DNA of 64,000 nt. It comes from Verrucomicrobiota bacterium. Lineage in GTDB: Bacteria; Verrucomicrobiota; Verrucomicrobiia; Verrucomicrobiales; Akkermansiaceae. Location: positions 1 through 64,000 of the forward strand of contig JAURPJ010000130.1 of the NCBI GenBank assembly GCA_030835305.1. The letters run 5' to 3'. The position numbers and the translations under genes were made by a program. The notes beneath the pieces were generated by a model. It was not told where the DNA came from. It saw nothing but the letters and a program-made list of their open reading frames with translations, and searched no databases. Every line of letters starts with the position of its first letter. Positions within the stretch are counted from its first letter, which is position 1. This document shows, piece after piece, positions 1 through 64,000 of the stretch.

Positions 1-1
1 A

Positions 2-445
2 GATCAAGAAGAAGTTAAGTATGCCAGAGCAGCATCCTTCGTCGCTCTGACGGTTGCGGCTTACTTTGGAATTAACCCACCTTCGACTTTCATTGCCAAA
101 ACGGTGGCTTTCGCATTTGGGTTGGCAGCTTCATCGTTCTTCCCGACCCTGCTAATGGGCATTTTTTCCCGTAAAATGAACAAAGAAGGGGCGATTGCTG
201 GAATGGTTGCTGGAATCGGTTTCACCCTGAGTTACATCATCTACTTCCAGTTTCTGGGGGGAACAAAGGCCCAGTATCTGTTCGGGATTTCACCGGAAGG
301 AATAGGCTTCCTTGGAATGATCATCAACTTCCTGGTGGCCTTTACTGTCGCGAAATTCACTCCAGCCCCGCCAAAAGAGGTAACCGACTTGATTGATAAC
401 GTCCGATACCCCGGAGGCAAAGAGACTGCGGCGCAGGACCACTAG
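2..445 (+). CDS. Sodium:solute symporter, C-terminal part (VC_2705-like)
   Basis: The 5' end is cut by the window edge; 147 residues remain, ending at TAG. The reading frame is open from base 2. It contains at least three hydrophobic segments and the stretch NPPSTF followed by [18 protein letters not shown], which is typical of the last transmembrane helices of SSS-family permeases of the acetate/VC_2705 type. Such proteins co-transport a small organic acid with sodium across the inner membrane. The C-terminus is a short polar tail. The substrate cannot be read from this fragment. The gene is convergent with the topoisomerase gene across 55 bp. Confidence 0.8.
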
Positions 446-500
446 TTGGGACAGCCCGCTTTCGAGAGCCCTGGGAAAGCGGCCAGGATGGCCGATCTTC

Positions 501-3044
501 CTAATCTTTCTTCTTTGCGGCTTTCTTGGCTGCTTTCCGCGGGGCGAACTCGAAACCGATTTTGGCTGTGTCGGGGTCGAGGGTGAGGTGGGCGGCGAAG
601 GCGCGTTTGGTTTTTTTGGAGATAAAGCCGGGGAGGAGATCGGTTTTGCCGACGGTGAGCATTTTCTCAACGTCAGCGGCAGTAAGCTCTTTTTGCAGGA
701 TGGTCTTGCCGAGGCGGAATCCGTCCGGGTTCTCCTTGGTCACCATGGCTGGGACCATGAAGGCCTTCTCGGTCTCGTAGAGTTTGGCTTGCTTGCCATT
801 GGTCAGAGTCACTTCCTTGACCAGTTGGTCGTCGGTCAGGTCCTCGACCGATTCGAGGTCTGAGTCGAAAACGAAGCCGGTCTTCCATTTTCCTTTTTTG
901 CCGGTCTTGGAAACTTGCTGGGTGAGCTCGAGTGCGGCCTCGAAAGGCCGGTTGAAGCGGGAGACGAAGCCGTCACGTTGTTCGAGGAATTTCGTGGTGA
1001 AGAGAGTGGTCGCTTCTTCCTCGGTGAGGAGTCGTCCGGCGATGTATTTGGAGATGCGGAATCCGCAATCGGGCTCACGACATTCGTAGGTGGCATCGGT
1101 TTGCTTGAGCTCGGGGGCGTTGCAGTTCGGGCAGGGACACTTGAGATCGGGAAATGGCTTGGAGATGACCTGCTCGTAGTGGCCACGGGCCTTTTGAACG
1201 ACGCTCTCGGTGAACCTTTTGATCTCGTTCATGAAGGTGTCACGAGCGAGTTCTCCTTTCTCCATTTGGTGAAGTTTGGCCTCCCAGTCGCCGGTCATTT
1301 CGGGGCTGGTGAGCGGTTTGACGTCCATTTCCTGGAGGAGGTCAATGAGGCGGACTCCTTTGCCGGTGGCGATAAGTTCGCGGCCGTCACGGGTGATGTA
1401 TTTTTGGCGAATGAGCCCTTCAATGGTGGCTGCGCGGGTGGCAGGCGTTCCCAGTCCACGTTCGGACATCGCTTCGCGGAGGGCGTCGTCATCAACAAGC
1501 TTTCCGGCTCCTTCCATGGCGGAGAGGAGGGTGGATTCAGTGTAGCGGGCAGGAGGGTTGGTCTCCTTTTCGAGCATCTCGATGTGGACGGCCTTGGCGT
1601 CTTCGCCGTCTTGCACAACGCAGAGCTCGTCTTTGCCAGCTCCGACACCGGGCTTGCGACCGTAGACGGAGAGCCAGCCGGGGACGACCAGGATCTTGCC
1701 GTCGGTGCGGAAGGTGTCCTTCTCAGCCCCGTGATCAATGGTGGTGAGTCGCTTGGTGACCTCGAATTCGGCGTGGGGAAAGAAGACGGCGAGGAAGCGC
1801 TTTACGATCATGTCGTAAAGTTTGGCGGCGGGCTCATCGAGTTTGACAACGCGACCGGTGGGGATGATCGCAAAGTGATCGGAGACCTTGGCGTTGTTAA
1901 AAATGCGCTTTTGGAATTGCAGGCGGTCGTTCTTGAGCGCGTCCTTGGCCCAGTCGGCGAGGCCGGAACTCGACTGCGAAAGGTCGGTGACGATTTGCTT
2001 CACGTTCGCCATGTAGTCCTCGGGGAGGTAGCGCGAATCGGTTCGGGGATAGGTGATCATCTTGTGGCGCTCGTAAAGCGTCTGGGCGAGACCGAGGGTG
2101 TTCTTGGCGGTGAAAGGAGCTTCCCGCTGGAGGGTGGTGAGGTCGTAAAGCTGGGGGGCAATTTGTTTGGTGGGTTTTTTCTCCTCGGAGACGATGCCGG
2201 TTTTCCCCTGACAGCGGTCGGCGATGAGTTTGGCCTTTTCCTTATCCCAAATTCGCTCGGCACGTCCGTGGGGATTGGTTTCGTCCTTTTTGAAGTCGAG
2301 ATCGACCCATTTCCCTTCGTATTCTCCGGCGGCGACGCCGAAGGTTCCGTGGACCTCGGCGTAAGGAGTCGCGGTGAAGGCTGCGATCTCCTTTTCGCGC
2401 TTGGCGAGGATGGCGAGGGTGGGAGTCTGGACACGACCGGCGGCGGTGATATTGAAGCCACCGTGGCGGGAGCGGAAGCAGGTAAGGGCACGAGTCGAGT
2501 TGAGACCGACGAGCCAGTCGGACTCCGAGCGGCACTTGGCGGCGTCGGAGAGATTGGACATTTCCGCGCCTTTGCGGAGGTTTTCCCAGGCTTCTTGAAT
2601 CGCTCCGGTAGTCATCGATTGCATCCAGAGGCGTTTCACGGGCTTGTTAATTTTCCCGTAGTCCATGATGTATTGAAAAATGAGCTCACCTTCGCGGCCG
2701 GCATCGCAAGCGTTCACGATCTCGGTGACGTTCTTCTTGCGGGCGAGTGAGAGCACGTGCTTCAGGCGGCCTTCGGATTGCTCGATGGGCTGGAGCGCGA
2801 AGTCGGAGGGGATGGCGGGGAGGACATCGAACTTCCAGGGAAGGTTCTTGCCGTTGGGGCCGGTGGGCATTTTGAGCTCGATGAGGTGGCCGACCGCCGA
2901 GGTGATCATGGCATTATCGTTCTCGAAATACTGGGCATCGCGGGACTTTCCCTTCTTGGTGAATTTGCCAAGAGTTTTGGCGAGGGCTTTGGAGAGATCT
3001 GTCGCTACAGAGGGCTTCTCGGCGATGATGAGAGTTTTGGACAC
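501..3044 (-). CDS. topB: Type IA DNA topoisomerase (topoisomerase III-like)
   Basis: An 847-residue protein starting at GTG. The N-terminal Toprim domain begins IIAEKPSVA (Glu9) and has the DAGREGE motif (Asp114, Glu118), which binds Mg2+. The catalytic tyrosine is Tyr332 in ITYPRTDS. Type IA enzymes cut one DNA strand through a 5'-phosphotyrosine and pass another strand through the break. After the core come a Cys-rich zinc ribbon (CPCPNC, then C and C about 20 residues later, near residue 655) and a topoisomerase C-terminal repeat region with [11 protein letters not shown] and a GKWKTGF segment, then a lysine-rich tail. The N-terminus resembles TopB more than TopA, while the zinc/repeat tail is the longer form common in Bacteroidota and Verrucomicrobiota. 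Long open frames on the opposite strand are shadows. Confidence 0.93.
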
Positions 3045-3158
3045 GAGGCGGACTTAGGCGGTGAAGGGGGGGGATGGGAAGAAATTTCTTTTGAAGCGGG
3101 ATGTTTCCGAAGGAAGAATCTCTCTGTGATTGGTGTTCGGGAAGCTGGGATTATTTTG

Positions 3159-3632
3159 ATGGCAGCAGATTTGCTTCCTCTTTCATTGGAGCGCCTGGTG
3201 GCCTGGAGCGATGACCGGATCAGAGCTTCAGAGAATCCCGATTATTGGCTCATCGAGATATCGATGGCGCTTGTTTTGGAGGATGCCTTGGGGAGCTTGA
3301 GAGGGGTTGCTTCCGGGAAGACAGAATCGACGGAGCATCGAATCGCCATCGTGATTGAAGGTTGGCGGAGTGGTTTGGTGCCATTGGACGAATCGCTTTG
3401 GAAGCTTTGGCGGGTCTGGCAGGGGCCGCGCTACGAATACAAGACGGAAGGGTTTTCAGAAGAATTCAAAGGCCTTTTAATAGCTTGGGATCAGACCGAT
3501 GGCCGTATTCCGGAGGGAATTCAGCAGGAGACGGTATCATCGTTTGAGAAATTTCATGAGGATCACCGGGAAGTCTGTGTGCAAGTGAGGCCCTTCGTTT
3601 CGATGACTCAGGCAGGCTCCCATGTCGTTTAA
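3159..3632 (+). CDS. Hypothetical protein
   Basis: A 157-residue protein that I do not recognise. The ATG at 3159 is preferred because everything in this frame upstream of about 3100 is antisense to the topoisomerase gene. The product is soluble, with no signal peptide or membrane segment, and is rich in Trp and acidic residues (LERLVAWSDDR near the start, LWKLWRVWQGPRYEY in the middle). It sits alone on the plus strand between two minus-strand genes and ends 22 bp before the dprA stop. Only a weak GGGA stretch precedes the start. Function unknown. Confidence 0.5.
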   Translation: MAADLLPLSLERLVAWSDDRIRASENPDYWLIEISMALVLEDALGSLRGVASGKTESTEHRIAIVIEGWRSGLVPLDESLWKLWRVWQGPRYEYKTEGFSEEFKGLLIAWDQTDGRIPEGIQQETVSSFEKFHEDHREVCVQVRPFVSMTQAGSHVV

Positions 3633-3653
3633 AGTGAGGCTTTCACCTCGATT

Positions 3654-4757
3654 TTACCGTTTGCGGGTGAAGCGCTGGCCGGGGAGAGTTTGCACGAGTT
3701 TGCGAAGTTCCATCTTCATCAGGATGACCGAAACCTGGTGGGCGGGGAGGCTGGTTTTTTCGATGACTTCGTCGACTGATTGGTCGCTGCCGCTGAGGGC
3801 CTTCAAGACGGCGTTTTCCTCGGGGCTGAGGTCGACGAAATTTTCGATGGGTCTTGGTTCTTCGTCTTTGGGTGTTGAGAAATTGAGGTGCGAAAAGTCC
3901 TCGAGAATCTGTGATCCATCGGTGACGAGGGTGGCCCCTTCACGAATCAAATCATGGCAGCCGCCGGAGGTGGGGCGGTCGATGGGGCCGGGGACGGCGT
4001 AGATTTGGCGACCTGCTTCGAGTGCGAAATTCGCGGTGATAAGCGAACCGGAGCGGCTGGGGCATTCCACGACAAGAAGGGCGCGGGACCAGTGGGCGAC
4101 GATGCGGTTTCGTTGCGGAAAGGTTTTTCTGTCGGGCGAGGTTTGGAGCGGGAATTCCGAGATAATGGCGCCGTGGCCATCCGCGATTTTTTCGGCGAGA
4201 GCCAGGTTCTCCGGCGGGTAGACTTGCATCAGGCCGGAGCCGAGGACTCCAATGGTACGACCTTTTGCGGCGAGGGCCCCTTCGTGTGCGGCGGTATCGA
4301 TGCCTCGAGCGAGACCCGAGATGACAGTGAGTCCGGCACCGGCGAGTTGGAAGGCGAATTTGCGGGCCGCTTCACGACCGTAATGAGTGAGTTTGCGGGA
4401 GCCGACAATCCCAATCGAGTGAAGATCGCTTTCCTTGAGATCTCCCCAAACGTAGAGGACGACGGGAGCATCGAAGGCATCCCGCAGGGCGGCCGGATAG
4501 TCTTCGTCCTCCTGGGTGAGGATCTGGATGTTGCGCTCTCTGGCGAGTGCGACTTCGGCGGCGGGATCGGTGTGGTCCTGCCATTCGTTGATGAGCTTGG
4601 CGGCTTCAGGGCCGATTCCCTGGACTCTTTGCAAGGAAGAACTGCTCTGCTTAAGAACGCTTTCGGCGGTGCCAAAGCTTTCGAGAAGGCGACGGATTTT
4701 GACCGGGCCGGTGACAGGGAGTTGATTGAGGGCAATAAGCGCTTCTACTTCAGTCAT
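3654..4757 (-). CDS. dprA: DNA processing protein DprA
   Basis: A 367-residue protein. After an N-terminal helical region with a helix-hairpin-helix-like segment (LQRVQGIGPEAA) comes the DprA Rossmann-like core: IGIVGSRKLTHYG, ISGLARGIDTAAHEGAL, GVLGSGL, YPPENL, ISEFP, FPQRNRI and GSLITA. The C-terminal segment (about residues 305-365) looks like the winged-helix DprA_WH domain. DprA binds incoming single-stranded DNA and loads RecA during natural transformation. It is the last gene of a four-gene minus-strand operon and its ATG overlaps the preceding DUF2851 gene by 8 bp, suggesting translational coupling. Confidence 0.95.
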   Translation of the reverse strand: MTEVEALIALNQLPVTGPVKIRRLLESFGTAESVLKQSSSSLQRVQGIGPEAAKLINEWQDHTDPAAEVALARERNIQILTQEDEDYPAALRDAFDAPVVLYVWGDLKESDLHSIGIVGSRKLTHYGREAARKFAFQLAGAGLTVISGLARGIDTAAHEGALAAKGRTIGVLGSGLMQVYPPENLALAEKIADGHGAIISEFPLQTSPDRKTFPQRNRIVAHWSRALLVVECPSRSGSLITANFALEAGRQIYAVPGPIDRPTSGGCHDLIREGATLVTDGSQILEDFSHLNFSTPKDEEPRPIENFVDLSPEENAVLKALSGSDQSVDEVIEKTSLPAHQVSVILMKMELRKLVQTLPGQRFTRKR

Positions 4758-6123
4758 TGGGGGTTTTCCATTGTGCGAGTTGTTCCGGAAAGGAACAATC
4801 GGCGCAATCGCTGAGATCTTCGAGGCAAAAATCCTGATAAACCTGAAGAAGGGCTTGATGTTGCCAGGCGAATTTCAAATGTGGCTTTGCGGCGGCAAGA
4901 GAACCGAAGAGACGTTCGCAGCAGCGTTTCACTTTTTGATTGGGAACGCCAGCCCGGACTTTTTCGAATTCTTCCCAGTGATCGGGGTGGAGCGGGTAGA
5001 GGGTATTGATGAGGAATTCCTCGAGGCGGGATTTGCCGATGAGCTTGATGGACCGCTCGGTATGGGTTGAGAGCAGGGTGTGGTGATGGTCCCAAAATGG
5101 CTCGCTCAATTCGGTGAGAGCTTTCCCGAGGCTCTTAAAAGGCGGGGTTTGTTGCGCGAGCTTCGAGAGAGAGGGCCACTGCAGGGCGGCAGTGGCGAGA
5201 GCGGCCAGGCGGCGCTGGGGATGGTTGCCGGGGCGGGTGGCCCTGGTGGACCAGGCGGGGGTGCGGTTTTCCGGGAATTCGTAATCGAGGCGGTGCTTCC
5301 ACCAACGGGTCCAAAGATCCTCGAGCCATTCGCGGGAGTCGCGGGGAGCGGCCTCGTGGAGGGTGGGTGAGAGAAAGCCTGCAGTGCCGAAGATGATGGC
5401 TTCGCGATCTTCGGGCGTGTGCTTGAGAAGTTTTTTGATGGGAAGGCGTTGGGCCAGAAGACGCATCGGGAGACGATTGGCGGAAAAGCCGAGGGCATCG
5501 GCAAGGGCTTCCCAGAGAGCCTGGGAAAAGCCGTGTAGTTGGGCGGTTTGTTCGAAGCGGGTGGCTTTGAGTTGAGCCCGATGTTTGGCGGACTCGCGCA
5601 GGAGGGAGGCCGCGTCGCCAGCAGGCATTTGAGCCAGTGGTTGGAGGCAGCGACCGGGGCGGGCGAGGGCCTGGGAGAGGCGGGGACGGCCCAGGGCGGA
5701 ATTGACCTCGTCGGGTGAGAGAATAATGCGGGGGACGTCGTGATGGTCCGATGTGCGGGTGAAAAAGGTCGGACCTGAATCGTGAAGAACGATGTGGAGG
5801 ATGACCTTGTTGAAGTGCGGAGATTCGTTGTGTCCGTGGAGTTCCCAATTTCGCGAATCGAGATCGAGTTCGATGGGTCCGTGGCGGGTTTCGCCATCGA
5901 TCTCTACCGTCGCGTTGATGAAGTCCGGGCCGGCTCCGCGATTCCACTCGCCGGGCGAAATGATGGAAACTTTTTGGCCGTGATTGGATTGATGGTCGCG
6001 TGAAAAATATCCGGCGAACCAGCGCGACTGGACCTCGATTTCATCAAAGCCCGGGGGCGCATTATTCTCTGCAAGCAAGTTGGCTTCGGTCGCTGTGACC
6101 TCAAGCAGGCGCTGATATGTCAT
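4750..6123 (-). CDS. DUF2851 family protein
   Basis: A 457-residue protein matching the DUF2851 family found in Bacteroidota and Verrucomicrobiota. Recognisable features are the early segment SRWFAGYF, then GPDFINATVEIDGE and GPIELDLDSRNWELHGH, with HFNKVILHIVLH following, and a Cys-containing C-terminus (CCERLFGS, later CADCSFPEQ). The conserved Asp/Glu/His pattern near residues 60-105 suggests a nuclease-like or metal-binding core, but the biochemical role is not known to me. It lies 2 bp downstream of the TIGR03790 gene and overlaps dprA, so it is translated from the same message. No membrane segment is seen. Confidence 0.85.
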   Translation of the reverse strand: MTYQRLLEVTATEANLLAENNAPPGFDEIEVQSRWFAGYFSRDHQSNHGQKVSIISPGEWNRGAGPDFINATVEIDGETRHGPIELDLDSRNWELHGHNESPHFNKVILHIVLHDSGPTFFTRTSDHHDVPRIILSPDEVNSALGRPRLSQALARPGRCLQPLAQMPAGDAASLLRESAKHRAQLKATRFEQTAQLHGFSQALWEALADALGFSANRLPMRLLAQRLPIKKLLKHTPEDREAIIFGTAGFLSPTLHEAAPRDSREWLEDLWTRWWKHRLDYEFPENRTPAWSTRATRPGNHPQRRLAALATAALQWPSLSKLAQQTPPFKSLGKALTELSEPFWDHHHTLLSTHTERSIKLIGKSRLEEFLINTLYPLHPDHWEEFEKVRAGVPNQKVKRCCERLFGSLAAAKPHLKFAWQHQALLQVYQDFCLEDLSDCADCSFPEQLAQWKTPND

Positions 6124-6125
6124 GC

Positions 6126-7679
6126 TTACTTTTTTGGCTTGGTGGGCGGAGGAGCGGGCGGATCGAGGATGGTGAGCAATCCATCGATGGCTCTCACTTC
6201 GGGGATGTCTTTGTAAGCTGTTTTTACTTGTTTTAAGATGGCGATTGCGGCCGGGATGTTCTTGCGTCGGCGCTCGAGTTCGACGAGGTGAAGATCCTGG
6301 CGAAGCTTGTCGGAGGGATCGGAGAAGAGTTCCTTTGCTCGTTTGAAGCCCATTGCGGCCTGTTCGCTGTTTCCTCCTTCGAGGGTATGGAACGCGATCA
6401 TTTCATAGATGGTGCCACTCTTGGTTTTTTCGGCGGCCTTGATTAATTCAGCGAGGCGAACCTTGGGGTCGGGGAACTTGGTCTGTGCGTAGCGAATGAG
6501 CTTATAGTCGCGATTTTTCACCATGGCGTCGGTGCGCACGGTTGTGGTTTTGAAGGGGCGGTAAAGCGGGTCGCCAACGACGATGTTTTGCCAGGAAACA
6601 ACGTTGACCGACATGTAGGCGGCTTCCACCAGCGAGTAACCTTTGAGGAGACGATCGTAGAAAATATCAAAACGGTGGGTCAGTCCGAGGTAGGGCTCCC
6701 AGACGTTGCCAAGAGTCGCGGCGGCACCACGGTCGATCAGTCCGACGCTCCAGTTTTTAGCCGGATTCAAGAGTTGGGCGCCGCTAAACGAGTGGAGGTG
6801 GACCGCGATGGCTCCTTTTTGAAACTTCATCTTTTCGTTAAGAAAGGGGCCGTTGCGATGCTGGGTGTACCACCCGAAATAGACGGCAGCATCGCGCATG
6901 GGATAGTTCGTGACAAAGGTGTTTTTCATCCGATCCACGATTGTCGGAGTGGCGGAGTTGATGGAGGCTTTGGCAATATTTTCGATCCAGTCATCACCGA
7001 GTTTATAGTTGGCACCGCGGGTCCAGAGATCGAGGTAGGTCATGCCCCAGAGGCCTTCTTTTTCGACATCGAGGGCATCGAGAATCATGCGTTTGCAGTG
7101 ATCATAGGTATTGGCGTCGACCCGACCGACCATCACCATGAATTGAGCGGGGTTGGTGGCAGCGGAGATCTCTTTGTTGAAACAAGGATTGGGAATGGCC
7201 CCGCCAATGGGGTGACCGATTGCGCCCATGATGCTGAGCTCCGAGTCGATGGAGGCCTCATTTTGTTTCTTAAACTGGCGGGTCGCGGATTCCTCGTTTT
7301 TTGGGATCGGTCCACGACTGATTCTAAGTGGCATTCCTTTCATCAGAGCAATGCAGCGGATCCTTGTTTGGAGCGGGACGGATTTTCCGTTCTGGTCTTT
7401 GCCGAGTTTCCACCATTGGTTCTCGGTAAATTTTTTGACCAAGGGTTGGCGAATGGTGGTTTCGTAAGTCTTGCGATCAATGCTCGCCTTTTCGGTGATT
7501 TCGAGACCAATCATGTTAGTCGCGGGGATGCGGCGATTGAGCGCGTAAAACTCAGCGAGTTCTTTAGATTCCGGAATGCTGGAATTGTAGACGACAACGA
7601 CCTGGCCCGGGAGGAGCGGAACCGGATTTGAGAAAGCAGGAAGGCAGAGGAGGAGAAAAAAGAGGTGGCGAAAGGGCAT
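6126..7679 (-). CDS. TIGR03790 family secreted protein
   Basis: A 517-residue protein with a signal peptide (hydrophobic FLLLCLPAFS, cleavage near residue 18). The body starts with VVVVYNSSIPESKELAEFY and the RRIP segment characteristic of TIGR03790, a family of extracytoplasmic proteins of unknown function found mainly in Verrucomicrobiota, Planctomycetota and Acidobacteriota. The C-terminal 130 residues carry TPR-like helices (ALEGGNSEQAAMGFKRAKELF), followed by a Pro-rich tail PPAPPPTKPKK. It is 4 bp downstream of the metallo-hydrolase gene and 2 bp upstream of the DUF2851 gene. Confidence 0.85.
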   Translation of the reverse strand: MPFRHLFFLLLCLPAFSNPVPLLPGQVVVVYNSSIPESKELAEFYALNRRIPATNMIGLEITEKASIDRKTYETTIRQPLVKKFTENQWWKLGKDQNGKSVPLQTRIRCIALMKGMPLRISRGPIPKNEESATRQFKKQNEASIDSELSIMGAIGHPIGGAIPNPCFNKEISAATNPAQFMVMVGRVDANTYDHCKRMILDALDVEKEGLWGMTYLDLWTRGANYKLGDDWIENIAKASINSATPTIVDRMKNTFVTNYPMRDAAVYFGWYTQHRNGPFLNEKMKFQKGAIAVHLHSFSGAQLLNPAKNWSVGLIDRGAAATLGNVWEPYLGLTHRFDIFYDRLLKGYSLVEAAYMSVNVVSWQNIVVGDPLYRPFKTTTVRTDAMVKNRDYKLIRYAQTKFPDPKVRLAELIKAAEKTKSGTIYEMIAFHTLEGGNSEQAAMGFKRAKELFSDPSDKLRQDLHLVELERRRKNIPAAIAILKQVKTAYKDIPEVRAIDGLLTILDPPAPPPTKPKK

Positions 7680-7683
7680 GGTT

Positions 7684-8505
7684 TTAAAATGTAAGGTTCA
7701 ATCCGTCGTAAGCCAGGGAAACCCGGGGGGGCAGAGCCCGATTGGTTTCCTCCCAGGCTAATTCGTGGGAGAGATGAGTGAGGTAGGATTGGCGGGGTTT
7801 CAGTAATTTAATGGCAGACAAGGCTTCAGCGACGGTCATGTGGGTGTGATGTTCCTCGTGCCGGAGAGCATCAATGACGAGGGTGTCGAGACCGTGGAGG
7901 AGGGAAAGCGACTTTTCCGGGATCACTTTGACATCCGGCAGATAGGCGAGTGATCCGATGGAAGGGTGGTCAAAGCGGAAGCCTTGGGTGCGAACCCAGC
8001 CGTGTTCAACCTCAATCGGCGTGATTTTGAGCCCGTTGAAGTCAAATGGATCTTCGATTTCGTGCGGTTCCGGACGGACATAGCCGGGTTGGTGATCGGC
8101 GACTGAGAAGGCCCAAGGATACATGCGGGCAAGGCCGGCCAGCGTTTCGGGTGAGCCGTAGAGTGGGAGGGGGGCGTCCCGCCGCCAGCAAAAGGCACGG
8201 AGTTCGTCGAAGCCCGCGACGTGGTCGAGATGCTCGTGAGTGTAAAGGACCGCATCAACTGCAGTAAGCTGTTCCCGCAGGGCCTGTTGTCGAAGATCGG
8301 GACCGCTGTCAACAAGGAGACGGCCCCACGGTCCTTCAAAAAAAACCGAGCTGCGGGAGCGATCATCGTGTGGGTGGTCGGAGCGGCAAACGTCGCAGGA
8401 GCAACCGATGACGGGGACTCCCACCGAGGTGGAAGTGCCAAGAAAGAGGAAGCGGGAGGTTGATCCGTTGCGAGTCATCGTTGCGTTGTTGGAGGAGAGT
8501 TGCAT
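7684..8505 (-). CDS. MBL-fold metallo-hydrolase, PhnP-like
   Basis: A 273-residue metallo-beta-lactamase-fold phosphodiesterase. The key motif THEHLDH near residues 88-94 gives the dinuclear metal site. An early GCSCDVCRS segment resembles the structural zinc site of PhnP-type enzymes, and a late HLSHEL supplies the final His. PhnP hydrolyses cyclic ribose phosphates; many relatives in this clade have no assigned substrate. I chose the ATG at 8505, which has AGGGGG just upstream; a second ATG at 8478 has no Shine-Dalgarno. It is the first gene of the operon running to dprA and diverges from recN. Confidence 0.85.
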   Translation of the reverse strand: MQLSSNNATMTRNGSTSRFLFLGTSTSVGVPVIGCSCDVCRSDHPHDDRSRSSVFFEGPWGRLLVDSGPDLRQQALREQLTAVDAVLYTHEHLDHVAGFDELRAFCWRRDAPLPLYGSPETLAGLARMYPWAFSVADHQPGYVRPEPHEIEDPFDFNGLKITPIEVEHGWVRTQGFRFDHPSIGSLAYLPDVKVIPEKSLSLLHGLDTLVIDALRHEEHHTHMTVAEALSAIKLLKPRQSYLTHLSHELAWEETNRALPPRVSLAYDGLNLTF

Positions 8506-8530
8506 AATCCCCCTGTCACCGCAAAAACGA
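8506..8530. promoter_or_regulatory. 25-bp divergent spacer between metallo-hydrolase operon and recN
   Basis: Only 25 bp separate the two divergent start codons, so the promoters of both transcripts must overlap each other's 5' coding regions. A Shine-Dalgarno-like AGGGGG for the minus-strand gene is visible inside it. I cannot identify a LexA-type operator by eye, although recN is SOS-controlled in many bacteria. Confidence 0.35.
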
Positions 8531-10171
8531 ATGCTTACCCTTCTGAAGATCCGCAATCTGGCCCTTGTTGAACGTCTCGAGTGGGACCTTGGTGGAGGCT
8601 TGGTCGGCGTGACGGGGGAAACCGGTGCCGGAAAGTCGGTCATTGTGGGCGCGCTGCAGTTGGTTTTAGGCGAACGCGCCCACAAAGGCCTGATCCGTAC
8701 CGGAGAAGATCAATGCACGGTTGAGGCCATTTTTCAGCTTCCGGATTCCACGGTGATTGATGCCATTTTGGATGAAGTGGGTTTGGACCTCTGCGAGGAA
8801 AACGAGCTCATCATTCGTCGCGTGGTTGGAACTTCGTCGAATAAACAGTTCGTCAACAACGGAGCTGCGACTTTGGGAGTATTGAAGAAAATCGGTCAAC
8901 ACCTGGTCGATCTTCACGGACCTCATGATCACCAATCCCTGCTTTCACCCGAAAGACAACTCGCCTTGCTGGACGCCTATGGTGCGGCAGGGAGAGAGGT
9001 GAAGGCCTATCGCGAGAGTTGGGCTGCCTGGCGCGGCGCGAGTGAGGAATATGAAGTGGCGCGTGCGCAGCGCGAGATCAGTGATCAGGAGAAGGAATTG
9101 CTTCGATTTCAGGTGGAGGAAATTGACTCGGCGGAAATTAAAGCGGGGGAAGAGGAGGATCTGGAGGAGCGTTATCGGCGGACCAGCAATGCCAACCGGC
9201 TGGGCGAGTTGGCTGGCAAGGCGGTGAATTTGATCAACGAGACAGTTGCGCCGGGGCTGGAGGATCTTCAGCGGGTGACTTCCGAGTTGCGGAAGATTGA
9301 TCCGGCGATTGCTGATTTGGCGGAGGAGGTTGAGAGTTCGGTGGTTCAGATGCAGGAGCTTGAGCGGAGCGTTGTCGACTATCTCGACGAGCTTGAGATC
9401 GATCCTTCCGAAGTGCAGGAGGTCGAGGAGCGCTTTAATTTGGTCGAATCTCTTAAGCGGAAATATGGACCGACATTGCAGGACGCGCTGGATCACGCCG
9501 AGGATGCCCGGCAAAAGTTGGAGGGATCGGATAATCGCGAGGAGTTTCTGGCCCGGCTCAAGCAGGATGTGGATCAGGCCTTGAAGAAATTGCGGGCGGC
9601 GGCAAGGAAGATTAGCTCAAAGCGCAAGAAGCATGCTCCGGCTTTGGCGGAAGAAGTGCGAGGGCATTTGGTGGATTTGGGATTCAAGCAAGCGGAGTTT
9701 GAGGTGCAATTAAAGTCTCGCGAGGAACCGGGAGGTTTTGGATTGGAAGATGTTGAGTATCTCTTTGGGCCAAACCCCGGCGAGCCTTTAAAACCGCTGA
9801 GGCAGGTCGCTTCGAGTGGCGAGATTTCGAGGGTTATGCTCGCGGTGAAGAATGCGCTCGCCGATCAGGATTCGACTCCTCTGATGGTCTTCGATGAGAT
9901 CGATGCGAATGTTGGTGGAGAGATCGCCCGGGCCGTGGGTGAGAAAATGGCAAGTCTGGGAGAGCGACACCAAGTGGTTGCGATCACCCACTTTCCGCAG
10001 GTTGCCGCCGTGGCGCATCAGCACTTTCTTGTGGAAAAGCGTGTGGAAGGCGGACGTTCCCTTTCCTCGCTGACCGAAGTGACGGGAGAGACGCGAATTG
10101 ATGAGCTGGTGAGAATGTTGGGCGGGGGAGGAACCCAGGCCCGGGAGATGGCGAAATCGCTGTTAAAGTAG
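8531..10171 (+). CDS. recN: DNA repair protein RecN
   Basis: A 546-residue SMC-like ATPase for double-strand-break repair, close to the usual RecN length. The N-terminus has MLTLLKIRNLALVERLEW, Walker A GETGAGKS (residues 29-36) and the DLHGPHDHQSLL segment. The middle is a charged coiled coil (about residues 150-360). The C-terminal lobe has SSGEISRVMLA as the ABC-signature equivalent and Walker B LMVFDEIDANVGG, then the H-loop AITHFPQVAA. The start is the ATG at 8531; an upstream ATG in frame would overlap the divergent gene and adds non-homologous residues. It is 10 bp upstream of the next gene and probably co-transcribed with it. Confidence 0.95.
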   Translation: MLTLLKIRNLALVERLEWDLGGGLVGVTGETGAGKSVIVGALQLVLGERAHKGLIRTGEDQCTVEAIFQLPDSTVIDAILDEVGLDLCEENELIIRRVVGTSSNKQFVNNGAATLGVLKKIGQHLVDLHGPHDHQSLLSPERQLALLDAYGAAGREVKAYRESWAAWRGASEEYEVARAQREISDQEKELLRFQVEEIDSAEIKAGEEEDLEERYRRTSNANRLGELAGKAVNLINETVAPGLEDLQRVTSELRKIDPAIADLAEEVESSVVQMQELERSVVDYLDELEIDPSEVQEVEERFNLVESLKRKYGPTLQDALDHAEDARQKLEGSDNREEFLARLKQDVDQALKKLRAAARKISSKRKKHAPALAEEVRGHLVDLGFKQAEFEVQLKSREEPGGFGLEDVEYLFGPNPGEPLKPLRQVASSGEISRVMLAVKNALADQDSTPLMVFDEIDANVGGEIARAVGEKMASLGERHQVVAITHFPQVAAVAHQHFLVEKRVEGGRSLSSLTEVTGETRIDELVRMLGGGGTQAREMAKSLLK

Positions 10172-10181
10172 GATATCTGTG

Positions 10182-10589
10182 ATGAATAAACCGATCATTG
10201 GAAGGCGTGAGTGGTTCAGTATTCCCGAGCATGGGGTTGATTGGGTTCGTGGGAAAGTTGATACCGGGGCCCGGAGTTCATCGCTTCATGCCACTGACAT
10301 CGAGCCCTTCGAAAGAAACGGAGCCGACTGGGTGCGTTTCAATACGATCGACGAGTTGGAATGCGAGGCCCCGGTGGTTTTTGTGAAACGGGTAAAGAGC
10401 TCGAACGGTATTTTGTCCAAGCGCTACTTCATCGAAATTACGGCACAGACGCTGGACGACGAGGAGCACGAGCTTCTCGTGAGTCTGGCTTCACGTGCTT
10501 CGATGAAATGCCCGTTGCTCCTTGGTCGGCGGGCGTTGACACGGTTTTTGGTCGATTGCAGCCGGAGCCACCTGTTGGGCAAGTTTTAA
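10182..10589 (+). CDS. Putative retropepsin-like zinc/aspartic protease (RimK-associated type)
   Basis: A 135-residue protein of the family annotated as ATP-dependent zinc protease (PF05618), similar to the protein often found beside RimK ligases. The motif VDTGARSSSLHA near residue 25 is the retropepsin-type active-site Asp-Thr-Gly loop, and LLGRRALTRFLVDCSRSHLLG near the C-terminus is conserved in the family. The ATG at 10182 follows an AGGA at 10170; a GTG directly before it is possible. No rimK is visible in the window. Function is inferred from family resemblance only. Confidence 0.8.
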   Translation: MNKPIIGRREWFSIPEHGVDWVRGKVDTGARSSSLHATDIEPFERNGADWVRFNTIDELECEAPVVFVKRVKSSNGILSKRYFIEITAQTLDDEEHELLVSLASRASMKCPLLLGRRALTRFLVDCSRSHLLGKF

Positions 10590-10816
10590 ACCAATGGACT
10601 GAGGTGGAAGCGTGGAGCCACGAAAAAGCCCTGCAACAGCACTTTCGAAACCCCAGGAGACTGATAACTGTTTTCGAATAAGGAGACGAAGACGTATGGG
10701 TTGAAGATCGCGCACACCTCTAAACTTGATGAAAGCTACCGCGCTCTAAAACGGGTTAGGCCAGGTGAAGTGTCTTTGTGCTGGAGTTGAGAAGGGCTTT
10801 TGCTCATTTGTGGGCC
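10590..10816. other. Intergenic region upstream of pepA
   Basis: About 227 bp with no convincing gene. It contains the probable promoter of pepA. An in-frame GTG at 10778 could extend PepA by 13 residues. I could not pick out a clear -35/-10 pair or riboswitch-like fold. Confidence 0.4.
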
Positions 10817-12274
10817 ATGAAAGTTTCATATAAGACGGTCTCCGCGAAGGTGACCAAGACGGATCTATTGGTGGTTCTTTTGCCAGAAGGCAGGAAGCCA
10901 AAGCTTCCGGGAGGGGTGTCGATTCCCAAGAGTGTCGCCGCTTCGTTTTCGGGGAAGAGCCGGGAGACCCGCTTTACGGATGCGATCGACGGTCCGGCGG
11001 AGCGAGTGCTGTTGATTGGGCTGGGAGAGGGGACGTCGTTTGATCTGGAGACAGTGAGACGGGCGGCGGCGATTGCGGCGCAGAAAGCGGAGAAGACCGA
11101 TGCGGCTTCGGTGACTTTTTGGGTCGATCTCAAGCTTGGGAAATCCGCCCAAGATTTTGGCCAGGCTTTGGGGGAAGGCCTGACGATGGGCGCTTATCAA
11201 TTGGTGGACTTCAAAAGTTCGCCCAAGAAAATGTCATTGAAGAAGGTGGTTATCCAGGCGTCGAAAGAGATTACAAGCGGGGCCAAGATCGGTGAAATTG
11301 TGGGTGGCGGGAACACTCTTGCGCGTCGCTTGCAGGATACCCCGGCGAACAAGATGCGTCCCAAGGATATGGTTGCGGAGGCTCGTAAGATTACGAAAGG
11401 GTCTGCGAGGATTAGCGTGAAGGCTCTGGATGAAAAGGCGATGGAGAAGCTCGGGATGGGTTCTTTGTTGTCGGTTTCGCGCGGTTCTTCCGAGCCGGCA
11501 TATTTGATCCACCTCGTTTACAAGCCCACCAAAAAAGCTAAGCGGAAGATCTGCCTGGTGGGCAAAGGTCTCACTTTTGATTCGGGCGGTATCAGCATCA
11601 AGCCATCGGCCCGGATGGACGAGATGAAATATGATATGTCGGGTGGAGCAGCAGTCCTGGGGACTTTTCATGCTCTTGCCGGATTGAATCCCGAGGTGGA
11701 AGTTCACGGGCTTGTTCCGACCTCGGAAAACATGCCTGATGCCATGTCCGTGAAACCGGGCGATGTGGTCACGGCAAGCAATGGCCTCACGATTGAAGTT
11801 CTCAATACCGATGCCGAGGGGCGTTTAATTCTGGCGGATGCGCTGGCCTATGCCGGGAAGACAATTAAGCCGGATGCCATGATTGATTTGGCCACTTTGA
11901 CCGGTGCGGTCGTGGTGGCTCTCGGTCACGAATTGACCGGAGTGATGGGGAATGATGAAGCACTGTCAGATGCCCTCGTGGCTTCCGGTAAGACGACCGG
12001 TGAGCTAGTTTGGCCGCTTCCCATTATTGATTTTCACAAGGAGGATATGAAGGGGGCGGTGGGCGACCTGAAAAATATCGGCAGTCCTTCCACGGGAGCC
12101 GGATCGTGTACTGCGGGTGCTTTTCTCTCGAACTTTGTTGGCGAAATTCCCTGGGCCCACCTCGATATTGCCGGGACGGCCTGGGGGGCAACGAATCGGG
12201 ATTACCAGGGTGGGTCGGCGGGAACCGGAGTCGGAGTACGGCTTTTGCTGGATTACCTGATGAAGCAGGCGTAG
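10817..12274 (+). CDS. pepA: Leucyl aminopeptidase (M17)
   Basis: A 485-residue M17 peptidase that releases N-terminal residues from peptides in the cytoplasm. The C-terminal catalytic domain shows the metal ligands and catalytic residues in order: Lys250 and Asp255 in VGKGLTFDSGG, Asp273 in YDMSGGAA, and the family signature NTDAEGRL at 330-337. The N-terminal domain (about 1-160) is the variable macro-like domain. ATG 10817 was chosen; a GTG at 10778 is possible. The gene converges with the EF-hand gene, whose terminator lies in the shared spacer. Confidence 0.94.
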   Translation: MKVSYKTVSAKVTKTDLLVVLLPEGRKPKLPGGVSIPKSVAASFSGKSRETRFTDAIDGPAERVLLIGLGEGTSFDLETVRRAAAIAAQKAEKTDAASVTFWVDLKLGKSAQDFGQALGEGLTMGAYQLVDFKSSPKKMSLKKVVIQASKEITSGAKIGEIVGGGNTLARRLQDTPANKMRPKDMVAEARKITKGSARISVKALDEKAMEKLGMGSLLSVSRGSSEPAYLIHLVYKPTKKAKRKICLVGKGLTFDSGGISIKPSARMDEMKYDMSGGAAVLGTFHALAGLNPEVEVHGLVPTSENMPDAMSVKPGDVVTASNGLTIEVLNTDAEGRLILADALAYAGKTIKPDAMIDLATLTGAVVVALGHELTGVMGNDEALSDALVASGKTTGELVWPLPIIDFHKEDMKGAVGDLKNIGSPSTGAGSCTAGAFLSNFVGEIPWAHLDIAGTAWGATNRDYQGGSAGTGVGVRLLLDYLMKQA

Positions 12275-12290
12275 TTTGTTGGCTTTGGCT

Positions 12291-12334
12291 AAAAAAAGAA
12301 ACCCGCCGGATCGCTTGAAAGCGATCGAGCGGGT
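12291..12334 (-). terminator. Rho-independent terminator of the minus-strand EF-hand / crt unit
   Basis: On the minus strand the stop of the EF-hand gene (12355) is followed by a hairpin with arms ACCCGC and GATCGCTT pairing to AAGCGATC and GCGGGT, interrupted by one 2-nt mismatch, with a 2-nt loop. The hairpin is followed by TTCTTTTTTT. It is strong and correctly oriented to end minus-strand transcription; on the plus strand no T-run follows. Confidence 0.85.
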
Positions 12335-12354
12335 GGTTCATCTAAAGTCGATCT

Positions 12355-12921
12355 TTACCGGCGGGGTGGTCGTGGGCCACCACCTTGCGGAGGTCCCCCC
12401 TGTCCGCCCTGGGGAGGGCCGCCTCGTCCGCCTCCCGGAGGGCCTTTGCGTTGTCGGTCCTCCTTGGACTCGAGGCCGGATTCTTCCTGAGAGAGTTTTC
12501 CGTCACCATCTTTGTCGAGAGCGGTCAGCGACTTAACGGCGTTTGCGATCTCTTCTTTCGAAAGCTCTCCGTCTTTGTTGGTGTCAAGAGCCTCGAGGAG
12601 TGGCGATTTTGGTGGTTTCGGGGGAGCTGGTTGCTGGCCTTCTCCGTCCTTTTCCTTGCGGCGCTGGCGGCGGCTCTTTTTAGGTTCCTCCGGTTTTAGT
12701 TCATCGGCACTGATCGTGTCGTCATCGTTCTTGTCAAGTTTGAGCAGGGCTTTGGTAGCGCGTTTGATTTCACCGGCCGAGAGTTTGCCATCTTCATTTC
12801 TGTCGAGAAGTGCGGTGAGGGGATCGACCGGTGGAGGTCCGCCGGGACCACCCGGGCCTTGGGCTGAAAGTGCGAACGGGAAGGCGAAGAGTGCCGCAAC
12901 AAGGAGTTTGATAATCGTCAT
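12355..12921 (-). CDS. Secreted EF-hand protein with Gly/Pro/Arg-rich tail
   Basis: A 188-residue exported protein. Residues 1-20 form a signal peptide ending in ALSA. Four canonical EF-hand calcium loops occur in two pairs: D40-E51, D63-E74, D113-E124 and D136-E147, each with Asp at position 1 and Glu at position 12. The pairs are separated by a basic and Pro-rich linker (residues 76-106). The last 30 residues are almost only Gly, Pro, Arg and Gln. Calcium binding is a strong inference; the function is not known. The ATG at 12921 is chosen because it gives the signal peptide. It lies 49 bp downstream of crtO on the same strand. Confidence 0.85.
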   Translation of the reverse strand: MTIIKLLVAALFAFPFALSAQGPGGPGGPPPVDPLTALLDRNEDGKLSAGEIKRATKALLKLDKNDDDTISADELKPEEPKKSRRQRRKEKDGEGQQPAPPKPPKSPLLEALDTNKDGELSKEEIANAVKSLTALDKDGDGKLSQEESGLESKEDRQRKGPPGGGRGGPPQGGQGGPPQGGGPRPPRR

Positions 12922-12970
12922 AATATTGCGATCGTATCTGCATGGAAATGAACCTAAGATGAACTGTTGC

Positions 12971-13435
12971 TTATAATTGTTTGATAAGGACCGGAATGAG
13001 GCGCTGGCGGGTGTGCCGCAAATTGACGAGGCAGGGGACGTTTGAGGCGAAAGCGTAGGCCAAAATGACAAGATTGGCCGGGAACGGGTTCCAGGCAATG
13101 AAGGCGGTGATCAGGAGCCACTGGACCCAGTGGGAGAATTCGCCACGCCGGGTTTCGAGGATGAACTTGCGGAGGTAGTCGGGTTCGGTGGATTGGAGCT
13201 TCTTTTTTGGGAAGCCGTTAAACCAAGGTGCGCCATCGGGAAGAAGATGTTTCCAGCGTCGGATGAAAAAGTATTTTTCGTAGAAGTCGTTCGGCTTTGG
13301 GGCGACGGCAGGGAACGGGCGGATGAAATGGCGGTCGGTGAATTGCTCAAACAACCAGGCAATCGCCAGATGAACAGCGGGGATGCCAAGGCAATTGAGC
13401 AGCGTGATGGTCAGGTTGGAGAATTCGAGCCACAT
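12971..13435 (-). CDS. crtO: CrtO-like glycosyl-carotenoate acyltransferase
   Basis: A 154-residue membrane protein resembling staphylococcal CrtO (glycosyl-4,4'-diaponeurosporenoate acyltransferase). Shared features are the segment RRWKHLLPDGAPWF, followed by FPKKKL, then FILETRRGEFSHW and a C-terminal hydrophobic region with AWNPFPANL and NVPCLVNLRHTRQR. Three hydrophobic segments are predicted. In staphyloxanthin synthesis CrtO adds a fatty acyl group to the sugar of the glycosylated carotenoid acid at the membrane. It lies 9 bp after crtQ and in the same reading frame as crtQ, separated by one TGA and three codons. Confidence 0.85.
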   Translation of the reverse strand: MWLEFSNLTITLLNCLGIPAVHLAIAWLFEQFTDRHFIRPFPAVAPKPNDFYEKYFFIRRWKHLLPDGAPWFNGFPKKKLQSTEPDYLRKFILETRRGEFSHWVQWLLITAFIAWNPFPANLVILAYAFASNVPCLVNLRHTRQRLIPVLIKQL

Positions 13436-13444
13436 CGTGATCGG

Positions 13445-14524
13445 TCAGTCGATGGTGCGACCTTTCCAGGTGGTTTTCACGCCTTTCTTTTGATCGAGGA
13501 GCGCCTTGAAAAAGAGAGATTGATAGAACAAGAGAGGAATCGGGAAGAAGAGAGCGGTGAGGATCGAAAAATTTCCGGCCATGCGGAAGCAGAAGTATGA
13601 CAGCAATCCGTAGCCGAGGGAGCAAAGGAGGGTGACCTTGAGAAACGCTTCGTCTGCAACGGGCATGAGGTTGAAGGAAACGAGGAGCATCATTCCGCCA
13701 CTGAGCCAGAGCGAGGTCGTTAACAGGGCGCGTTTGGGGGATTGGGCGGCTCCTGCGAGAAAGCCTTTCTTCCAGCTGCTGATGAGTTGGCCGGGGCCGT
13801 GGGGGAACATGCGCATCTCGATCGCTCCTTTTCCGAGATAGAGATGCACGTCGATTTCTTTCGATTTGAGTCGCTTGGCGAACTGGAAGTTTTCGAGGAT
13901 CTCATCTTTGACCGCTTCATGGCCTCCCGCTTTCCGGTAGTGGTCGCGGTGGATGAGCAGGACCTGTCCAAAGAGGGTGCATTGAGGCGACGGGGTGGCG
14001 GCGAAGGCGTCGACTCCTGAAAGTGTGATGGTATTGAAGAAGGCGGAGAGTTGCTCGTAGGAGCGTCGTACTCTGTGGTAGGGGCAGATAGAATGAGTGG
14101 CTTTTTGGGACGTTAGGCCGGCGATTCTGGCAAGGCTGTTCTCGAGAAGGACGGTGTCTGCATCGAGGTAGAGGAACCACTCGCCGGCGGCGGCTTCGGC
14201 CCCTTGTTGACAGGCCCAGGTTTTCCCTTTCCAGCCCTTGGGCATTTCTTGTCCTGCAATGACAGTGGCGCCTGAGTCCCGGGCGACCTTTGCGGTGCGG
14301 TCGGTTGATTGGTCGTCAATGACGAGGATTTCCAGCGGTTGGGTGCTTTGAGATCGAAGAGAGGCGAGGAGGGCTGCGATGTTTTCTTCTTCGTCGCGGG
14401 CGGGAATGATGATGGAGATTTTTCCAGCGTCGGCTGTTGCTGATGGCAGGTAGCGGGGGCGTGCGAGAGAGAAGAGAATCGCGAGCGAGATCAGGAGAGC
14501 GATGACAGGGAGGGCGACGAGCAT
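13445..14524 (-). CDS. crtQ: CrtQ-like glycosyltransferase family 2
   Basis: A 359-residue membrane-associated GT2 enzyme. After an N-terminal membrane segment it shows ISIIIPARDEEENI, VIDDQSTDRT, PKGWKGKTWACQQGA and the DXD motif LDADT, then KGAIEMRMFPHGPGQLISSWKKG and two to three C-terminal hydrophobic helices, ending TTWKGR. This order matches staphylococcal CrtQ, which esterifies the carotenoid carboxyl group with a sugar. The sugar used here cannot be read from the sequence. It sits 36 bp downstream of crtP. Confidence 0.88.
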   Translation of the reverse strand: MLVALPVIALLISLAILFSLARPRYLPSATADAGKISIIIPARDEEENIAALLASLRSQSTQPLEILVIDDQSTDRTAKVARDSGATVIAGQEMPKGWKGKTWACQQGAEAAAGEWFLYLDADTVLLENSLARIAGLTSQKATHSICPYHRVRRSYEQLSAFFNTITLSGVDAFAATPSPQCTLFGQVLLIHRDHYRKAGGHEAVKDEILENFQFAKRLKSKEIDVHLYLGKGAIEMRMFPHGPGQLISSWKKGFLAGAAQSPKRALLTTSLWLSGGMMLLVSFNLMPVADEAFLKVTLLCSLGYGLLSYFCFRMAGNFSILTALFFPIPLLFYQSLFFKALLDQKKGVKTTWKGRTID

Positions 14525-14560
14525 CTCTTTTGGTGGGTGTTCACAAACGGCACGCTCGTG

Positions 14561-16063
14561 CTACGAAATGGGGTGCCGGGCGATGATTCGATCGGCGCAG
14601 TTTTGCCCTGAAAGAATGACCATTGGCATGCCTCCGCCCGGATTGGTGCTGCCTCCGGTGAAGTAAAGGTTGTTGTATTTGGTTGAAGTTTTGGGGGCCT
14701 TGAACCCGTAGTTTCGCTTCCAGTCCGTTACGACGCCGTAAATCGAACCTCGGTTGGAGCGATACATCTTTTCGATATCGACGGGGGTGAGGAGGTCTTC
14801 GACGACGATGCTTTCGCGGAGTCCTTTGATGCCGCATCGCTCCATCTTGTCGAGGCAGCGTTCCTTCAGGGCGACGTAGTCCTCGTGAGAGATGCCCGAG
14901 CCTTTGCGGAGGGGAGGAATGTGGGGAAGGATCTTAATGTTATCGCCCCCTTCGGGAGCTTTGGAGGGGTCGGTCCGGGTTGGGGCGACGACGTAGAGAG
15001 TCGGATCCTCGGGGAGTTCCTGTTTTTCGAAAACCGTTTTGAAGTGCTTGTGCTGGTTCTCCGAAAAGAAAAAGTTGTGGTGGGCAAGCTGGGGAAATGG
15101 TTTGTCGGTCCCGAGGTGAAGGACGATTCCGGAGCAGGCCGGGGCAAATTTTTTATCGAGCTTTTCGGTGAAGGCTTGCGGTTCGTTCAGGAGTTTTTGA
15201 TAGGCCGGAATGACCTCCATGTTGCTCACGATGATGTCGGCCTGATGCGAGGTGCCATCGGCGAGATTGACCGAGGTCACTTTCTTGCCTTCCTTTCCGA
15301 TGTTTTGAACGTTGGCATTGAGGTGAACGGGGATGTCCATTTCCTCCATCAGTTTTCCGAGACCAGTGGCCAGTTGATACATGCCGCCCCGGACATACCA
15401 GAGACCGTAGTCAAACTGGATGATGGGCATGAGGTTCATGTAGCCGGGTGCCTGAAGAGCCGATGATCCGACATACTTAATGAAGTATTCAAAAATCATG
15501 CAGAGTTTGGGGTCGGTCAGACGTTCTGCGATCGACTCTGCCATGGTCGAGCTGTAGTCGATCTTCCCACCCATCAAGCTGAATTTGTAGTGCTTGATAA
15601 ACTCCCAGAGGTTATCGAGACCTTTTTCAAAGTAGCCTTCGTTGACGACGTTGTATTGTTTACGTCCATAGTCGAGGAAGCTCTGAAATTCCGTCCAGTG
15701 TTTTTCGAGGTCTCCGGGGAGCTTGCCAAGCTCGGCCTTCATGAGTTCGTCTTCCTGATAGAGGTCGATGGTCGGTCCGTCTTCGAAGAAGTTGCGCCAG
15801 TGGGGTGTGACGGCGTCGAGTTGGACGTAGTCGTCCATGTTTTTTCCGGCGCGTTCGAAAAGGTCGCGGAAGAACTGAGGGAGGGTGAAAATGGAAGGGC
15901 CAAGGTCGAAAGTGTAGCCGTCCTTTTCGAGGAGGTTGAGTTTTCCGCCAATCTGTTCGTTCTTTTCAAAGACCTCGACCTGGTAGCCGGCGGCACGAAG
16001 AGAGATGGCGGCGGAGAGACCACCGAGGCCGGCTCCGATTATTGCAACCTTTGAACTTTTCAC
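14561..16063 (-). CDS. crtP: CrtP-like 4,4'-diaponeurosporene/diapolycopene oxygenase
   Basis: A 500-residue FAD enzyme of the phytoene desaturase family. The dinucleotide-binding motif is GAGLGG at residues 10-15, followed by GGKLNLLEKDGYTFDLGPS. Diagnostic similarity to staphylococcal CrtP, rather than CrtN, comes from FIKYVGSSALQAPGYM, SNMEVIPAYQKL, LAHHNFFFSEN, YRSNRGSIYGVVTDWKRN and the C-terminal FTGGSTNPGGGMPMV. CrtP oxidises the terminal methyl of C30 carotenoids to an aldehyde. It is the first gene of a crtP-crtQ-crtO unit and diverges from aldH across 66 bp. Substrate specificity (one or both ends) is not decidable here. Confidence 0.88.
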   Translation of the reverse strand: MKSSKVAIIGAGLGGLSAAISLRAAGYQVEVFEKNEQIGGKLNLLEKDGYTFDLGPSIFTLPQFFRDLFERAGKNMDDYVQLDAVTPHWRNFFEDGPTIDLYQEDELMKAELGKLPGDLEKHWTEFQSFLDYGRKQYNVVNEGYFEKGLDNLWEFIKHYKFSLMGGKIDYSSTMAESIAERLTDPKLCMIFEYFIKYVGSSALQAPGYMNLMPIIQFDYGLWYVRGGMYQLATGLGKLMEEMDIPVHLNANVQNIGKEGKKVTSVNLADGTSHQADIIVSNMEVIPAYQKLLNEPQAFTEKLDKKFAPACSGIVLHLGTDKPFPQLAHHNFFFSENQHKHFKTVFEKQELPEDPTLYVVAPTRTDPSKAPEGGDNIKILPHIPPLRKGSGISHEDYVALKERCLDKMERCGIKGLRESIVVEDLLTPVDIEKMYRSNRGSIYGVVTDWKRNYGFKAPKTSTKYNNLYFTGGSTNPGGGMPMVILSGQNCADRIIARHPIS

Positions 16064-16129
16064 TTGGGCTCATTTTCGTTGGGACTCTTCTCTTGTCAAC
16101 ACGGTCAACCATTTTAGTTTGAAGGCGGG

Positions 16130-17485
16130 ATGATGGAAGATGCGAAGATTTTAGTCAGGGATTCAAGGGAGATCTTCGCCTCTGGTTTGACTCCGAGTTT
16201 GGAGCAACGGCAGTTGGTGCTGAAAAAGCTCGAGTCGGTCCTGATTGCGAAGCAGGAGGAGATCCTTGCTGCGCTGGCAACCGATCTTGGAAAACCGGGG
16301 ATGGAGGCGTACTTGAGCGAGTATTATTTCCTGCTTCAGGAATTACGTTTGGTGCGGAGGAAAATGAAGAGTTGGCTGAAGAAGAAGCGGGTGGGGTCGC
16401 CATTTTACTTTCAGCCGTGCCGAAGTTGGATCGAGAGGAAGCCGTTTGGAGTGGTATTGGTGATGGCGCCGTGGAATTACCCTTTCCAACTTTCTCTGAG
16501 CCCCGTGATCGCCGCGGTCGCGGCAGGAAACCTGGTGGTTCTCAAGCCATCCGAAATGGCGAAGGAAAGCGAGCGGGTCATCGGTGAGATCATTGAAGAG
16601 GCCTTCGACGGATTGGTTCGGGTGGTGACAGGCGGGCCCGAGGTGGCGCAGAGCCTTTTGGAGGAAGACTTTGATTTCATCTTTTTTACCGGGAGCACGC
16701 GGGTGGGACGTGAAGTGGCAGTGAAAGCGGCGGAGACTTTGACGCCTGCCTTGATGGAGTTGGGTGGGAAGTGTCCCTGTGTGGTGGATGAAGGAGTAGA
16801 CTTAAAGGTAGCAGCGCGCCGAATTCTAGCGGGGAAATTTTTCAATGCGGGGCAGACCTGTTTTGCTCCGGATTTTGTGGTGGTTGCGGAGTCGATGAGG
16901 GGTGCCTTCGTGAAAGCCTGTGAGGAGGTGATGGCTGAAGTTCCATGGGCTGATGAAATGGCGAGGATTATTTCGAGGAAACACTTCGAGCGGATTCGGG
17001 GGGCGCTTGATGGCACTGAGCTGATCTTCGGAGAAGACGATGGCGACACTTGTTTTTTTGCGCCCAGGGTGATCCCGAATGCCAAGTGGGATCATCCGGC
17101 GATGAAGGAGGAGATCTTTGGGCCGGTATTGCCGGTGTTGGGTTATTCCGACGAGCCGGGATTGATGGCTCGGCTCGCGGAGATGGAGAATCCCCTGGCG
17201 GTTTATTGTTTCTCAAAGCGCAACGATTTCGTGGACAAGGTGGCGACCGCGCTGCCTTCGGGGTCGCTCTGTGTGAATGATACGATGAAGCAATTCTCGC
17301 AGCTCAAGTTGCCGCTGGGTGGGGTGGGGCAGAGTGGTTACGGGAGATATCGGGGGCGCCATGGGGTGGAGGCATTCAGTTATGAAAAATCAGTGGCCAA
17401 ACGCTGCTATTTTGGGCGAGACTTCTTCGAAATGCTTCCCCCATATGAGAAGGCTTTCACCTGGATGCGCAAGTTCCTGAAATAA
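16130..17485 (+). CDS. aldH: Class 3-type aldehyde dehydrogenase, likely carotenoid aldehyde dehydrogenase
   Basis: A 451-residue aldehyde dehydrogenase of the fatty-aldehyde/class 3 type, lacking the longer N-terminus of other ALDHs. Key residues are Asn116 in APWNYP, Glu210 in LMELGGKCP and the nucleophile Cys244 in NAGQTCFAPD. The C-terminus has a hydrophobic, Phe-rich end (FTWMRKFLK). Its position between crtP and crtN suggests oxidation of the carotenoid 4-aldehyde to the carboxylic acid, the role of staphylococcal AldH. A tandem ATG start (16130 and 16133) follows GGCGGG. It converges with crtN with 5 bp between the ends. Confidence 0.85.
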   Translation: MMEDAKILVRDSREIFASGLTPSLEQRQLVLKKLESVLIAKQEEILAALATDLGKPGMEAYLSEYYFLLQELRLVRRKMKSWLKKKRVGSPFYFQPCRSWIERKPFGVVLVMAPWNYPFQLSLSPVIAAVAAGNLVVLKPSEMAKESERVIGEIIEEAFDGLVRVVTGGPEVAQSLLEEDFDFIFFTGSTRVGREVAVKAAETLTPALMELGGKCPCVVDEGVDLKVAARRILAGKFFNAGQTCFAPDFVVVAESMRGAFVKACEEVMAEVPWADEMARIISRKHFERIRGALDGTELIFGEDDGDTCFFAPRVIPNAKWDHPAMKEEIFGPVLPVLGYSDEPGLMARLAEMENPLAVYCFSKRNDFVDKVATALPSGSLCVNDTMKQFSQLKLPLGGVGQSGYGRYRGRHGVEAFSYEKSVAKRCYFGRDFFEMLPPYEKAFTWMRKFLK

Positions 17486-17490
17486 GATTT

Positions 17491-19014
17491 TCAGCTCACG
17501 GTTTTCTCCAGAATTCCGGTGGCAAAGTCGACGCGCCCGCGCTTGGTCCCGTAGTTCTTGTCAATGAGATTGGCGGTGATGCGGGCGCTTTCGTAAATGG
17601 TGGGAAGTCCGCTGCCGGGGTGGGTTCCGCCGCCGACAAGGTAGAGGTTGTCAAAGCCCTTGAGCTTGTTTTGCGGGCGGAAGTGGAGCATCTGGTTCAA
17701 GGTGTGGGCGAGATTGAAGGTGGCCCCGATGAAGATGTTCGCGTCTTCCCAGCTCTTTGGGGTGAGGACCTTTTTTTCGACGATGTGATCGCGGAGGTCC
17801 TTCATGTTGGTCTTCTCGATCATGCGATCGATGATCTGCTCGGCGTAAGCTTCTTTTTCGGCTTCCCAGTCGTGACCGTGGCGGGTGTTGACGGCCGGGA
17901 CGAGGAGGTAGAGTTGGGAGTGTCCGGGAGGAGCGACGGTGGGGTCGGTGATGCTCGAGTTCCGGATGTAGATCGACATGTCCTTCGAAATCGTCCTGCC
18001 CTCGAGGACCTCTTGCAGGTTGCGATGGTAATCGTCCCCGAAGATGATGTGGTGGTGGGGTTGGTCCTCGTAGAGTTTATCGACTCCGAGATAGAGCATG
18101 AAAGTGGAGCAGGAGTATTTTTTCTTGAGGAGTTCTTCGCGGGATTTCTTTTTCTCACCGAAGATCGTGCTGCGCGCGTGGGCGTAGTCGGCGTTGACAA
18201 TGAGTTGGTCGCACGAGAGAACCTGGCCGTTGATGAGCTCCACTTCGGCCGCTGTTTTGCCAACATACTTGATTTCCCTGACCTCGGAATTGAAGCGGAT
18301 TTCGCCGCCCTCCTCTTCCACCACCCGGGCCATGCTTTCAGAGATTTCCGAGAGGCCGCCCTGGGTGTGGTAGATCCCGTGTTCGTATTCGATGTAGGAA
18401 AGAATGCTGAAGAGCCCGGGGCATTTCCAGGGGGACATTCCGAGGTATTTCGCCTGGAAGGTGAAGGCGAGTTTGAGGCGGTCGTCGTTGAAATATCCGC
18501 CCAGCACGTCCATGACCGACCTGGTGGTGGCGACATGGGGGAGGGCTTTGAAAAGAGTCGGGGTGAGGTAGGAGGAGAGATTGTGGTATGACTTTTGGAG
18601 GCACGGAAAGATAGTGCGCAATTTCTTGGCGTGATCTTCCATGAAGCGGTGGAAATTGTCTTCTTCCCCGGGAAAGACCGCGCGGATGTTGGCAGCCATT
18701 TGTTGGCGCTCACAGCTCGTTTCCAGGGAGACGTCACCCCAGGTGAGGCGGGTCATGGGGTCAAGTTTGACGAAATCGAGGTAGTCCTCACTCCTGCGGC
18801 CGACCTCGGCGAATATTTCATCGAGGGTGAATTTCTGGTGAAGGAAGGTGGGGCCGGTGTCGAAGGAATACGGGCCAAGGTCGATGCGGGCATTTCTTCC
18901 ACCGACGCGTTCTTCTTTTTCCAGAATGGTGACCTTGTAACCGCGATGCGCAAGAAGCATAGCTGCGGTGAGTCCGCCGGGTCCTGCTCCGATGATAATG
19001 ATTTCCTTCTTCAA
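17491..19014 (-). CDS. crtN: CrtN-like 4,4'-diapophytoene desaturase
   Basis: A 507-residue FAD-dependent desaturase. From the proposed TTG start the protein begins MKKEIIIIGAGPGGLTAAML, the expected family N-terminus; no ATG exists in this part of the frame, and an upstream TTG at 19077 would add 21 unusual residues. Other motifs are GGRNARI, FDTGPTFLH, FRPQNKLKGFDNLYLVGGGTHPGSGLPTIYESARI. CrtN introduces double bonds into diapophytoene to give yellow/orange C30 polyenes. It is monocistronic, convergent with aldH, and diverges from the next gene. Confidence 0.85.
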   Translation of the reverse strand: MKKEIIIIGAGPGGLTAAMLLAHRGYKVTILEKEERVGGRNARIDLGPYSFDTGPTFLHQKFTLDEIFAEVGRRSEDYLDFVKLDPMTRLTWGDVSLETSCERQQMAANIRAVFPGEEDNFHRFMEDHAKKLRTIFPCLQKSYHNLSSYLTPTLFKALPHVATTRSVMDVLGGYFNDDRLKLAFTFQAKYLGMSPWKCPGLFSILSYIEYEHGIYHTQGGLSEISESMARVVEEEGGEIRFNSEVREIKYVGKTAAEVELINGQVLSCDQLIVNADYAHARSTIFGEKKKSREELLKKKYSCSTFMLYLGVDKLYEDQPHHHIIFGDDYHRNLQEVLEGRTISKDMSIYIRNSSITDPTVAPPGHSQLYLLVPAVNTRHGHDWEAEKEAYAEQIIDRMIEKTNMKDLRDHIVEKKVLTPKSWEDANIFIGATFNLAHTLNQMLHFRPQNKLKGFDNLYLVGGGTHPGSGLPTIYESARITANLIDKNYGTKRGRVDFATGILEKTVS

Positions 19015-19121
19015 AAGCGGATTATTGTTTGTTGCGAAAACTAAGTTCGAAAAGGGGGAGCACAAGCGGGAATTCAAGAGCGATATTAGACAAGGGCAGT
19101 TGCTGGCTTCGTTCCTCCGTT

Positions 19122-20375
19122 ATGGAAGGGAAAGATGTCCTGTGCGGATTGGCCATGGCTTCAGTCATCGGAGGGGCCATCTATTTCTCCGACCGTGTTA
19201 ATTCGTCAGAAAGGCAAGGAGATACTGCTTCGCCGCCGTCGGTGACAGTTTCCACTCGAAGGACATCGGCAGAAATTAGAAATCCCTCGAGGGAGGAGAT
19301 TATTTCCCGGATTCCTGAACAGTTTCCGGTGATTGGGTCTCCTTTTCTTACAGAGGAATTGAGGGATCAGATGGATGTTTTTCGCCAGCTGGGTGCGTTG
19401 GACGGGGAGAAGGCGCTGGATTATCTGATGGCGAAAAGCGAAGGAGCGAATTCGCAAACAGCAATGGGTCTCCCTCATGCGATGGGCTTTGCCTTCTCGG
19501 GTTGGATGGAAAGTGATCTTAAAGGGGCTTTGGCGGCCTTTGAAGGATTCTTGATTGGCGGGGGTGGAACGTTTGCACATCCAGGGGCCAATATGTTCAA
19601 GTGGAAGGGCAAGAAGTTTTACTCGGGGATGTTTTGAGGCGGGATCTTTGCACCACAGGTTGTGGTGAATGAAGTCACCCGGAAAGCGGCCGAGTTGGAC
19701 CCGGAAACCGCGCTGAAGTTTATTGAGGAGAATAACTTTCAGAGTATGCCTCTTTCGAGCGTTTTGCCCGCATACGTAGAAGGCGTGATCAAGCACTCGG
19801 GGGAGGCGGTGGATTGGTTGGGGATCGCTGATGATCTCAAAAGCTTGTCGCCATCAGAAGGAATCCTTTGGAAGCCGAATCAGATGCCTGGGAGGCGGAT
19901 GCTTGTGAGCGAGTGGGCGAAGGTTGATCCCGGGGCCGCTTTGGAATGGTATGTGAGCGATGCTGAGATTGAATTGCATCAGCCGGAGGGGGCTGTTGCG
20001 GTTGGCCGGATTTTGGGAGGGATACCGCCCGAAAAACAGCCGCAAGCGGTGAGATGGATGGAGCAAGTGAGAGACCAAGGGGGCTGGGATGATCAGTTGG
20101 TGGCGAGTTATGGGAAAACCCTGGCTATACGCGCGACTTCGCTGGGACCGGATGTTGAGCGGGTGGTGAAATGGATGGCCGATGAAAATGGTCGCTACGA
20201 GTTTGTTGTCGGGTTGATCCAGCCCCCGGCCAGATTGCCGATTCAGGACCTGGAGAATCCTATTTTCCAGTTTGACCGATCCGAGCTCATCAATTTGGTG
20301 CACGCGGCGGATTTGCCAGCAGAGAAAAGGTCGGACTTGCTTCAGCGGATTGAATCGCGAAACTCGAGCCGGTGA
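19122..20375 (+). pseudogene. Secreted or membrane-anchored helical-repeat protein with in-frame TGA
   Basis: One frame of 418 codons interrupted by TGA at 19635-19637 (codon 172) and otherwise open. The N-terminal half has an uncleaved hydrophobic anchor (DVLCGLAMASVIGGAIYF) and a Ser/Thr-rich linker. Both halves contain amphipathic helical repeats of the kind DGEKALDYL, DLKGALAAFEGFL, DPETALKFIEEN and DPGAALEWYVSD, typical of large paralogous families in Verrucomicrobiota with no known function. Because both sides have the same style and frame, they were one gene. The TGA is followed 13 nt later by a perfect 7-bp hairpin, so selenocysteine readthrough cannot be excluded, but a nonsense mutation or base error is more likely. 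Confidence 0.6.
19651..19667 (+). other. Hairpin 13 nt after an in-frame TGA (SECIS-like)
   Basis: CACCACA pairs perfectly with TGTGGTG around the loop GGT. The loop starts 20 nt after the TGA at 19635-19637 and has G in its first positions. That is within the geometry described for bacterial selenocysteine insertion elements. It could be chance within coding sequence. Confidence 0.35.
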
Positions 20376-20390
20376 ATCGCTCTTTTTTCC

Positions 20391-21002
20391 ATGCCTGATC
20401 TTCAATTTGAAAGACGTTTTGCCGATCTCGGAATTGTGATCGGAGTTGATGAAGCGGGGCGGGGGCCGCTTGCAGGACCGGTTTCGGTGGGTGCGGCCAT
20501 CATTCCGGAAGGCTTTAGTCACCCGGTGATCAATGATTCCAAAAAGCTGACGGAGAAAAAGCGCGAGGCTTTGTATGAAGAACTGATCGAGAATCCCGAG
20601 ATTCAATGGGCGGTGAGTTTGGTGGAGGCCGATGAAGTGGATGAAGTGAATGTTCTCAAGGCAACACATTTGGGGATGGCGCGCGCGGTGAAGGCTCTCG
20701 GGGTGGAAGTTGGGATGTGCCTCATCGATGGTTTGACGGTTCCGAATTTTCCCTACCCTCACCAAGCGATCGTAAAGGGCGATTCAAGGAGTCTTTCGAT
20801 TGCCACCGCCAGTATTTTTGCCAAAGTGACACGCGATCGCGTCATGCGGGAAGCGGCGGTTCGCTATCCCGGTTACGGATTCGAAAACCACAAAGGATAT
20901 GGCACCAAAGCTCATCTCGAAGCCCTCCGAACTCTGGGTCCGTGCGAGATCCACCGTCGCTCGTTCCAGCCGGTTGCTCAACTCTCCCTGCCACTTGAGT
21001 GA
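20391..21002 (+). CDS. rnhB: Ribonuclease HII
   Basis: A 203-residue protein. The N-terminal motif VIGVDEAGRGPLAGPV carries the first acidic catalytic residues (Asp-Glu), followed by INDSKKLTEKKRE and a later LIDGL containing the third Asp, and STASIFAKVTRDR. RNase HII removes RNA from RNA-DNA hybrids, including single ribonucleotides. The ATG is 15 bp after the stop of the preceding broken gene. The stop TGA overlaps the TTG start region of yraN. Confidence 0.95.
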   Translation: MPDLQFERRFADLGIVIGVDEAGRGPLAGPVSVGAAIIPEGFSHPVINDSKKLTEKKREALYEELIENPEIQWAVSLVEADEVDEVNVLKATHLGMARAVKALGVEVGMCLIDGLTVPNFPYPHQAIVKGDSRSLSIATASIFAKVTRDRVMREAAVRYPGYGFENHKGYGTKAHLEALRTLGPCEIHRRSFQPVAQLSLPLE

Positions 21003-21402
21003 TCTTAGTCCCCACCAAATCGGGGAGTTGGGAGAGAAAATCGCAGCAAAATACCTCCAGTCGCTCGGGTGGAAGCTACTCTATCGCAATTTCCGCGCGC
21101 CCAAGGGAGGAGAGGTGGATCTTGTGCTTCGAGGAGGCGATCATCTCAATCTCCTTGTTTTTGCCGAGGTGAAGACACGAACCCGACGTGACTACGGTCG
21201 CCCGCTGCGTGCTGTGAATGCCGAAAAAAAGGCTTTAATCACCCGTGGGGCCACGGAATGGCTGCGGCTGCTGGGGAAAGAGGTCCATCCGACCAGGAAC
21301 CAGGATATCCGACGCCAGATCTCGTGGCGCTATGATGTGGTGGAAGTTGTGCTTGAGGAGGGTAAAAAACCGGACGTGAATCTGGTTGAGAGTGCTTTTT
21401 AG
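20995..21402 (+). CDS. yraN: YraN family (UPF0102) endonuclease-like protein
   Basis: A 135-residue protein using a TTG start that overlaps the end of rnhB by 8 bp; no ATG fits. It shows the family pattern IGELGEKIAAKYLQSLGWKLLYRNFRAPKGGEVDLV and LVFAEVKTRTRRDYG, which is the PD-(D/E)XK nuclease core with Glu, Asp and the E-V-K triad. The rnhB-yraN order is common in bacteria. The in vivo role is not established. Confidence 0.85.
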   Translation: MSDLSPHQIGELGEKIAAKYLQSLGWKLLYRNFRAPKGGEVDLVLRGGDHLNLLVFAEVKTRTRRDYGRPLRAVNAEKKALITRGATEWLRLLGKEVHPTRNQDIRRQISWRYDVVEVVLEEGKKPDVNLVESAF

Positions 21403-21424
21403 TCCAAACGACCGGTTTGGGACT
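21401..21424 (+). terminator. Weak hairpin overlapping the yraN stop
   Basis: AGTCCAAAC can pair with GTTTGGGACT with one bulged G around a short loop. No T-run follows on the plus strand, so it is at best a weak or Rho-assisted terminator. The following 150 bp to gspG hold the likely promoter of the secretion operon, with no clear consensus boxes. Confidence 0.3.
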
Positions 21425-21573
21425 GGTAAATGGTTGTGATTTAGCAGTTTTCGTCGATTTTATTGTGAGTTCGCGTCAAGAACCGGAAACAAGCGGGTGT
21501 TTTTCTGAAAACAACCGACAACTTTTCGGTCGATTGGCGTTTCTATCAATGTAACGTCCACCTCAACGGAATC

Positions 21574-22038
21574 ATGAAAATTCAATCAACAGAAAATAAT
21601 CGGATCTCTCCGCGGATGGCCCGCGGTTTTAGCCTCTTCGAAATGGTCATCGTGATGGGAATCATCGGGCTCATTCTCGGAGGTGCCATTTATAGTATGG
21701 GGAGAATCAAGGATTCAGCTGCTGTGAGCACGGCCCGGCAGGATATGACCTCTTTCTCATCGGCACTTGAAGCTTACAAAAATATCGGAGGCAAATATCC
21801 ATCGACAAGCCAGGGGCTTGAAGCCCTCCTCAAGCGACCCACCAGCTCACCACGCCCTCGTGACTGGGTGCAGGCTCTCGATGACGAAGAGGCTCTCTTT
21901 GACCCTTGGGATACCAAGTATAAGTATGAGTATCCTGGTTCCAAAGATCCGACCCGTCCGGAGATTATTTCAGCCGGTCCCGACAAGCAGTTTGGAACCG
22001 AGGACGACATGAGCAGCCAGAAGGAAGCCCAGGACTAG
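21574..22038 (+). CDS. gspG: Type II secretion major pseudopilin GspG
   Basis: A 154-residue pseudopilin. The prepilin peptidase site is Gly18/Phe19, followed by SLFEM with Glu at +5 and a hydrophobic helix. The globular part has the GspG hallmark YPSTSQGLEALLKRP and DPWDTKYKYEYPG, and a C-terminal DKQFGTEDDMSS that fits the calcium-binding loop. It is the first gene of the nine-gene type II secretion operon and is expected to polymerise into the periplasmic pseudopilus. Confidence 0.95.
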   Translation: MKIQSTENNRISPRMARGFSLFEMVIVMGIIGLILGGAIYSMGRIKDSAAVSTARQDMTSFSSALEAYKNIGGKYPSTSQGLEALLKRPTSSPRPRDWVQALDDEEALFDPWDTKYKYEYPGSKDPTRPEIISAGPDKQFGTEDDMSSQKEAQD

Positions 22039-22060
22039 GAGGCTTTAGTCTGCCGATCTT

Positions 22061-22648
22061 ATGAAATTGCCGTCCAGAACGATCAATCCGGAACGATGCC
22101 GTGGAGGTTTCTCGCTCCTTGAGTTGATCGTTGTGATGGCGATTACCAGTATCGTTTTTGGGGCTGCCGCCTTCATGATCTCGATCCCGAATATTGAAAA
22201 GGAGATCCGGGAAGCCCATTCTGGAATTGAAAATTTGTCACTCCGGGCCCGGGCCATGTCTCACAGCTACCAGCAGCCTTTTATCATTGAGCTGCGTGAA
22301 GGGGAGGCCCGCTTGATGCCCATGGCCAGTCCCGAGGAGGAAATTGTGCCCGAACTCTCGGAGCAGGTCGGGGAGCCGTCCGCCTTGCGACCTCTTGACA
22401 GTATGTCCTGGCCGGTTGTTTATAAACTCGATCCCAAATACCGGATGGCAGTTCGTCGTTGGAACAGCAACGATTTCAAGATTGTCAGCGGCAATGTCGT
22501 CGAGACTTGGATCCATCAGCCTAACAGTCCCAGTGAACCTATTGCCATTGAGTTGGTGAGTGAGGAGGGGAATGCCTACCTCTCCCGTGAATTTCACCCC
22601 CTAACCGCGAAGGCCACCGACTTTGAATTAGCCATCGGAAATCAGTGA
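22061..22648 (+). CDS. gspH: Type II secretion minor pseudopilin GspH
   Basis: A 195-residue prepilin-like protein with cleavage site Gly16/Phe17, then SLLELIVVMA with Glu at +5. The remaining domain is mostly beta-strand by composition and poorly conserved, as usual for GspH. Position directly after gspG and overlap of its TGA with the gspI ATG (TGATG) support the call; identity among minor pseudopilins is assigned by gene order. Confidence 0.8.
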   Translation: MKLPSRTINPERCRGGFSLLELIVVMAITSIVFGAAAFMISIPNIEKEIREAHSGIENLSLRARAMSHSYQQPFIIELREGEARLMPMASPEEEIVPELSEQVGEPSALRPLDSMSWPVVYKLDPKYRMAVRRWNSNDFKIVSGNVVETWIHQPNSPSEPIAIELVSEEGNAYLSREFHPLTAKATDFELAIGNQ

Positions 22649-23058
22649 TGAAGGTCCGCAATTCCAGACGGCCGAAAAATGGCTTCATGATGGCCGAGGT
22701 GATTCTCGCCTTGGGGATCTTCACGATTGTGGCGACTTCCTACTCCAAGGCTTTGGCGACTCTCTGGCGCACCACCGCCTATGTGAAGGAAAAGCAAGTG
22801 ATCTCCCAGATCATGGACAGCGCTCTGAATGAAGCCCTCTATCTGCAGCGGCTCGAAGAGGGGAGCACCGAAGTTTACATAGAGGAACGCGATATCGATT
22901 TGGAGACAATTGTCGTCCCGATCGAGGAGATGGAGACCATCGACGGTAGTTTCCTCCAGAACATGTGGCAGGTCACGGTGATCGCTCGCTTTGAACAAGA
23001 CGGCCAGGAGCAGGAACGGACTGTTCTTGGCTGGCGCTACCTTCCACTTTATCGTTGA
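22648..23058 (+). CDS. gspI: Type II secretion minor pseudopilin GspI
   Basis: A 136-residue pseudopilin with cleavage site Gly12/Phe13 and MMAEVILALGIF with Glu at +5. The ATG at 22648 overlaps the gspH stop; the stop overlaps the gspJ start in the same TGATG arrangement. The short globular domain ends ERTVLGWRYLPLYR. GspI forms the pseudopilus tip complex with GspJ and GspK in characterised systems. Confidence 0.8.
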   Translation: MKVRNSRRPKNGFMMAEVILALGIFTIVATSYSKALATLWRTTAYVKEKQVISQIMDSALNEALYLQRLEEGSTEVYIEERDIDLETIVVPIEEMETIDGSFLQNMWQVTVIARFEQDGQEQERTVLGWRYLPLYR

Positions 23059-23921
23059 TGAAAGTGGAGTCGTGTCAGCAACCTGTACGGTGCGCGCAGG
23101 GATTTTCCCTTTTCGAGCTCGTTATTGCAATTGCCATTGCAGGATTTGTGCTCACTTCGATTTTCAAAATCGCCGATGGTTCGGTTCGCGCCAATGCCAA
23201 AATGGTCGACCTTCAAAATGAGGAGATCGAGCGGGACGCGTTTTTCACCTTCCTGAGAAACCACTTCGACAGTCTCCCGGGAGATGCCATTTTTAATCTG
23301 AGAAATACGAGCAGCTCGGAACCATACACTTCGGAGCTAACCTTCCAGAATACTCCGGTTTCTTTTAATTGGGGCGGAATTCCTATAGCAGCCCAGGCCA
23401 CCCGCTTAATAACGGTTCCTACCGTGACCGGCGGACTGGACATCGTCCTCGAGTATTATGATGTTCAGATTCTCGACAGTGATGAGGGACCTGCGGAACG
23501 GGGAATTGACCCAATAGCCACGGTGACTCTTTTAGATGATGTCCGGCTCTTCGAATGGTCGGTGCTGGATGTTCGCAATTACGAAGATACCGAACGCGAC
23601 GAATGGCCTTATGAGTGGGATGCTCCGAATCAGAGGCCATCTTATGTCGAGCTGACCGTCATTTTTGAAAATGGAGATCGTCGGGTGAAGCGACTTTTCT
23701 GGATTCCCAAGAAATCCAACCCGCGGACGACGATGAGCGCTTTGCAAAATAATGCCAGAGGTGCCCGTCAAAATGCCGGCGGAGCTGGTGTGGGCGGACA
23801 GCCGGGAGGAGGCCAAGGTGGCGGTGGTGCGGGGCCAGGTGGTAATCGCCCGCCAGGAACAGGCGCGCGTCCAGGGACTGGCGGAGCAGGAGCACCGGCA
23901 GGGAGGGGAGGCACGCGGTGA
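23058..23921 (+). CDS. gspJ: Type II secretion minor pseudopilin GspJ with Gly-rich tail
   Basis: A 287-residue pseudopilin with cleavage site Gly15/Phe16, SLFELVIAIAIAGFV and Glu at +5. The body contains the GspJ-like segment VRLFEWSVLDVR and VELTVIFENGDRRVKRLFWIP. The last 50 residues are an unusual low-complexity tail of Gly, Ala, Pro and Arg not found in the well-studied GspJ proteins. The TGA overlaps the GTG start of gspK. Confidence 0.8.
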   Translation: MKVESCQQPVRCAQGFSLFELVIAIAIAGFVLTSIFKIADGSVRANAKMVDLQNEEIERDAFFTFLRNHFDSLPGDAIFNLRNTSSSEPYTSELTFQNTPVSFNWGGIPIAAQATRLITVPTVTGGLDIVLEYYDVQILDSDEGPAERGIDPIATVTLLDDVRLFEWSVLDVRNYEDTERDEWPYEWDAPNQRPSYVELTVIFENGDRRVKRLFWIPKKSNPRTTMSALQNNARGARQNAGGAGVGGQPGGGQGGGGAGPGGNRPPGTGARPGTGGAGAPAGRGGTR

Positions 23922-24850
23922 AGAAGATTTCGAAATATCATCACCTGCAGCGTGGTGCGACCTTAATTGCGGTCTTCTGGATCATCGCGGTGATGGGGCT
24001 GGCACTGGTGGCAACGGTTAAAATCAGTCGTTACCAATCAGAGGTCGCTTCATCCCAGATCAACGGAATTGAAGCCCGCCAATATGCGGAAATGGGCATC
24101 AATGTTGCGGCCAATCCCGCCGTCGAAAAGTGGGACTACAATTTGCTCAATCAGACTTTCGAAAACGGAGCGGGGTTTAATGCCAGGATTCTTTCCGAAG
24201 GGGGCCGCTTTAACATCAATTACATCCTCTTTTCCGAGGACAAGGCGTTGATTCGTCTCATCTTTGCGGAGTGGGGAATCGACCTGGACACCGCCAGCGA
24301 AATTGCCGACGCCTTGATCGATTGGATTGATTCCGATGACAACCTGCAACTCAATGGGGCCGAGCGCCAGTATTATGAAGGCCAGGGATTGATCAACCAG
24401 CCCTTTAATCGGCCGTTTTACACGCTTGAGGAAATGCGTCTGGTCCGGGGCATGCCTCTGATTGAGGCTGCCAATCCCAACTGGCGGGACTGGTTTACCG
24501 TTTGGAGCAGTGGGGGGCTCGACGTGAATGAGGCTCCGGCCGAGTTTATCGCAGTCGCCACCGAGTCAAATGTTGAGGAAGCAGTGAGTCTGATCCAGAT
24601 CATTGACGGTGCCGATGGTATTCGCAATACTGAGGACGACCAGCCGCTTGATGTTCCTTCAGTTTTGGCAAATCTGGGCATTGTCGATCCCACTGGAGCG
24701 ATCCAAGCCCGGCTTAATGCCAGTGATCAGGTGACGAGAATAGAAAGCGTTGGCTTTGCCGGCTCGGTTCGGCGTAAGCTCGTCCTCATCATCAACAACC
24801 GCTCGCAAAACCCCACTATTCTCGACCGAAAAGAGATCGCTATTCAATGA
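23918..24850 (+). CDS. gspK: Type II secretion minor pseudopilin GspK
   Basis: A 310-residue protein starting at GTG within the end of gspJ. The N-terminus QRGATLIAVFWIIAVMGLAL is a GspK-type pseudopilin signal, which lacks Glu at +5 as usual. Later segments DALIDWIDSDDN and NEAPAEFIAVA resemble the helical GspK domain with its helix-hairpin-helix-like region, and ESVGFAGSVRRKLVLII is a typical C-terminal strand. GspK caps the pseudopilus. Its stop overlaps the gspL ATG. Confidence 0.88.
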   Translation: MKKISKYHHLQRGATLIAVFWIIAVMGLALVATVKISRYQSEVASSQINGIEARQYAEMGINVAANPAVEKWDYNLLNQTFENGAGFNARILSEGGRFNINYILFSEDKALIRLIFAEWGIDLDTASEIADALIDWIDSDDNLQLNGAERQYYEGQGLINQPFNRPFYTLEEMRLVRGMPLIEAANPNWRDWFTVWSSGGLDVNEAPAEFIAVATESNVEEAVSLIQIIDGADGIRNTEDDQPLDVPSVLANLGIVDPTGAIQARLNASDQVTRIESVGFAGSVRRKLVLIINNRSQNPTILDRKEIAIQ

Positions 24851-26148
24851 GTGCTAAAAAAGGAGACCTTAATTTAATGATTCCCGGCGCTGACGGCTGG
24901 GAAATCTGGACCGGATCGGCTGTCAACGGATTCCGGCAGCATTCCTCGACCGAGCATTTGCTCGCGCTCGATGTCACCGGCATCCCTTCGGGAGGAGTGG
25001 CGATGGCCATTCCGGTTCGTCAGGTGTCTGCCGTGCCTTTCCGTGCCCAGACCGATGACCTTTCGCTGCTTGGCGATCTCGCTTCCATGCAGCTGGAAAA
25101 AAACGGAAACCGGCCCGCGCTCGATGGTGGCCAGCTGACCGATCACTTTGTTTATGGAACGGCCCCGGAGGAGACCCACCTCACCGCCGTCGTGATGACC
25201 CCCCCCTCCGAAGGGCAGCTTCCGCGAAAGAGCCCGGATCAGTTTGATATCTCTCCGCGTTGCCTGCCTCTGCCCGAAGGGAAGGTTGTCGTTTGGCGCG
25301 AATTGGGACGCTGGGTCTTCGGGCTCGGCAAGCCGGGGCACGCTCTTTACTTCCAATGCCTCTCCGGAGATCGGCTTGATGCCCGAGCTGGCAATGAAAT
25401 CTATCTCGCCTTGACTCAGCTTCAACTTCAGGGGCTCTTGAAAGCGATCCCGGAGGAACTTGTGGTATGGTCGCACGGATCGGCTACGGATGCCCGCCCT
25501 GAAGAGTTGGAATCTCTCTCCCGTGGGTTGGGAATCTCCGTTCATACATCACCCAGACCCTATCCCACCTGGCCGGTTCCACCCAGCCGACTGCTTCCGG
25601 CGGATGTCCGGGCGGAACGCCTCGCCCTTCAGGGGAAGAGGAATCGCAACATTATGATCGCGGCCCTTGCGGTAGTCTATCTCGGGGTGGTCGCTTATCT
25701 TTATGTTGATCTCAAAAAAGCCAAGGATGGTGCCGCGGTGGTCAAACGGCAGGCGGATGCTGTCAGCGGGGAAGCCAGTCTTCTCGACCAACATCGGTCA
25801 AAATGGGCTGAACTCCGCCCGGTGGTGGAATCCGATTACCATCCTCTCGAACTCTTCCTAGCCACCTATCGCGCGCTCCCCAATACTAAGGAAAAGCGCT
25901 ACATTCGCTTCAAAAAACTCTCCTTCCTCAATCAGTTTCGGGAGATCGAAGACGAGCTTAAAGTGGCCCGGGAGGTGGTGATTGAAGGGCTCGCCGACCA
26001 GGAAGACCAGCAGCAAATCCCGATATATGCCGGGAACTTGCGTTCAGGTTCGGATCTCGATGCCTTCACTTGGTCAATTCAGCCCGAAACCATAGACAAA
26101 AGGAGCGGCAAATTGACTTTTATCTTTGTAGGCAACGCTACCGAGTAG
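24847..26148 (+). CDS. gspL: GspL-like inner-membrane assembly protein
   Basis: A 433-residue protein assigned by position and topology. Residues 1-250 form a soluble domain with the pattern expected of the actin-like cytoplasmic part of GspL or PilM. A single transmembrane helix follows (IMIAALAVVYLGVVAYLYV, about residues 270-288), then a periplasmic coiled coil and a PilN/ferredoxin-like domain. GspL connects the GspE ATPase to the periplasmic machinery. It overlaps gspK by 4 bp and is 9 bp upstream of gspM. Confidence 0.7.
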   Translation: MSAKKGDLNLMIPGADGWEIWTGSAVNGFRQHSSTEHLLALDVTGIPSGGVAMAIPVRQVSAVPFRAQTDDLSLLGDLASMQLEKNGNRPALDGGQLTDHFVYGTAPEETHLTAVVMTPPSEGQLPRKSPDQFDISPRCLPLPEGKVVVWRELGRWVFGLGKPGHALYFQCLSGDRLDARAGNEIYLALTQLQLQGLLKAIPEELVVWSHGSATDARPEELESLSRGLGISVHTSPRPYPTWPVPPSRLLPADVRAERLALQGKRNRNIMIAALAVVYLGVVAYLYVDLKKAKDGAAVVKRQADAVSGEASLLDQHRSKWAELRPVVESDYHPLELFLATYRALPNTKEKRYIRFKKLSFLNQFREIEDELKVAREVVIEGLADQEDQQQIPIYAGNLRSGSDLDAFTWSIQPETIDKRSGKLTFIFVGNATE

Positions 26149-26157
26149 ATCCCTAAT

Positions 26158-26691
26158 ATGTCCGAACGCGAAAAAAAGCTCCTCCTCATCCTGGGGGTCA
26201 CCTTCTTCTTCATCTTGAACTTCATTGGGTTCAATATGCTATATCTCCCGGAGGTGCGGAAAGCCGAGAGATCCGAGGTGACTTCCGAAGGGAAACTCAA
26301 GGCGGCCGAGATGACCCTGGCATTGCGCGAAAAATACGAGCCCGAAATGGCCTGGCTGGAGCGTAGCGGCACCGTTCGGACCACTCCTCTCGAGGCGCAG
26401 TCCAAGCTTCAGGCCCTTCTCCGTAAACAGGCGAGTGCCCGTCGCCTTGAAATCCGTGACTCACGCATCATTACCTACCAGCCCGGCGAGCACTTCGATC
26501 GTGTGAAGGTACTCTTTAAAGTGACCGGCATGGAGCGAGACGTCCTTTCGTGGCTCACTTCTATTCACCAGATTAGCCAACGACAGGTGATCACCAAAAT
26601 GGAGGTGAAGCCTCAGAATAACGATATCACCCGCATCGAGGTAGAGATTGAAATTGAAAAATGGATTCTCCCGCCCCTCGAAGAAGAATAA
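26158..26691 (+). CDS. gspM: GspM-like inner-membrane protein
   Basis: A 177-residue protein with an N-terminal charged segment, one transmembrane helix (LLLILGVTFFFILNFIGFNML), a coiled coil and a C-terminal ferredoxin-like region (HFDRVKVLFKVTGMERDVLSWLTSIHQIS), which is the GspM/PilO layout. It would pair with the GspL-like protein. Assignment rests on layout and order, since sequence conservation in this family is low. Confidence 0.7.
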   Translation: MSEREKKLLLILGVTFFFILNFIGFNMLYLPEVRKAERSEVTSEGKLKAAEMTLALREKYEPEMAWLERSGTVRTTPLEAQSKLQALLRKQASARRLEIRDSRIITYQPGEHFDRVKVLFKVTGMERDVLSWLTSIHQISQRQVITKMEVKPQNNDITRIEVEIEIEKWILPPLEEE

Positions 26692-26712
26692 ACCCCAAGC
26701 ACCTCACAAACC

Positions 26713-27366
26713 ATGAAACTTACTCCTGTCTTTCTGCTAACGATCTTCACCGGTGGACTCGCCTTTGCTGCCCCTCCGACCGTTCATCGGTCGGACCGGT
26801 ACAAGGATCTTTACCTCAATTCTGCGATTACAGATCCTCCTCCACCTGAGGATGTCATTAACGTGCCGGAAAATCTTCCGGACTGGGTCCTCGTCGCGGT
26901 TAGCAAGTATGTGGGGAAGACCGAAATTGAGGTCATGAACATCAAGGACCGCACCCGCGTTCGCATTCCCGGACCAGAGGCCACGGAAATGGGCTTTGAA
27001 ATTAAGGAGGTGAAGCAGTCGCGTAACTTTATCGAGGAGACTGTGGTGACCCTCAAGAAGGGGAATGAGACCGGAGAAGTGACGTTTGACCCGAAATTTC
27101 TCGTTCTCAAAAAAGCGGCCGGTCCAAGCGTCGCCAAAGGTGCCCAGGCGCCCGGCAAGACAGATAAAAATAAAACAAACCGGCCTCCAGTCCCGGGAAG
27201 GCCTCCGATTCCCGGACGTGCGCCAAGTAGCTCGAAGGCCAGCACAAGCGGGAAATCAGGGTCGACCAACAGTCGCGTTCCATTGCCCTCGACTTCCGCC
27301 ACCTCTACCAAGTCATCCGGTTCCTCGTCGCAGAAAAGAGTTCGCTTCGTGAGACCAACAAAGTAA
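26713..27366 (+). CDS. Periplasmic GspC-like component of the type II secretion operon
   Basis: A 217-residue protein with a signal peptide (cleavage after AFAA near residue 19). A small beta-rich domain (about residues 50-125, with AVSKYVGKTEIEVMNIKDRTRVRIPG and EEVKQSRNFIEETVVTLKK-like strands) is followed by a long low-complexity tail of Pro, Ser, Thr, Gly and Lys. The position between gspM and gspD suggests the job of GspC/PilP, linking the inner-membrane platform to the secretin, but no transmembrane anchor or PDZ domain is seen. The function is inferred from context. Confidence 0.55.
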   Translation: MKLTPVFLLTIFTGGLAFAAPPTVHRSDRYKDLYLNSAITDPPPPEDVINVPENLPDWVLVAVSKYVGKTEIEVMNIKDRTRVRIPGPEATEMGFEIKEVKQSRNFIEETVVTLKKGNETGEVTFDPKFLVLKKAAGPSVAKGAQAPGKTDKNKTNRPPVPGRPPIPGRAPSSSKASTSGKSGSTNSRVPLPSTSATSTKSSGSSSQKRVRFVRPTK

Positions 27367-27405
27367 TCACTCACTCGAATCCGTTTTATCCAGTTCAATT
27401 CTTTT

Positions 27406-29781
27406 ATGAAATTCACACTCTCTCTCTTCCTCGGGCTTACCGTCGGAGGCCTTGCCCAGGAGCCACCGGCTCCCGGCGCGGCACCGCCACTTCCATCGGT
27501 CCCGGCACCAGCTCCCGGAGTCCAACCCGGCGCCGTGCCTGCGTCAGCTCCGATTCAGGGTCGCAAGGTTGATCCAAATCAGGTGATTGTTTCGGCCACC
27601 GACTCGATTAACGAGGCCAACATTCTCGCGCTCAAAGCCGCTCAACTTTACGAAGATTTCAGCGGAAAGCGTGTCATCATGACAAATGACGTGGCCCAAA
27701 GTGAGGTTTCCTTCACCATGCGGGGACCACTGACCAACAAGGAGGCCGCCAGGTTCCTTCAGCTTACTTTACTGGCCGAAGGACTTGCCATGATCCCCAT
27801 TCCAGGAGAGCCGGACATCATGCGCCTCGTGCCGTCGGGCCCGATCACCAGTCCCAACCAGGTGCCGAAGGGGTTTTATGACGATGAGTTCCAGCTTCCG
27901 GTGGAAGACGAGTTGGTCATGTATCAAATGGTCTTCAAATACCTGAAGCCGGAGGAGGCTCTCAAAGTCCTCCAGTCGGCGATGGGTCAGCTCAGTGCTT
28001 CGGGCACAATTGCGGCGGTTCCCAATGCTTCTTCATTGATCATTACTGAGAATGCCTCCCTCATTCGCCAAATGATCAAGATCCAGAAGGCCATCGATGT
28101 GCCGACATCGGTTGCCGAGAAGTGGGTCGAGGTCGTATATGGTGACGTCGAGGAAATCGCCGAGCGCATGAACGAAATTTACAACGAACAGGGGAATAAC
28201 CGGCAGACCACCCGGACGACCCGGACTCCCACCGTGCCAACTCCGAGCGCTGCTGGGACCGCCGCCACGGCCGGTGAGGAAATTCCCTTGCGGATCATTG
28301 GCGTGCGCCGTACGAGCCGCATCCTTCTCTTTGGGCGCCCGGCTGATTTGATCGCTGCCGAGTCCATGATTCGGAGCTTTGACCAGCCCAGTAGTGGCAA
28401 CACCCGTCAGACTTTCAGACTGCGTTACCTACGTGTCTCGGACTTCCTGAACATTGCGGAGGATGGAATCACAGCGACTCTCGGTGATGGCGCAAGCGGA
28501 GGCCAGGGCGGCAGTCGTCAGCTAAGCAGCCAGAATAACAGCAGTCGAAACAATCTCAGCACGCGGAATAACTCCACCAACAACCGGACCACTGGGCAGC
28601 AGGGTGGTCAGGCCGGTGGCGGCGGATCGCGAACCAGCATCGACGCCCAGAACATCCCGACCGAGCCGGAATCCCGCTTGGTCGGTGGACGTACCCTCTT
28701 GGTTGCTGACAACGTCGCCAACACCATCATAGTGAACGGACCCCCGCATCACATTGAACTCGTTCGCGATTTGATAGCTGATCTTGATTCGGAAGCCCAA
28801 CAAGTGGCGCTTTCGGCCGTGGTCGGAAGTTACGGGGTTGGTGATGGCTTCAACTTTGGCGTAGATTTGGCCCGGGCCCTCCAGCGTAATGGTTCCAACT
28901 TTGCGGCCGCTGGATCGGCGAGTTTCGGAGGAGTTCCTTCAGTTCTTGACCCGGGCACTCTCGGGGATCTGGGGGCGGTCCTCAGTGCAAATGGTGCTGC
29001 TGGAAACGGGCTCTCTCTTTACGGCCTTCTGGGTGACGACTTCGGTGTCTTTGTCAACGCTCTTGAGACCCAGACCAAGTTCAAGACTCTTGAGCGCACG
29101 GTGCTTACAACCCGGAACAACCGGGTGGCCTTGCTTTCATCGGGACAGCGGATTGCGATTCCTGCAAGTACCTTTCAGGGTGGAATTAACCAAGGTGGAA
29201 TCAATACCAACATCGAATACACCCAGGTGGTCCTTGAGCTGGAGATTCAGCCATTGATCAATTCCGATAATCAAGTGACGCTGGAAATCTCGCTCGTTCG
29301 AGATTCGGTCGGGCTTGACCGGGTTGTTGGAGAGTTGACCGTCCCTGATATTAATACGGAGGCTCTCTCAACTTCGGTGACCGTTCATGATGGTTCGGCT
29401 GTCATTCTTGGTGGAATCATGACGACCACCGAGAATAACACCAATAATGGCGTTCCTGTTCTTAGAAGTATTCCTGGGATCGGCCGGCTCTTTGGGGACA
29501 CCGGAAAGACCGAGAACGAATCAGAGTTGATCATTATGATTCAGCCCCGGATTATGAGCGGCCAGAGTGATTTTGATGGTTTTGGTGATGATTACAAGGG
29601 TATCAGCCGCAATGCTGCTAATGCTGCGGCAAAGCTTCCGCCACGGCGTGGAATGCTCCCGGATAGCAGCACGATGAAGGCAGCCTCCAGCCCCGACTCA
29701 AAGGTTGGCGGAGTGCTCGCTCCGCGCCAGAAGGCTCCCGAGCCGGCAACGAAGGTCCGGCGACGTTCCGTCCGAAGGTAG
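27406..29781 (+). CDS. gspD: Type II secretion secretin GspD
   Basis: A 791-residue outer-membrane channel protein with a signal peptide and a Pro/Ala-rich linker (residues 20-50). N0 and N1-N3 modules follow (NEANILALKAAQLYEDFSGK, then VFKYLKPEEALKVLQSAMG, VVYGDVEEIAERMNEIY and FRLRYLRVSDFLNIAEDGI). A Ser/Asn/Gly-rich insertion lies near residues 365-420. The secretin domain contains NTIIVNGPPHHIELV, QVTLEISLVRD, GSAVILGGIMTT and VPVLRSIPGIGRLFGDT. The C-terminus is basic. It closes the operon and is followed by a strong terminator. Confidence 0.94.
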   Translation: MKFTLSLFLGLTVGGLAQEPPAPGAAPPLPSVPAPAPGVQPGAVPASAPIQGRKVDPNQVIVSATDSINEANILALKAAQLYEDFSGKRVIMTNDVAQSEVSFTMRGPLTNKEAARFLQLTLLAEGLAMIPIPGEPDIMRLVPSGPITSPNQVPKGFYDDEFQLPVEDELVMYQMVFKYLKPEEALKVLQSAMGQLSASGTIAAVPNASSLIITENASLIRQMIKIQKAIDVPTSVAEKWVEVVYGDVEEIAERMNEIYNEQGNNRQTTRTTRTPTVPTPSAAGTAATAGEEIPLRIIGVRRTSRILLFGRPADLIAAESMIRSFDQPSSGNTRQTFRLRYLRVSDFLNIAEDGITATLGDGASGGQGGSRQLSSQNNSSRNNLSTRNNSTNNRTTGQQGGQAGGGGSRTSIDAQNIPTEPESRLVGGRTLLVADNVANTIIVNGPPHHIELVRDLIADLDSEAQQVALSAVVGSYGVGDGFNFGVDLARALQRNGSNFAAAGSASFGGVPSVLDPGTLGDLGAVLSANGAAGNGLSLYGLLGDDFGVFVNALETQTKFKTLERTVLTTRNNRVALLSSGQRIAIPASTFQGGINQGGINTNIEYTQVVLELEIQPLINSDNQVTLEISLVRDSVGLDRVVGELTVPDINTEALSTSVTVHDGSAVILGGIMTTTENNTNNGVPVLRSIPGIGRLFGDTGKTENESELIIMIQPRIMSGQSDFDGFGDDYKGISRNAANAAAKLPPRRGMLPDSSTMKAASSPDSKVGGVLAPRQKAPEPATKVRRRSVRR

Positions 29782-29821
29782 AAAAGGCCATCCTCGCCGG
29801 AGGATTTCGAACACAACTTTC

Positions 29822-29858
29822 AAACGCCTCATGCACTTCGGTGATGGGGCGTTTTTTT
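29822..29858 (+). terminator. Strong UUCG-tetraloop terminator after gspD
   Basis: AAACGCCTCAT and CAC pair with GTG and ATGGGGCGTTT around a TTCG tetraloop, with one bulged G and one G-U pair, giving a 14-bp stem, followed directly by seven T. It ends the type II secretion operon and lies just outside and partly over the stop codon of the convergent xerD gene. Confidence 0.9.
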
Positions 29859-30744
29859 ATCCCCGTGGGTGGAAATTCCTATGGACGGCTTTGAGGCGCT
29901 TTTGATCCACGTGAGTGTAGATTTGGGTGGTCGCAATGTCAGCGTGACCGAGCAGTTCCTGGATGACCCGAAGGTCGGCCCCGTTTTCGAGGAGGTGTGT
30001 TGCGAAGGAATGACGAAGCAGGTGGGGATAGATGTTTTGATCGATCCCGGCTTGCTTGGCTCTCTCTTTGACGATTTGGCGAACACGATCCGGGGAAAGT
30101 GCCCCCCCCCGAATCGAGAGAAAAATGTGAGAGGATGTCTTGCGCGTGACGAGATTGGGACGCTCGCTTGTGAGGTAGCAATTCAGAGCGGCGAGCGCCT
30201 TTCCTCCGACCGGGACCAGCCGGGTTTTGTTGCCCTTGCCGGTGATACGGAGGAAGTGGTCGTCGACATCAAGAAATTCGAGCCGGGCATTGCAAATCTC
30301 AGACAGGCGAAGACCCGAAGCATAAAAAAGTTCCAGGAGTGCCAGGTCTCGTTTGCCGAGCTTCTTCTCGGGATTGATCGACGAAAGCAGTTGCGTGATC
30401 GTCTCGGCATTAAGCGTTTCCGGGAGTTTGGCGCTCGTTTTTGGGGCCAGGAGGGGTTCCGCCGGATCGATTTCGATGTGGTTCCGTTTCTGGAGAAAGC
30501 GAAAGAAGATCTTCAGGTGAACGAGTGCGATACGCAGGGAAGAGGTATCGAGGTCGCCCTTGCGAAGGTGACCCAGAAAGGCCGAGAGTTCATCGGTTCC
30601 AAGGTCCCGCCATTCCTTGTAGCCTTGCTTTGAAGTCCACTCGACGAGCTTGTCGAGGGTTTGGCGGACGGAGAGTTGGTAAGCGGTCGAGAGGCCCCGC
30701 TCGGTCGCGAGGTAAAGGATGAACCCATCGACCTGAAATTCCAT
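29857..30744 (-). CDS. xerD: Tyrosine recombinase XerD-type
   Basis: A 295-residue site-specific recombinase. The N-terminal SAM-like domain (1-105) is followed by the catalytic domain with the full set Arg146 (SGLRLSE), Lys170 (TGKGNKTR), His241-x-x-Arg244 (HLLRHSFATH), His267 (LLGHADI) and Tyr276 (QIYTHV). The length and sequence fit the housekeeping XerD that resolves chromosome dimers at dif rather than a phage integrase. The ATG at 30744 starts MEFQVDGFILYL. It is 5 bp downstream of the ABC ATPase gene, probably co-transcribed. Confidence 0.92.
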   Translation of the reverse strand: MEFQVDGFILYLATERGLSTAYQLSVRQTLDKLVEWTSKQGYKEWRDLGTDELSAFLGHLRKGDLDTSSLRIALVHLKIFFRFLQKRNHIEIDPAEPLLAPKTSAKLPETLNAETITQLLSSINPEKKLGKRDLALLELFYASGLRLSEICNARLEFLDVDDHFLRITGKGNKTRLVPVGGKALAALNCYLTSERPNLVTRKTSSHIFLSIRGGALSPDRVRQIVKERAKQAGIDQNIYPHLLRHSFATHLLENGADLRVIQELLGHADIATTQIYTHVDQKRLKAVHRNFHPRG

Positions 30745-30749
30745 GGCGG

Positions 30750-31727
30750 TCAGGATGCGAGGCAGCCGGGGCAATTCTGGACGTGATGACCGGGAACGAT
30801 TTCCGTGAGCTGCGGGGGTTCATCGGCGAGGCAAAGCGAGCTGTCTCCCAAAGTGTTGCGGGGCTGAAATGAGCACGCTGACGGGGGAACGTTCAGATTG
30901 GGAGGAAGTCCGGGAATGGTATAAAGGGTTTCACCTTTTTTGTGCATCGCAGGGATGCTTTTCAGGAGGGCTCGGGTGTAGGCGTGACGCGGATCGGCGA
31001 AGAGATCGGTGGCCGTGGCGGACTCCACAACCCGCCCGGCATACATCACGTTCACTTTGTCGCAGACTTGGGAAACGACCCCGAGGTCGTGGGTCACGAG
31101 CAGCACCGCTGTCCCCAAAGTCTCCTGGCGATCTTTGATGAGATCGAGGACTTGCTTCTGCACGGTCACATCAAGAGCGGTCGTCGGCTCGTCGGCGATG
31201 AGGATTTCAGGTCGGGTGATGAGAGCCATTGCAATCATGACGCGCTGTCGCATGCCTCCTGAAAATTCGTGAGGGTAGGACTTGATCCGTTTTTCAGCCT
31301 CAGGAATGCCAACTTCCTCGAGAGCCTCGATGGCCCGATGGAGCGCGGGTTTTCCCTTCATGCCCTCGTGTAGTTCAAGAGGCTCGGTGAGTTGGGTTGA
31401 AATTCGCAGTGCCGGATTGAGGCAGGTCATGGGATCCTGGAAAATCATCGAGATCTTCTTACCCCGGATTTTGCGAAGAGTCTTTTCGTTGGCCTTGAGC
31501 AGATCGGTCCCCTCGAACATGGCGCTCCCGGAGTGGATCTTCCCCGGAGGCTGGGGAATGAGTCCGAGAAGCGAGTAACAGCTGACGGATTTTCCAGAGC
31601 CAGATTCGCCAACGATCCCGAGCGTTTCACCCTTTTCGAGTACAAAGGAAACATCTTCGACCGCGTGAACGATTCCGTTACGGGTGTGAAAGCGGGTGGT
31701 GAGATTTTTGACATCGAGCAGGGCCAT
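30750..31727 (-). CDS. Peptide ABC transporter ATPase, OppD/DppD type
   Basis: A 325-residue ATPase with Walker A GESGSGKS, Q-loop IFQDPMTCLNP, signature FSGGMRQR, Walker B ILIADEPTTALD and the H-loop VTHD. The C-terminal extension (YTRALLKSIP, then Cys in SACSFQPR, SLCLADEPP, NCPGC) is the oligopeptide/dipeptide transporter domain, which binds an iron-sulfur cluster in some relatives. The ATG at 31727 gives the expected start MALLDVKNL. No permease or binding-protein gene is adjacent, so it must work with subunits encoded elsewhere. Confidence 0.9.
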   Translation of the reverse strand: MALLDVKNLTTRFHTRNGIVHAVEDVSFVLEKGETLGIVGESGSGKSVSCYSLLGLIPQPPGKIHSGSAMFEGTDLLKANEKTLRKIRGKKISMIFQDPMTCLNPALRISTQLTEPLELHEGMKGKPALHRAIEALEEVGIPEAEKRIKSYPHEFSGGMRQRVMIAMALITRPEILIADEPTTALDVTVQKQVLDLIKDRQETLGTAVLLVTHDLGVVSQVCDKVNVMYAGRVVESATATDLFADPRHAYTRALLKSIPAMHKKGETLYTIPGLPPNLNVPPSACSFQPRNTLGDSSLCLADEPPQLTEIVPGHHVQNCPGCLAS

Positions 31728-31788
31728 ACTGATGGCGTGAGAATGCCCTCTCATTGGTGGGAGCGGAAGAAAAAAGGAATGAGCGGTT

Positions 31789-33660
31789 CTACTGCTTTTT
31801 ATGGTAAAAGCGTCCATCTTCCGCTCCGATGAGAAGTTCGCGTTTGCCATCGCGATCGAGATCGATGGTGGTAGGGCTGGAGCTGTGGCCGGAGATCTTC
31901 CGTTTGGCGAGGTGGCCGATCTTTCTGAAGATGGTCTTCCCTTTGAGCTGGCCTTCGTTTTGGTAGAGTTCGGCATTGATGGAATTGACGAGGAGGTCGA
32001 GGTCGCCGTCGTTATCCCAATCGACCAGATCAATTTTACGACGTCCGCTTTTGCCTGCGTGTTGGGTGTTGAGGGCGAGGAAGCGTCCGGTCTCGGTGAT
32101 GAAGATCCGTTTCCCCGGGAGGAGTGAGTGATCCTTTTGTCGCTTGAAGAAGGCGAGGTATCCCTCGTGATCCATTACGATGAGGTCGTTGAGTTGATCT
32201 TTGTTCCAATCAACGATGAGCGGGGTCGTGCGCCATTGGGTCACCAGGTTCCGGCCTTGGGGATGCCACCAATTCCACGATGGTTTTGGAGGGGTGTCGG
32301 GCCACTCGACGGCGACGGTTTGGGCCGGGCCGAGTTTGGGGTCGCTTCGGCTGCCGATGTTGGGGAACCATTCGATTTTCCCCCAGATCGAATTGATCAT
32401 GAGGTCGGGGAGTCCGTCGTGATTCCAGTCGCCGACGGATTGGGTGGTGTAACCCCACTTGGCTTCAGCGGGGCCCTGGATGGAGCCGTTTGGGCCGGCC
32501 TGAATGTGGATTGTTTCTCCGCCGGCTTTAAGAAGAACGGGAGCGGCCCATTTGGGCGTGGGTTTGCCATCGAGATTCTCGAAGAAGGCAATGTTGCCGG
32601 CGGTGTTTCCCGAGATGATGTCTTCATCGCCATCACCGTCCCAGTCGTATCCGACGGGGGTGGAGAGAGCTCCAAACTTGAGGTCGTCGGCTTCTTGTTG
32701 GAAGTATCGTGGTGGCAGGAAATCGGGAGTTCCGTTGGGATTGATCTGTCCGGTGTGTTCCATGAAGGCGACGCGTCCGTCTTCATCTCCCACTATGAGG
32801 TCCTGGTCGCCGTCTTGATCCCAATCGACGGCGGTCGGAGTGATCATCTGCACATGCATGCGGTGGGGGAGCCGGATTCCGGCTGCGTATCTTGGAGAAG
32901 TCCCTGAGCCGGTATTTTGGAAGTAGGTGAACCCGTCGAGAAATTCTCCGCAGAGGAGGTCGAGGTCGCCATCGTTGTCGAAGTCGACGAGGTTGGGAGA
33001 GGGCATCCCGTAAACATCAACGGGTTTTCCTCCGGCTTCAATCCTCCGAGGAGTTTCGTACTCGGGAGCGGCGTTGGTTCCGGTGTTCCGGAGAAGGTAG
33101 ACCCAACCGCGGAGCGGTCCATTGGTCCAGTTGCCCTGACGATCGTAGGCATTGTCCCAGCCGTATTCCCCCCAGTAGCCCTCGCCCACGATGAGGTCGT
33201 GAAGCCCGTCTCCATCGTAGTCGGCCATCTTCCAATGTTTTGCGCGGACGTTGCCGAAACCGGTGGTGAGTCGGGTCTCATAAAGCTTCCGGGTCTTGCC
33301 GTAGCCCTGGCCCGCAAAATCGAGGAGGTACGCTCCGGGCAGGAGGACGACGGGATCCTTCCCGGGATAGGAGACGTGGATATTGGAGGTTCCTTTGCCG
33401 ATGCGAACTGCCTTCTTGAAGACGGGCATCTTTTCTCCTCCCGGGTTTTCGAACAAGTAGGTGCCGTTGTAGGGCTTGTCGGGGCAGGAGACGACGAGGT
33501 CGAGATCGCCGTCGCCGTCCCAATCCATCGGAAGCGGCCAGGCCCAAAGGCCAACGCCAAGATCGACGCTGAGACCGGGATGGTTGTATTTCAGACGCTT
33601 GAGATCGTGTTCTTCGGCCTGAGCCGAAAGCAGGATGAGAGGAAGGAGGCAGCGGATCAT
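31789..33660 (-). CDS. Secreted VCBS/FG-GAP repeat protein
   Basis: A 623-residue exported protein with signal peptide MIRCLLPLILLSAQA. It contains nine calcium-binding FG-GAP/VCBS-type repeats of the pattern D-W-D-x-D-G-D-x-D-L, for example DWDGDGDLDLVV, DYDGDGLHDLIVG, DFDNDGDLDLLCG and DLDRDGKRELLIG, spread over the whole length, consistent with an integrin-like beta-propeller. Such proteins act outside the cell in adhesion or polymer binding, but this one has no catalytic domain that I can see. The ATG at 33660 gives the signal peptide. It lies 61 bp upstream of the ABC ATPase on the same strand. Confidence 0.88.
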   Translation of the reverse strand: MIRCLLPLILLSAQAEEHDLKRLKYNHPGLSVDLGVGLWAWPLPMDWDGDGDLDLVVSCPDKPYNGTYLFENPGGEKMPVFKKAVRIGKGTSNIHVSYPGKDPVVLLPGAYLLDFAGQGYGKTRKLYETRLTTGFGNVRAKHWKMADYDGDGLHDLIVGEGYWGEYGWDNAYDRQGNWTNGPLRGWVYLLRNTGTNAAPEYETPRRIEAGGKPVDVYGMPSPNLVDFDNDGDLDLLCGEFLDGFTYFQNTGSGTSPRYAAGIRLPHRMHVQMITPTAVDWDQDGDQDLIVGDEDGRVAFMEHTGQINPNGTPDFLPPRYFQQEADDLKFGALSTPVGYDWDGDGDEDIISGNTAGNIAFFENLDGKPTPKWAAPVLLKAGGETIHIQAGPNGSIQGPAEAKWGYTTQSVGDWNHDGLPDLMINSIWGKIEWFPNIGSRSDPKLGPAQTVAVEWPDTPPKPSWNWWHPQGRNLVTQWRTTPLIVDWNKDQLNDLIVMDHEGYLAFFKRQKDHSLLPGKRIFITETGRFLALNTQHAGKSGRRKIDLVDWDNDGDLDLLVNSINAELYQNEGQLKGKTIFRKIGHLAKRKISGHSSSPTTIDLDRDGKRELLIGAEDGRFYHKKQ

Positions 33661-33976
33661 ACGAAGTTTAAAAACAAGTGAGGCCAAAATTGCCTGCCTT
33701 GTCCATCATAGGTCGCGAAAAGTGGATGAGAAGCGTGATCGACAAAGGGAAGGCGGGGGGTGAAGAATGGCCTGCGAGGACCCGCGGATCATCCGAACCA
33801 GAAGAATTCAGAATCCTGACGATACGAAATCGTGGGAGTGGATTGTTTCGATTGATTCTCCTGGGCTCGATCACTTCTGCCGGTCGAAGGGAAATCGGAC
33901 ACAGTGATGCCGGGGAATGAGCGAAAGGAGTGAAACTCCCGGAGATTGCAAAAGCGATCTTAAGGGGGGCGGAAGC
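33661..33976. other. Intergenic region between VCBS gene and der
   Basis: About 316 bp. An 80-codon plus-strand frame here shows no family resemblance and no good start, so I leave it out. A small GGAGT-GAA-ACTCC hairpin lies at 33927-33939, without a T-run. The region probably holds the promoter of the VCBS gene and the end of the der transcript. Confidence 0.4.
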
Positions 33977-35374
33977 TCAGCTGCGCTCCATCCGGTCCTT
34001 TTTGCTGCGTGAGCGGAATGAAAGAGGAATGGGAAGCCCGTCGGTGGGATGCTTGTCTTTGATCTGGTTGATCAAGTAGTTTTGGAAGGACTCCACGATG
34101 AGGTGTTTGTCATTCACAAAGAGAACATACTCGGGAACAGGGATGGCCTGGTAACGGTCGTTGACGGCCGTAGTGGCGTAGAAAAGCTTCATGCGCTTGC
34201 GGTGGCGCTTGTGCTCGGGCGGCGGGTTCTTGATGAAGGCATCCTGCAGGAGTCGGTTGAGCGGGCCGGTGCCGATAACCTCCTGGGCATTGTCGCGAAT
34301 GCGGGTGATCGTTTTGAAGATGTGCTGAATGGCGTGGCCCTTCATCGCCGAGACGCAAACGAACGGGGCGTAATCGAGGAAGAAGAGTTCGCGACGAAGA
34401 TGGTCTTCGGCAGCTTCAAGTCGGGCCGCTTTCTGTCCTTCTGGGTGAAAGAGGTCGAACTTATTGGCGATGATGAGACAGGGTTTTTTCTCCTGCTGAA
34501 TCAAGCGGGCAATCTTACGGTCCTGCGCCGCGACTCCTGCGGCGAGATCAACCACGAGAAGGCAAATGTCGGCCCGCCGAATGGAGCGTTCGCTTCGCAT
34601 TGCAGAGAAGACCTCGATGGAATCTTCCATGCTGGATCGCTTGCGCAGTCCGGCGGTGTCGATGAGGTTGTGTTTTTCATTTCCCCAAACGTAGGGGATG
34701 TCGACAGCGTCCCGGGTCGTTCCGGCGACTTCGGAAACGATCGTCCGCTCGTCTTTTAAAATGGCATTGATGAGCGATGACTTGCCGGCGTTTGGTTTTC
34801 CAACGACTGCAATTTTCAATCCGTCCTTCAATTCGTCGAGGTCGGTTTCTTCTTGCTCGCGGGCTTCCAGTTTTGATAGCTCCTCGTCGATGGTATCGGT
34901 AAGAATGTCCATGCCGCGCCCGTGCTCGGCCGAAGTGGGAATGCCCGAGCCAAAGCCGAGTCCGGCAAAGTCGCTGGCGGTATTATCGTGGTCCGTGCTG
35001 TCGGCCTTGTTCATCACGAGGATCACGTTGGGATTTGATTTGCGAAGGATTTGGGCGACTTCTTCGTCGATGGGATTAATGCCGGCCCGGGCATCGACCA
35101 CGAAAACGATGAGGTCGGCTGAATCCATTGCGATGCGGGCCTCAAAGGTGACCGCGTTCGAAAAGCCGTCTTCGTTGACGGCGCAGATGCCCCCGGTGTC
35201 AACGAGTTCGCAGGGCGTTTCGGTCGCAACGCAGGGCGCCGCGATCCGATCGCGGGTGACACCCGGTTGATCGTGAACGATGGCGATGCGTCGGCCGGCC
35301 AGACGATTAAAGAGCGCGGACTTCCCGACGTTCGGGCGTCCGACGATTGCGACCTGAAATGGGCTGGTAGGCAT
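33977..35374 (-). CDS. der: Ribosome biogenesis GTPase Der (EngA)
   Basis: A 465-residue protein with two tandem G domains: G1 GRPNVGKS (residues 12-19), DTGG and NKAD for the first, and GKPNAGKSS, DTAG and ANKFD for the second, near residues 190-315. The C-terminal KH-like domain has the typical LLQDAF and PEHKRHRKRMKLFYATT region. Der acts in maturation of the 50S subunit. It is preceded by a 244-bp gap containing no gene that I can support. Confidence 0.95.
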   Translation of the reverse strand: MPTSPFQVAIVGRPNVGKSALFNRLAGRRIAIVHDQPGVTRDRIAAPCVATETPCELVDTGGICAVNEDGFSNAVTFEARIAMDSADLIVFVVDARAGINPIDEEVAQILRKSNPNVILVMNKADSTDHDNTASDFAGLGFGSGIPTSAEHGRGMDILTDTIDEELSKLEAREQEETDLDELKDGLKIAVVGKPNAGKSSLINAILKDERTIVSEVAGTTRDAVDIPYVWGNEKHNLIDTAGLRKRSSMEDSIEVFSAMRSERSIRRADICLLVVDLAAGVAAQDRKIARLIQQEKKPCLIIANKFDLFHPEGQKAARLEAAEDHLRRELFFLDYAPFVCVSAMKGHAIQHIFKTITRIRDNAQEVIGTGPLNRLLQDAFIKNPPPEHKRHRKRMKLFYATTAVNDRYQAIPVPEYVLFVNDKHLIVESFQNYLINQIKDKHPTDGLPIPLSFRSRSKKDRMERS

Positions 35375-35457
35375 GTCGCGACCCTATGGCAGATCCTGAG
35401 GGATTGACAAGCGATGAGCGAGTTCCTCTGCACCTCGGGCAGGAAGGTTCCTGATAT

Positions 35458-35673
35458 TTAGGCGGTTTCGAGATCCTTCGGTTTGGCCTTGATGTCCTTG
35501 ATGTTGGCCTGTTCCTTGTCGTCCTCTTCGTGGCTGGGGCCGGTGTTGCCGGGCGAGGGAAGGACCTTGCGAGCGAGTTTTTTGAGCCCGCCTTCAGTTG
35601 ATTTGTAGTCGGACTCCGCTTGGCGGACCGATTTTCCCCAAGCTTGGGAAAAGTCAAGGTCTTGTTCCCGCAT
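35458..35673 (-). CDS. Small hypothetical acidic/basic protein
   Basis: A 71-residue protein starting at ATG 35673. It is entirely hydrophilic, with charged runs HEEDDKEQ and KDIKAKPKD and a helical stretch SVRQAESDYKSTEGGLKKLARKVL. No known domain is recognised. It lies between nadA and der on the same strand with generous spacing, so it could be an independent small gene. A longer form extending upstream lacks coding character. Confidence 0.5.
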   Translation of the reverse strand: MREQDLDFSQAWGKSVRQAESDYKSTEGGLKKLARKVLPSPGNTGPSHEEDDKEQANIKDIKAKPKDLETA

Positions 35674-35917
35674 TAATCCGGTGGCGTTCTCGGTGATCTT
35701 CAGTTGCCTGATTTTTAGGAAAAGGTGGCGATGAACAGAACTCTGGAACAATGAGTGAAGAGGTAATCGCAAAGGTCCATGTCAGTCGGATATTTCCAAC
35801 GTAGCAGACTCCTGTTTGTGCGATGGTGCAAAAGCCTTATCGAACAAAGCCGGTAAATCGCGGGCATGGGCGACGCCCGGAGAATTTCCGGGACTCCGGT
35901 CCCGCTGTCGCGCAAGA
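35674..35917. other. Intergenic region between nadA and the small gene
   Basis: 244 bp with no supported gene. Short frames on both strands are not convincing. I see no clear hairpin terminator behind nadA. Confidence 0.35.
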
Positions 35918-36862
35918 CTACTTGGACTGTTCAAGCATGCGAACGAGAGAAACCTTGGCTTTTTTGCGAATGTCTTCGGGGAGTTCGACCTGTGGCTCTA
36001 GCTTGTCGAGACAGGCGTGGAGTTTTTCCAGGGTGTTCATCTTCATGTAGCGGCAGTCGGCACATGCGCAGTGATCGGTTGGACCAGGTATGAGATTTTT
36101 CCCGGGAACCTCCTTTTGCAGTCTGTGAAGCATCCCAGATTCAGTGACGACAATGATGTCCTGAGCGGGGGTTTCGCGGCAGAAGTGAACCATCTTTTCG
36201 GTCGAACAAACCTCGTCTGCGAGAAGCCGAACTGCTTTGGGGCACTCGGGGTGTGCGACGACCACGGCGTCTGGATACTCGTCTTTGATCTTTTTGATGG
36301 ACTGCCTGGTGAATTCAACGTGGACGTAGCAATTGCCTTTCCACAAATCCATTTTGCGGCCTGTTTGCTCGATGACCCACTGTCCCAGGTTTTCATCGGG
36401 GACAAAAAGGATGGGTCGGTCTTTGGGAGCTTGGTTGACGATTTTTGGGGCATTACCCGAAGTACAGATGACGTCGCAGAGCGCCTTTACTCCGGCCGAG
36501 CAATTAATGTAGGCGATGACGTAGTAATTTTTGTCTTTATTCTCTTTGAGGAAGGCTTCGAGTTCGTGGGCGGGGCAGGCTTGCTCAAGAGAGCAACCGG
36601 CATCTTTGTCCGGGAGAATGACCGTTTTTTCGGGATTCAAAATCTTTGCGGTTTCAGCCATGAAATGAACTCCGCAAAAGGCAATGACATCGGCACTGGT
36701 CTCCTGGGCCTTGTAGGCAAGGCCGAGCGAATCGCCCAGATAGTCAGCGATATCTTGAATCGGGCCGACTTGATAGTTGTGGGCCAGAATGACCACATTT
36801 TTCTCCTTTTTGAGTCGGAGAATATCTTCTTTGAGATCAAGAACAGGCGCGTTGGTTGGCAT
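35918..36862 (-). CDS. nadA: Quinolinate synthase
   Basis: A 314-residue enzyme that condenses iminoaspartate with dihydroxyacetone phosphate to quinolinate in NAD synthesis. It carries the family signatures VILAHNYQVGPIQDIADYLGDSL, FCGVHFMAETAKIL, DKDAGCSLEQACP and CSAGVKA, with cysteines for the [4Fe-4S] cluster including DHCACADCRYM near the C-terminus. The ATG at 36862 is preferred over a TTG 30 bp upstream. It is the last gene of the run TPR protein, bactofilin, zinc-ribbon bactofilin, nadA. nadB and nadC are not in the window. Confidence 0.95.
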   Translation of the reverse strand: MPTNAPVLDLKEDILRLKKEKNVVILAHNYQVGPIQDIADYLGDSLGLAYKAQETSADVIAFCGVHFMAETAKILNPEKTVILPDKDAGCSLEQACPAHELEAFLKENKDKNYYVIAYINCSAGVKALCDVICTSGNAPKIVNQAPKDRPILFVPDENLGQWVIEQTGRKMDLWKGNCYVHVEFTRQSIKKIKDEYPDAVVVAHPECPKAVRLLADEVCSTEKMVHFCRETPAQDIIVVTESGMLHRLQKEVPGKNLIPGPTDHCACADCRYMKMNTLEKLHACLDKLEPQVELPEDIRKKAKVSLVRMLEQSK

Positions 36863-36900
36863 TTCCAAATGATCCGGGATTGGCACCGGCAAGACCAGAA

Positions 36901-37914
36901 CTAAAAACCGCCCATCTGAATCTGACCGGTGTGTTTGGCTCCGTCAGCGACGGTGAGACGCCCCACTTTGATGTTGCCGGTCAGGGTGGCCTTTTTTTCG
37001 AGGGCCAGAAGGCCGCGGCAGGCAAGGTGGCCGGTAACGATCCCATCGATCCGGCACTCGTCCATCACCGCGGATTTGAGGAATTCGATTTTGGCTCGTT
37101 TCTCCACGAGGAGGCGTTTGCAGGTAACCTTGCCTGTGATTTTTCCGCTGCGTCGCAGGATCAGATCTCCGGAACACTCCGCGTCTCCAGTGAAATCGCC
37201 TTCGACGATGAGATTATTGCACTGGATGGGAGCACCATGGACGATACCTTTTTTGCAGATGTAAACGTCTCCACGAGTTTGGATGCCGCTGCTGGTCGCA
37301 TCTTTTATCTCGCGATTTTCCATGGGAATCAGGCGTCCGCAGCTCCGGCATTGGGTAGAGTTGGCTCGGATGTTGGCTGCGTGGGTGTCGCCGCACTCAA
37401 AGCAAGCCACTTCCCGGGTCTCAAGTTTGTTTGAACCGGGTATGCTTTTTTCCTTCTCGTTCCCGTGATATCTTGAGGGCGACCCATCGTCCGGAAGCGA
37501 ATACTCCCGCGAAGTTGTTGGAAGAGGCGCCAGGTCGGGGAGGGGGGCGATGGTTTCTCCCCGGGTTGCGGCTTCCATTTCTTTTGGAAGCTCTGTTGGG
37601 ACCGGTTCAACTTGATCTGCTGTGGTTTCGGCCGGTGGGGCGGGAGATGGCTTTTTGGGATTCGTGACCGTCCCTTCCTTTCGTGGCTTGTATTCGATTT
37701 CGATCTTCGGTTGGGGAGGCCGGTGGGCGAAGGGGTCGGGCGGGGCCTGTGGGCGGGCCTTGATTTCGCCGTCTTTTTCGAAAGTCAGGTAGGCGCCACA
37801 ACCCCGGCAGTACGACGAAACGGCCAGCTGGGATTCCTGCTGGCAGTGCTTGCAAAGGGGGCAAGTGATCTCGCGGGTCCCCTTGTTCTTGTCTTTGAAA
37901 AAACCGAAGGCCAA
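36901..37914 (-). CDS. Bactofilin-domain protein with two zinc ribbons
   Basis: A 337-residue protein apparently starting at TTG (no usable ATG). Residues 15-42 form a zinc ribbon (CPLCKHC, then CRGCG). A Pro/charged linker (50-165) follows, then a second Cys ribbon (CFECG, then CRSCG) near 180-205. The C-terminal 120 residues carry the bactofilin beta-helix pattern with repeated strands (GIVHGAPIQCNNLIVEGDF, GDLILRRSGKITGKV, GHLACRGLLAL, GNIKVGRLTV). Bactofilins polymerise without nucleotides into cytoskeletal filaments. The zinc ribbons are an unusual addition. It is 21 bp downstream of a second bactofilin. Confidence 0.8.
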   Translation of the reverse strand: MAFGFFKDKNKGTREITCPLCKHCQQESQLAVSSYCRGCGAYLTFEKDGEIKARPQAPPDPFAHRPPQPKIEIEYKPRKEGTVTNPKKPSPAPPAETTADQVEPVPTELPKEMEAATRGETIAPLPDLAPLPTTSREYSLPDDGSPSRYHGNEKEKSIPGSNKLETREVACFECGDTHAANIRANSTQCRSCGRLIPMENREIKDATSSGIQTRGDVYICKKGIVHGAPIQCNNLIVEGDFTGDAECSGDLILRRSGKITGKVTCKRLLVEKRAKIEFLKSAVMDECRIDGIVTGHLACRGLLALEKKATLTGNIKVGRLTVADGAKHTGQIQMGGF

Positions 37915-37935
37915 GGCGCTGGTAGAGTGACAACG

Positions 37936-38553
37936 CTAGGAGGCTGTTGCCTGCCCTTTGTTGCTGGACTGGTTGCCCTGTTTTTTGTGATTTCCGCCTC
38001 CTTGAGGAGCAGGAGCGCCCTTCTTGGGGGCTGAGGATGGTGTACCGACCTCTGATTTGCCGACAAAAATGGCACCAGGCTCGATGGAGAGGGTGCCTGC
38101 CTTGACGTCACCGACCACTTCGGCGCTGCCTTTGATTTCGACACGCTCGGTGCAGACGATGTTGCCGTGGACTTTTCCGTAAATAACGACCGATTTTGTG
38201 GAGACTTCGGCTTTGATATGGGCGTTTTCGGCGACGGTCAGCGCTCCGTCGGAGCTTATTTCGCCTTCGATCCGGCCATCAACGAGCAGGTCATTGGTAA
38301 AGCGGACCGAACCCTTGATATGCACATCGTTGCTGAGAATGTTGCGCTGCCCACCAGTTGGGCTGCTAACTGGGGTGGCTGGCGCTGCAGTCTGCTGGGG
38401 AGCGACTGCCGGAGCGGCTGCTGGTGCTTGTGGGGTCTGCTGAGAAGGTGCGGCGGGGCGAGGAGCCTGGGGTGACTCTGGATTTTTGCTAATGATTTTT
38501 TCGAACACTGCGTTTGAGGTTTGGTTGGAACTAAATGAGGCACGACGGCCCAA
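37936..38553 (-). CDS. Bactofilin
   Basis: A 205-residue protein. A disordered Pro/Ala/Gln-rich N-terminal region (about 25-70) leads to a bactofilin domain with right-handed beta-helix repeats (ILSNDVHIKGSVRF, LLVDGRIEGEISS, ALTVAENAHIKAEV, SVVIYGKVHGNI, RVEIKGSAEVVGDV, LSIEPGAIFVGK), and a basic Gln/Asn/Lys-rich C-terminus. The start is uncertain: TTG at 38553 or GTG at 38508. The polymer is cytosolic and likely membrane-associated. Adjacent genes encode a TPR membrane protein and a second bactofilin, suggesting a shared envelope-organising role. Confidence 0.85.
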   Translation of the reverse strand: MGRRASFSSNQTSNAVFEKIISKNPESPQAPRPAAPSQQTPQAPAAAPAVAPQQTAAPATPVSSPTGGQRNILSNDVHIKGSVRFTNDLLVDGRIEGEISSDGALTVAENAHIKAEVSTKSVVIYGKVHGNIVCTERVEIKGSAEVVGDVKAGTLSIEPGAIFVGKSEVGTPSSAPKKGAPAPQGGGNHKKQGNQSSNKGQATAS

Positions 38554-38582
38554 ATGTGAAGTCTGAAGTCTGAGAGTTAGCT

Positions 38583-39548
38583 TTATTCTGGAGTCGGTCC
38601 GGCAGGAGTTTCAGACTTTGCGGGAGTCACAGGCTCTACAGGGGTCTCGGACTCTGTGGGCGTCCCGGGAGTAACCTTTGCCGGAGTTGCCGGTGCTGGA
38701 TCTGTTTCAGAAGTGTTTTTGGGCTCTGGCGATGTTTCAGGCTCGGCTGGTTCTCCGGCAGGTGGACTTGTGGCCGGGGTCGGCACGCCCGGAGTAATAA
38801 CTGGGTTTGGATCTGGAGCCCTTCCGGGGACTGTCACGGGAGGAGTTGTTGCTCCCGGGGTTATGGTCGGTTTGGGTGGTTCGGGCGCCTTTTCCGAAGG
38901 TGATTCGACGTTGATCAGCTTGAGCCGATTTTGGGCCATTGCTTTGACCTGAAGGTGGGAAGTTTCGTATTCGGAGACAATTTTATTGTAGATTTCCTCG
39001 GCTTTCTCGTCTTCACCGGCTTGCAGAGCCAGGTCGCCCAAGGAAAGGAGCGCGAGAGAGGATGCCGCTGATTCGCTGTCGGCGGCCTTTTGGAAAGCTT
39101 CTCGAGCCTTGTCCAGATTGTTAAGTTGTTGCTGGTAAGACCCAAGGCTGGTAAGTGCGCTGCCGATGGCAGGGTGGTCGGGATATTCCGAAACGAAAGT
39201 TTCCAGAGCCTCGATGGCTTCCTCCTGCAATTGGTCGCTCCAAAGTAGTTGTGACTTGAGAATTATTGCGGAACCTCCGGCGTTTTCCCCGGCGTATTCC
39301 TGACTGACGGCCTCATACTGGGGGACGGTGCGGGCATCAGCGACGGCTGCGGCGGCTTCCTCTTTGGCCTTCTTCTGCAAACCGGTGACAACGACGTAGC
39401 CGACGAGGAACAGAATTGCGAGAATCCCTAGAATGATGAGCTTCTTCTGGTTGGCATCAAGAAAGGCTTCGAAGGCTGAAGGCTCTTGCGAAATTTCACC
39501 GATTGGGCTGGGGCCATTCTCGGGTTTTTGATCGGTATTTTCGGGCAT
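38583..39548 (-). CDS. TPR-containing membrane-anchored protein
   Basis: A 321-residue protein with an N-terminal cytoplasmic tail, one transmembrane helix (IILGILAILFLVGYVVV, about 37-53) and helical TPR-like repeats (residues 55-205, e.g. LKSQLLWSDQLQEEAIEALETFVSEYP and ALLSLGDLALQAGEDEKAEEIYNKIV), similar in layout to YfgM-type proteins (PF09976). The C-terminal 110 residues are Pro, Thr, Ser and Glu rich and probably disordered. It is the first gene of the unit with the two bactofilins and nadA, and diverges from lpxB across 106 bp. Confidence 0.75.
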   Translation of the reverse strand: MPENTDQKPENGPSPIGEISQEPSAFEAFLDANQKKLIILGILAILFLVGYVVVTGLQKKAKEEAAAAVADARTVPQYEAVSQEYAGENAGGSAIILKSQLLWSDQLQEEAIEALETFVSEYPDHPAIGSALTSLGSYQQQLNNLDKAREAFQKAADSESAASSLALLSLGDLALQAGEDEKAEEIYNKIVSEYETSHLQVKAMAQNRLKLINVESPSEKAPEPPKPTITPGATTPPVTVPGRAPDPNPVITPGVPTPATSPPAGEPAEPETSPEPKNTSETDPAPATPAKVTPGTPTESETPVEPVTPAKSETPAGPTPE

Positions 39549-39654
39549 AACTCGTCTTGGGAAGGAATTAACTCCTACCGGAGGGAGAAGCAAGCCCTTG
39601 TGACGTGATTTGCAGTTTGGAATATTTTTCACCTGCCCTAGCATGACGGAGGTG

Positions 39655-40785
39655 ATGAGCAGAACGGTCTACGTGGTGGCAGGTGAGGTGAGTGGAGACA
39701 CTCATGGATCCGAGTTGATGGAGGCGCTCCGAAAGGAAGACGGGGGCTTCGATTTTTGGGGGCTGGGCGGGCCCGAAATGTCTCGTCTTTCCGAAGGATC
39801 GGTCCGCGATTGGGTTGAAGATGCTGCCGTTGTTGGGCTTTGGGAGGTTCTTCGCCGGTATGGTTGGTTTAAGGAGCGTTTCGATGAGGCCCTTGCTGAA
39901 ATCATGGCGCTGAAGCCCTCTGTTTTGCTTCTGATTGATTATCCCGGGTTCAATTTGCGACTTGCGAAGCAGGTTCACGAAAAGCTGCCTGAGACCAAGA
40001 TTGTTCACTACGTGGCTCCCCAGGTCTGGGCCTGGAACCAGAAACGGATTCCGCAGATTGCCGAGACCCACGATCTCATGATCTGCCTTTTTCCCTTTGA
40101 GGTTCCGATTTTTGAGGAGGCAGGGCTGCGAAGTCGCTGTTTGGGGCATCCTCTCGTCGATGAGCTGGAGGAGAAGCGAATCGATGTGGGGAGGGCTGGG
40201 AATTTGGTCGGGCTCTTTCCGGGAAGTCGTTCCAGGGAGGTGAGTCGGCTTTTCCCGATGATGCTGGAATCGGTGTCACGCTTGCTGAAGGAGAGACCGG
40301 GCGTTCGATTCGTGGCGGCGGCGGCAAGTGAGAAAATCGCCCGGGTGATGAGTGGGATTTTGGCAGCGGGCGATTTGCCTGACGGACTTGTGGAGGTGCA
40401 AACCGGAAAAAGTCAGCACCTGATGCAAGTGGTGACTTGCGGAGTGGTGGCGAGCGGCACCGCGACGCTGGAAGCGGCCTATTACGGAATGCCTTACTGT
40501 CTTGTTTACCGCGTGGCGTGGCCCACTTTTTTGATCGCAAAACTTTTAGTGAAGTTGCAATTCATCGGGTTGATCAATATTTTGGCCGGCCGTGAATTGG
40601 CCTATGAGTTTGTTCAGGGCGAAGCAAATGCCTATGAAGTTGCGCTTTGGTTGGGGCGGGCACTTGCGAATGAAGATGATCGGGCGAATTTGTCGCGGGA
40701 GCTTCTGGAAGCAGCATCGCGGCTCGGCGAGCCCGGTGTTCACAAGCGAGCGGCCCACGAAATTGCACTCTTGTTCTCAGAATGA
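39655..40785 (+). CDS. lpxB: Lipid-A-disaccharide synthase
   Basis: A 376-residue GT19 enzyme of lipid A synthesis, joining UDP-2,3-diacylglucosamine and lipid X at the inner membrane. Family features are VAGEVSGDTHGSELM, GLGGPEM, LIDYPGFNLRLAKQ, HYVAPQVWAWNQKRI, LFPFE, GHPLVD, LFPGSRSREV and ASGTATLEAAYY, then LPNILA-like INILAGRELAYEFVQ. The ATG at 39655 is chosen because GGAGG lies immediately upstream; an in-frame ATG at 39643 has none. Its presence shows an LPS-type outer membrane. Its last codon overlaps the next gene by 4 bp. Confidence 0.95.
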   Translation: MSRTVYVVAGEVSGDTHGSELMEALRKEDGGFDFWGLGGPEMSRLSEGSVRDWVEDAAVVGLWEVLRRYGWFKERFDEALAEIMALKPSVLLLIDYPGFNLRLAKQVHEKLPETKIVHYVAPQVWAWNQKRIPQIAETHDLMICLFPFEVPIFEEAGLRSRCLGHPLVDELEEKRIDVGRAGNLVGLFPGSRSREVSRLFPMMLESVSRLLKERPGVRFVAAAASEKIARVMSGILAAGDLPDGLVEVQTGKSQHLMQVVTCGVVASGTATLEAAYYGMPYCLVYRVAWPTFLIAKLLVKLQFIGLINILAGRELAYEFVQGEANAYEVALWLGRALANEDDRANLSRELLEAASRLGEPGVHKRAAHEIALLFSE

Positions 40786-41609
40786 CCGATATGCCCGAAG
40801 CTTCGAAAATCAGCGGAATTAAGATCACTCTCGCGGTGATTCCGGCTCTCCTCATCGCATCGGTCTGTGTCGCTCTCTATTTGGGGGCCAGTGCGGATCA
40901 GGAGGAAAGCGAACCGCTCGAGGGTGATATAACGGTCCCGGAGATGTCCGATTATCTTTTTAAATTAAATAATCTGATCGGAAAGCGTGAGATTGGAACA
41001 TCGGCCGGGCAAAAAGCATTTCGACAATTGAACGCGATGACAGCGGGGACACTGGGTCCGCAGAATTTGGGTTACGAGGTTTATCGTACCCAGACTGATT
41101 CAGCCAAGGGTCTCTTGTGGTCAACCCTTTGGATTGAAGCCGGGGACCGGGATTCCCGCGAGCCGGTGGTTTTGGCGATCCCGCAGGCGTCCCGGGGTTC
41201 GGGGCCCGCTTTTGGTTTCGGCTTTGCTGAATACCTAACTTCCCATCAGACCGACGTCGGAGTTAGGATTGTCTTTTATCCTCCGTTGGTGGAAGGCGAT
41301 CCCGCTGAATGGATTTGGGCGCGATGCGGTAAAGAAGGGACTTTAATGAAGGGTTTTGTGATGGTGACCGGAGACGAGGAGCCCAACCGATCTCCGCGCT
41401 TTCTGGTGCCCGGGGCGCTGAAGTCAAAAATTGATGCTCTAAGCCGTTCGGAAATTTGGAATGAAGATGCCAAAATCGAGGTTGGGAACCATCCGGTACT
41501 AGAGGTGAAATTGGGTGATGATTTGCTTTTTTCCCGGGAGGAACACTCGCAGCTCCTGATTCGCATGATGCCTGTGATCAAGGAGCTGGTGGAGCTTCTG
41601 AATGAATGA
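40782..41609 (+). CDS. Membrane-anchored hypothetical protein (M28-like fold suspected)
   Basis: A 275-residue protein with an N-terminal membrane helix (ITLAVIPALLIASVCVALYL). The outside part has the start LFKLNNLIGKREIGTSAGQKAFRQLNAM, then GYEVYRT and WSTLWIEAGDRDSREPVVLAIPQASRGSGPAFGFGFAEYL, which follows the order of an M28-type aminopeptidase (N-terminal helix, strand, substrate pocket), but the metal-ligand motifs are missing. If so, it is a catalytically dead relative. The ATG overlaps the lpxB stop, so the two are co-translated, which hints at an envelope role. Moderate to low certainty on the fold. Confidence 0.6.
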   Translation: MTDMPEASKISGIKITLAVIPALLIASVCVALYLGASADQEESEPLEGDITVPEMSDYLFKLNNLIGKREIGTSAGQKAFRQLNAMTAGTLGPQNLGYEVYRTQTDSAKGLLWSTLWIEAGDRDSREPVVLAIPQASRGSGPAFGFGFAEYLTSHQTDVGVRIVFYPPLVEGDPAEWIWARCGKEGTLMKGFVMVTGDEEPNRSPRFLVPGALKSKIDALSRSEIWNEDAKIEVGNHPVLEVKLGDDLLFSREEHSQLLIRMMPVIKELVELLNE

Positions 41610-41667
41610 TTAGGGATGATTGGGATTTTCTCGCAAGATGAGAGGATGACACCTTGTTTTGATATCA

Positions 41668-43326
41668 ATGAATAAGTTTTTGCGAACAGTCCTGGTGGTC
41701 CTCTCGCATTGTGCCAGTGCGGCTGCCGGTTCAATTTGGGTGGAAGGTGAATCCGGCGAAAGCAAAACGGTTCAGAAACACGGTTGGTATTCCAACGTGA
41801 AAACGGATGGTCTTTCCGGTGGCGGATTGCTGAGCCACTGGGGGGGCGAAACGGGAAAAGCCGGATATCATCTTGCCATTCCGGAAGGAGGAAAATATGC
41901 GCTCTGGGTTCGTGCAAACCCTGTGCAGGCCAAGCTGCGGATTCAAGTGGGGGAGGGAAAATGGATGGAACCCAATCTTAAATCGGCAAGCCGAGAGCAA
42001 ATTAATATCGCCGGTGATGATAAACCCGACCTTCGTTTTATCGCCTGGATCAAGGCGGGTGAATTGATCCTGAAGAAGGGCCCGGTGCCGGTCTCAGTGG
42101 AGTTCGCTTCGGGAAACAATCATCACGGAATGCTCGACTGTTTTTGCCTGACGACCGATCTGGAATGGAAACCACGCGGTATTTTGAAGCCGGGTGAGAA
42201 GTCCAGACATTGGCAGATTCAAAAAATCAATGGGGCGAATCTCGATCGCTGGATCGATTTTATCCGCCCATCCGGAGAAGAGTTGGGTTGGAGGGCGATC
42301 CGTTGGCACAGCAGTCTTTCCGAGGCGGCCGAAGAAGCGGAGAAACTGAAACGTCCGATTTTGCTGTGGGCCATGAACGGTCATCCTTGTGGTGAGACTT
42401 GAAACAATGGCGTCATGGGACGACGCGAGATCTGGTCAGACCTCCAAATTCAAAAAATCGCTTCCGAGTATGTCTGTGTGATCGAGGAGACCTTCTTTCT
42501 CTATCCTCCGGACTGGATGAAAAATCCCCCTAATCCGGCGGCGACCAAACTCTTTCAGGCCTACGTGGCGAAGTCTCCGGAGGGAACCTTTCCAAGGCAG
42601 ACTTCAACGTATCAAGGGCTTTATTGCATGGCGGTAGACGGGACCTATCTTTCCGGGAAGTTTGCGCGTCAAAGTCGTGAAGTGGCGCGTCAAACTTTGT
42701 CCTCCGGTTTGGCCCGATGGAAGGAACTTGCAGGCGAGCGGGGTTACCAATCCAGGTCTGTTCCAACCAACAAGCTTGCTTTGTATGGGGGGGAGGAAAT
42801 TCGCAATGGTGGGCTTAAGGTAGAAGTGGCCTATCGCGATCTTCCACGAGGCAAAGTGCAGCGCCCGGGCAATGCCCAGTTTCCGAACCCCTACAATCTT
42901 GGGTGGTTTGATTTGAAGCCCGGGGAAGCAAAAACGTTTGTGACAAACCGTCGCGAGAAGACGGCGATTCCGGATCGTGTTTTCAGGAATCTCGCCCGGA
43001 CCCGTCTCAAAGATGCCGTGCGCGGACAGATGGCGGATTGGAAAGATAGCGACCTCAAGGAGGGTCAACTTTTCACTCGCTTGGTTTCTACCGAAGGTGG
43101 CGTGCAGACTTACGAATTGAGTGGAAGTGCTTCGCTGGGGGAGGATGGTCTGTGGTTCAGGCCGGAGTTCACGGGAATGCTCAGCTTTGACACATCATCT
43201 GGAGAGTTCACCGGGTTTAAGCTAGTCGCAGCGGGACAGCGCGCGGGAAAAGGAGGTGCGAATGGCCGGGAAACGGATTTGGGCCCCGCTCCGATGGCAA
43301 TTGCCCTGACCCTTTACAGGCCTTAG
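41668..43326 (+). CDS. Secreted thioredoxin-like protein with in-frame TGA at codon 245 (selenoprotein or nonsense)
   Basis: A single frame of 553 codons, interrupted only by TGA at 42400-42402. The signal peptide MNKFLRTVLVVLSHCASAAA is followed by a carbohydrate-binding-like beta domain (about 22-170, WVEGESGES ... YALWVRANP), a linker, and a thioredoxin-like domain starting PILLWAMNGHPCGET, where the TGA follows directly and the text resumes NNGVMGRREIWSDLQIQKIA. The TGA thus lies four residues after Cys241 at the position where thioredoxin folds keep their redox residue. A later part (residues 250-330) has the TYQGLYCMAVDGTYL strand pair. A hairpin follows the TGA. Selenocysteine is plausible; a TGG-to-TGA change or base error is the alternative. 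Confidence 0.6.
42410..42426 (+). other. Hairpin after the in-frame TGA at 42400
   Basis: GCGTC pairs with GACGC around ATGGGAC. The loop begins 12 nt after the TGA, slightly closer than most known bacterial selenocysteine elements, and the first two loop bases are not G. A longer-range alternative with GGT/ACC pairing lies at 42434-42442. Support for a selenocysteine signal is therefore weak. Confidence 0.25.
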
Positions 43327-43387
43327 CGGATTAGTGGTTTGGGGCTCTTGCCGAAACTTGCTCAGCACATTGCTCATACTCTGATCG

Positions 43388-44082
43388 ATGAATCCAAACT
43401 GGCTGGGTGTTGTCTCCGGGATCTTGGCTGTGGTTGCTTTTGGCGCAATTTATCAGAGAGCCAAAAGAGCTACGCCCGAGCGCCTAAGATGGCCTTTGTT
43501 TTTATTAGTGGTGGCATTTTTGCGGCGTTGTTACCTCGCCTGCTTTTAGTGATTTCTCTTCTAGGTATAGTCTTGTTTTCGATTACCCTAATCGCCGAGG
43601 CGTTCATCGGCCCGATTCAAGATGGCACACTCAAAGATGAAGGGGACAGCAAGATTTGTCCTCAAAGTTTCCCCTCGACATGCTGCGCGGCTTCGATGGC
43701 AACGATCTTGAAATATCTCGGCGTTGACGTCACCGAGTCGGAGTTGGTTGCAGAGGCTCATTTGTATGCCGGGTGAACCGAGGCCTGGTATCTGGCACGG
43801 GTTGCGAAATCACCAGGTTTTAAGGTGCAATTCGATTTTGAATCTGGTTTTTCGACCGAGGGTGTACTTCCTGCCGTGGTCGGAGTTCGCCTGGGGTCGA
43901 CTGGTTACTTTATCGCGATTCTGCGGGAGGAAGGTGACAAGTTCCTCGTCGGGGATCCGCTGAACGGAGGTGAGATCCTTTCCCGCGGAGGCCAGCTCCA
44001 CGCGATACAAGTTCAGTGGCTTTCACGTGCGCGTGAGAAGGAGGGGTCACTGAGAGACCATTCATTGCCGACATGGGAATGA
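43388..44082 (+). pseudogene. C39-family peptidase gene with frameshift and in-frame TGA
   Basis: The start ATG at 43388 gives MNPNWLGVVSGILAVVAFGAIYQRAK, a believable membrane N-terminus, in frame 2, but this frame stops shortly after 43550. The rest of the protein is in frame 1: hydrophobic helices, then ICPQSFPSTCCAASMATILKYLGVDVTESELV, the catalytic Cys region of a C39 (cysteine) peptidase, and after a TGA at 43774-43776 TEAWYLARVAKSPGFKV and VGVRLGSTGYFIAILREEGDKFLVGDP, which contains the His region. So one frameshift (probably in the T-run near 43530) plus one stop separate three pieces. The C39 fold normally processes double-glycine leaders or acts in the membrane. Genuine decay or sequence error. 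Confidence 0.7.
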
Positions 44083-44098
44083 GGGCTATCTCGGCGGA

Positions 44099-45343
44099 TT
44101 AAAATCTCCCGGGAGCAAGTTGGGTGAGATTGATTGCGGGCTTGTTTCCTGAGACGAGATCCGCTACGAGTTTACCGGTGACGGGGGCGAGGGAGAGGCC
44201 CATCATCGAATGACCGGTGGCGATGATGAGGTTGTCCTGATGGGTGGCAAATCCAAGGTAGGGAAGGCCATCGGGCGAGCAGGGACGGAGGCCGACCCAG
44301 GGTTCAAGATCTGCGAAATCGGATGGGGAATACTGCGTGTAAAATTTGCAAAAGGCTTCGATCACCCCCTGTAAGCGCGGTTTGCTGACCGAGGTATTGG
44401 TGCCGCAAATTTCCATGGTGCCGGCTACGCGGAGAGTTTCGCCCATCGGAGTGACGGCGACGCGGCCTTCTTTTAAGAGAGAACAGAGATGAGGGTTGAC
44501 GACGGGTTTGGGAAGGGTGAGGGAGTAACCTTTTCCGCCTTGCATGGGTAGAGCGAGGCCGACTTGTTTTGCGAGTTCGGTGGTATTGATCCCTCCGGCG
44601 AGAACGATAGTCTCGGCGGAGAATGATCTGCCGGATCTGGTAGTGAGACTTTTGACTTTGCCGTTTGCCACTTCCAGTTTTTCGGTTTCGTCGCTGATGA
44701 ATTCACCGCTGTTTTTTAGGATGGATTGCCGAAGTGCCTTGATAAATTTCCCAGGTGAAAGGTGGCAGTCTTGAGGCCACCAGACGCCCCCTTTTGCTGT
44801 GATTTCAGCGTTCGGTTCCAGTTCCTTCAGGCGTTTGTGATCGCAAACTTCGGCTTCGAGACCGAGGGTTTGGGCGTGTTCCGCCACCTCAGCCTCCTCT
44901 GCCAATCCGTCGTTGGATTGGCAGAGCATGAGGAGGCCTTTTTGGATGAGCGGGAAGTTTTCATTCTCCGAGAGCTCGACGTGGAGGCGTCGGCTTTCGA
45001 GAGAAAGGTCGCGCAGGAGTTCCTGGGTATCGGCGACGTGCTTTTTCGTTGAGTGCTTGGCGAAAAGCCAGATCCAGCGCGCCAAGGTGGGTGAGAGTCG
45101 CGGGCGGAGAAAGAAGGGGCTCTTGGGGTTCAGCATCCATTTCAATCCCTGGGAGATCACACCGGGCGCGGCGAGGGGAATGAAGTGTGAGGGCACGACC
45201 ATCCCGGCGTTGCCCTCGGAGCAGCTTTTGGCCAAGGATTCGTCGCGCTCAATGATGCGGACCGGGTGGCCGGCCGAAGCGAGGTAGTGGGCGGTGGAGA
45301 GTCCGACGACTCCTCCGCCGACAATGAGAACATCCTTGGGCAT
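44099..45343 (-). CDS. FAD-dependent amino acid oxidase, likely cis-4-hydroxy-D-proline oxidase
   Basis: A 414-residue DAO-family flavoprotein. The N-terminal dinucleotide-binding motif is VGGGVVGLSTAHYLA (residues 8-22). Later features include IIERDESLAKSCSEGNAGMV, GGVWWPQDCHLSPGKFIKAL, VLAGGINTTELAKQVG, LEPWVGLRPCSPDGLPYLG and the C-terminal ATGHSMMGLSLAPVTGKLVADL. DadA-like enzymes oxidise D-amino acids. In this operon the fitting substrate is cis-4-hydroxy-D-proline, giving pyrroline-4-hydroxy-2-carboxylate. It is the last gene of the hydroxyproline operon and lies 46 bp after the dehydrogenase gene. Confidence 0.85.
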   Translation of the reverse strand: MPKDVLIVGGGVVGLSTAHYLASAGHPVRIIERDESLAKSCSEGNAGMVVPSHFIPLAAPGVISQGLKWMLNPKSPFFLRPRLSPTLARWIWLFAKHSTKKHVADTQELLRDLSLESRRLHVELSENENFPLIQKGLLMLCQSNDGLAEEAEVAEHAQTLGLEAEVCDHKRLKELEPNAEITAKGGVWWPQDCHLSPGKFIKALRQSILKNSGEFISDETEKLEVANGKVKSLTTRSGRSFSAETIVLAGGINTTELAKQVGLALPMQGGKGYSLTLPKPVVNPHLCSLLKEGRVAVTPMGETLRVAGTMEICGTNTSVSKPRLQGVIEAFCKFYTQYSPSDFADLEPWVGLRPCSPDGLPYLGFATHQDNLIIATGHSMMGLSLAPVTGKLVADLVSGNKPAINLTQLAPGRF

Positions 45344-45389
45344 GGTGCTTGGGAATTGTGGCTCGGGCCAACGCCCAAGCTCCGCAGGT

Positions 45390-46955
45390 TTAGCACTCGA
45401 GCTTGCCGTTTACGAGGCGGGCAATGCCACGGGGGTTGCCGTTTTGGAGCTCGGCAGGAAGGGCTGAATCAGGGAAGCCCTGGAAGCTGACAGGACGGGT
45501 GTATCGGAGGATGGCTCCGGTGCCGACCGAGGTGCTGGCACCGTCTGAAGTGGCGGGGTAAGGACCGCCGTGAACCATGGAGGAATTGACTTCGACGCCG
45601 GTTGGGAAGCCGTTGATAATGACGCGACCAGCTTTTTGCTCAAGGATTTGAAGTAGTTCTCCGGCGTTGGCGATTTCTTCGTCGGTGCCGTGGACGGTGG
45701 CGGTGAGTTGGCCTTCGAGCGAGCAAGCCGCCTTGATCATATCTTCTTGCGAGCCGCACTCGATGACGAGAGAGGAGGGTCCGAAGACTTCAGCGCTGAG
45801 TTCCGGGTTGGAGGTGAAGTCGTTGGCGCTTGCCTTGAGAATGGCGGGGCAGGCTTTATGGGTTTCGGCTGGGGAGCCTTCTGCGAGGGTATCGACGCCG
45901 CTTTGGTCACGAAGCTTTTTGAGCCCGTTCGCAAAGTTGTCAAGGATGCCGCTATGAAGCATGGTCGCCGGGGCCGCTTCGCTGAAGCCAGCCTGGAGGG
46001 TGGATTCGAAGGCTTCGGAAGTGTTACCAAAGACAAGCCCGGGGCAGGTGCAGAATTGGCCGGCCCCCAGAGTGACTGAGCCGACGAGGCCTTGCGCGAT
46101 CGCTTCTCCGCGCTCGGCCATCGCTCCGGGGAGGATGAAGACGGGGTTAACGGAGGACATTTCCGCAAAAACCGGGATGGGTTCGGGGCGGGCGGCGGCG
46201 GCGTCCATGAGGGCGCGGCCTCCGGTGCGAGAGCCGGTGAAACCGACGGCTTTGATGCCTGGGTGGGTGACCAGGGCGGTGCCGAGTTCAATTCCTGAGT
46301 CGAAGATCATGGAGAAGGTTCCTTCGGGCATTTCGCATTCAGCGACGGCAGTCTGGATGGCGGAGGCGACGATTTCGGCAGTGCCGGCGTGGGCCGAGTG
46401 AGCGCGGACAATGACCGGACATCCGGCGGCGAGGGCGCTGGCGGTGTCCCCTCCGGCGACAGAGAACGCGAGGGGGAAGTTGGAGGCGCAGAAGACGGCG
46501 ACGGGACCGAGAGGGCGGCGCATGGAACGAAGGTCCGGCTTGGGGATGGAGGCGCGATCGGGTTGAGCGGTTTCGATACGGGCATCGACCCAGGAGCCTT
46601 CCTCTATCAGGTCGGCAAACATGTTGAGTTGACCCACGGTGCGGCCGCGCTCGCCTTCGCAGCGAGGCTCGGGGAGACCGGACTCTGCCATCATGCGCGG
46701 GGTGATGTCGGGACCAGCGGCGTTAATTTTCTCCGCAATGGTACGGAGGAATTTGGCGCGGGTTTTAGGCTCGATCTTGGAATAAGTCTGGGAGGCGACC
46801 GTGGCAAGAGAGACCGCTTTTTCAAGGTCGTTGGTGGTTGCTGAGTAGAAGGTAGTCTCGAGAGCTTCACCTGTAGTTGCGTTGTTCACGGTGAAGGTGC
46901 CCGAGCTTTCGTTGGAGCGGCTGTTGCCAATGAAGGAATGTCCGATGAGATTCAT
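45390..46955 (-). CDS. 2,5-dioxovalerate (alpha-ketoglutaric semialdehyde) dehydrogenase
   Basis: A 521-residue aldehyde dehydrogenase. The segment FAEMSSVNPVFILPGAM (Glu265) and GAGQFCTCPGLVF (Cys302) are typical of the KGSA dehydrogenase subgroup, distinct from most ALDHs, as is FCASNFPLAFSVAGGDTASALAAGCPV. It oxidises 2-oxoglutarate semialdehyde to 2-oxoglutarate using NAD(P)+, the last step of hydroxyproline and some sugar-acid pathways. It lies between the epimerase (60 bp upstream) and the oxidase. Confidence 0.9.
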   Translation of the reverse strand: MNLIGHSFIGNSRSNESSGTFTVNNATTGEALETTFYSATTNDLEKAVSLATVASQTYSKIEPKTRAKFLRTIAEKINAAGPDITPRMMAESGLPEPRCEGERGRTVGQLNMFADLIEEGSWVDARIETAQPDRASIPKPDLRSMRRPLGPVAVFCASNFPLAFSVAGGDTASALAAGCPVIVRAHSAHAGTAEIVASAIQTAVAECEMPEGTFSMIFDSGIELGTALVTHPGIKAVGFTGSRTGGRALMDAAAARPEPIPVFAEMSSVNPVFILPGAMAERGEAIAQGLVGSVTLGAGQFCTCPGLVFGNTSEAFESTLQAGFSEAAPATMLHSGILDNFANGLKKLRDQSGVDTLAEGSPAETHKACPAILKASANDFTSNPELSAEVFGPSSLVIECGSQEDMIKAACSLEGQLTATVHGTDEEIANAGELLQILEQKAGRVIINGFPTGVEVNSSMVHGGPYPATSDGASTSVGTGAILRYTRPVSFQGFPDSALPAELQNGNPRGIARLVNGKLEC

Positions 46956-47015
46956 GAAGGTAAGGATGAAGGGTAAAGAATGAAGGAGGAAGGTTTGAAA
47001 TTGGAAAGTTTGTTT

Positions 47016-47951
47016 TTACGGAGTTGGGATGCCGTGTTTGAAGGGGTCATTGGGGTGAATGACAACGGTGGTTTCACCGGTGATGAAGGCACGGCCGGTG
47101 ACAATGGGAATGACCTTATCGGAGTCGGGTATGGACTCGAATGATCCTTCGAAGACGCTACCGATGATGGAGGCTTGTCGCCAGGTGTCTCCTTCGGCGA
47201 GTTTGCCGGAGGCGGCAAGGCAGGCAAGTTTGGCGCTGGTGCCGGTTCCGCAGGGAGAGCGGTCGTAAGCGGAGCCGGGGCAGAGAACGAAGTTTTGGGA
47301 GTCGGCTTTGATTCCGGGTTGGGGCGGGGCGAAGCACTCGATGTGGTCGATTTCGGCACCGTCTTCGCCCGTGATGTTCCGGGCGTGCAGGGAGTCGCGG
47401 ACAGTTCGGGTGAACTCAGTCAGCGCGGCGATGTTTTTCGCTTTGATCTCCGGACCCTGGTTGGAAATGAGAAAAAACCAATTCCCCCCCCATGAAATGT
47501 CACCGATGATTATTTGACCATCGGGCAGGGTGACCTCGACTTGCTTGGCGAAGCGATAGGATGGAATATTTTTGACCGTGATGGAGTGGTCTTTGGCGAG
47601 GAGGGCGGTCACGACTCCGACGGGTGTTTCGATGCGATGTTCGCCTGGCTCAAGACGGCCAAGGTGAGCGAGGGTTTCCACAATGCCGATAGTCCCGTGG
47701 AGGCAGGAGTGAAGGCACGAAAGGTTGTTGAAGAAGACGACGCCGGTGACGCAGGTGGAATCCTTTGGCTCACAGAGACAGGCTCCGACGACGGCATCAA
47801 ATCCCCTGGGTTCGTTGATAAGGGTGGTCCGAATCCAGTTGGCTTCTTTTTCGAGGAAGTCGCGGGTGGCGACGGCTCCGCGCGGAGTTTCGAGGCCCGA
47901 GACGATTGTCCGAGTGGGCTCGCCGCCGGTATGGGAGTCGATGATATACAC
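47016..47951 (-). CDS. 4-hydroxyproline 2-epimerase
   Basis: A 311-residue proline racemase-family enzyme starting at GTG. Both catalytic cysteines are present: Cys83 in HSCLHGTIG and Cys234 in YDRSPCGTGTSAK. The two-Cys arrangement fits an epimerase, whereas trans-3-hydroxyproline dehydratases replace one Cys by Thr. The enzyme interconverts trans-4-hydroxy-L-proline and cis-4-hydroxy-D-proline, the first committed step. Substrate choice follows from the operon partners. It is 53 bp downstream of the deaminase gene. Confidence 0.92.
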   Translation of the reverse strand: MYIIDSHTGGEPTRTIVSGLETPRGAVATRDFLEKEANWIRTTLINEPRGFDAVVGACLCEPKDSTCVTGVVFFNNLSCLHSCLHGTIGIVETLAHLGRLEPGEHRIETPVGVVTALLAKDHSITVKNIPSYRFAKQVEVTLPDGQIIIGDISWGGNWFFLISNQGPEIKAKNIAALTEFTRTVRDSLHARNITGEDGAEIDHIECFAPPQPGIKADSQNFVLCPGSAYDRSPCGTGTSAKLACLAASGKLAEGDTWRQASIIGSVFEGSFESIPDSDKVIPIVTGRAFITGETTVVIHPNDPFKHGIPTP

Positions 47952-48004
47952 TTAAACTTGAAGATTGGGCTTGGCTTGGCAGGTCCAAATGCCGGGGCTT
48001 TTGC

Positions 48005-48946
48005 TTACTTGCCTTCCCAGTTGTTCCACCAGCTGCGGAAGAGGGCGTGCTGGCTGTGAAGGAATTGTTTCTGGCTTGGGCTCAGTTGATCGTAGAAATT
48101 GATCTGGTGTTGGTAGGCGGTGTGGCCTTCGAGGACCATGAGTTCCTTGTAGTAGAGAACGAGGTCGGGGCCTTCGTCGAAGGTGGAAAGAACGGTGAGA
48201 GCTTCGGAGAGTTCGAGGGCATAACGGCGGGCTTGCGGGTCGCCTTTGGCAGCGGCTTCGCAGAGCACGATGAAGCGGAGAATTTCTTTCGGGAGTGCAT
48301 TGCCGACACCGGTGATGGCTCCAGTGGCACCACAATTGACAAAGCCGTGGTAAACCTGGGTATCGACACCGGCCATCAGGATGAGCGAATCGTCTTGGCT
48401 GGTGATGTTTTCGGCGGCGTAGCTGAGAGAGTCGGCTCCACCAAATTCCTTGAACCCGACGAGAGAGGAGAATTTTTTGCGCAGAGAGAAGAAAAGATCG
48501 GCTTTGGTTTCGAAACCGTAATAGGGAGAGTTGTAAATGACAGCGGGGAGTTCTCCCCCGGCTTTCAGAATTTCGCTGAAGTGATGGACCTGCGCTGCGG
48601 GAGAGCTTCCACGGCTCAGAACGCGGGGAATGACCATGAGACCATCGGCACCCACTTCGCGGGCGTGGGCGGCGTGGGCGGCGGCGACGGTGGTGTTTTG
48701 CGCGCCGGTGCCTACCACGGTTGGGATGCCAGCCTCGACAAGTCGCTTGATTCCTTCCATGCGCTGCTCATCGGTTAGGAGGGGCCAGTCTCCCATGGAG
48801 CCACAATAAACAACTCCACGCATGCCTTGTGCAATGAGGTCTTTGGCGGTTTCGACGAGTGCGTCGTAGTTAACGGTGCCGTTGGCATCGCAGGGAGTCA
48901 TCAGAGCGGGAATACAGCCTTCAAAAATGGGACGTTCATTGGACAT
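48005..48946 (-). CDS. DapA-family lyase, likely 1-pyrroline-4-hydroxy-2-carboxylate deaminase
   Basis: A 313-residue class I aldolase-type enzyme. The start ATG at 48946 gives MSNERPIFEGCIPALMTPC. Schiff-base Lys166 lies in LVGFKEFGG and Tyr138 in VIYNSPYYG; the early GSMGDWPLLT corresponds to the GTTGE region of DapA. In this operon the likely reaction is deamination of pyrroline-4-hydroxy-2-carboxylate to 2-oxoglutarate semialdehyde. The four genes form a complete route from trans-4-hydroxy-L-proline to 2-oxoglutarate. It is the first gene of the operon. Confidence 0.85.
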   Translation of the reverse strand: MSNERPIFEGCIPALMTPCDANGTVNYDALVETAKDLIAQGMRGVVYCGSMGDWPLLTDEQRMEGIKRLVEAGIPTVVGTGAQNTTVAAAHAAHAREVGADGLMVIPRVLSRGSSPAAQVHHFSEILKAGGELPAVIYNSPYYGFETKADLFFSLRKKFSSLVGFKEFGGADSLSYAAENITSQDDSLILMAGVDTQVYHGFVNCGATGAITGVGNALPKEILRFIVLCEAAAKGDPQARRYALELSEALTVLSTFDEGPDLVLYYKELMVLEGHTAYQHQINFYDQLSPSQKQFLHSQHALFRSWWNNWEGK

Positions 48947-49121
48947 GAGGGGAGCATGACCGGAAATTGGTGCTTTGTCTTGTTCCGAAGCAGAGAATTT
49001 GGTGGTGATTTTGATAAAAGGAGAGGGATAGGTAATCTCCGCAGCATGTCCGAGAGAAAAAGGGCACGGTGGTCGAGGCTTCCAGAGGATCAACCAGTAT
49101 TGCTTTTGCGTTGGCTTGCAG

Positions 49122-49370
49122 TCAGATGAACTTACATTTCATTGCCTTTATTTCGGATAGCGCGACTTCAGAGGCCGCATGATCATCCTTCCCGCGGTCG
49201 CCGCGCTCGATCATGACCCATGTTGCCGACTCACCCTTGAGAAGCCGAGTGACAATCTCGTGCCGAGTTGGAGAGCCGATCAGCAATTGCGCGTTTTCCA
49301 TAGTCAAAGCTCCAGTCCAGATCGGGAGGGGATCAGATCCAGTTAGTTTCGGTGGATAAAGAAGCTGCAT
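49122..49370 (-). pseudogene. Fragment of a secreted-protein family gene
   Basis: An 82-codon piece with an ATG at 49370. It contains PIWTGALTMENAQLLIGSPTRHEIVTRLLKGESATWVMIERGDRGKDDHAASEV, which resembles the middle part of a verrucomicrobial/planctomycetal secreted protein family with a W-x-x-I/L-E-x-G-D-x-x-K-D signature. The N-terminal half and the region after MKCKF are missing; downstream of the stop codon the same frame shows nothing related. I treat it as a gene remnant. Confidence 0.5.
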
Positions 49371-49746
49371 GATCGCTCGTGAACCTTCACTTACCTTCTT
49401 GGAATCGGTCTACACTTTTAGGTTCGCGGTTCCGGTGTCTGCGCTTCCTTGCGACTGAAAAAATGTTCTGACTTTCTCCTCGGTGGGAGACAGTTTTTTC
49501 TGTTCACTGAGGACGATAACAATTGTATAGGTGTCTGCTTCTCAGCGTTCCAACGCGAAGCGGAAAACCGGCACCTGACACGCGAACCAGACGGCCATGA
49601 TCCCCCACCGCAATCAAGCCAATCAATCCCGCCCAACGGAATCCGGTTTACTCTGTCAATTGCATTACAGGATGAAACTGACATCTGAAGCTCTGCATGC
49701 AAAGCACACATTATAGATCCCCGTTATCACTTTTCGTGCGTGTGAA
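49371..49746. other. Non-coding gap between the remnant and the sialidase-like gene
   Basis: 376 bp without a supported gene. A short TCTCC/GGAGA hairpin at 49475-49490 is followed by a T-run at 49494-49499 on the plus strand, terminator-like but with no plus-strand gene before it. On the minus strand the sialidase transcript would end in this gap. Confidence 0.4.
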
Positions 49747-50877
49747 TCACTCGAGCTTCCAACGGGTTTGGCGCAAGACCGCAAATTTTGATCCGGCCAT
49801 TTTTTCATACCAGACAGTGAGTAGTGTTGCATCGTCAAGTTCTACGGTGCTGGGGTAGCCAAGATCTCCGGATGAACCATCGCCCGAGATGGTGAGTGGT
49901 GGCGACCATGTTTTGCCATGATCCTCGCTGACCCGAGCTTGATTGCCGAAGGGTTTCCGCCGGTGGCCGTAGCTCATGAGGAGACGGTCATCGCGCAGGC
50001 GGGTCAGAAAAGACGGGAGTCCCCAGACGCCGATGGGGTGAGGAGGGGACCAGGTCTTTCCTCCGTCATGGGATTCGCATTGGAGAGTTTCACGTGAGTG
50101 TGTCTTGTTGTGGTTTCGGATGTGCACAATGAGGTGGCCATTGGCTGCTTCGACAGTATGGAGTTCGTGGTAGTCCTGATGACGGTCGCCGTCGCGGGTC
50201 GGGATAGGAGCGAGCCATTGCCATGATTTGCCATCGTCGTGGGATTCGCAGACTCCGATTTCCTTGCCTTCGCTCCAGAGTTTCTTGCCGGCATAAAGAA
50301 GGCGCCCGTCGGAAAGTTGGGTCGGGCCGTGCGGGCTGTTGACGATGGTGGGGTAGCGCTCCGACCAGGTGATGCCGCCATCGGTGGAGCGAACCATCCA
50401 TTGGCCGAGTTCGGCTTTTCGTTGTTCGTCCGTAATCCGGTTGTGAGCGGCGAACCAACCGGGTTTGTTTCCGTCCTTTGGGAGAAGATTTGCGTATGCG
50501 AGGGAGGTGAAGGTGGTGACGAGCAGGGTGCCTTTGGCGGTTTCCAGAACTCCGGCATCGCGATCGTCGATCGGTCCGTCGAGAATGGTGCGGGGAAAGG
50601 TCCACGATTCTCCGTTGTCATGGGATCGTTGCAAATCGACCCGTCCAAAGGGGCAGACGTGTTGCTCCCGTCCTCCCGAGCAAACGACGAGAAGTTGCCC
50701 GTTTTTGCGGCGGGTCACGGTGGGCCAACCATGGTAACGGTGTGGGAGCTGACTGGTAATTTTGGTGTCGATGACCTGCGCGGCAGGTGCTGCGTGGAGG
50801 TTCAGATTGAAACCCAGCGGGCCTATGACTCCGGCAGAGGTGCTTGTCTTAAGAAAGTGTCGGCGTGAGTGATTCAT
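49747..50877 (-). CDS. Tat-exported BNR-repeat sialidase-like protein
   Basis: A 376-residue protein with a twin-arginine signal (SRRHFLK, hydrophobic stretch, AAPAA). The mature part has five Asp-box (BNR) motifs: SHDNGESW, STDGGITW, SHDDGKSW, SHDGGKTW and SEDHGKTW, the hallmark of six-bladed sialidase propellers (GH33 and relatives). An early YHGWPTVTRRKNGQLLVVCSGGREQH supplies the RIP-like Arg region. The catalytic activity on sialic acid is not proven: the set of three arginines cannot be checked by eye. It diverges from nagB over 99 bp, so it is likely controlled with that operon. Confidence 0.8.
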   Translation of the reverse strand: MNHSRRHFLKTSTSAGVIGPLGFNLNLHAAPAAQVIDTKITSQLPHRYHGWPTVTRRKNGQLLVVCSGGREQHVCPFGRVDLQRSHDNGESWTFPRTILDGPIDDRDAGVLETAKGTLLVTTFTSLAYANLLPKDGNKPGWFAAHNRITDEQRKAELGQWMVRSTDGGITWSERYPTIVNSPHGPTQLSDGRLLYAGKKLWSEGKEIGVCESHDDGKSWQWLAPIPTRDGDRHQDYHELHTVEAANGHLIVHIRNHNKTHSRETLQCESHDGGKTWSPPHPIGVWGLPSFLTRLRDDRLLMSYGHRRKPFGNQARVSEDHGKTWSPPLTISGDGSSGDLGYPSTVELDDATLLTVWYEKMAGSKFAVLRQTRWKLE

Positions 50878-50976
50878 CGGGGGAGGATGCTCATTGGGGA
50901 TACTGACTGTCGAAGGAATTCTTGCCAGCGAGCAATGAGATTGACCTGAGAGAGTGGCGATTCATTATGGCGTCCT
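50878..50976. promoter_or_regulatory. Divergent intergenic region: sialidase-like gene / nag operon
   Basis: 99 bp between the ATG at 50877 (minus) and the ATG at 50977 (plus). It must contain both promoters. I see no obvious inverted repeat operator. No GntR or ROK-type regulator gene lies next to it. Confidence 0.35.
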
Positions 50977-51729
50977 ATGAATATTCAGAGGTTTGATTCG
51001 AAAGAAGCGATGGGTGCGGTGGCGGCTGCGGACGGGGCGGATAAGATGAGGAAGGCCCAAGCCGAACGGGGGGAGGTCAATATCATCGTGGCTACGGGAG
51101 CTTCCCAGTTTGAAATGCTGGAGGCTTTGACGAAAGAAGAGGGAATCGATTGGACCAAGGTGACCGTTTTCCACCTTGATGAATATGTGGGTTTGTCGAT
51201 CGAGCATCCGGCGTCTTTTCGGAAGTATTTGAAGGAGAGGTTTGAGGATCAACTACCTTCGGCGTTGCGAGCGTTTCACTACATCAATGCCGAGCAGGAT
51301 CCGGAAGCGGAGTGCGACCGGGTGGGGGGCTTGATCGCGGAGTCTCCGATAGATGTCGCTTTTGTGGGGATTGGTGAGAACGGGCACTTGGCCTTCAATG
51401 ATCCTCCGGCGGATTTTGAAACGGAGAAGCCGTATCTGGTCGTGAACTTGGATGACGCCTGTCGCCAACAGCAGTTTGGCGAAGGCTGGTTTCCAACCTT
51501 TGAAGCGGTTCCGGAGAAGGCGATCTCGATGTCGGTCCGGCAGATCATGAATAGTGGAGCCATCATTTGTACCGTGCCCGATGAGCGAAAGGCGGAGGCG
51601 GTAAGCAACTCGGTGGAGGGAGAGATTTCACCGGAGGTTCCCGCGTCGATTCTTCAGCAACATGGAGATTGCGGTCTCTACATTGATGAGCCGGCGGCGA
51701 GCTTGTTGGGGAAAGGCGGGGCGGAATGA
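50977..51729 (+). CDS. nagB: Glucosamine-6-phosphate deaminase
   Basis: A 250-residue enzyme converting glucosamine-6-phosphate to fructose-6-phosphate and ammonia. Family motifs are [26 protein letters not shown] and [21 protein letters not shown], with a closing [16 protein letters not shown] and [16 protein letters not shown]. It is slightly short compared with the 266-residue E. coli enzyme. It is the first gene of a four-gene operon and its stop overlaps the ATG of the next gene. Confidence 0.95.
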
Positions 51730-52877
51730 GTGAGGCGAAATCGATCGGTGTCGGCTTGGTGGGAGCCGGTTGGATGGGGGCGACACTCTTGCGCAGGTTC
51801 ACAGAACAATACAGGGTGAAAGTCGTGGGGGTGCATCAACGACGGAGAAACAAGGCTCTTGAGGTGATGAACGAGATGGGTCTCGGAGAAGATCTTTACT
51901 TTGATGATTTCGAGCAAATGTTGACCGATCCTGACTTGGATGCGGTTATTATTTCGAGCACGAACGAGGCGCATGGGAAGCAGGCCATTGCCGCGATGGA
52001 GGCAGGGAAACATGTCTTTTGCGAAAAGCCCTGTGCCACGCGTTACGATGAATTTTTACGTCAGATCGAACTCGAAAAAGCGAACCCAGAATTGGTGACC
52101 TTCGTGGACTATCTCATGAATTTTGATGCACTCGAGAATCGGATTCGGCGAATGACGCGCGAGGGAGATTTTGGAACGATCACCCAGATCCAGGTGAATT
52201 ATCGTCATCCCATCAACATTGCCGATGACAAGGTGTGGAAGCTTTCGGGCGAACGGATGGGCGATGCCATCGGGATGGGGATTATTCATTCACTGTCGGT
52301 GATGTTGAACATCATGGCCGAACAAGGGGCGACTCCGATGAAAGTCTATGCAACGAGTAGCATGGTGCATCGCCGTGATTTCGATATTCCCGGGCTTTGG
52401 AATTTGCAGATTGAGTTCAGTAATGGTGCGACTGGATGTTGTTTTGGAAATGTCGATCAGGCGAACGGCTACGACGCCTATCATCACATTCACGGGACGG
52501 AGGGTGGCTTGATTTTTGATTCCTTGTTGGATCGGCTGCAGAAGGTTCGTTTTTGGTCTGAAAAGACGACCGGCGGAAAGTGGATTTATCCGCTGGACCC
52601 GGCACGTTGTGAGGCGGAAGGAACGGCGGAACATCAATGGCCCGCTGACACCAGTACGCCGGACAGCGGTGATGTCATGAAGCATCAGACGGGCGCGTGT
52701 GTGTCCCATTTTTTGGAGTGTATCCGCAAGAGAGAGCAGTCGTACCTGAGCTTCGTTAACTCGGCTCCGGTTGCAGACTTGGGATGGGCGGCTCAAATTT
52801 CTGCGGCCGAAGGCGTGCCCGTCGAACTCCCGCTGGATGAAGATCGGGCACGGAAATTTTTTGAAGGGAACGGCTAG
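51726..52877 (+). CDS. Gfo/Idh/MocA family oxidoreductase
   Basis: A 383-residue NAD(P)-dependent oxidoreductase. The N-terminal Rossmann part has [16 protein letters not shown], then [33 protein letters not shown], where Lys of EKP is the usual catalytic position. The C-terminal part has [27 protein letters not shown]. Genes of this family in amino-sugar operons act on sugar-phosphates or glycosides, often by transient oxidation at C3. The substrate here is unknown. It overlaps nagB by 4 bp and is 2 bp ahead of nagA. Confidence 0.85.
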
Positions 52878-52879
52878 GG

Positions 52880-53794
52880 ATGGCAGCGTTCGATCTTCAA
52901 GTGAACGGCTATGCGGGGGTCGATTTCAATGGCGACCTCTTGAGTGCCGATGAGCTGGGGAGAGTGTGTGATGCTTTGAGCAAAGATGGTGTTGGCGGGA
53001 TCCTGGCAACCTTCATCACGGATGATCTTGGCGCGATGTGTTCCCGGATGGAGAATTTGGTGCGAATACGGGAAGAGAATCGGGAATGGCGCGAGTTGAT
53101 CCGGGGGATCCATATCGAGGGACCGTTTTTAAACGAAACCCGGGGTTATATCGGAGCTCATCCTGTGGAATATGCCAAACGGGCGGATATTGAGTCGATG
53201 GAACGTCTTCTGTATGCGGCGGGTGGTTTGACAAAAATTGTTACCCTCGCGCCTGAACGGGACGAGGGATTTGCGGTGACGCGATTTTTGGTCGAGCGGG
53301 GGATCTGTGTGGCGGCGGGGCATTGCGATCCGCCGATCGAGGAATTGAAGGGCGCGATTGGAGCCGGATTGAAAATGTTTACCCATCTGGGAAACGGATG
53401 CCCGATGGCGTTGAATCGACACGACAACATCATCCAGCGCGTGCTTTCCCTGAGAGATGATCTCTGGATCAGCTTTATTCCGGATGGAGCGCACGTTCCG
53501 TTTGCCACCCTGAAAAACTATCTTGATCTGGTTGGAACCGATCGTGTCGTGATGGTGACCGACGCCATTGCGGCGGCCGGAATGGGGCCGGGCGATTACC
53601 ATTTTCTGGGGAGGGATGTGAGAATTGGAGACGACCTAGTAGCTCGTTCTCCGGACGGGAGTCACTTGATTGGCTCAACGATCACGATGCCGCGAGTGGC
53701 GGAGAATTTGGAAAGAGAGCTGGGCTTCCCGGAATCCGAGATTCGTAAACTGATTGAAGAAAATCCACGAATCTTGATTGAAGAATCGAAATGA
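52880..53794 (+). CDS. nagA: N-acetylglucosamine-6-phosphate deacetylase
   Basis: A 304-residue amidohydrolase, about 75 residues shorter than E. coli NagA because the N-terminal beta-sandwich is minimal (it starts MAAFDLQVNGYAGVDFN). Conserved motifs are HIEGPFLNETRGYIGAH, CVAAGHCDPP, MFTHLGNGCPM, FIPDGAHVP and VTDAIAAAGM with the catalytic Asp. It removes acetate from GlcNAc-6-P, feeding NagB. Together with nagB this gives the standard pathway from GlcNAc-6-phosphate to fructose-6-phosphate. It overlaps the next gene by 4 bp. Confidence 0.92.
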   Translation: MAAFDLQVNGYAGVDFNGDLLSADELGRVCDALSKDGVGGILATFITDDLGAMCSRMENLVRIREENREWRELIRGIHIEGPFLNETRGYIGAHPVEYAKRADIESMERLLYAAGGLTKIVTLAPERDEGFAVTRFLVERGICVAAGHCDPPIEELKGAIGAGLKMFTHLGNGCPMALNRHDNIIQRVLSLRDDLWISFIPDGAHVPFATLKNYLDLVGTDRVVMVTDAIAAAGMGPGDYHFLGRDVRIGDDLVARSPDGSHLIGSTITMPRVAENLERELGFPESEIRKLIEENPRILIEESK

Positions 53795-55056
53795 TAAAGC
53801 GACTGAAAGAGCTGATTGGGAAGATTGGGCCGACCATTATTGTTGCGGCAGTCGTATTGGGGCCGGGGAGTATTTTGACCAGTTCGCGGGTGGGGGCTGA
53901 CTTTGGATTTCCAGCTTGGTTTGTTTTAGCTCTCTCGACTTTCCTGATGATCGGGATGGTGGCTCTGGCGGCCCGACTTGGGGTGACTTATCAACGCAGT
54001 CTGTGCGAGGAGCTAGCGGCGCGCTTGGGGCGCGGAGCTTCCTTGTTCGTGGGGCTCGTTCTCTTTCTGGTCGTGGCCTTGTTTCAGTCGAGCAACAACC
54101 TTGCGATCATCGCAGGGTTGGAGCCTTTGGTGGAGGATGTGGGTGACGGGAGCTTGTTGGCGGGGACGGGTTTGAGGGTAACGGTCTTGGTTGTGATTAA
54201 TCTTTTCGTGGCCTTCTGCCTCTTTCGCGTTCGGAGTTTATACTCCCAGATCGAAAGACTGATGAAGATTTTGGTGCTGGTGATGATTTGCGCCTTCACC
54301 GGAAATCTCATCGTGGTGCTTTTCGGAGCGTTGGGTTCGGAGTCGATCCAAAGTTCGACGAATGAAAAACGTGATCTCATTCCGCTCCTGGGAATGATTG
54401 GAACGACCTTTTCAATTGGCGGGGCCTTTTATCAAGGCTATCTCGTTCGGGAGAAAGGTTGGACGCTGGCTGATTGGAAGCGAGGGTTGGGGGATTCGAT
54501 TTTTGGAATTTGTGTGCTGGGAGCGGTGACTTCCTTTATTCTTATCACTTCGGCACTGACTTTTCACGGCCGAGCCGATGCGATTGAGTTGAAGAGTGTC
54601 GGGGATGTCGCAAGGCAGTTGGAGCCCTTGTTCGGGAAAAGTGCGAAGGTGATTTTCAGCTTTGGGATTATGGCAGGGGCTTTCAGTTCCTTTTTGATCA
54701 ATGCGGTGATTGGTGGAACGATTCTCTCGGATAGCTTGGGGAAGGGCTGGCGTCTCTCCGATGCCATGCCGAGGGTGTTGACCTGCCTGGCTATGGTGAT
54801 TGGAATGGGTGTGGCCTCGTGGTCGCTTTCAGGAGCCTCCGGAACGGTGACTTTGATCACGGTCGCGCAAGCTCTGACCGTCCTGGGGCTACCGATGCTG
54901 GCGGCGGCTCTCCTCTATCTGGGAACGAGGAAAGGGTTGGTTGGAGAGAAAAAGATTCCGGGTTGGATCCTTGGGACGTGCTGGCTGGGCTTCGTGGTGG
55001 CCTGTGTTTTGGCGGTGAAGACCGCACTGACGGTTTGGGGGAAGGCCTTTGCCTGA
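53791..55056 (+). CDS. Nramp-family-like membrane transporter lacking metal motifs
   Basis: A 421-residue protein with about 11 transmembrane helices. The first helix reads IIVAAVVLGPGSILTSSRVGADFGFP, the Nramp TM1 pattern, but the metal-binding Asp-Pro-Gly-Asn of real Mn2+/Fe2+ carriers is replaced (GADFG). In TM6 the expected Met-Pro-His segment is absent (MIGTTFSIGGAFYQGY). So it probably does not carry divalent metals, although databases would call it an Nramp transporter. It is the last gene of the nagB-oxidoreductase-nagA operon, translationally coupled to nagA, which points to uptake of an amino sugar or related solute. Confidence 0.75.
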   Translation: MIKRLKELIGKIGPTIIVAAVVLGPGSILTSSRVGADFGFPAWFVLALSTFLMIGMVALAARLGVTYQRSLCEELAARLGRGASLFVGLVLFLVVALFQSSNNLAIIAGLEPLVEDVGDGSLLAGTGLRVTVLVVINLFVAFCLFRVRSLYSQIERLMKILVLVMICAFTGNLIVVLFGALGSESIQSSTNEKRDLIPLLGMIGTTFSIGGAFYQGYLVREKGWTLADWKRGLGDSIFGICVLGAVTSFILITSALTFHGRADAIELKSVGDVARQLEPLFGKSAKVIFSFGIMAGAFSSFLINAVIGGTILSDSLGKGWRLSDAMPRVLTCLAMVIGMGVASWSLSGASGTVTLITVAQALTVLGLPMLAAALLYLGTRKGLVGEKKIPGWILGTCWLGFVVACVLAVKTALTVWGKAFA

Positions 55057-55062
55057 CAACCA

Positions 55063-55380
55063 TCAATCCTCGCGTTTGCAGAGTTTATAAAGACAGGAAA
55101 CTCCTGAGATTCCACCAAGGATGAGCAAGGCAATGAACCAACCGTCGGATGATCCACCTTTGGCTCGAACCACCAGGTAGATAGCGCCTGCAATAAAGGC
55201 AATCTTGCCGAAAATCGTCATCATGACTCCGTGAAGGAGAGAAGCCGCGATTGGATGGGTTTCTTCGAGTGTGGGCTCCTTTTTTTCAGGTTGGTAAACG
55301 AAGCCAGCGTTTTCAGGAGCATTTGATTCGGGCGGAGTTTCTGTCTTTAGACCGGTGGGTGGTGGGGGGTGATCACTCAT
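55063..55380 (-). CDS. Small membrane protein
   Basis: A 105-residue protein with a Pro/Glu-rich N-terminal half and two hydrophobic helices (GVMMTIFGKIAFIAGAIYLVV and FIALLILGGISGVSCLYKL) near the C-terminus, ending CKRED. No family is recognised. Its ATG lies within the end of the PhyH gene (8-bp overlap), so it is translationally coupled to it. It converges with the Nramp-like gene. Confidence 0.6.
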   Translation of the reverse strand: MSDHPPPPTGLKTETPPESNAPENAGFVYQPEKKEPTLEETHPIAASLLHGVMMTIFGKIAFIAGAIYLVVRAKGGSSDGWFIALLILGGISGVSCLYKLCKRED

Positions 55381-56092
55381 GCCAGGTGAGGTTTGGCTGA
55401 AGAGCGGTGTCGGGAGCGAATTCAAAGTGAAGGACTCGGCGATGTCCGGGGGATTCAGACCGGGGAGAGGAATGGAGGATGAGTGGCGACATCAGGAGGA
55501 GGTCGCCGGGGTGGCATTCGCAGGTGACGGGGTTGTTTTTTTCAAGATTCGGGACCTCGGAGGAAGGAATTCGTACCAAACGATGGCTTCCGGGAATGAC
55601 CTTCAACGCTCCGTTGGAAGCCGGGGTCGGGTCGAGGTAGATCCGGAAGGTGACCATATGTGCGAGAAGGTCGACAGGTGGTTGGACTTGGATGACTTCG
55701 TCTTTGGTCGACCATGGGCCGTACCCTGGAATGTCGTGTTGATCCGAGACGGCGATGGTGAGGTCCTGGTGCCAAGCGACAGGCCAATTTTGTTTCCCGG
55801 TCTTGTCAAAAAGAATACTGCGAACGGGCCTGTAATTGGTGTTCTGAATGAGGCGGTTTCTCCCGTCGAGTGCGAGTTGATGGAATTGTTTGGATTTGGA
55901 GCGAAGGTTGCGAATGCATGTTTGTTTGTGTTGATGCGCGAGCCGCTCGCATTCAACGCGTGCTGCCTTCACGGCTGCTTCGTCAAGAAATTCGCAAATG
56001 AGCAGATATCCTTCTTCATAGAAGGTGGGCGCAAGAGATGTTCTCAGGGGGTAAGGCTTTCCCAGCGATGGCGAAATGGTATCTGAAGTCAT
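55373..56092 (-). CDS. Phytanoyl-CoA dioxygenase (PhyH) family protein
   Basis: A 239-residue Fe(II)/2-oxoglutarate-dependent dioxygenase. The iron ligands are visible: His108 and Asp110 in VAWHQDLTI and His207 in LILHSSPRS, with Arg218 in GHRRVLHFEFA as the 2-oxoglutarate-binding candidate. MVTFRIYLDPTPASNGALKVIPGSH is the double-stranded beta-helix strand region typical of PhyH. The substrate is not known. It is the middle gene of DUF4956-PhyH-small membrane protein (13 bp after the first, overlapping the third). Confidence 0.85.
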   Translation of the reverse strand: MTSDTISPSLGKPYPLRTSLAPTFYEEGYLLICEFLDEAAVKAARVECERLAHQHKQTCIRNLRSKSKQFHQLALDGRNRLIQNTNYRPVRSILFDKTGKQNWPVAWHQDLTIAVSDQHDIPGYGPWSTKDEVIQVQPPVDLLAHMVTFRIYLDPTPASNGALKVIPGSHRLVRIPSSEVPNLEKNNPVTCECHPGDLLLMSPLILHSSPRSESPGHRRVLHFEFAPDTALQPNLTWHE

Positions 56093-56105
56093 TGGATCAG
56101 GGATC

Positions 56106-57218
56106 CTAGTAGAAGAAGGGATCTTCCTTGGGAGGTTCTTCTTTTTCCTCGGCATGGATTTTCTTACGGAGAGCCGGGTCGTCGCGATACATCAAGGTGA
56201 GTCGAATTTCGTTTTTAAAGACGCGGTTGATTGCGATCTCGCGAACGTCGATTTGAAATTCCTCGGCAAGCTTCTCGCGGAGGTATGATTGATCCAGCAT
56301 GAGGGCTTTATCTGCGAGCTTGTAGTCAACTTCGATTTTTTGGAAGGAATCCCTCCAGACCGAGGGGCGGTCTGCCAAAAGTGCGGTGATGAGAATGGTG
56401 GTAGCTGATAGAACATCGGCGACCATCGGCATCATGGTATTGACGAAGGTGAGTGAGATGGCGCCTAGGAGGTAGGCGATTTCGGCCTTGTCGAATGCCT
56501 CACTGCGAAGGCGGACGAGGGCGAGGAGGGCAAAGATGGTGAAGCCAAAACCGGCGGTGACAAGTGAGCTGGAAAGGAAAATCGGAAATAGAAAGAGGTT
56601 AAAGGCCAGCAGGAGGAAGAGCATCTTGTGGTCGTGATGCCTGCGATAGTAGATGACGTAGGCAAAGAGATAGATGGTGATGAGGTTGAAAACAATTTTG
56701 TAAACCAAGGAACCACCTTGCCGAATGAGGGGAGTGTCCTGGGCGGCCTGATCGACCCAATATTCGAGAAAGCCTTTTTCGACGATAGGAACTTTCGGGT
56801 CCAAAATCTGGCCATTTTCGCCAAACATGACATCGACTTTTGAAGTCCCGTTGAAGACCTCGACATCGTAAAATCTTCCTTTCGTCGAACTATCGACAGC
56901 CTCCGCGCTACGAAATGCTTCGCTGCTAAATTTGAGAAGGAAGGCGGCACGGACGTCGGGCGGGAGTTCGTTGAAATCGACATTATTTTCGGTCTCGGTC
57001 CAGATGCCTTCTTTTGTAAAATCAGCCCGATACTTGATATCGTTGATCCGGAAGTGGGCCTCGTAAGAACCATTGGTGTCGAGCTCCCAGCTGGGTGCGG
57101 TGACGTCCGGGTATTTTTGACGGAAAGTATCCAGAACAGCATCGGGCACCACAAGGTTTGCTAAGCTGGAAAGTGTCAGGACTGTGACGAAGAAAAGCTG
57201 GACGACAAGGTGCTTCAT
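56106..57218 (-). CDS. DUF4956 membrane protein with N-terminal PepSY-like domain
   Basis: A 370-residue protein starting at ATG 57218 with a signal peptide. Residues 25-155 look like a putative PepSY-like (beta-lactamase-inhibitor-like) periplasmic domain: VLDTFRQKYPDVTAPSWEL, YRADFTKEGIWTETENNVDFNELP. A DUF4956 region follows (about 180-330) with four to five transmembrane helices and the family pattern LVTAGFGFTIFALLALVRLRSEAFDKAEIAYLLGAISLTFVN. DUF4956 proteins often lie next to VTC-type polyphosphate genes, but none is here. The C-terminus is Glu/Pro/Lys rich. Confidence 0.75.
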   Translation of the reverse strand: MKHLVVQLFFVTVLTLSSLANLVVPDAVLDTFRQKYPDVTAPSWELDTNGSYEAHFRINDIKYRADFTKEGIWTETENNVDFNELPPDVRAAFLLKFSSEAFRSAEAVDSSTKGRFYDVEVFNGTSKVDVMFGENGQILDPKVPIVEKGFLEYWVDQAAQDTPLIRQGGSLVYKIVFNLITIYLFAYVIYYRRHHDHKMLFLLLAFNLFLFPIFLSSSLVTAGFGFTIFALLALVRLRSEAFDKAEIAYLLGAISLTFVNTMMPMVADVLSATTILITALLADRPSVWRDSFQKIEVDYKLADKALMLDQSYLREKLAEEFQIDVREIAINRVFKNEIRLTLMYRDDPALRKKIHAEEKEEPPKEDPFFY

Positions 57219-57353
57219 GTGATCGGATGACAATGGTGTATGCGCTTAAAAGCAGTGTGTCATTTCCTTTTAAAGGTGAGAAGGCATCATTGATAAATAT
57301 TTGTCTGTGGAAGATCCCTCGACGAGGCGGACCGGGAGAACTAGGGTTTTGGC

Positions 57354-58172
57354 ATGGTTTTCGAATCGCAGAGGTTTTGGAGGGGGTTATCTTTTGTGCG
57401 GGCGCTTCTTGCATTGCCGCAAGTTCTCTGGGCCCAGGAGGTTCAAGGCCCGGAGCCGGATCCGTTTTCGAGCGGTCCGGACCCGTTTGCGGAAGGAGAG
57501 GAGAGGGCGGTCATTCCAGTTGGGCAGGGGGATCGGAAAACGGCAACTTTGTTTCTGCGCGTGGAGGTTTTTGAGGTGCCGGTAAAGGGGGCGATGGAGC
57601 TTCTGGACCAAGAGCTGTCGGGAGAGGCGTTTCGAAAAACGCTTTTGAAGATGGTGGCGGAGAAGAAGGCGGAGATCGCTTCGCTGCATGCGACCCGGTT
57701 TGAAGCGGGAAGCAGCGTTACCATGGACGGGATTGTGGAGGATATTTACCCGACGGAATACGAGCCGCCGGAAACTCTGCCGGAGGGATCACCCTTGCTG
57801 AGGCCCGAGGAGCAGTTGAGTCCGGCCGAGAGGCTTCGGAAGGTGGCGCTAACCTTTGCCTCACCCACTGCCTTTGATACCAAGAATCTGGGGACGACCC
57901 TCGAAGCTGAAGCAAAAGTGGCGAACGCAGAAAAAGGGATGTGGGATTTGGTGTTCAATCTAACGGAGGTCAGCCATCTCAAGGACTGTTCCTGGGTCGA
58001 GGGGACGGTGACGATGCCGATCTTCAAGGTGAACTCTGCAATGGGAAGATCGCGGGTTAAAGACGGAGCATGGAATCTATGGTCCTGTCAGGCCCCGGCC
58101 GGTGAGGATGGGACTCCGGACTTGTCCGGACTCCGGGTTGTTCTGGCGAATCTCAAGCAGTTGAAGCGCTAG
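57354..58172 (+). CDS. Hypothetical exported protein
   Basis: A 272-residue protein with an N-terminal hydrophobic stretch (FVRALLALPQVLWAQ) that could be a signal peptide. It has no family I recognise. The body includes ATLFLRVEVFEVPVKGAMELLDQELSGEAFRKTLLKMV and VRKVALTFASPTAF-like beta segments, a style seen in secreted or secretin-associated proteins of Verrucomicrobiota. The start is not certain; the ATG at 57354 has no strong Shine-Dalgarno. It converges with and overlaps the AI-2E-family gene by 20 bp. Confidence 0.6.
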   Translation: MVFESQRFWRGLSFVRALLALPQVLWAQEVQGPEPDPFSSGPDPFAEGEERAVIPVGQGDRKTATLFLRVEVFEVPVKGAMELLDQELSGEAFRKTLLKMVAEKKAEIASLHATRFEAGSSVTMDGIVEDIYPTEYEPPETLPEGSPLLRPEEQLSPAERLRKVALTFASPTAFDTKNLGTTLEAEAKVANAEKGMWDLVFNLTEVSHLKDCSWVEGTVTMPIFKVNSAMGRSRVKDGAWNLWSCQAPAGEDGTPDLSGLRVVLANLKQLKR

Positions 58173-59619
58173 CTTCGTCACTGTCCAAAGTCTGGCGGTC
58201 CCAGACGTAGCGCCGGAAGAGCACTTTCACTGCGGCGGTGAGGGGAACGGCGAGGAGGGCTCCCAGAAAGCCACCAAGGATCAAAGACCAGAACAGCATT
58301 GAAAAAATGACGGTCATGGGATGCAGGCCCACGGAGTCGCCCACGATCTTTGGCGCGGTTACGAGGGAGTTGATCTGCTGAACGACGACGAAGATGATGA
58401 CGACTCCCAGGGCATAACCCCATTGGGGCAGATCGTATGGAATCTCATACTGGAAGTAGGCGATGATGCACGCGGGGATGAGGCAAAGGATGTTCCCGAT
58501 GAACGGGATGATCCCGAGCATGGCCATGACGACGCCGATGAGGAGGCCGTAGTTTAAGCCGTAAATGGTGAGGGCGATCCCGACGAGGATGCCATCAATG
58601 AAGGCCACGAGAACCTGGCCGCGGAAGAAGGAGATGAGGTAGCCGTTGATTTCGCGGAGCGTATCCACCACCTCGGTTTTAAAATGAGATCGGCGCAAGG
58701 GAACGTAGTCTTCCCAGCCTTCTTTGATCGAGTCGCTTTCCTTGAGGAAATAGTAGAGGTAAATCGGGACCATGGCAAAGCCGATGATCATGCCGAGAAC
58801 TCCGAGGATTTTTCCGTAGCTCGCAAAAATCCACGCTTGCGCGGATTTCCGAAATGAAGAGATGAGAGCACCGCCCTTGGTGAGCCAGAAGTTATTTAGT
58901 GCAAGGGAGCTTTCGATATAAACTTCTTGGACGTTCTTTAGCCTGACCACTTCCTCTTTGTCGTCCGGTGAACCCTCCATCTGTGTGGTTTCATCGGAGA
59001 TTGAGGTGTCTTTTTTAGGTTTGGTGCTCCATGAAGATGAAGTAATTGCCGAGAGCTCCTCATCGGTGACCTGGTATTTTGCAAGAATATCTCCCCCCGG
59101 CCCGCTCACGGACTCGCCGTTCTCGAGATGTTCATTCACGGCCTTGATATCTTTGGAAAAGAAATCCCGGACGACCCACCCATAGAATACGTTTTGTTTC
59201 TCTTCGACGAGCCTTTCTTCATTGGAAAGGTTGGTGCTCTGTTTGCCCAAATTCTCCAATTGACCTGATAATTTGACTCCGATGAATGCGCCGAGGATGG
59301 CAAAGAAGATGAGGAAGCCCGAGAAGACGGTGATGATGCCTTTCATTCTCGAGAAGCCCTTTTTCTGGAGCTTTTGAACAATGGGATCGAGAAGGTAGGC
59401 AACAATTCCCGCAACGGCGAGAGGGACTAGCACCGGTTGGAGATATCCGAGAACATTACTGGTGAGCCAGATCAGTCCGACCAGCAACGCTCCCAGCACA
59501 AGGATGGCCAGGCCCGTGACCGCCCTCCAAAGCGTGCGCTTTTGAAACTCACTGGGAAATGATTTTTCTTCGTCCACAGTCGGTAAGCTGCCCAAGTCCG
59601 CCCGATGGGGGAAGTGCAA
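58153..59619 (-). CDS. AI-2E family transporter (PerM/YhhT-like)
   Basis: A 488-residue polytopic membrane protein. It has an N-terminal pair of helices (LAILVLGALLVGLIWL and LVPLAVAGIVAYLL), DPIVQKLQKKG, and the C-terminal family signature with FRGQVLVAFIDGILVGIALTIYGLNYGLLIGVVMAMLGIIPFIGNILCLIPA. A charged loop near residues 165-225 (PKKDTSISDETTQMEGSPDDKEEV) is larger than in most relatives. Family members are permeases with varied or unknown substrates. The TTG start at 59619 has AGGA upstream; GTG at 59577 is an alternative. It lies 25 bp after nusB. Confidence 0.85.
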   Translation of the reverse strand: MHFPHRADLGSLPTVDEEKSFPSEFQKRTLWRAVTGLAILVLGALLVGLIWLTSNVLGYLQPVLVPLAVAGIVAYLLDPIVQKLQKKGFSRMKGIITVFSGFLIFFAILGAFIGVKLSGQLENLGKQSTNLSNEERLVEEKQNVFYGWVVRDFFSKDIKAVNEHLENGESVSGPGGDILAKYQVTDEELSAITSSSWSTKPKKDTSISDETTQMEGSPDDKEEVVRLKNVQEVYIESSLALNNFWLTKGGALISSFRKSAQAWIFASYGKILGVLGMIIGFAMVPIYLYYFLKESDSIKEGWEDYVPLRRSHFKTEVVDTLREINGYLISFFRGQVLVAFIDGILVGIALTIYGLNYGLLIGVVMAMLGIIPFIGNILCLIPACIIAYFQYEIPYDLPQWGYALGVVIIFVVVQQINSLVTAPKIVGDSVGLHPMTVIFSMLFWSLILGGFLGALLAVPLTAAVKVLFRRYVWDRQTLDSDEASASTA

Positions 59620-59644
59620 ATTGAGTCCTGTTTTGTACCGACCT

Positions 59645-60499
59645 TCAGGCTTTTGCGACCTTGTCGAGGACCCCGTTCACATATGAGGCCGATTCCTCGC
59701 CTGAAAACGAGCGGGCCAGATCGACTGCTTCGTTGATGGAAATCGCGGCATCAAGGTCCGGATCCTTGAGGATTTCCCAGCTCGCGAGGCGGAGAATGGC
59801 GAGGTCGACCTTTGAGATTCGCTTGAGATCAAAATTAGCGGAGGCCCTATTGATGGCTTCGTCGAGGGTGCTAACGTCGGCCTCGACCTGATCCGCCAAC
59901 TTGATGGCTTCTTCTTCCAGTTCCTTCATTTCGCGGGTTAGACGATGGAGGTGCTCCAGGTCACGTTGTTCCGGATAGTTTGCCGGGAAGTGGACCATTC
60001 GCGTGCGTGCGTCGTAGTTTTCGAGCTTGCTAAAGATCTCCGTGAGTTTTTCGCGTTGGGCCGGCGGGAACCCTTCGATGCGGGGGAGAATCTCGGCACG
60101 CTTTTTACGGAGATTGTCAGATTCCAGCAGAAGCTTGTGCAGGTCGCCTCTCCAGCCGCCGGTATCGGCCTTGGTCAGGCGAAGGAGGTTGCCGCAGTTT
60201 TCGGCCCAAGTGTGTTCGCCGGCGCTGAGGCTCTTGAGATCGCGAGCCAGCTTCTCGGCCGGGTCGGCAGCCAAAATGGCAGCTGTGCTGTCGGTCAGGG
60301 CGCGTTGAAGTTTTGCGGTGAGAGCTTCACGTCCTTGTTGGAAATGAGCGAGGACTTTGACGCGGGCCCGATCAAAGTTGAGCGATGCCTTGTCGTTCAC
60401 CAGGTCCCAAAATTCAGGACCTCCCTGATCCTTGGGAGATGCAAAGCGGGCATAGAGGAGCTGAACGGTCGCTTGGCGGACGAGGCGACGGCTAGCCAT
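59645..60499 (-). CDS. nusB: Transcription antitermination factor NusB, enlarged
   Basis: A 284-residue protein. The N-terminal ASRRLVRQATVQLLYARFAS is NusB helix 1 and the C-terminal part (residues about 210-284) is the NusB core with FDLKRISKVDLAILRLASWEIL, ISINEAVDLARSFSGEESASYVNGVLDKVA. Between them lies an insertion of roughly 160 mainly helical residues, while classic NusB is about 140 residues in total. NusB with NusE binds boxA RNA for rRNA antitermination. It overlaps ribH by 8 bp, the common ribH-nusB pairing. Confidence 0.9.
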   Translation of the reverse strand: MASRRLVRQATVQLLYARFASPKDQGGPEFWDLVNDKASLNFDRARVKVLAHFQQGREALTAKLQRALTDSTAAILAADPAEKLARDLKSLSAGEHTWAENCGNLLRLTKADTGGWRGDLHKLLLESDNLRKKRAEILPRIEGFPPAQREKLTEIFSKLENYDARTRMVHFPANYPEQRDLEHLHRLTREMKELEEEAIKLADQVEADVSTLDEAINRASANFDLKRISKVDLAILRLASWEILKDPDLDAAISINEAVDLARSFSGEESASYVNGVLDKVAKA

Positions 60500-61004
60500 T
60501 GCTCGGGTGGAGTCGAAGGGATTGGTTGGCGCGTCGGACCTCGCTCATGATCTCAATGATATCGAGAGCGCTGCGGGCGGCTTCGCGACCGCGATTAAGA
60601 TTTTTGCCGATGCAACGGGCGTAGGCCTGTTTTTCATCTTCCACGAGGAGGACCTCGTGAATGATCGGGGTCGTTTTGTCGATAGCGAGTTTTTGAAGAG
60701 CGTCGGTAACGGAGGTGGCAACCAGGTCGGCGTGGCCGGTGCCTCCGCGGATGATGCAGCCCAGAGCGATGACGCAATCAGGTTGTTCTTCCTCAATGAG
60801 AGCTTTGCAAGCCACCGGGATTTCAAAGGCTCCGGGGACCCGGACGAGATCGACGCGAGCGTTGGCCGCGTAGAAGTCGATTTCTTCCACGGCATTCTCG
60901 ACGAGGGCGTCGGTATACTCCTGGTTGAACTTGGCTGCGACAATGGAGATACGGACTTTTGTCCCGGTGGGGACCCGTGGTTTGGGAGGGATGATGGCCG
61001 ACAT
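60492..61004 (-). CDS. ribH: 6,7-dimethyl-8-ribityllumazine synthase
   Basis: A 170-residue protein. Features are ISIVAAKFNQEYTDALVENA, VDLVRVPGAFEIPVACKAL, DCVIALGCIIRGGTGHADLVA (the catalytic His is in GHADLV) and PIIHEVLLVEDEKQAYAR. The usual sequence near the end, GREAARSAL, is present. It makes lumazine for riboflavin from the products of RibBA. ribC/ribE and ribD are not in the window. It lies 41 bp after ribBA. Confidence 0.95.
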   Translation of the reverse strand: MSAIIPPKPRVPTGTKVRISIVAAKFNQEYTDALVENAVEEIDFYAANARVDLVRVPGAFEIPVACKALIEEEQPDCVIALGCIIRGGTGHADLVATSVTDALQKLAIDKTTPIIHEVLLVEDEKQAYARCIGKNLNRGREAARSALDIIEIMSEVRRANQSLRLHPSNG

Positions 61005-61045
61005 ATGTGTGCGAGCTGATATAGGTTGAACGATCGAATTGTCAA

Positions 61046-62245
61046 TCAGAGGTGATGGCCCATGCGGGTGCGCTTGGTCTCGAGGTATTTCTCGTTGTGA
61101 GGATTGGAGGGGAGCCGGATGGGGACCTGTTCTACGATTTCGAGGCCGTAGCCCTCGAGGCCAACCACTTTTTTAGGGTTGTTGGTAAGCAGGCGGATTT
61201 TTCGGACGCCGAGATCGTAAAGCATTTGAGCACCCATTCCGTAATCGCGGAGGTCCGAGCCATAGCCAAGTTTCTCGTTGGCCTCGATGGTGTCGAATCC
61301 TTGCTCCTGAAGCTTGTAGGCGTGGATTTTGGCGGCGAGACCGATACCGCGGCCCTCCTGTCTGAGGTAAAGAAGGACGCCACCTTCTTCGGCAATGTGA
61401 GCGAGGGCGGTGTGAAGCTGGCCTCCGCAATCGCAACGGCGGGAGCCGAATACGTCGCCGGTGAGGCATTCGGAGTGGACCCGCACGCTCACTGGCTTGT
61501 CGGGATCGATTTTTCCCCGGACGAGCGCGAGGTGCTCGGAGTTGTCGGTGCTGACTTGATAGAGGTAGCAATCGAAGTCGCCAAAATCGGTGGGCATGGA
61601 AATGACCTCTTCGCGCGTGACGAGCCTTTCGGAGCGTCGGCGGTATTCAATGAGTTGGGCGATGGTGCAGGACTTTAAGCCATGTTTTTCCTGGTATTCA
61701 CCTAGGTCACCGACGCGTCCCATCGTGCCGTCTTCGTGCATGATTTCACAAATAACGCCTGCCGGAGGAAGTCCGGCGAGGCGAGCCAGGTCAACGGCGG
61801 CTTCGGTGTGTCCGGCCCGGCGGAGGACTCCGGCCTCGATGGCTTCAAGCGGGAAAATGTGGCCAGGTTGCACGAATGCGCTGGCGTCGGTTGTAGGATT
61901 CGCCAGAAGCTGGATGGTGTGAGCACGGTCTGCCGCCGAGATGCCGGTGGTGATGCCTTCAGCGGCATCAATGGAAATGGTGAAGGCTGTTTTGTGTGCC
62001 TCACGGTTTTTGGGGGTCATCGGGGGAAGGTCGAGGTCCTTGGCCCGACCCGGCAGGATGGGGGTGCAGATGAGTCCACGACCATGATTCGCCATGAAGG
62101 CGATCGATTCCGGAGTGATGAGCGAAGCTGCTCCCACGAGGTCGGCTTCGTTTTCCCGGCCTGGATCGTCAGCCACAATTACGAGTCTTCCGGCTTTTAG
62201 GTCGGCAATGATATCGTCGATGGGTGAAAACTTAAGCTTGCTCAT
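61046..62245 (-). CDS. ribBA: Bifunctional 3,4-dihydroxy-2-butanone-4-phosphate synthase / GTP cyclohydrolase II
   Basis: A 399-residue fusion. The RibB half (about 1-200) has [37 protein letters not shown] and [14 protein letters not shown]. The RibA half (about 205-399) has [24 protein letters not shown] with zinc ligands, [18 protein letters not shown] and [17 protein letters not shown]. The two enzymes start riboflavin synthesis from ribulose-5-phosphate and GTP. The upstream gap is 39 bp, too short for an FMN riboswitch, so regulation must come from further upstream. Confidence 0.96.
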
Positions 62246-62284
62246 GGGCAGGCAATGATGGCAGCAAAATCGTGCGGTGCAAGA

Positions 62285-63133
62285 TCAGTGCATGACATCG
62301 GCGAGAGGGTCGGGCTCGATGATGCCGAGTTCAACGAGAAAGTGGTCAGCCGACCGCAAGGTAATCTCGTAATTTTTCTCGTCGGAATTGAAATTAAAAA
62401 AGGTGTGTCCGGCATTTTCGAATTCCATGAGATCACAACGATTGCGCTTTTTACGGTAGCGTTTGGCAAAGCGCTCGGAGAGTTCGAAGGGGACCACGCG
62501 ATCGGCCTTTGCATGAAAGATGAGGCAGGGCGGGAGAGCCTTTTGAGGAAGACGATAGGAGGGGCTGTAAAGTTTACCATCTTTCGGGGAGACGAAGCGA
62601 TCGTTGCAAATCCCTTTCCGCGTGGTGTCGCTTATGGGGCCGAAGAGAATCATTGCGCATGGCTTGGGCGACGGTCCGAGGGTGTCATCGTGGGGGTGAA
62701 GGGTCGCGCAAAGAACGGCGTTGCCCCCGGCGCTGGCGCCGACTGCGACAATCCTGTCGGCATCAATCCCCATGTCGGAGGCATGCCGTTTGAAAAACGA
62801 GAGCGCTTCTTTGGCGTCAGCAATCGCTTCCTCGGGCGAGCCGTCGAAGAGAGCCTTTGTCCGATACTCGACGGTCACGGCGACCATCCCGCGTGACGCG
62901 AAGTGATGGCAATGGGGAACAAACTGGGTGGGGGCGGAAATGTCCCAGAGTCCGCCGTGAAAGAAGACGACGGCCGGGCATCGATCGCGTTGATAGTCAA
63001 AATTGTAAGGGAAAAAAAAGTGGGCATGCAGGTCACCAGCCGGGGTCTGGCGGTAGATGTAGGTGTTTGCTGAAGAGAGGAGTTCCTTGTTCCGGACTTC
63101 ACCGAACATGGGTGACTTGGGGAGATTCTTCAT
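62285..63133 (-). CDS. Alpha/beta hydrolase (HSL-like esterase)
   Basis: A 282-residue enzyme starting at ATG 63133 (MKNLPKSPMFGEVRN). The oxyanion-hole motif is FFHGGLW, the nucleophile elbow is VGASAGGNA (Ser), and a C-terminal HAKADRVVPFELSERF, then NAGHTFFNF provide the Asp and His of the triad. The fold and motifs fit the carboxylesterase/acetylesterase group, here with an unusual N-terminal part. It is 39 bp upstream of ribBA. Substrate unknown. Confidence 0.85.
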   Translation of the reverse strand: MKNLPKSPMFGEVRNKELLSSANTYIYRQTPAGDLHAHFFFPYNFDYQRDRCPAVVFFHGGLWDISAPTQFVPHCHHFASRGMVAVTVEYRTKALFDGSPEEAIADAKEALSFFKRHASDMGIDADRIVAVGASAGGNAVLCATLHPHDDTLGPSPKPCAMILFGPISDTTRKGICNDRFVSPKDGKLYSPSYRLPQKALPPCLIFHAKADRVVPFELSERFAKRYRKKRNRCDLMEFENAGHTFFNFNSDEKNYEITLRSADHFLVELGIIEPDPLADVMH

Positions 63134-63209
63134 GGGTGTTATAGTGGGCAAACAATGTTGGCGTAGAAAAGCTTTTCCAAATGTAGGTCCAATTGTCCAT
63201 AGTTTCTCC

Positions 63210-64000
63210 ATGAAACGACTGATTTTGGTTCTTGGACTGCTCACAATGGCTGTTCCGGCACATGCGCAGGATGCAAATGGCGCGCAGACGGTGGCGGAAT
63301 TGCGGAGTGTTTATAATAACTGGTGTGCCGCCATGGTCCGTAAGGATGCTACTTTGTGGAAACGCAGCACTTCCACGACGAAGCAAATCAAGGTGCGTAA
63401 CCGGATTTGGAGCGAGCGCCGCCCGTTTCCGCAAACCGTCTTCGCCTCGCCGATCGCTCCTCCTGACATTTCGAAGCTCCATGCGATGAGGGTTCGGGTG
63501 CAAGGCCGGACCGCCAAGGCGACCTACTTCGGCAAGGTGGACTTTGGCGTTGGTGGAGAACCCACCGACAACCTCTTTGTCATCTCGTACATCCAGGAAG
63601 GAACCGGATGGAAGTATCACGGCGGTGAGTTCGTGAATCTGGGGGCGCTCCCAGATGTTCGGAAGCAACTCGCGGCGGGCAACAAGAAATTTCTCGATGG
63701 GAAGGATTTTTTCCCGGACGGAGTTCCCGAGGCGGCGCCATTTGCGATTCGTGGGCCAGCCAAATACATTGCCAAGGCCTATGTTTATTGTCCCGGTCGA
63801 GAGGTGAAACTTTTGATCAATAAAAAGTCGAGGCACACTTTCCAAAATACCAAGCGTGCTGATGTTATCATTGGTGGTGCGAATGCCGGGATGAATGAGT
63901 TACAATTTTCTATCAAGGATATCCCAGGCGGGGATCCCAACGCTCCCATCACAATTCGGGTTTATCTAATGTCGGAAGTGAATGGCCAGAAACCCCTGAA
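63210..64000 (+). CDS. Secreted hypothetical protein, 3' partial
   Basis: Starts at ATG 63210 with a clear signal peptide (MKRLILVLGLLTMAVPAHAQ) and continues to the window end without a stop (at least 263 residues). The mature part contains VAELRSVYNNWCAAMVRKDATLWKRSTSTTKQIKVRNRIWSER and a beta-rich C-terminal portion (AKAYVYCPGREVKLLINKKSRHTFQNTKRADVIIGG). No family is recognised. It diverges from the esterase gene across 76 bp. Confidence 0.65.
   Translation, partial: MKRLILVLGLLTMAVPAHAQDANGAQTVAELRSVYNNWCAAMVRKDATLWKRSTSTTKQIKVRNRIWSERRPFPQTVFASPIAPPDISKLHAMRVRVQGRTAKATYFGKVDFGVGGEPTDNLFVISYIQEGTGWKYHGGEFVNLGALPDVRKQLAAGNKKFLDGKDFFPDGVPEAAPFAIRGPAKYIAKAYVYCPGREVKLLINKKSRHTFQNTKRADVIIGGANAGMNELQFSIKDIPGGDPNAPITIRVYLMSEVNGQKPL

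Follow-up and report, generated by a model that had tools for sequence, protein, structure and literature searches.

The final gene of a nag gene cluster in an Akkermansiaceae genome encodes a relative of the Nramp metal carriers, which raises the question of what such a protein would transport in this setting. The window analysed, a stretch of 64,000 nt, contains the gene as a stop-free open reading frame with an ATG start (53791-55056, forward strand), encoding 421 aa. Its product matches PF01566 with E = 5.3e-47 and 161 bits (cut-off 29.8), spanning profile positions 3-354 of 357 and hence the whole domain. The NCBIfam manganese carrier models, however, score it far below their cut-offs (PRK00701, 71 against 430 bits; TIGR01197, 42 against 272.5 bits). 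It aligns end to end with the solved Nramps, the best match being EleNRMT (7qia). An AlphaFold2 model built from eight sequences had a pLDDT of 34 and was discarded, hence the LeuT fold is a tentative assignment, made by homology to these structures.

The nag gene cluster

The gene and its neighbours are as follows.

49747..50877, reverse strand: BNR-repeat (sialidase-superfamily) protein with a Tat-like leader, transcribed divergently (PF13088, E = 7e-23)
50977..51729, forward strand: NagB-like glucosamine-6-phosphate deaminase, 250 aa (PF01182, E = 6e-21; nearest solved structure 2bkv, E = 1.6e-34)
51726..52877, forward strand: Gfo/Idh/MocA NAD-dependent sugar oxidoreductase (Gfo), with an ATGA overlap with nagB (PF01408, E = 1.7e-23)
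52880..53794, forward strand: short NagA (GlcNAc-6-phosphate deacetylase) without the small beta domain, 304 aa (TIGR00221, E = 3e-51 over 59-342 of 380; nearest solved structure 2vhl, E = 3e-30)
53791..55056, forward strand: Nramp-fold (PF01566) carrier without metal ligands, a proposed amino sugar importer (Pfam match, alignment and tree)

As nagB and the Gfo gene overlap by 4 bp, the nagA stop overlaps the carrier start in a second ATGA (53791-53794), and just two bases separate the Gfo gene from nagA, the four genes are read as one operon. A preliminary description of this locus had placed an Nramp-like gene last in a nagB-oxidoreductase-nagA operon, joined to nagA by a 4 bp overlap; the family assignment, the overlap and, through Pfam, NCBIfam and PDB matches, the identities of all three enzymes are borne out. 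The nagB product scores below the NCBIfam nagB equivalog cut-off. No signal peptide was seen by eye in the Gfo protein, and neither an Rfam riboswitch (M-box or other) nor a metal regulator was found around the operon.

Among solved structures, NagA matches GlcNAc-6-P deacetylases and NagB matches GlcN-6-P deaminases. The operon NagA retains the Arg and His aligning with the phosphate-contact region of the E. coli enzyme, hence its substrate is likely to be a 6-phospho amino sugar. The protein has neither the N-terminal 55 or so residues nor the C-terminal tail of which the small beta domain consists, as is also the case in relatives' operons of the same type; a second NagA-like protein encoded outside the operon (C113) is 368 aa long and exceeds the TIGR00221 cut-off. 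No kinase is encoded in the operon; the genome encodes a pair of ROK proteins, of which one is ROK_glcA-like and the other fructokinase-like. It also has NagX-like and GH20 genes, and no PTS EIIC was found in it. According to one proposal, NagX acetylates glucosamine in the periplasm ahead of uptake, such that the GlcNAc made there then requires a carrier (PMC9007349). A gluP-like MFS gene, under its family cut-off and beside a sugar-isomerase-like gene elsewhere in the genome, could also provide entry for GlcNAc.

Upstream of the operon, both here (47016-49093, reverse strand) and in close relatives, a 4-hydroxyproline epimerase gene adjoins a DHDPS-family gene, a pair likely to belong to trans-4-hydroxyproline catabolism. 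The BNR-repeat and DHDPS-family genes might together have indicated a sialic acid locus; this was rejected, since the epimerase neighbour fits hydroxyproline catabolism better and the DHDPS-family gene is not retained with the carrier beyond close relatives. The BNR-repeat gene is likewise kept as a neighbour in close relatives only (L035, L037-L042 and L055).

The substrate site and its place in the family

We take the TM3 acids and the TM6 His of DraNramp to be D131, E134 and H232. Alignment with the solved Nramps locates the corresponding parts of the carrier gene as listed below.

53860..53871, forward strand: codons of G24-P25-G26-S27 in TM1, replacing DPGN (D56 and N59 of DraNramp)
54085..54099, forward strand: codons of Q99-S-S-N-N103 in TM3, replacing the D131/E134 acids
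54403..54420, forward strand: codons of T205-T-F-S208-I-G210 in TM6, replacing A227/M230/H232
54868..54870, forward strand: codon of Q360 in TM10, the sole Nramp substrate-site side chain retained

The TM1 motif is thus GPGS rather than DPGN, and the TM6 segment reads GTTFSIGGAFYQ where Nramps have GATVMPHN. All the alignable metal and proton positions are replaced: D56 by G24, N59 by S27, D131 by Q99, E134 by N102, A227 by T205, M230 by S208 and H232 by G210 (numbering of D56, N59, A227 and M230 from PMC10115441). The loss of DPGN and of Met-Pro-His, which the preliminary description had reported, is therefore confirmed, with no substrate-site side chain other than the TM10 Gln turning out to be conserved in the alignment; beyond those motifs, the Ala of TM6 and both acids of TM3 are changed too. 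Among 18 subfamily proteins of 40-98% identity, the metal ligands are absent throughout, G24, Q99, N102, N103, T205, N304 and Q360 are invariant, and position 27 is Ser or Thr. The only columns always charged across a wider subfamily set are 155 (E), 222 (K/R), 235 (D), 314 (D) and 380 (K/R), none of them at an aligned metal-site position, hence as far as the alignment tells the site is polar and uncharged. It would be composed of S27, Q99, S101, N102, N103, T205, S208, N304 and Q360.

In a maximum-likelihood tree of 43 PF01566 proteins, computed under LG+F+R4 with 1000 ultrafast bootstraps and rooted at the midpoint, Nramp and NRMT form one group with support of 100, from which the carrier is excluded. 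Sister to these is a clade adjoining hydantoinase/oxoprolinase genes (support 84), separate from that of the carrier. The carrier's own clade has support of 99, and includes haloarchaeal Gfo-linked proteins and a rhizobial protein linked to DHDPS and LacI genes; two clades further out have the TM1 motifs GTGS and GGGS. The TM1 Asp is absent from every clade but Nramp and NRMT. Hence the carrier, which had been described as an Nramp without metal motifs, does lack those motifs, but probably did not arise from an Nramp by loss of the metal site, as it branches outside Nramp and NRMT alongside other carriers without the Asp. That its lineage never had such a site is likely though unproven, midpoint rooting being an assumption.

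Gene neighbourhoods across the family

The closest named records are Akkermansiaceae metagenome-assembled genomes (MAGs). The whole operon is kept in orthologues of 79-98% identity, and within Verrucomicrobiales, down to 40% identity, nagA, nagB and/or the Gfo gene adjoin that of the carrier in shuffled order. At 40-58% identity, the arrangements are nagB-Gfo-nagA-nramp (L043 and L052), nagA-nagB-nramp (L050), nagA-nramp (L051), nagB-nagA-nramp (L053) and nagB-nramp with a sugar isomerase-like gene (L083). Four relatives of 53% identity (L046-L049) have the Gfo gene as sole partner, with nagA and nagB not adjacent; two further relatives (L044 and L045) keep neither nagA/nagB nor Gfo. At least six lineages nevertheless show linkage to nagA and/or nagB, in differing orders, which extends the association well beyond the source genome to several families. 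The recurrence of this linkage despite rearrangement and the lack of the ligands in all 18 homologues go beyond chance.

Among 58 related genomes, the short NagA (counted as present above 150 bits) is found in 20 of the 21 with the carrier, against 11 of the 37 without it (Fisher p = 1e-6, a value inflated by shared descent). The subfamily is rare in the phylum as a whole, exceeding 300 bits in 6 of 387 sampled genomes, the source genome included. Other neighbours within the clade vary, comprising xylose-isomerase-like TIM barrels, sulfatases, a GDSL esterase, a glucuronoyl-esterase-like protein and DHDPS; signal-bearing Gfo proteins flank the relatives at L046 and L052, and a 3-keto-disaccharide hydrolase domain that at L050. 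In the FRAM18 MAG (L041 and L061) the nramp, nagA, Gfo and epimerase genes are split by frameshifts that are probably sequencing errors. A remnant of a carrier gene with in-frame stops was also observed (G273, L085:7510-8547); it is intact in relatives of that locus.

The haloarchaeal plasmid relatives in the 99% clade (31-33% identity) adjoin genes for Gfo, heparinase II/III, sulfatase, fumarylacetoacetate hydrolase, BNR-4 and sugar isomerase proteins. Orthology of the operon Gfo with these haloarchaeal Gfo neighbours was considered and rejected, with matches of at most 43 bits, and the weak similarity seen between a single secreted Gfo and a single haloarchaeal one was given no weight. In the GTGS clade, two loci (L108:7243-12141 and L109:6322-10565) adjoin a KDG-kinase-like PfkB, a KDPG aldolase and a LacI-like regulator, making their proteins candidate sugar acid carriers, and a third (L088) adjoins a glycoside-3-dehydrogenase-like Gfo and an HpcH aldolase. 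The GGGS clade includes one gene adjoining Gfo and GH20 (L111) and another adjoining Gfo (L112). The true MntH genes recovered by the same searches, by contrast, adjoin mntR; since sugar gene neighbours recur elsewhere, several branches of PF01566 are compatible with a carbohydrate-type role that does not involve metal.

Other contexts were also seen. Long proteins with GGGS in TM1 (L059:4695-6443 and L110:302-1945, one of them in the source genome) are, by eye, encoded divergently from heme O synthase-like and SCO1/SenC-like genes, a cytochrome-oxidase-assembly-type context that differs from the sugar context of the other GGGS copies. Four haloarchaeal genes (L076, L081, L115 and L116), with GPGT in TM1 where it was read, immediately precede hydantoinase/oxoprolinase A and B genes, in some cases accompanied by an Asp/Glu racemase gene; their products are candidate hydantoin or oxoproline carriers.

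Proposed function and relation to known systems

With no metal site, and a neighbourhood of amino sugar and sugar genes conserved beyond the source genome, a sugar-type substrate is the best reading. On the basis of its sequence, we suggest, with a probability of roughly 0.55, that the protein is a LeuT-fold secondary carrier of a PF01566 'orphan' branch outside SLC11/Nramp and NRMT, and that it imports a neutral amino sugar for NagA and NagB, with GlcNAc or one of its close derivatives as the likeliest cargo. It would bring the sugar into the cytoplasm by alternating access through the TM1/TM6 bundle, presumably coupled to H+ or Na+; the Gfo enzyme and an unlinked ROK-type kinase would then prepare it for NagA and NagB, whose steps would end in fructose-6-phosphate. 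The lack of a PTS EIIC and of a riboswitch, the presence of NagX-like, ROK and GH20 proteins and the co-occurrence with NagA count in favour of this; the relatives with only Gfo or without nag neighbours, the 11 genomes with a short NagA and no carrier, the position of the kinase outside the operon and the gluP-like MFS gene as an alternative entry for GlcNAc count against it. Accordingly, the earlier suggestion that the protein moves an amino sugar or glycan breakdown product is partly supported, for a sugar-type substrate, with GlcNAc as a candidate; four relatives have Gfo alone beside the carrier gene.

Those relatives suit a somewhat different cargo, an amino sugar in oxidised form, for instance 3-keto-GlcNAc, which we consider unlikely. 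It would be generated outside the cell, by either a Gfo-type dehydrogenase that is secreted or a 3-keto-glycoside hydrolase, and following import the cytoplasmic operon Gfo would reduce it to GlcNAc for the kinase, NagA and NagB. This would explain both why Gfo stays with the carrier where nagA and nagB do not, and the signal-bearing Gfo proteins and hydrolase domain beside relatives. It is also possible, if doubtful, that the substrate is some other small organic solute (a non-amino sugar, sugar acid or anhydrosugar), NagA and NagB being joined to it by shared regulation alone: the TIM barrels, sulfatases, esterases and DHDPS beside clade members vary, and Gfo is the partner that remains in the 53% group, yet the repeated nagA and nagB linkage is at odds with such an arrangement. 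Since sequence does not reveal direction, the protein might even export or exchange a pathway product such as acetate, ammonium or a keto-sugar, which seems highly improbable for a catabolic operon with no other carrier, in a family whose characterised members are importers (PMC13274462, PMC4072509).

Pfam membership itself invites the thought of a metal importer, supplying the divalent metal of NagA, with main-chain oxygens and those of Ser/Thr/Asn/Gln standing in for the Nramp ligands. Enzymes of the NagA family bind metal, and NagA is a metallo-amidohydrolase; YcsG (PMC10448178) and MumT (PMC5050338), also encoded in metabolic operons, are reported manganese importers that raise Mn content. 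Such a site would, however, be without any acid, Met or His, whereas even NRMT retains an Asp, and the TM1 Asp is described as universally conserved in SLC11 by work on NRAT (PMC10115441). As the operon has no metal regulator or riboswitch nearby, and clade members adjoin Gfo, sulfatase and heparinase genes rather than any constant metalloenzyme, we regard metal import as improbable.

Importing amino sugars, the carrier would be a candidate inner-membrane entry route for them in marine Akkermansiaceae, the source genome having no PTS EIIC. As PF01566 proteins are annotated by default as 'divalent metal transporter', many Verrucomicrobiota and haloarchaeal annotations would be wrong if this branch carries sugars. 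The branch would then provide an extant connection between the organic-solute transporters of the LeuT fold and the metal-carrying Nramps, and the origin of the metal site in the LeuT fold would become a testable question. Were the cargo a keto-sugar, the Nramp fold would have a part in the breakdown of keto-sugars, perhaps in Archaea as well as Bacteria.

The carrier shares PF01566, end-to-end alignment, the TM10 Gln and the TM1/TM6 break positions with SLC11/Nramp proteins (DraNramp, MntH and BfraNramp), but has all the TM1/TM6 ligands and TM3 acids replaced and falls outside their 100% clade. The NRMTs, which carry Mg2+ (PMC4072509) and include EleNRMT, likewise stand outside classical SLC11 and have a TM6 Thr at the A227 position; they differ in having a TM1 Asp, a TM6 Trp, a grouping with Nramp and in some cases an M-box, whereas the carrier has G24, G210, a separate clade and no riboswitch. 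Being neither Slc11 nor NRMT, it fits, by description, the Slc11 'orphan outgroup' of Cellier (PMC9606685), PF01566 proteins without the Mn and proton residues; the passages on that outgroup give no substrate (PMC9606685, PMC10606218), while the subfamily described in this work is a defined one with ties to nag and sugar genes. No report of a sugar-carrying Nramp relative was found in the open-access papers searched. The idea that a non-metal cargo is unheard of for this Pfam family is out of date: PxpT of C. glutamicum, an NRAMP family protein with YcsG of B. subtilis as a homologue, is required for growth on 5-oxoproline, which ties this pair genetically to its uptake (PMC13274462). Compared by description and absent from the tree, PxpT and YcsG resemble the carrier in family (PF01566/TCDB 2.A.55), catabolic operon and organic substrate uptake, and differ in belonging to a 5-oxoproline operon; no gene of their type was found beside pxpABC on the plasmids searched. 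Given this precedent for organic cargo in PF01566, the carrier would represent neither a new fold nor a new mechanism.
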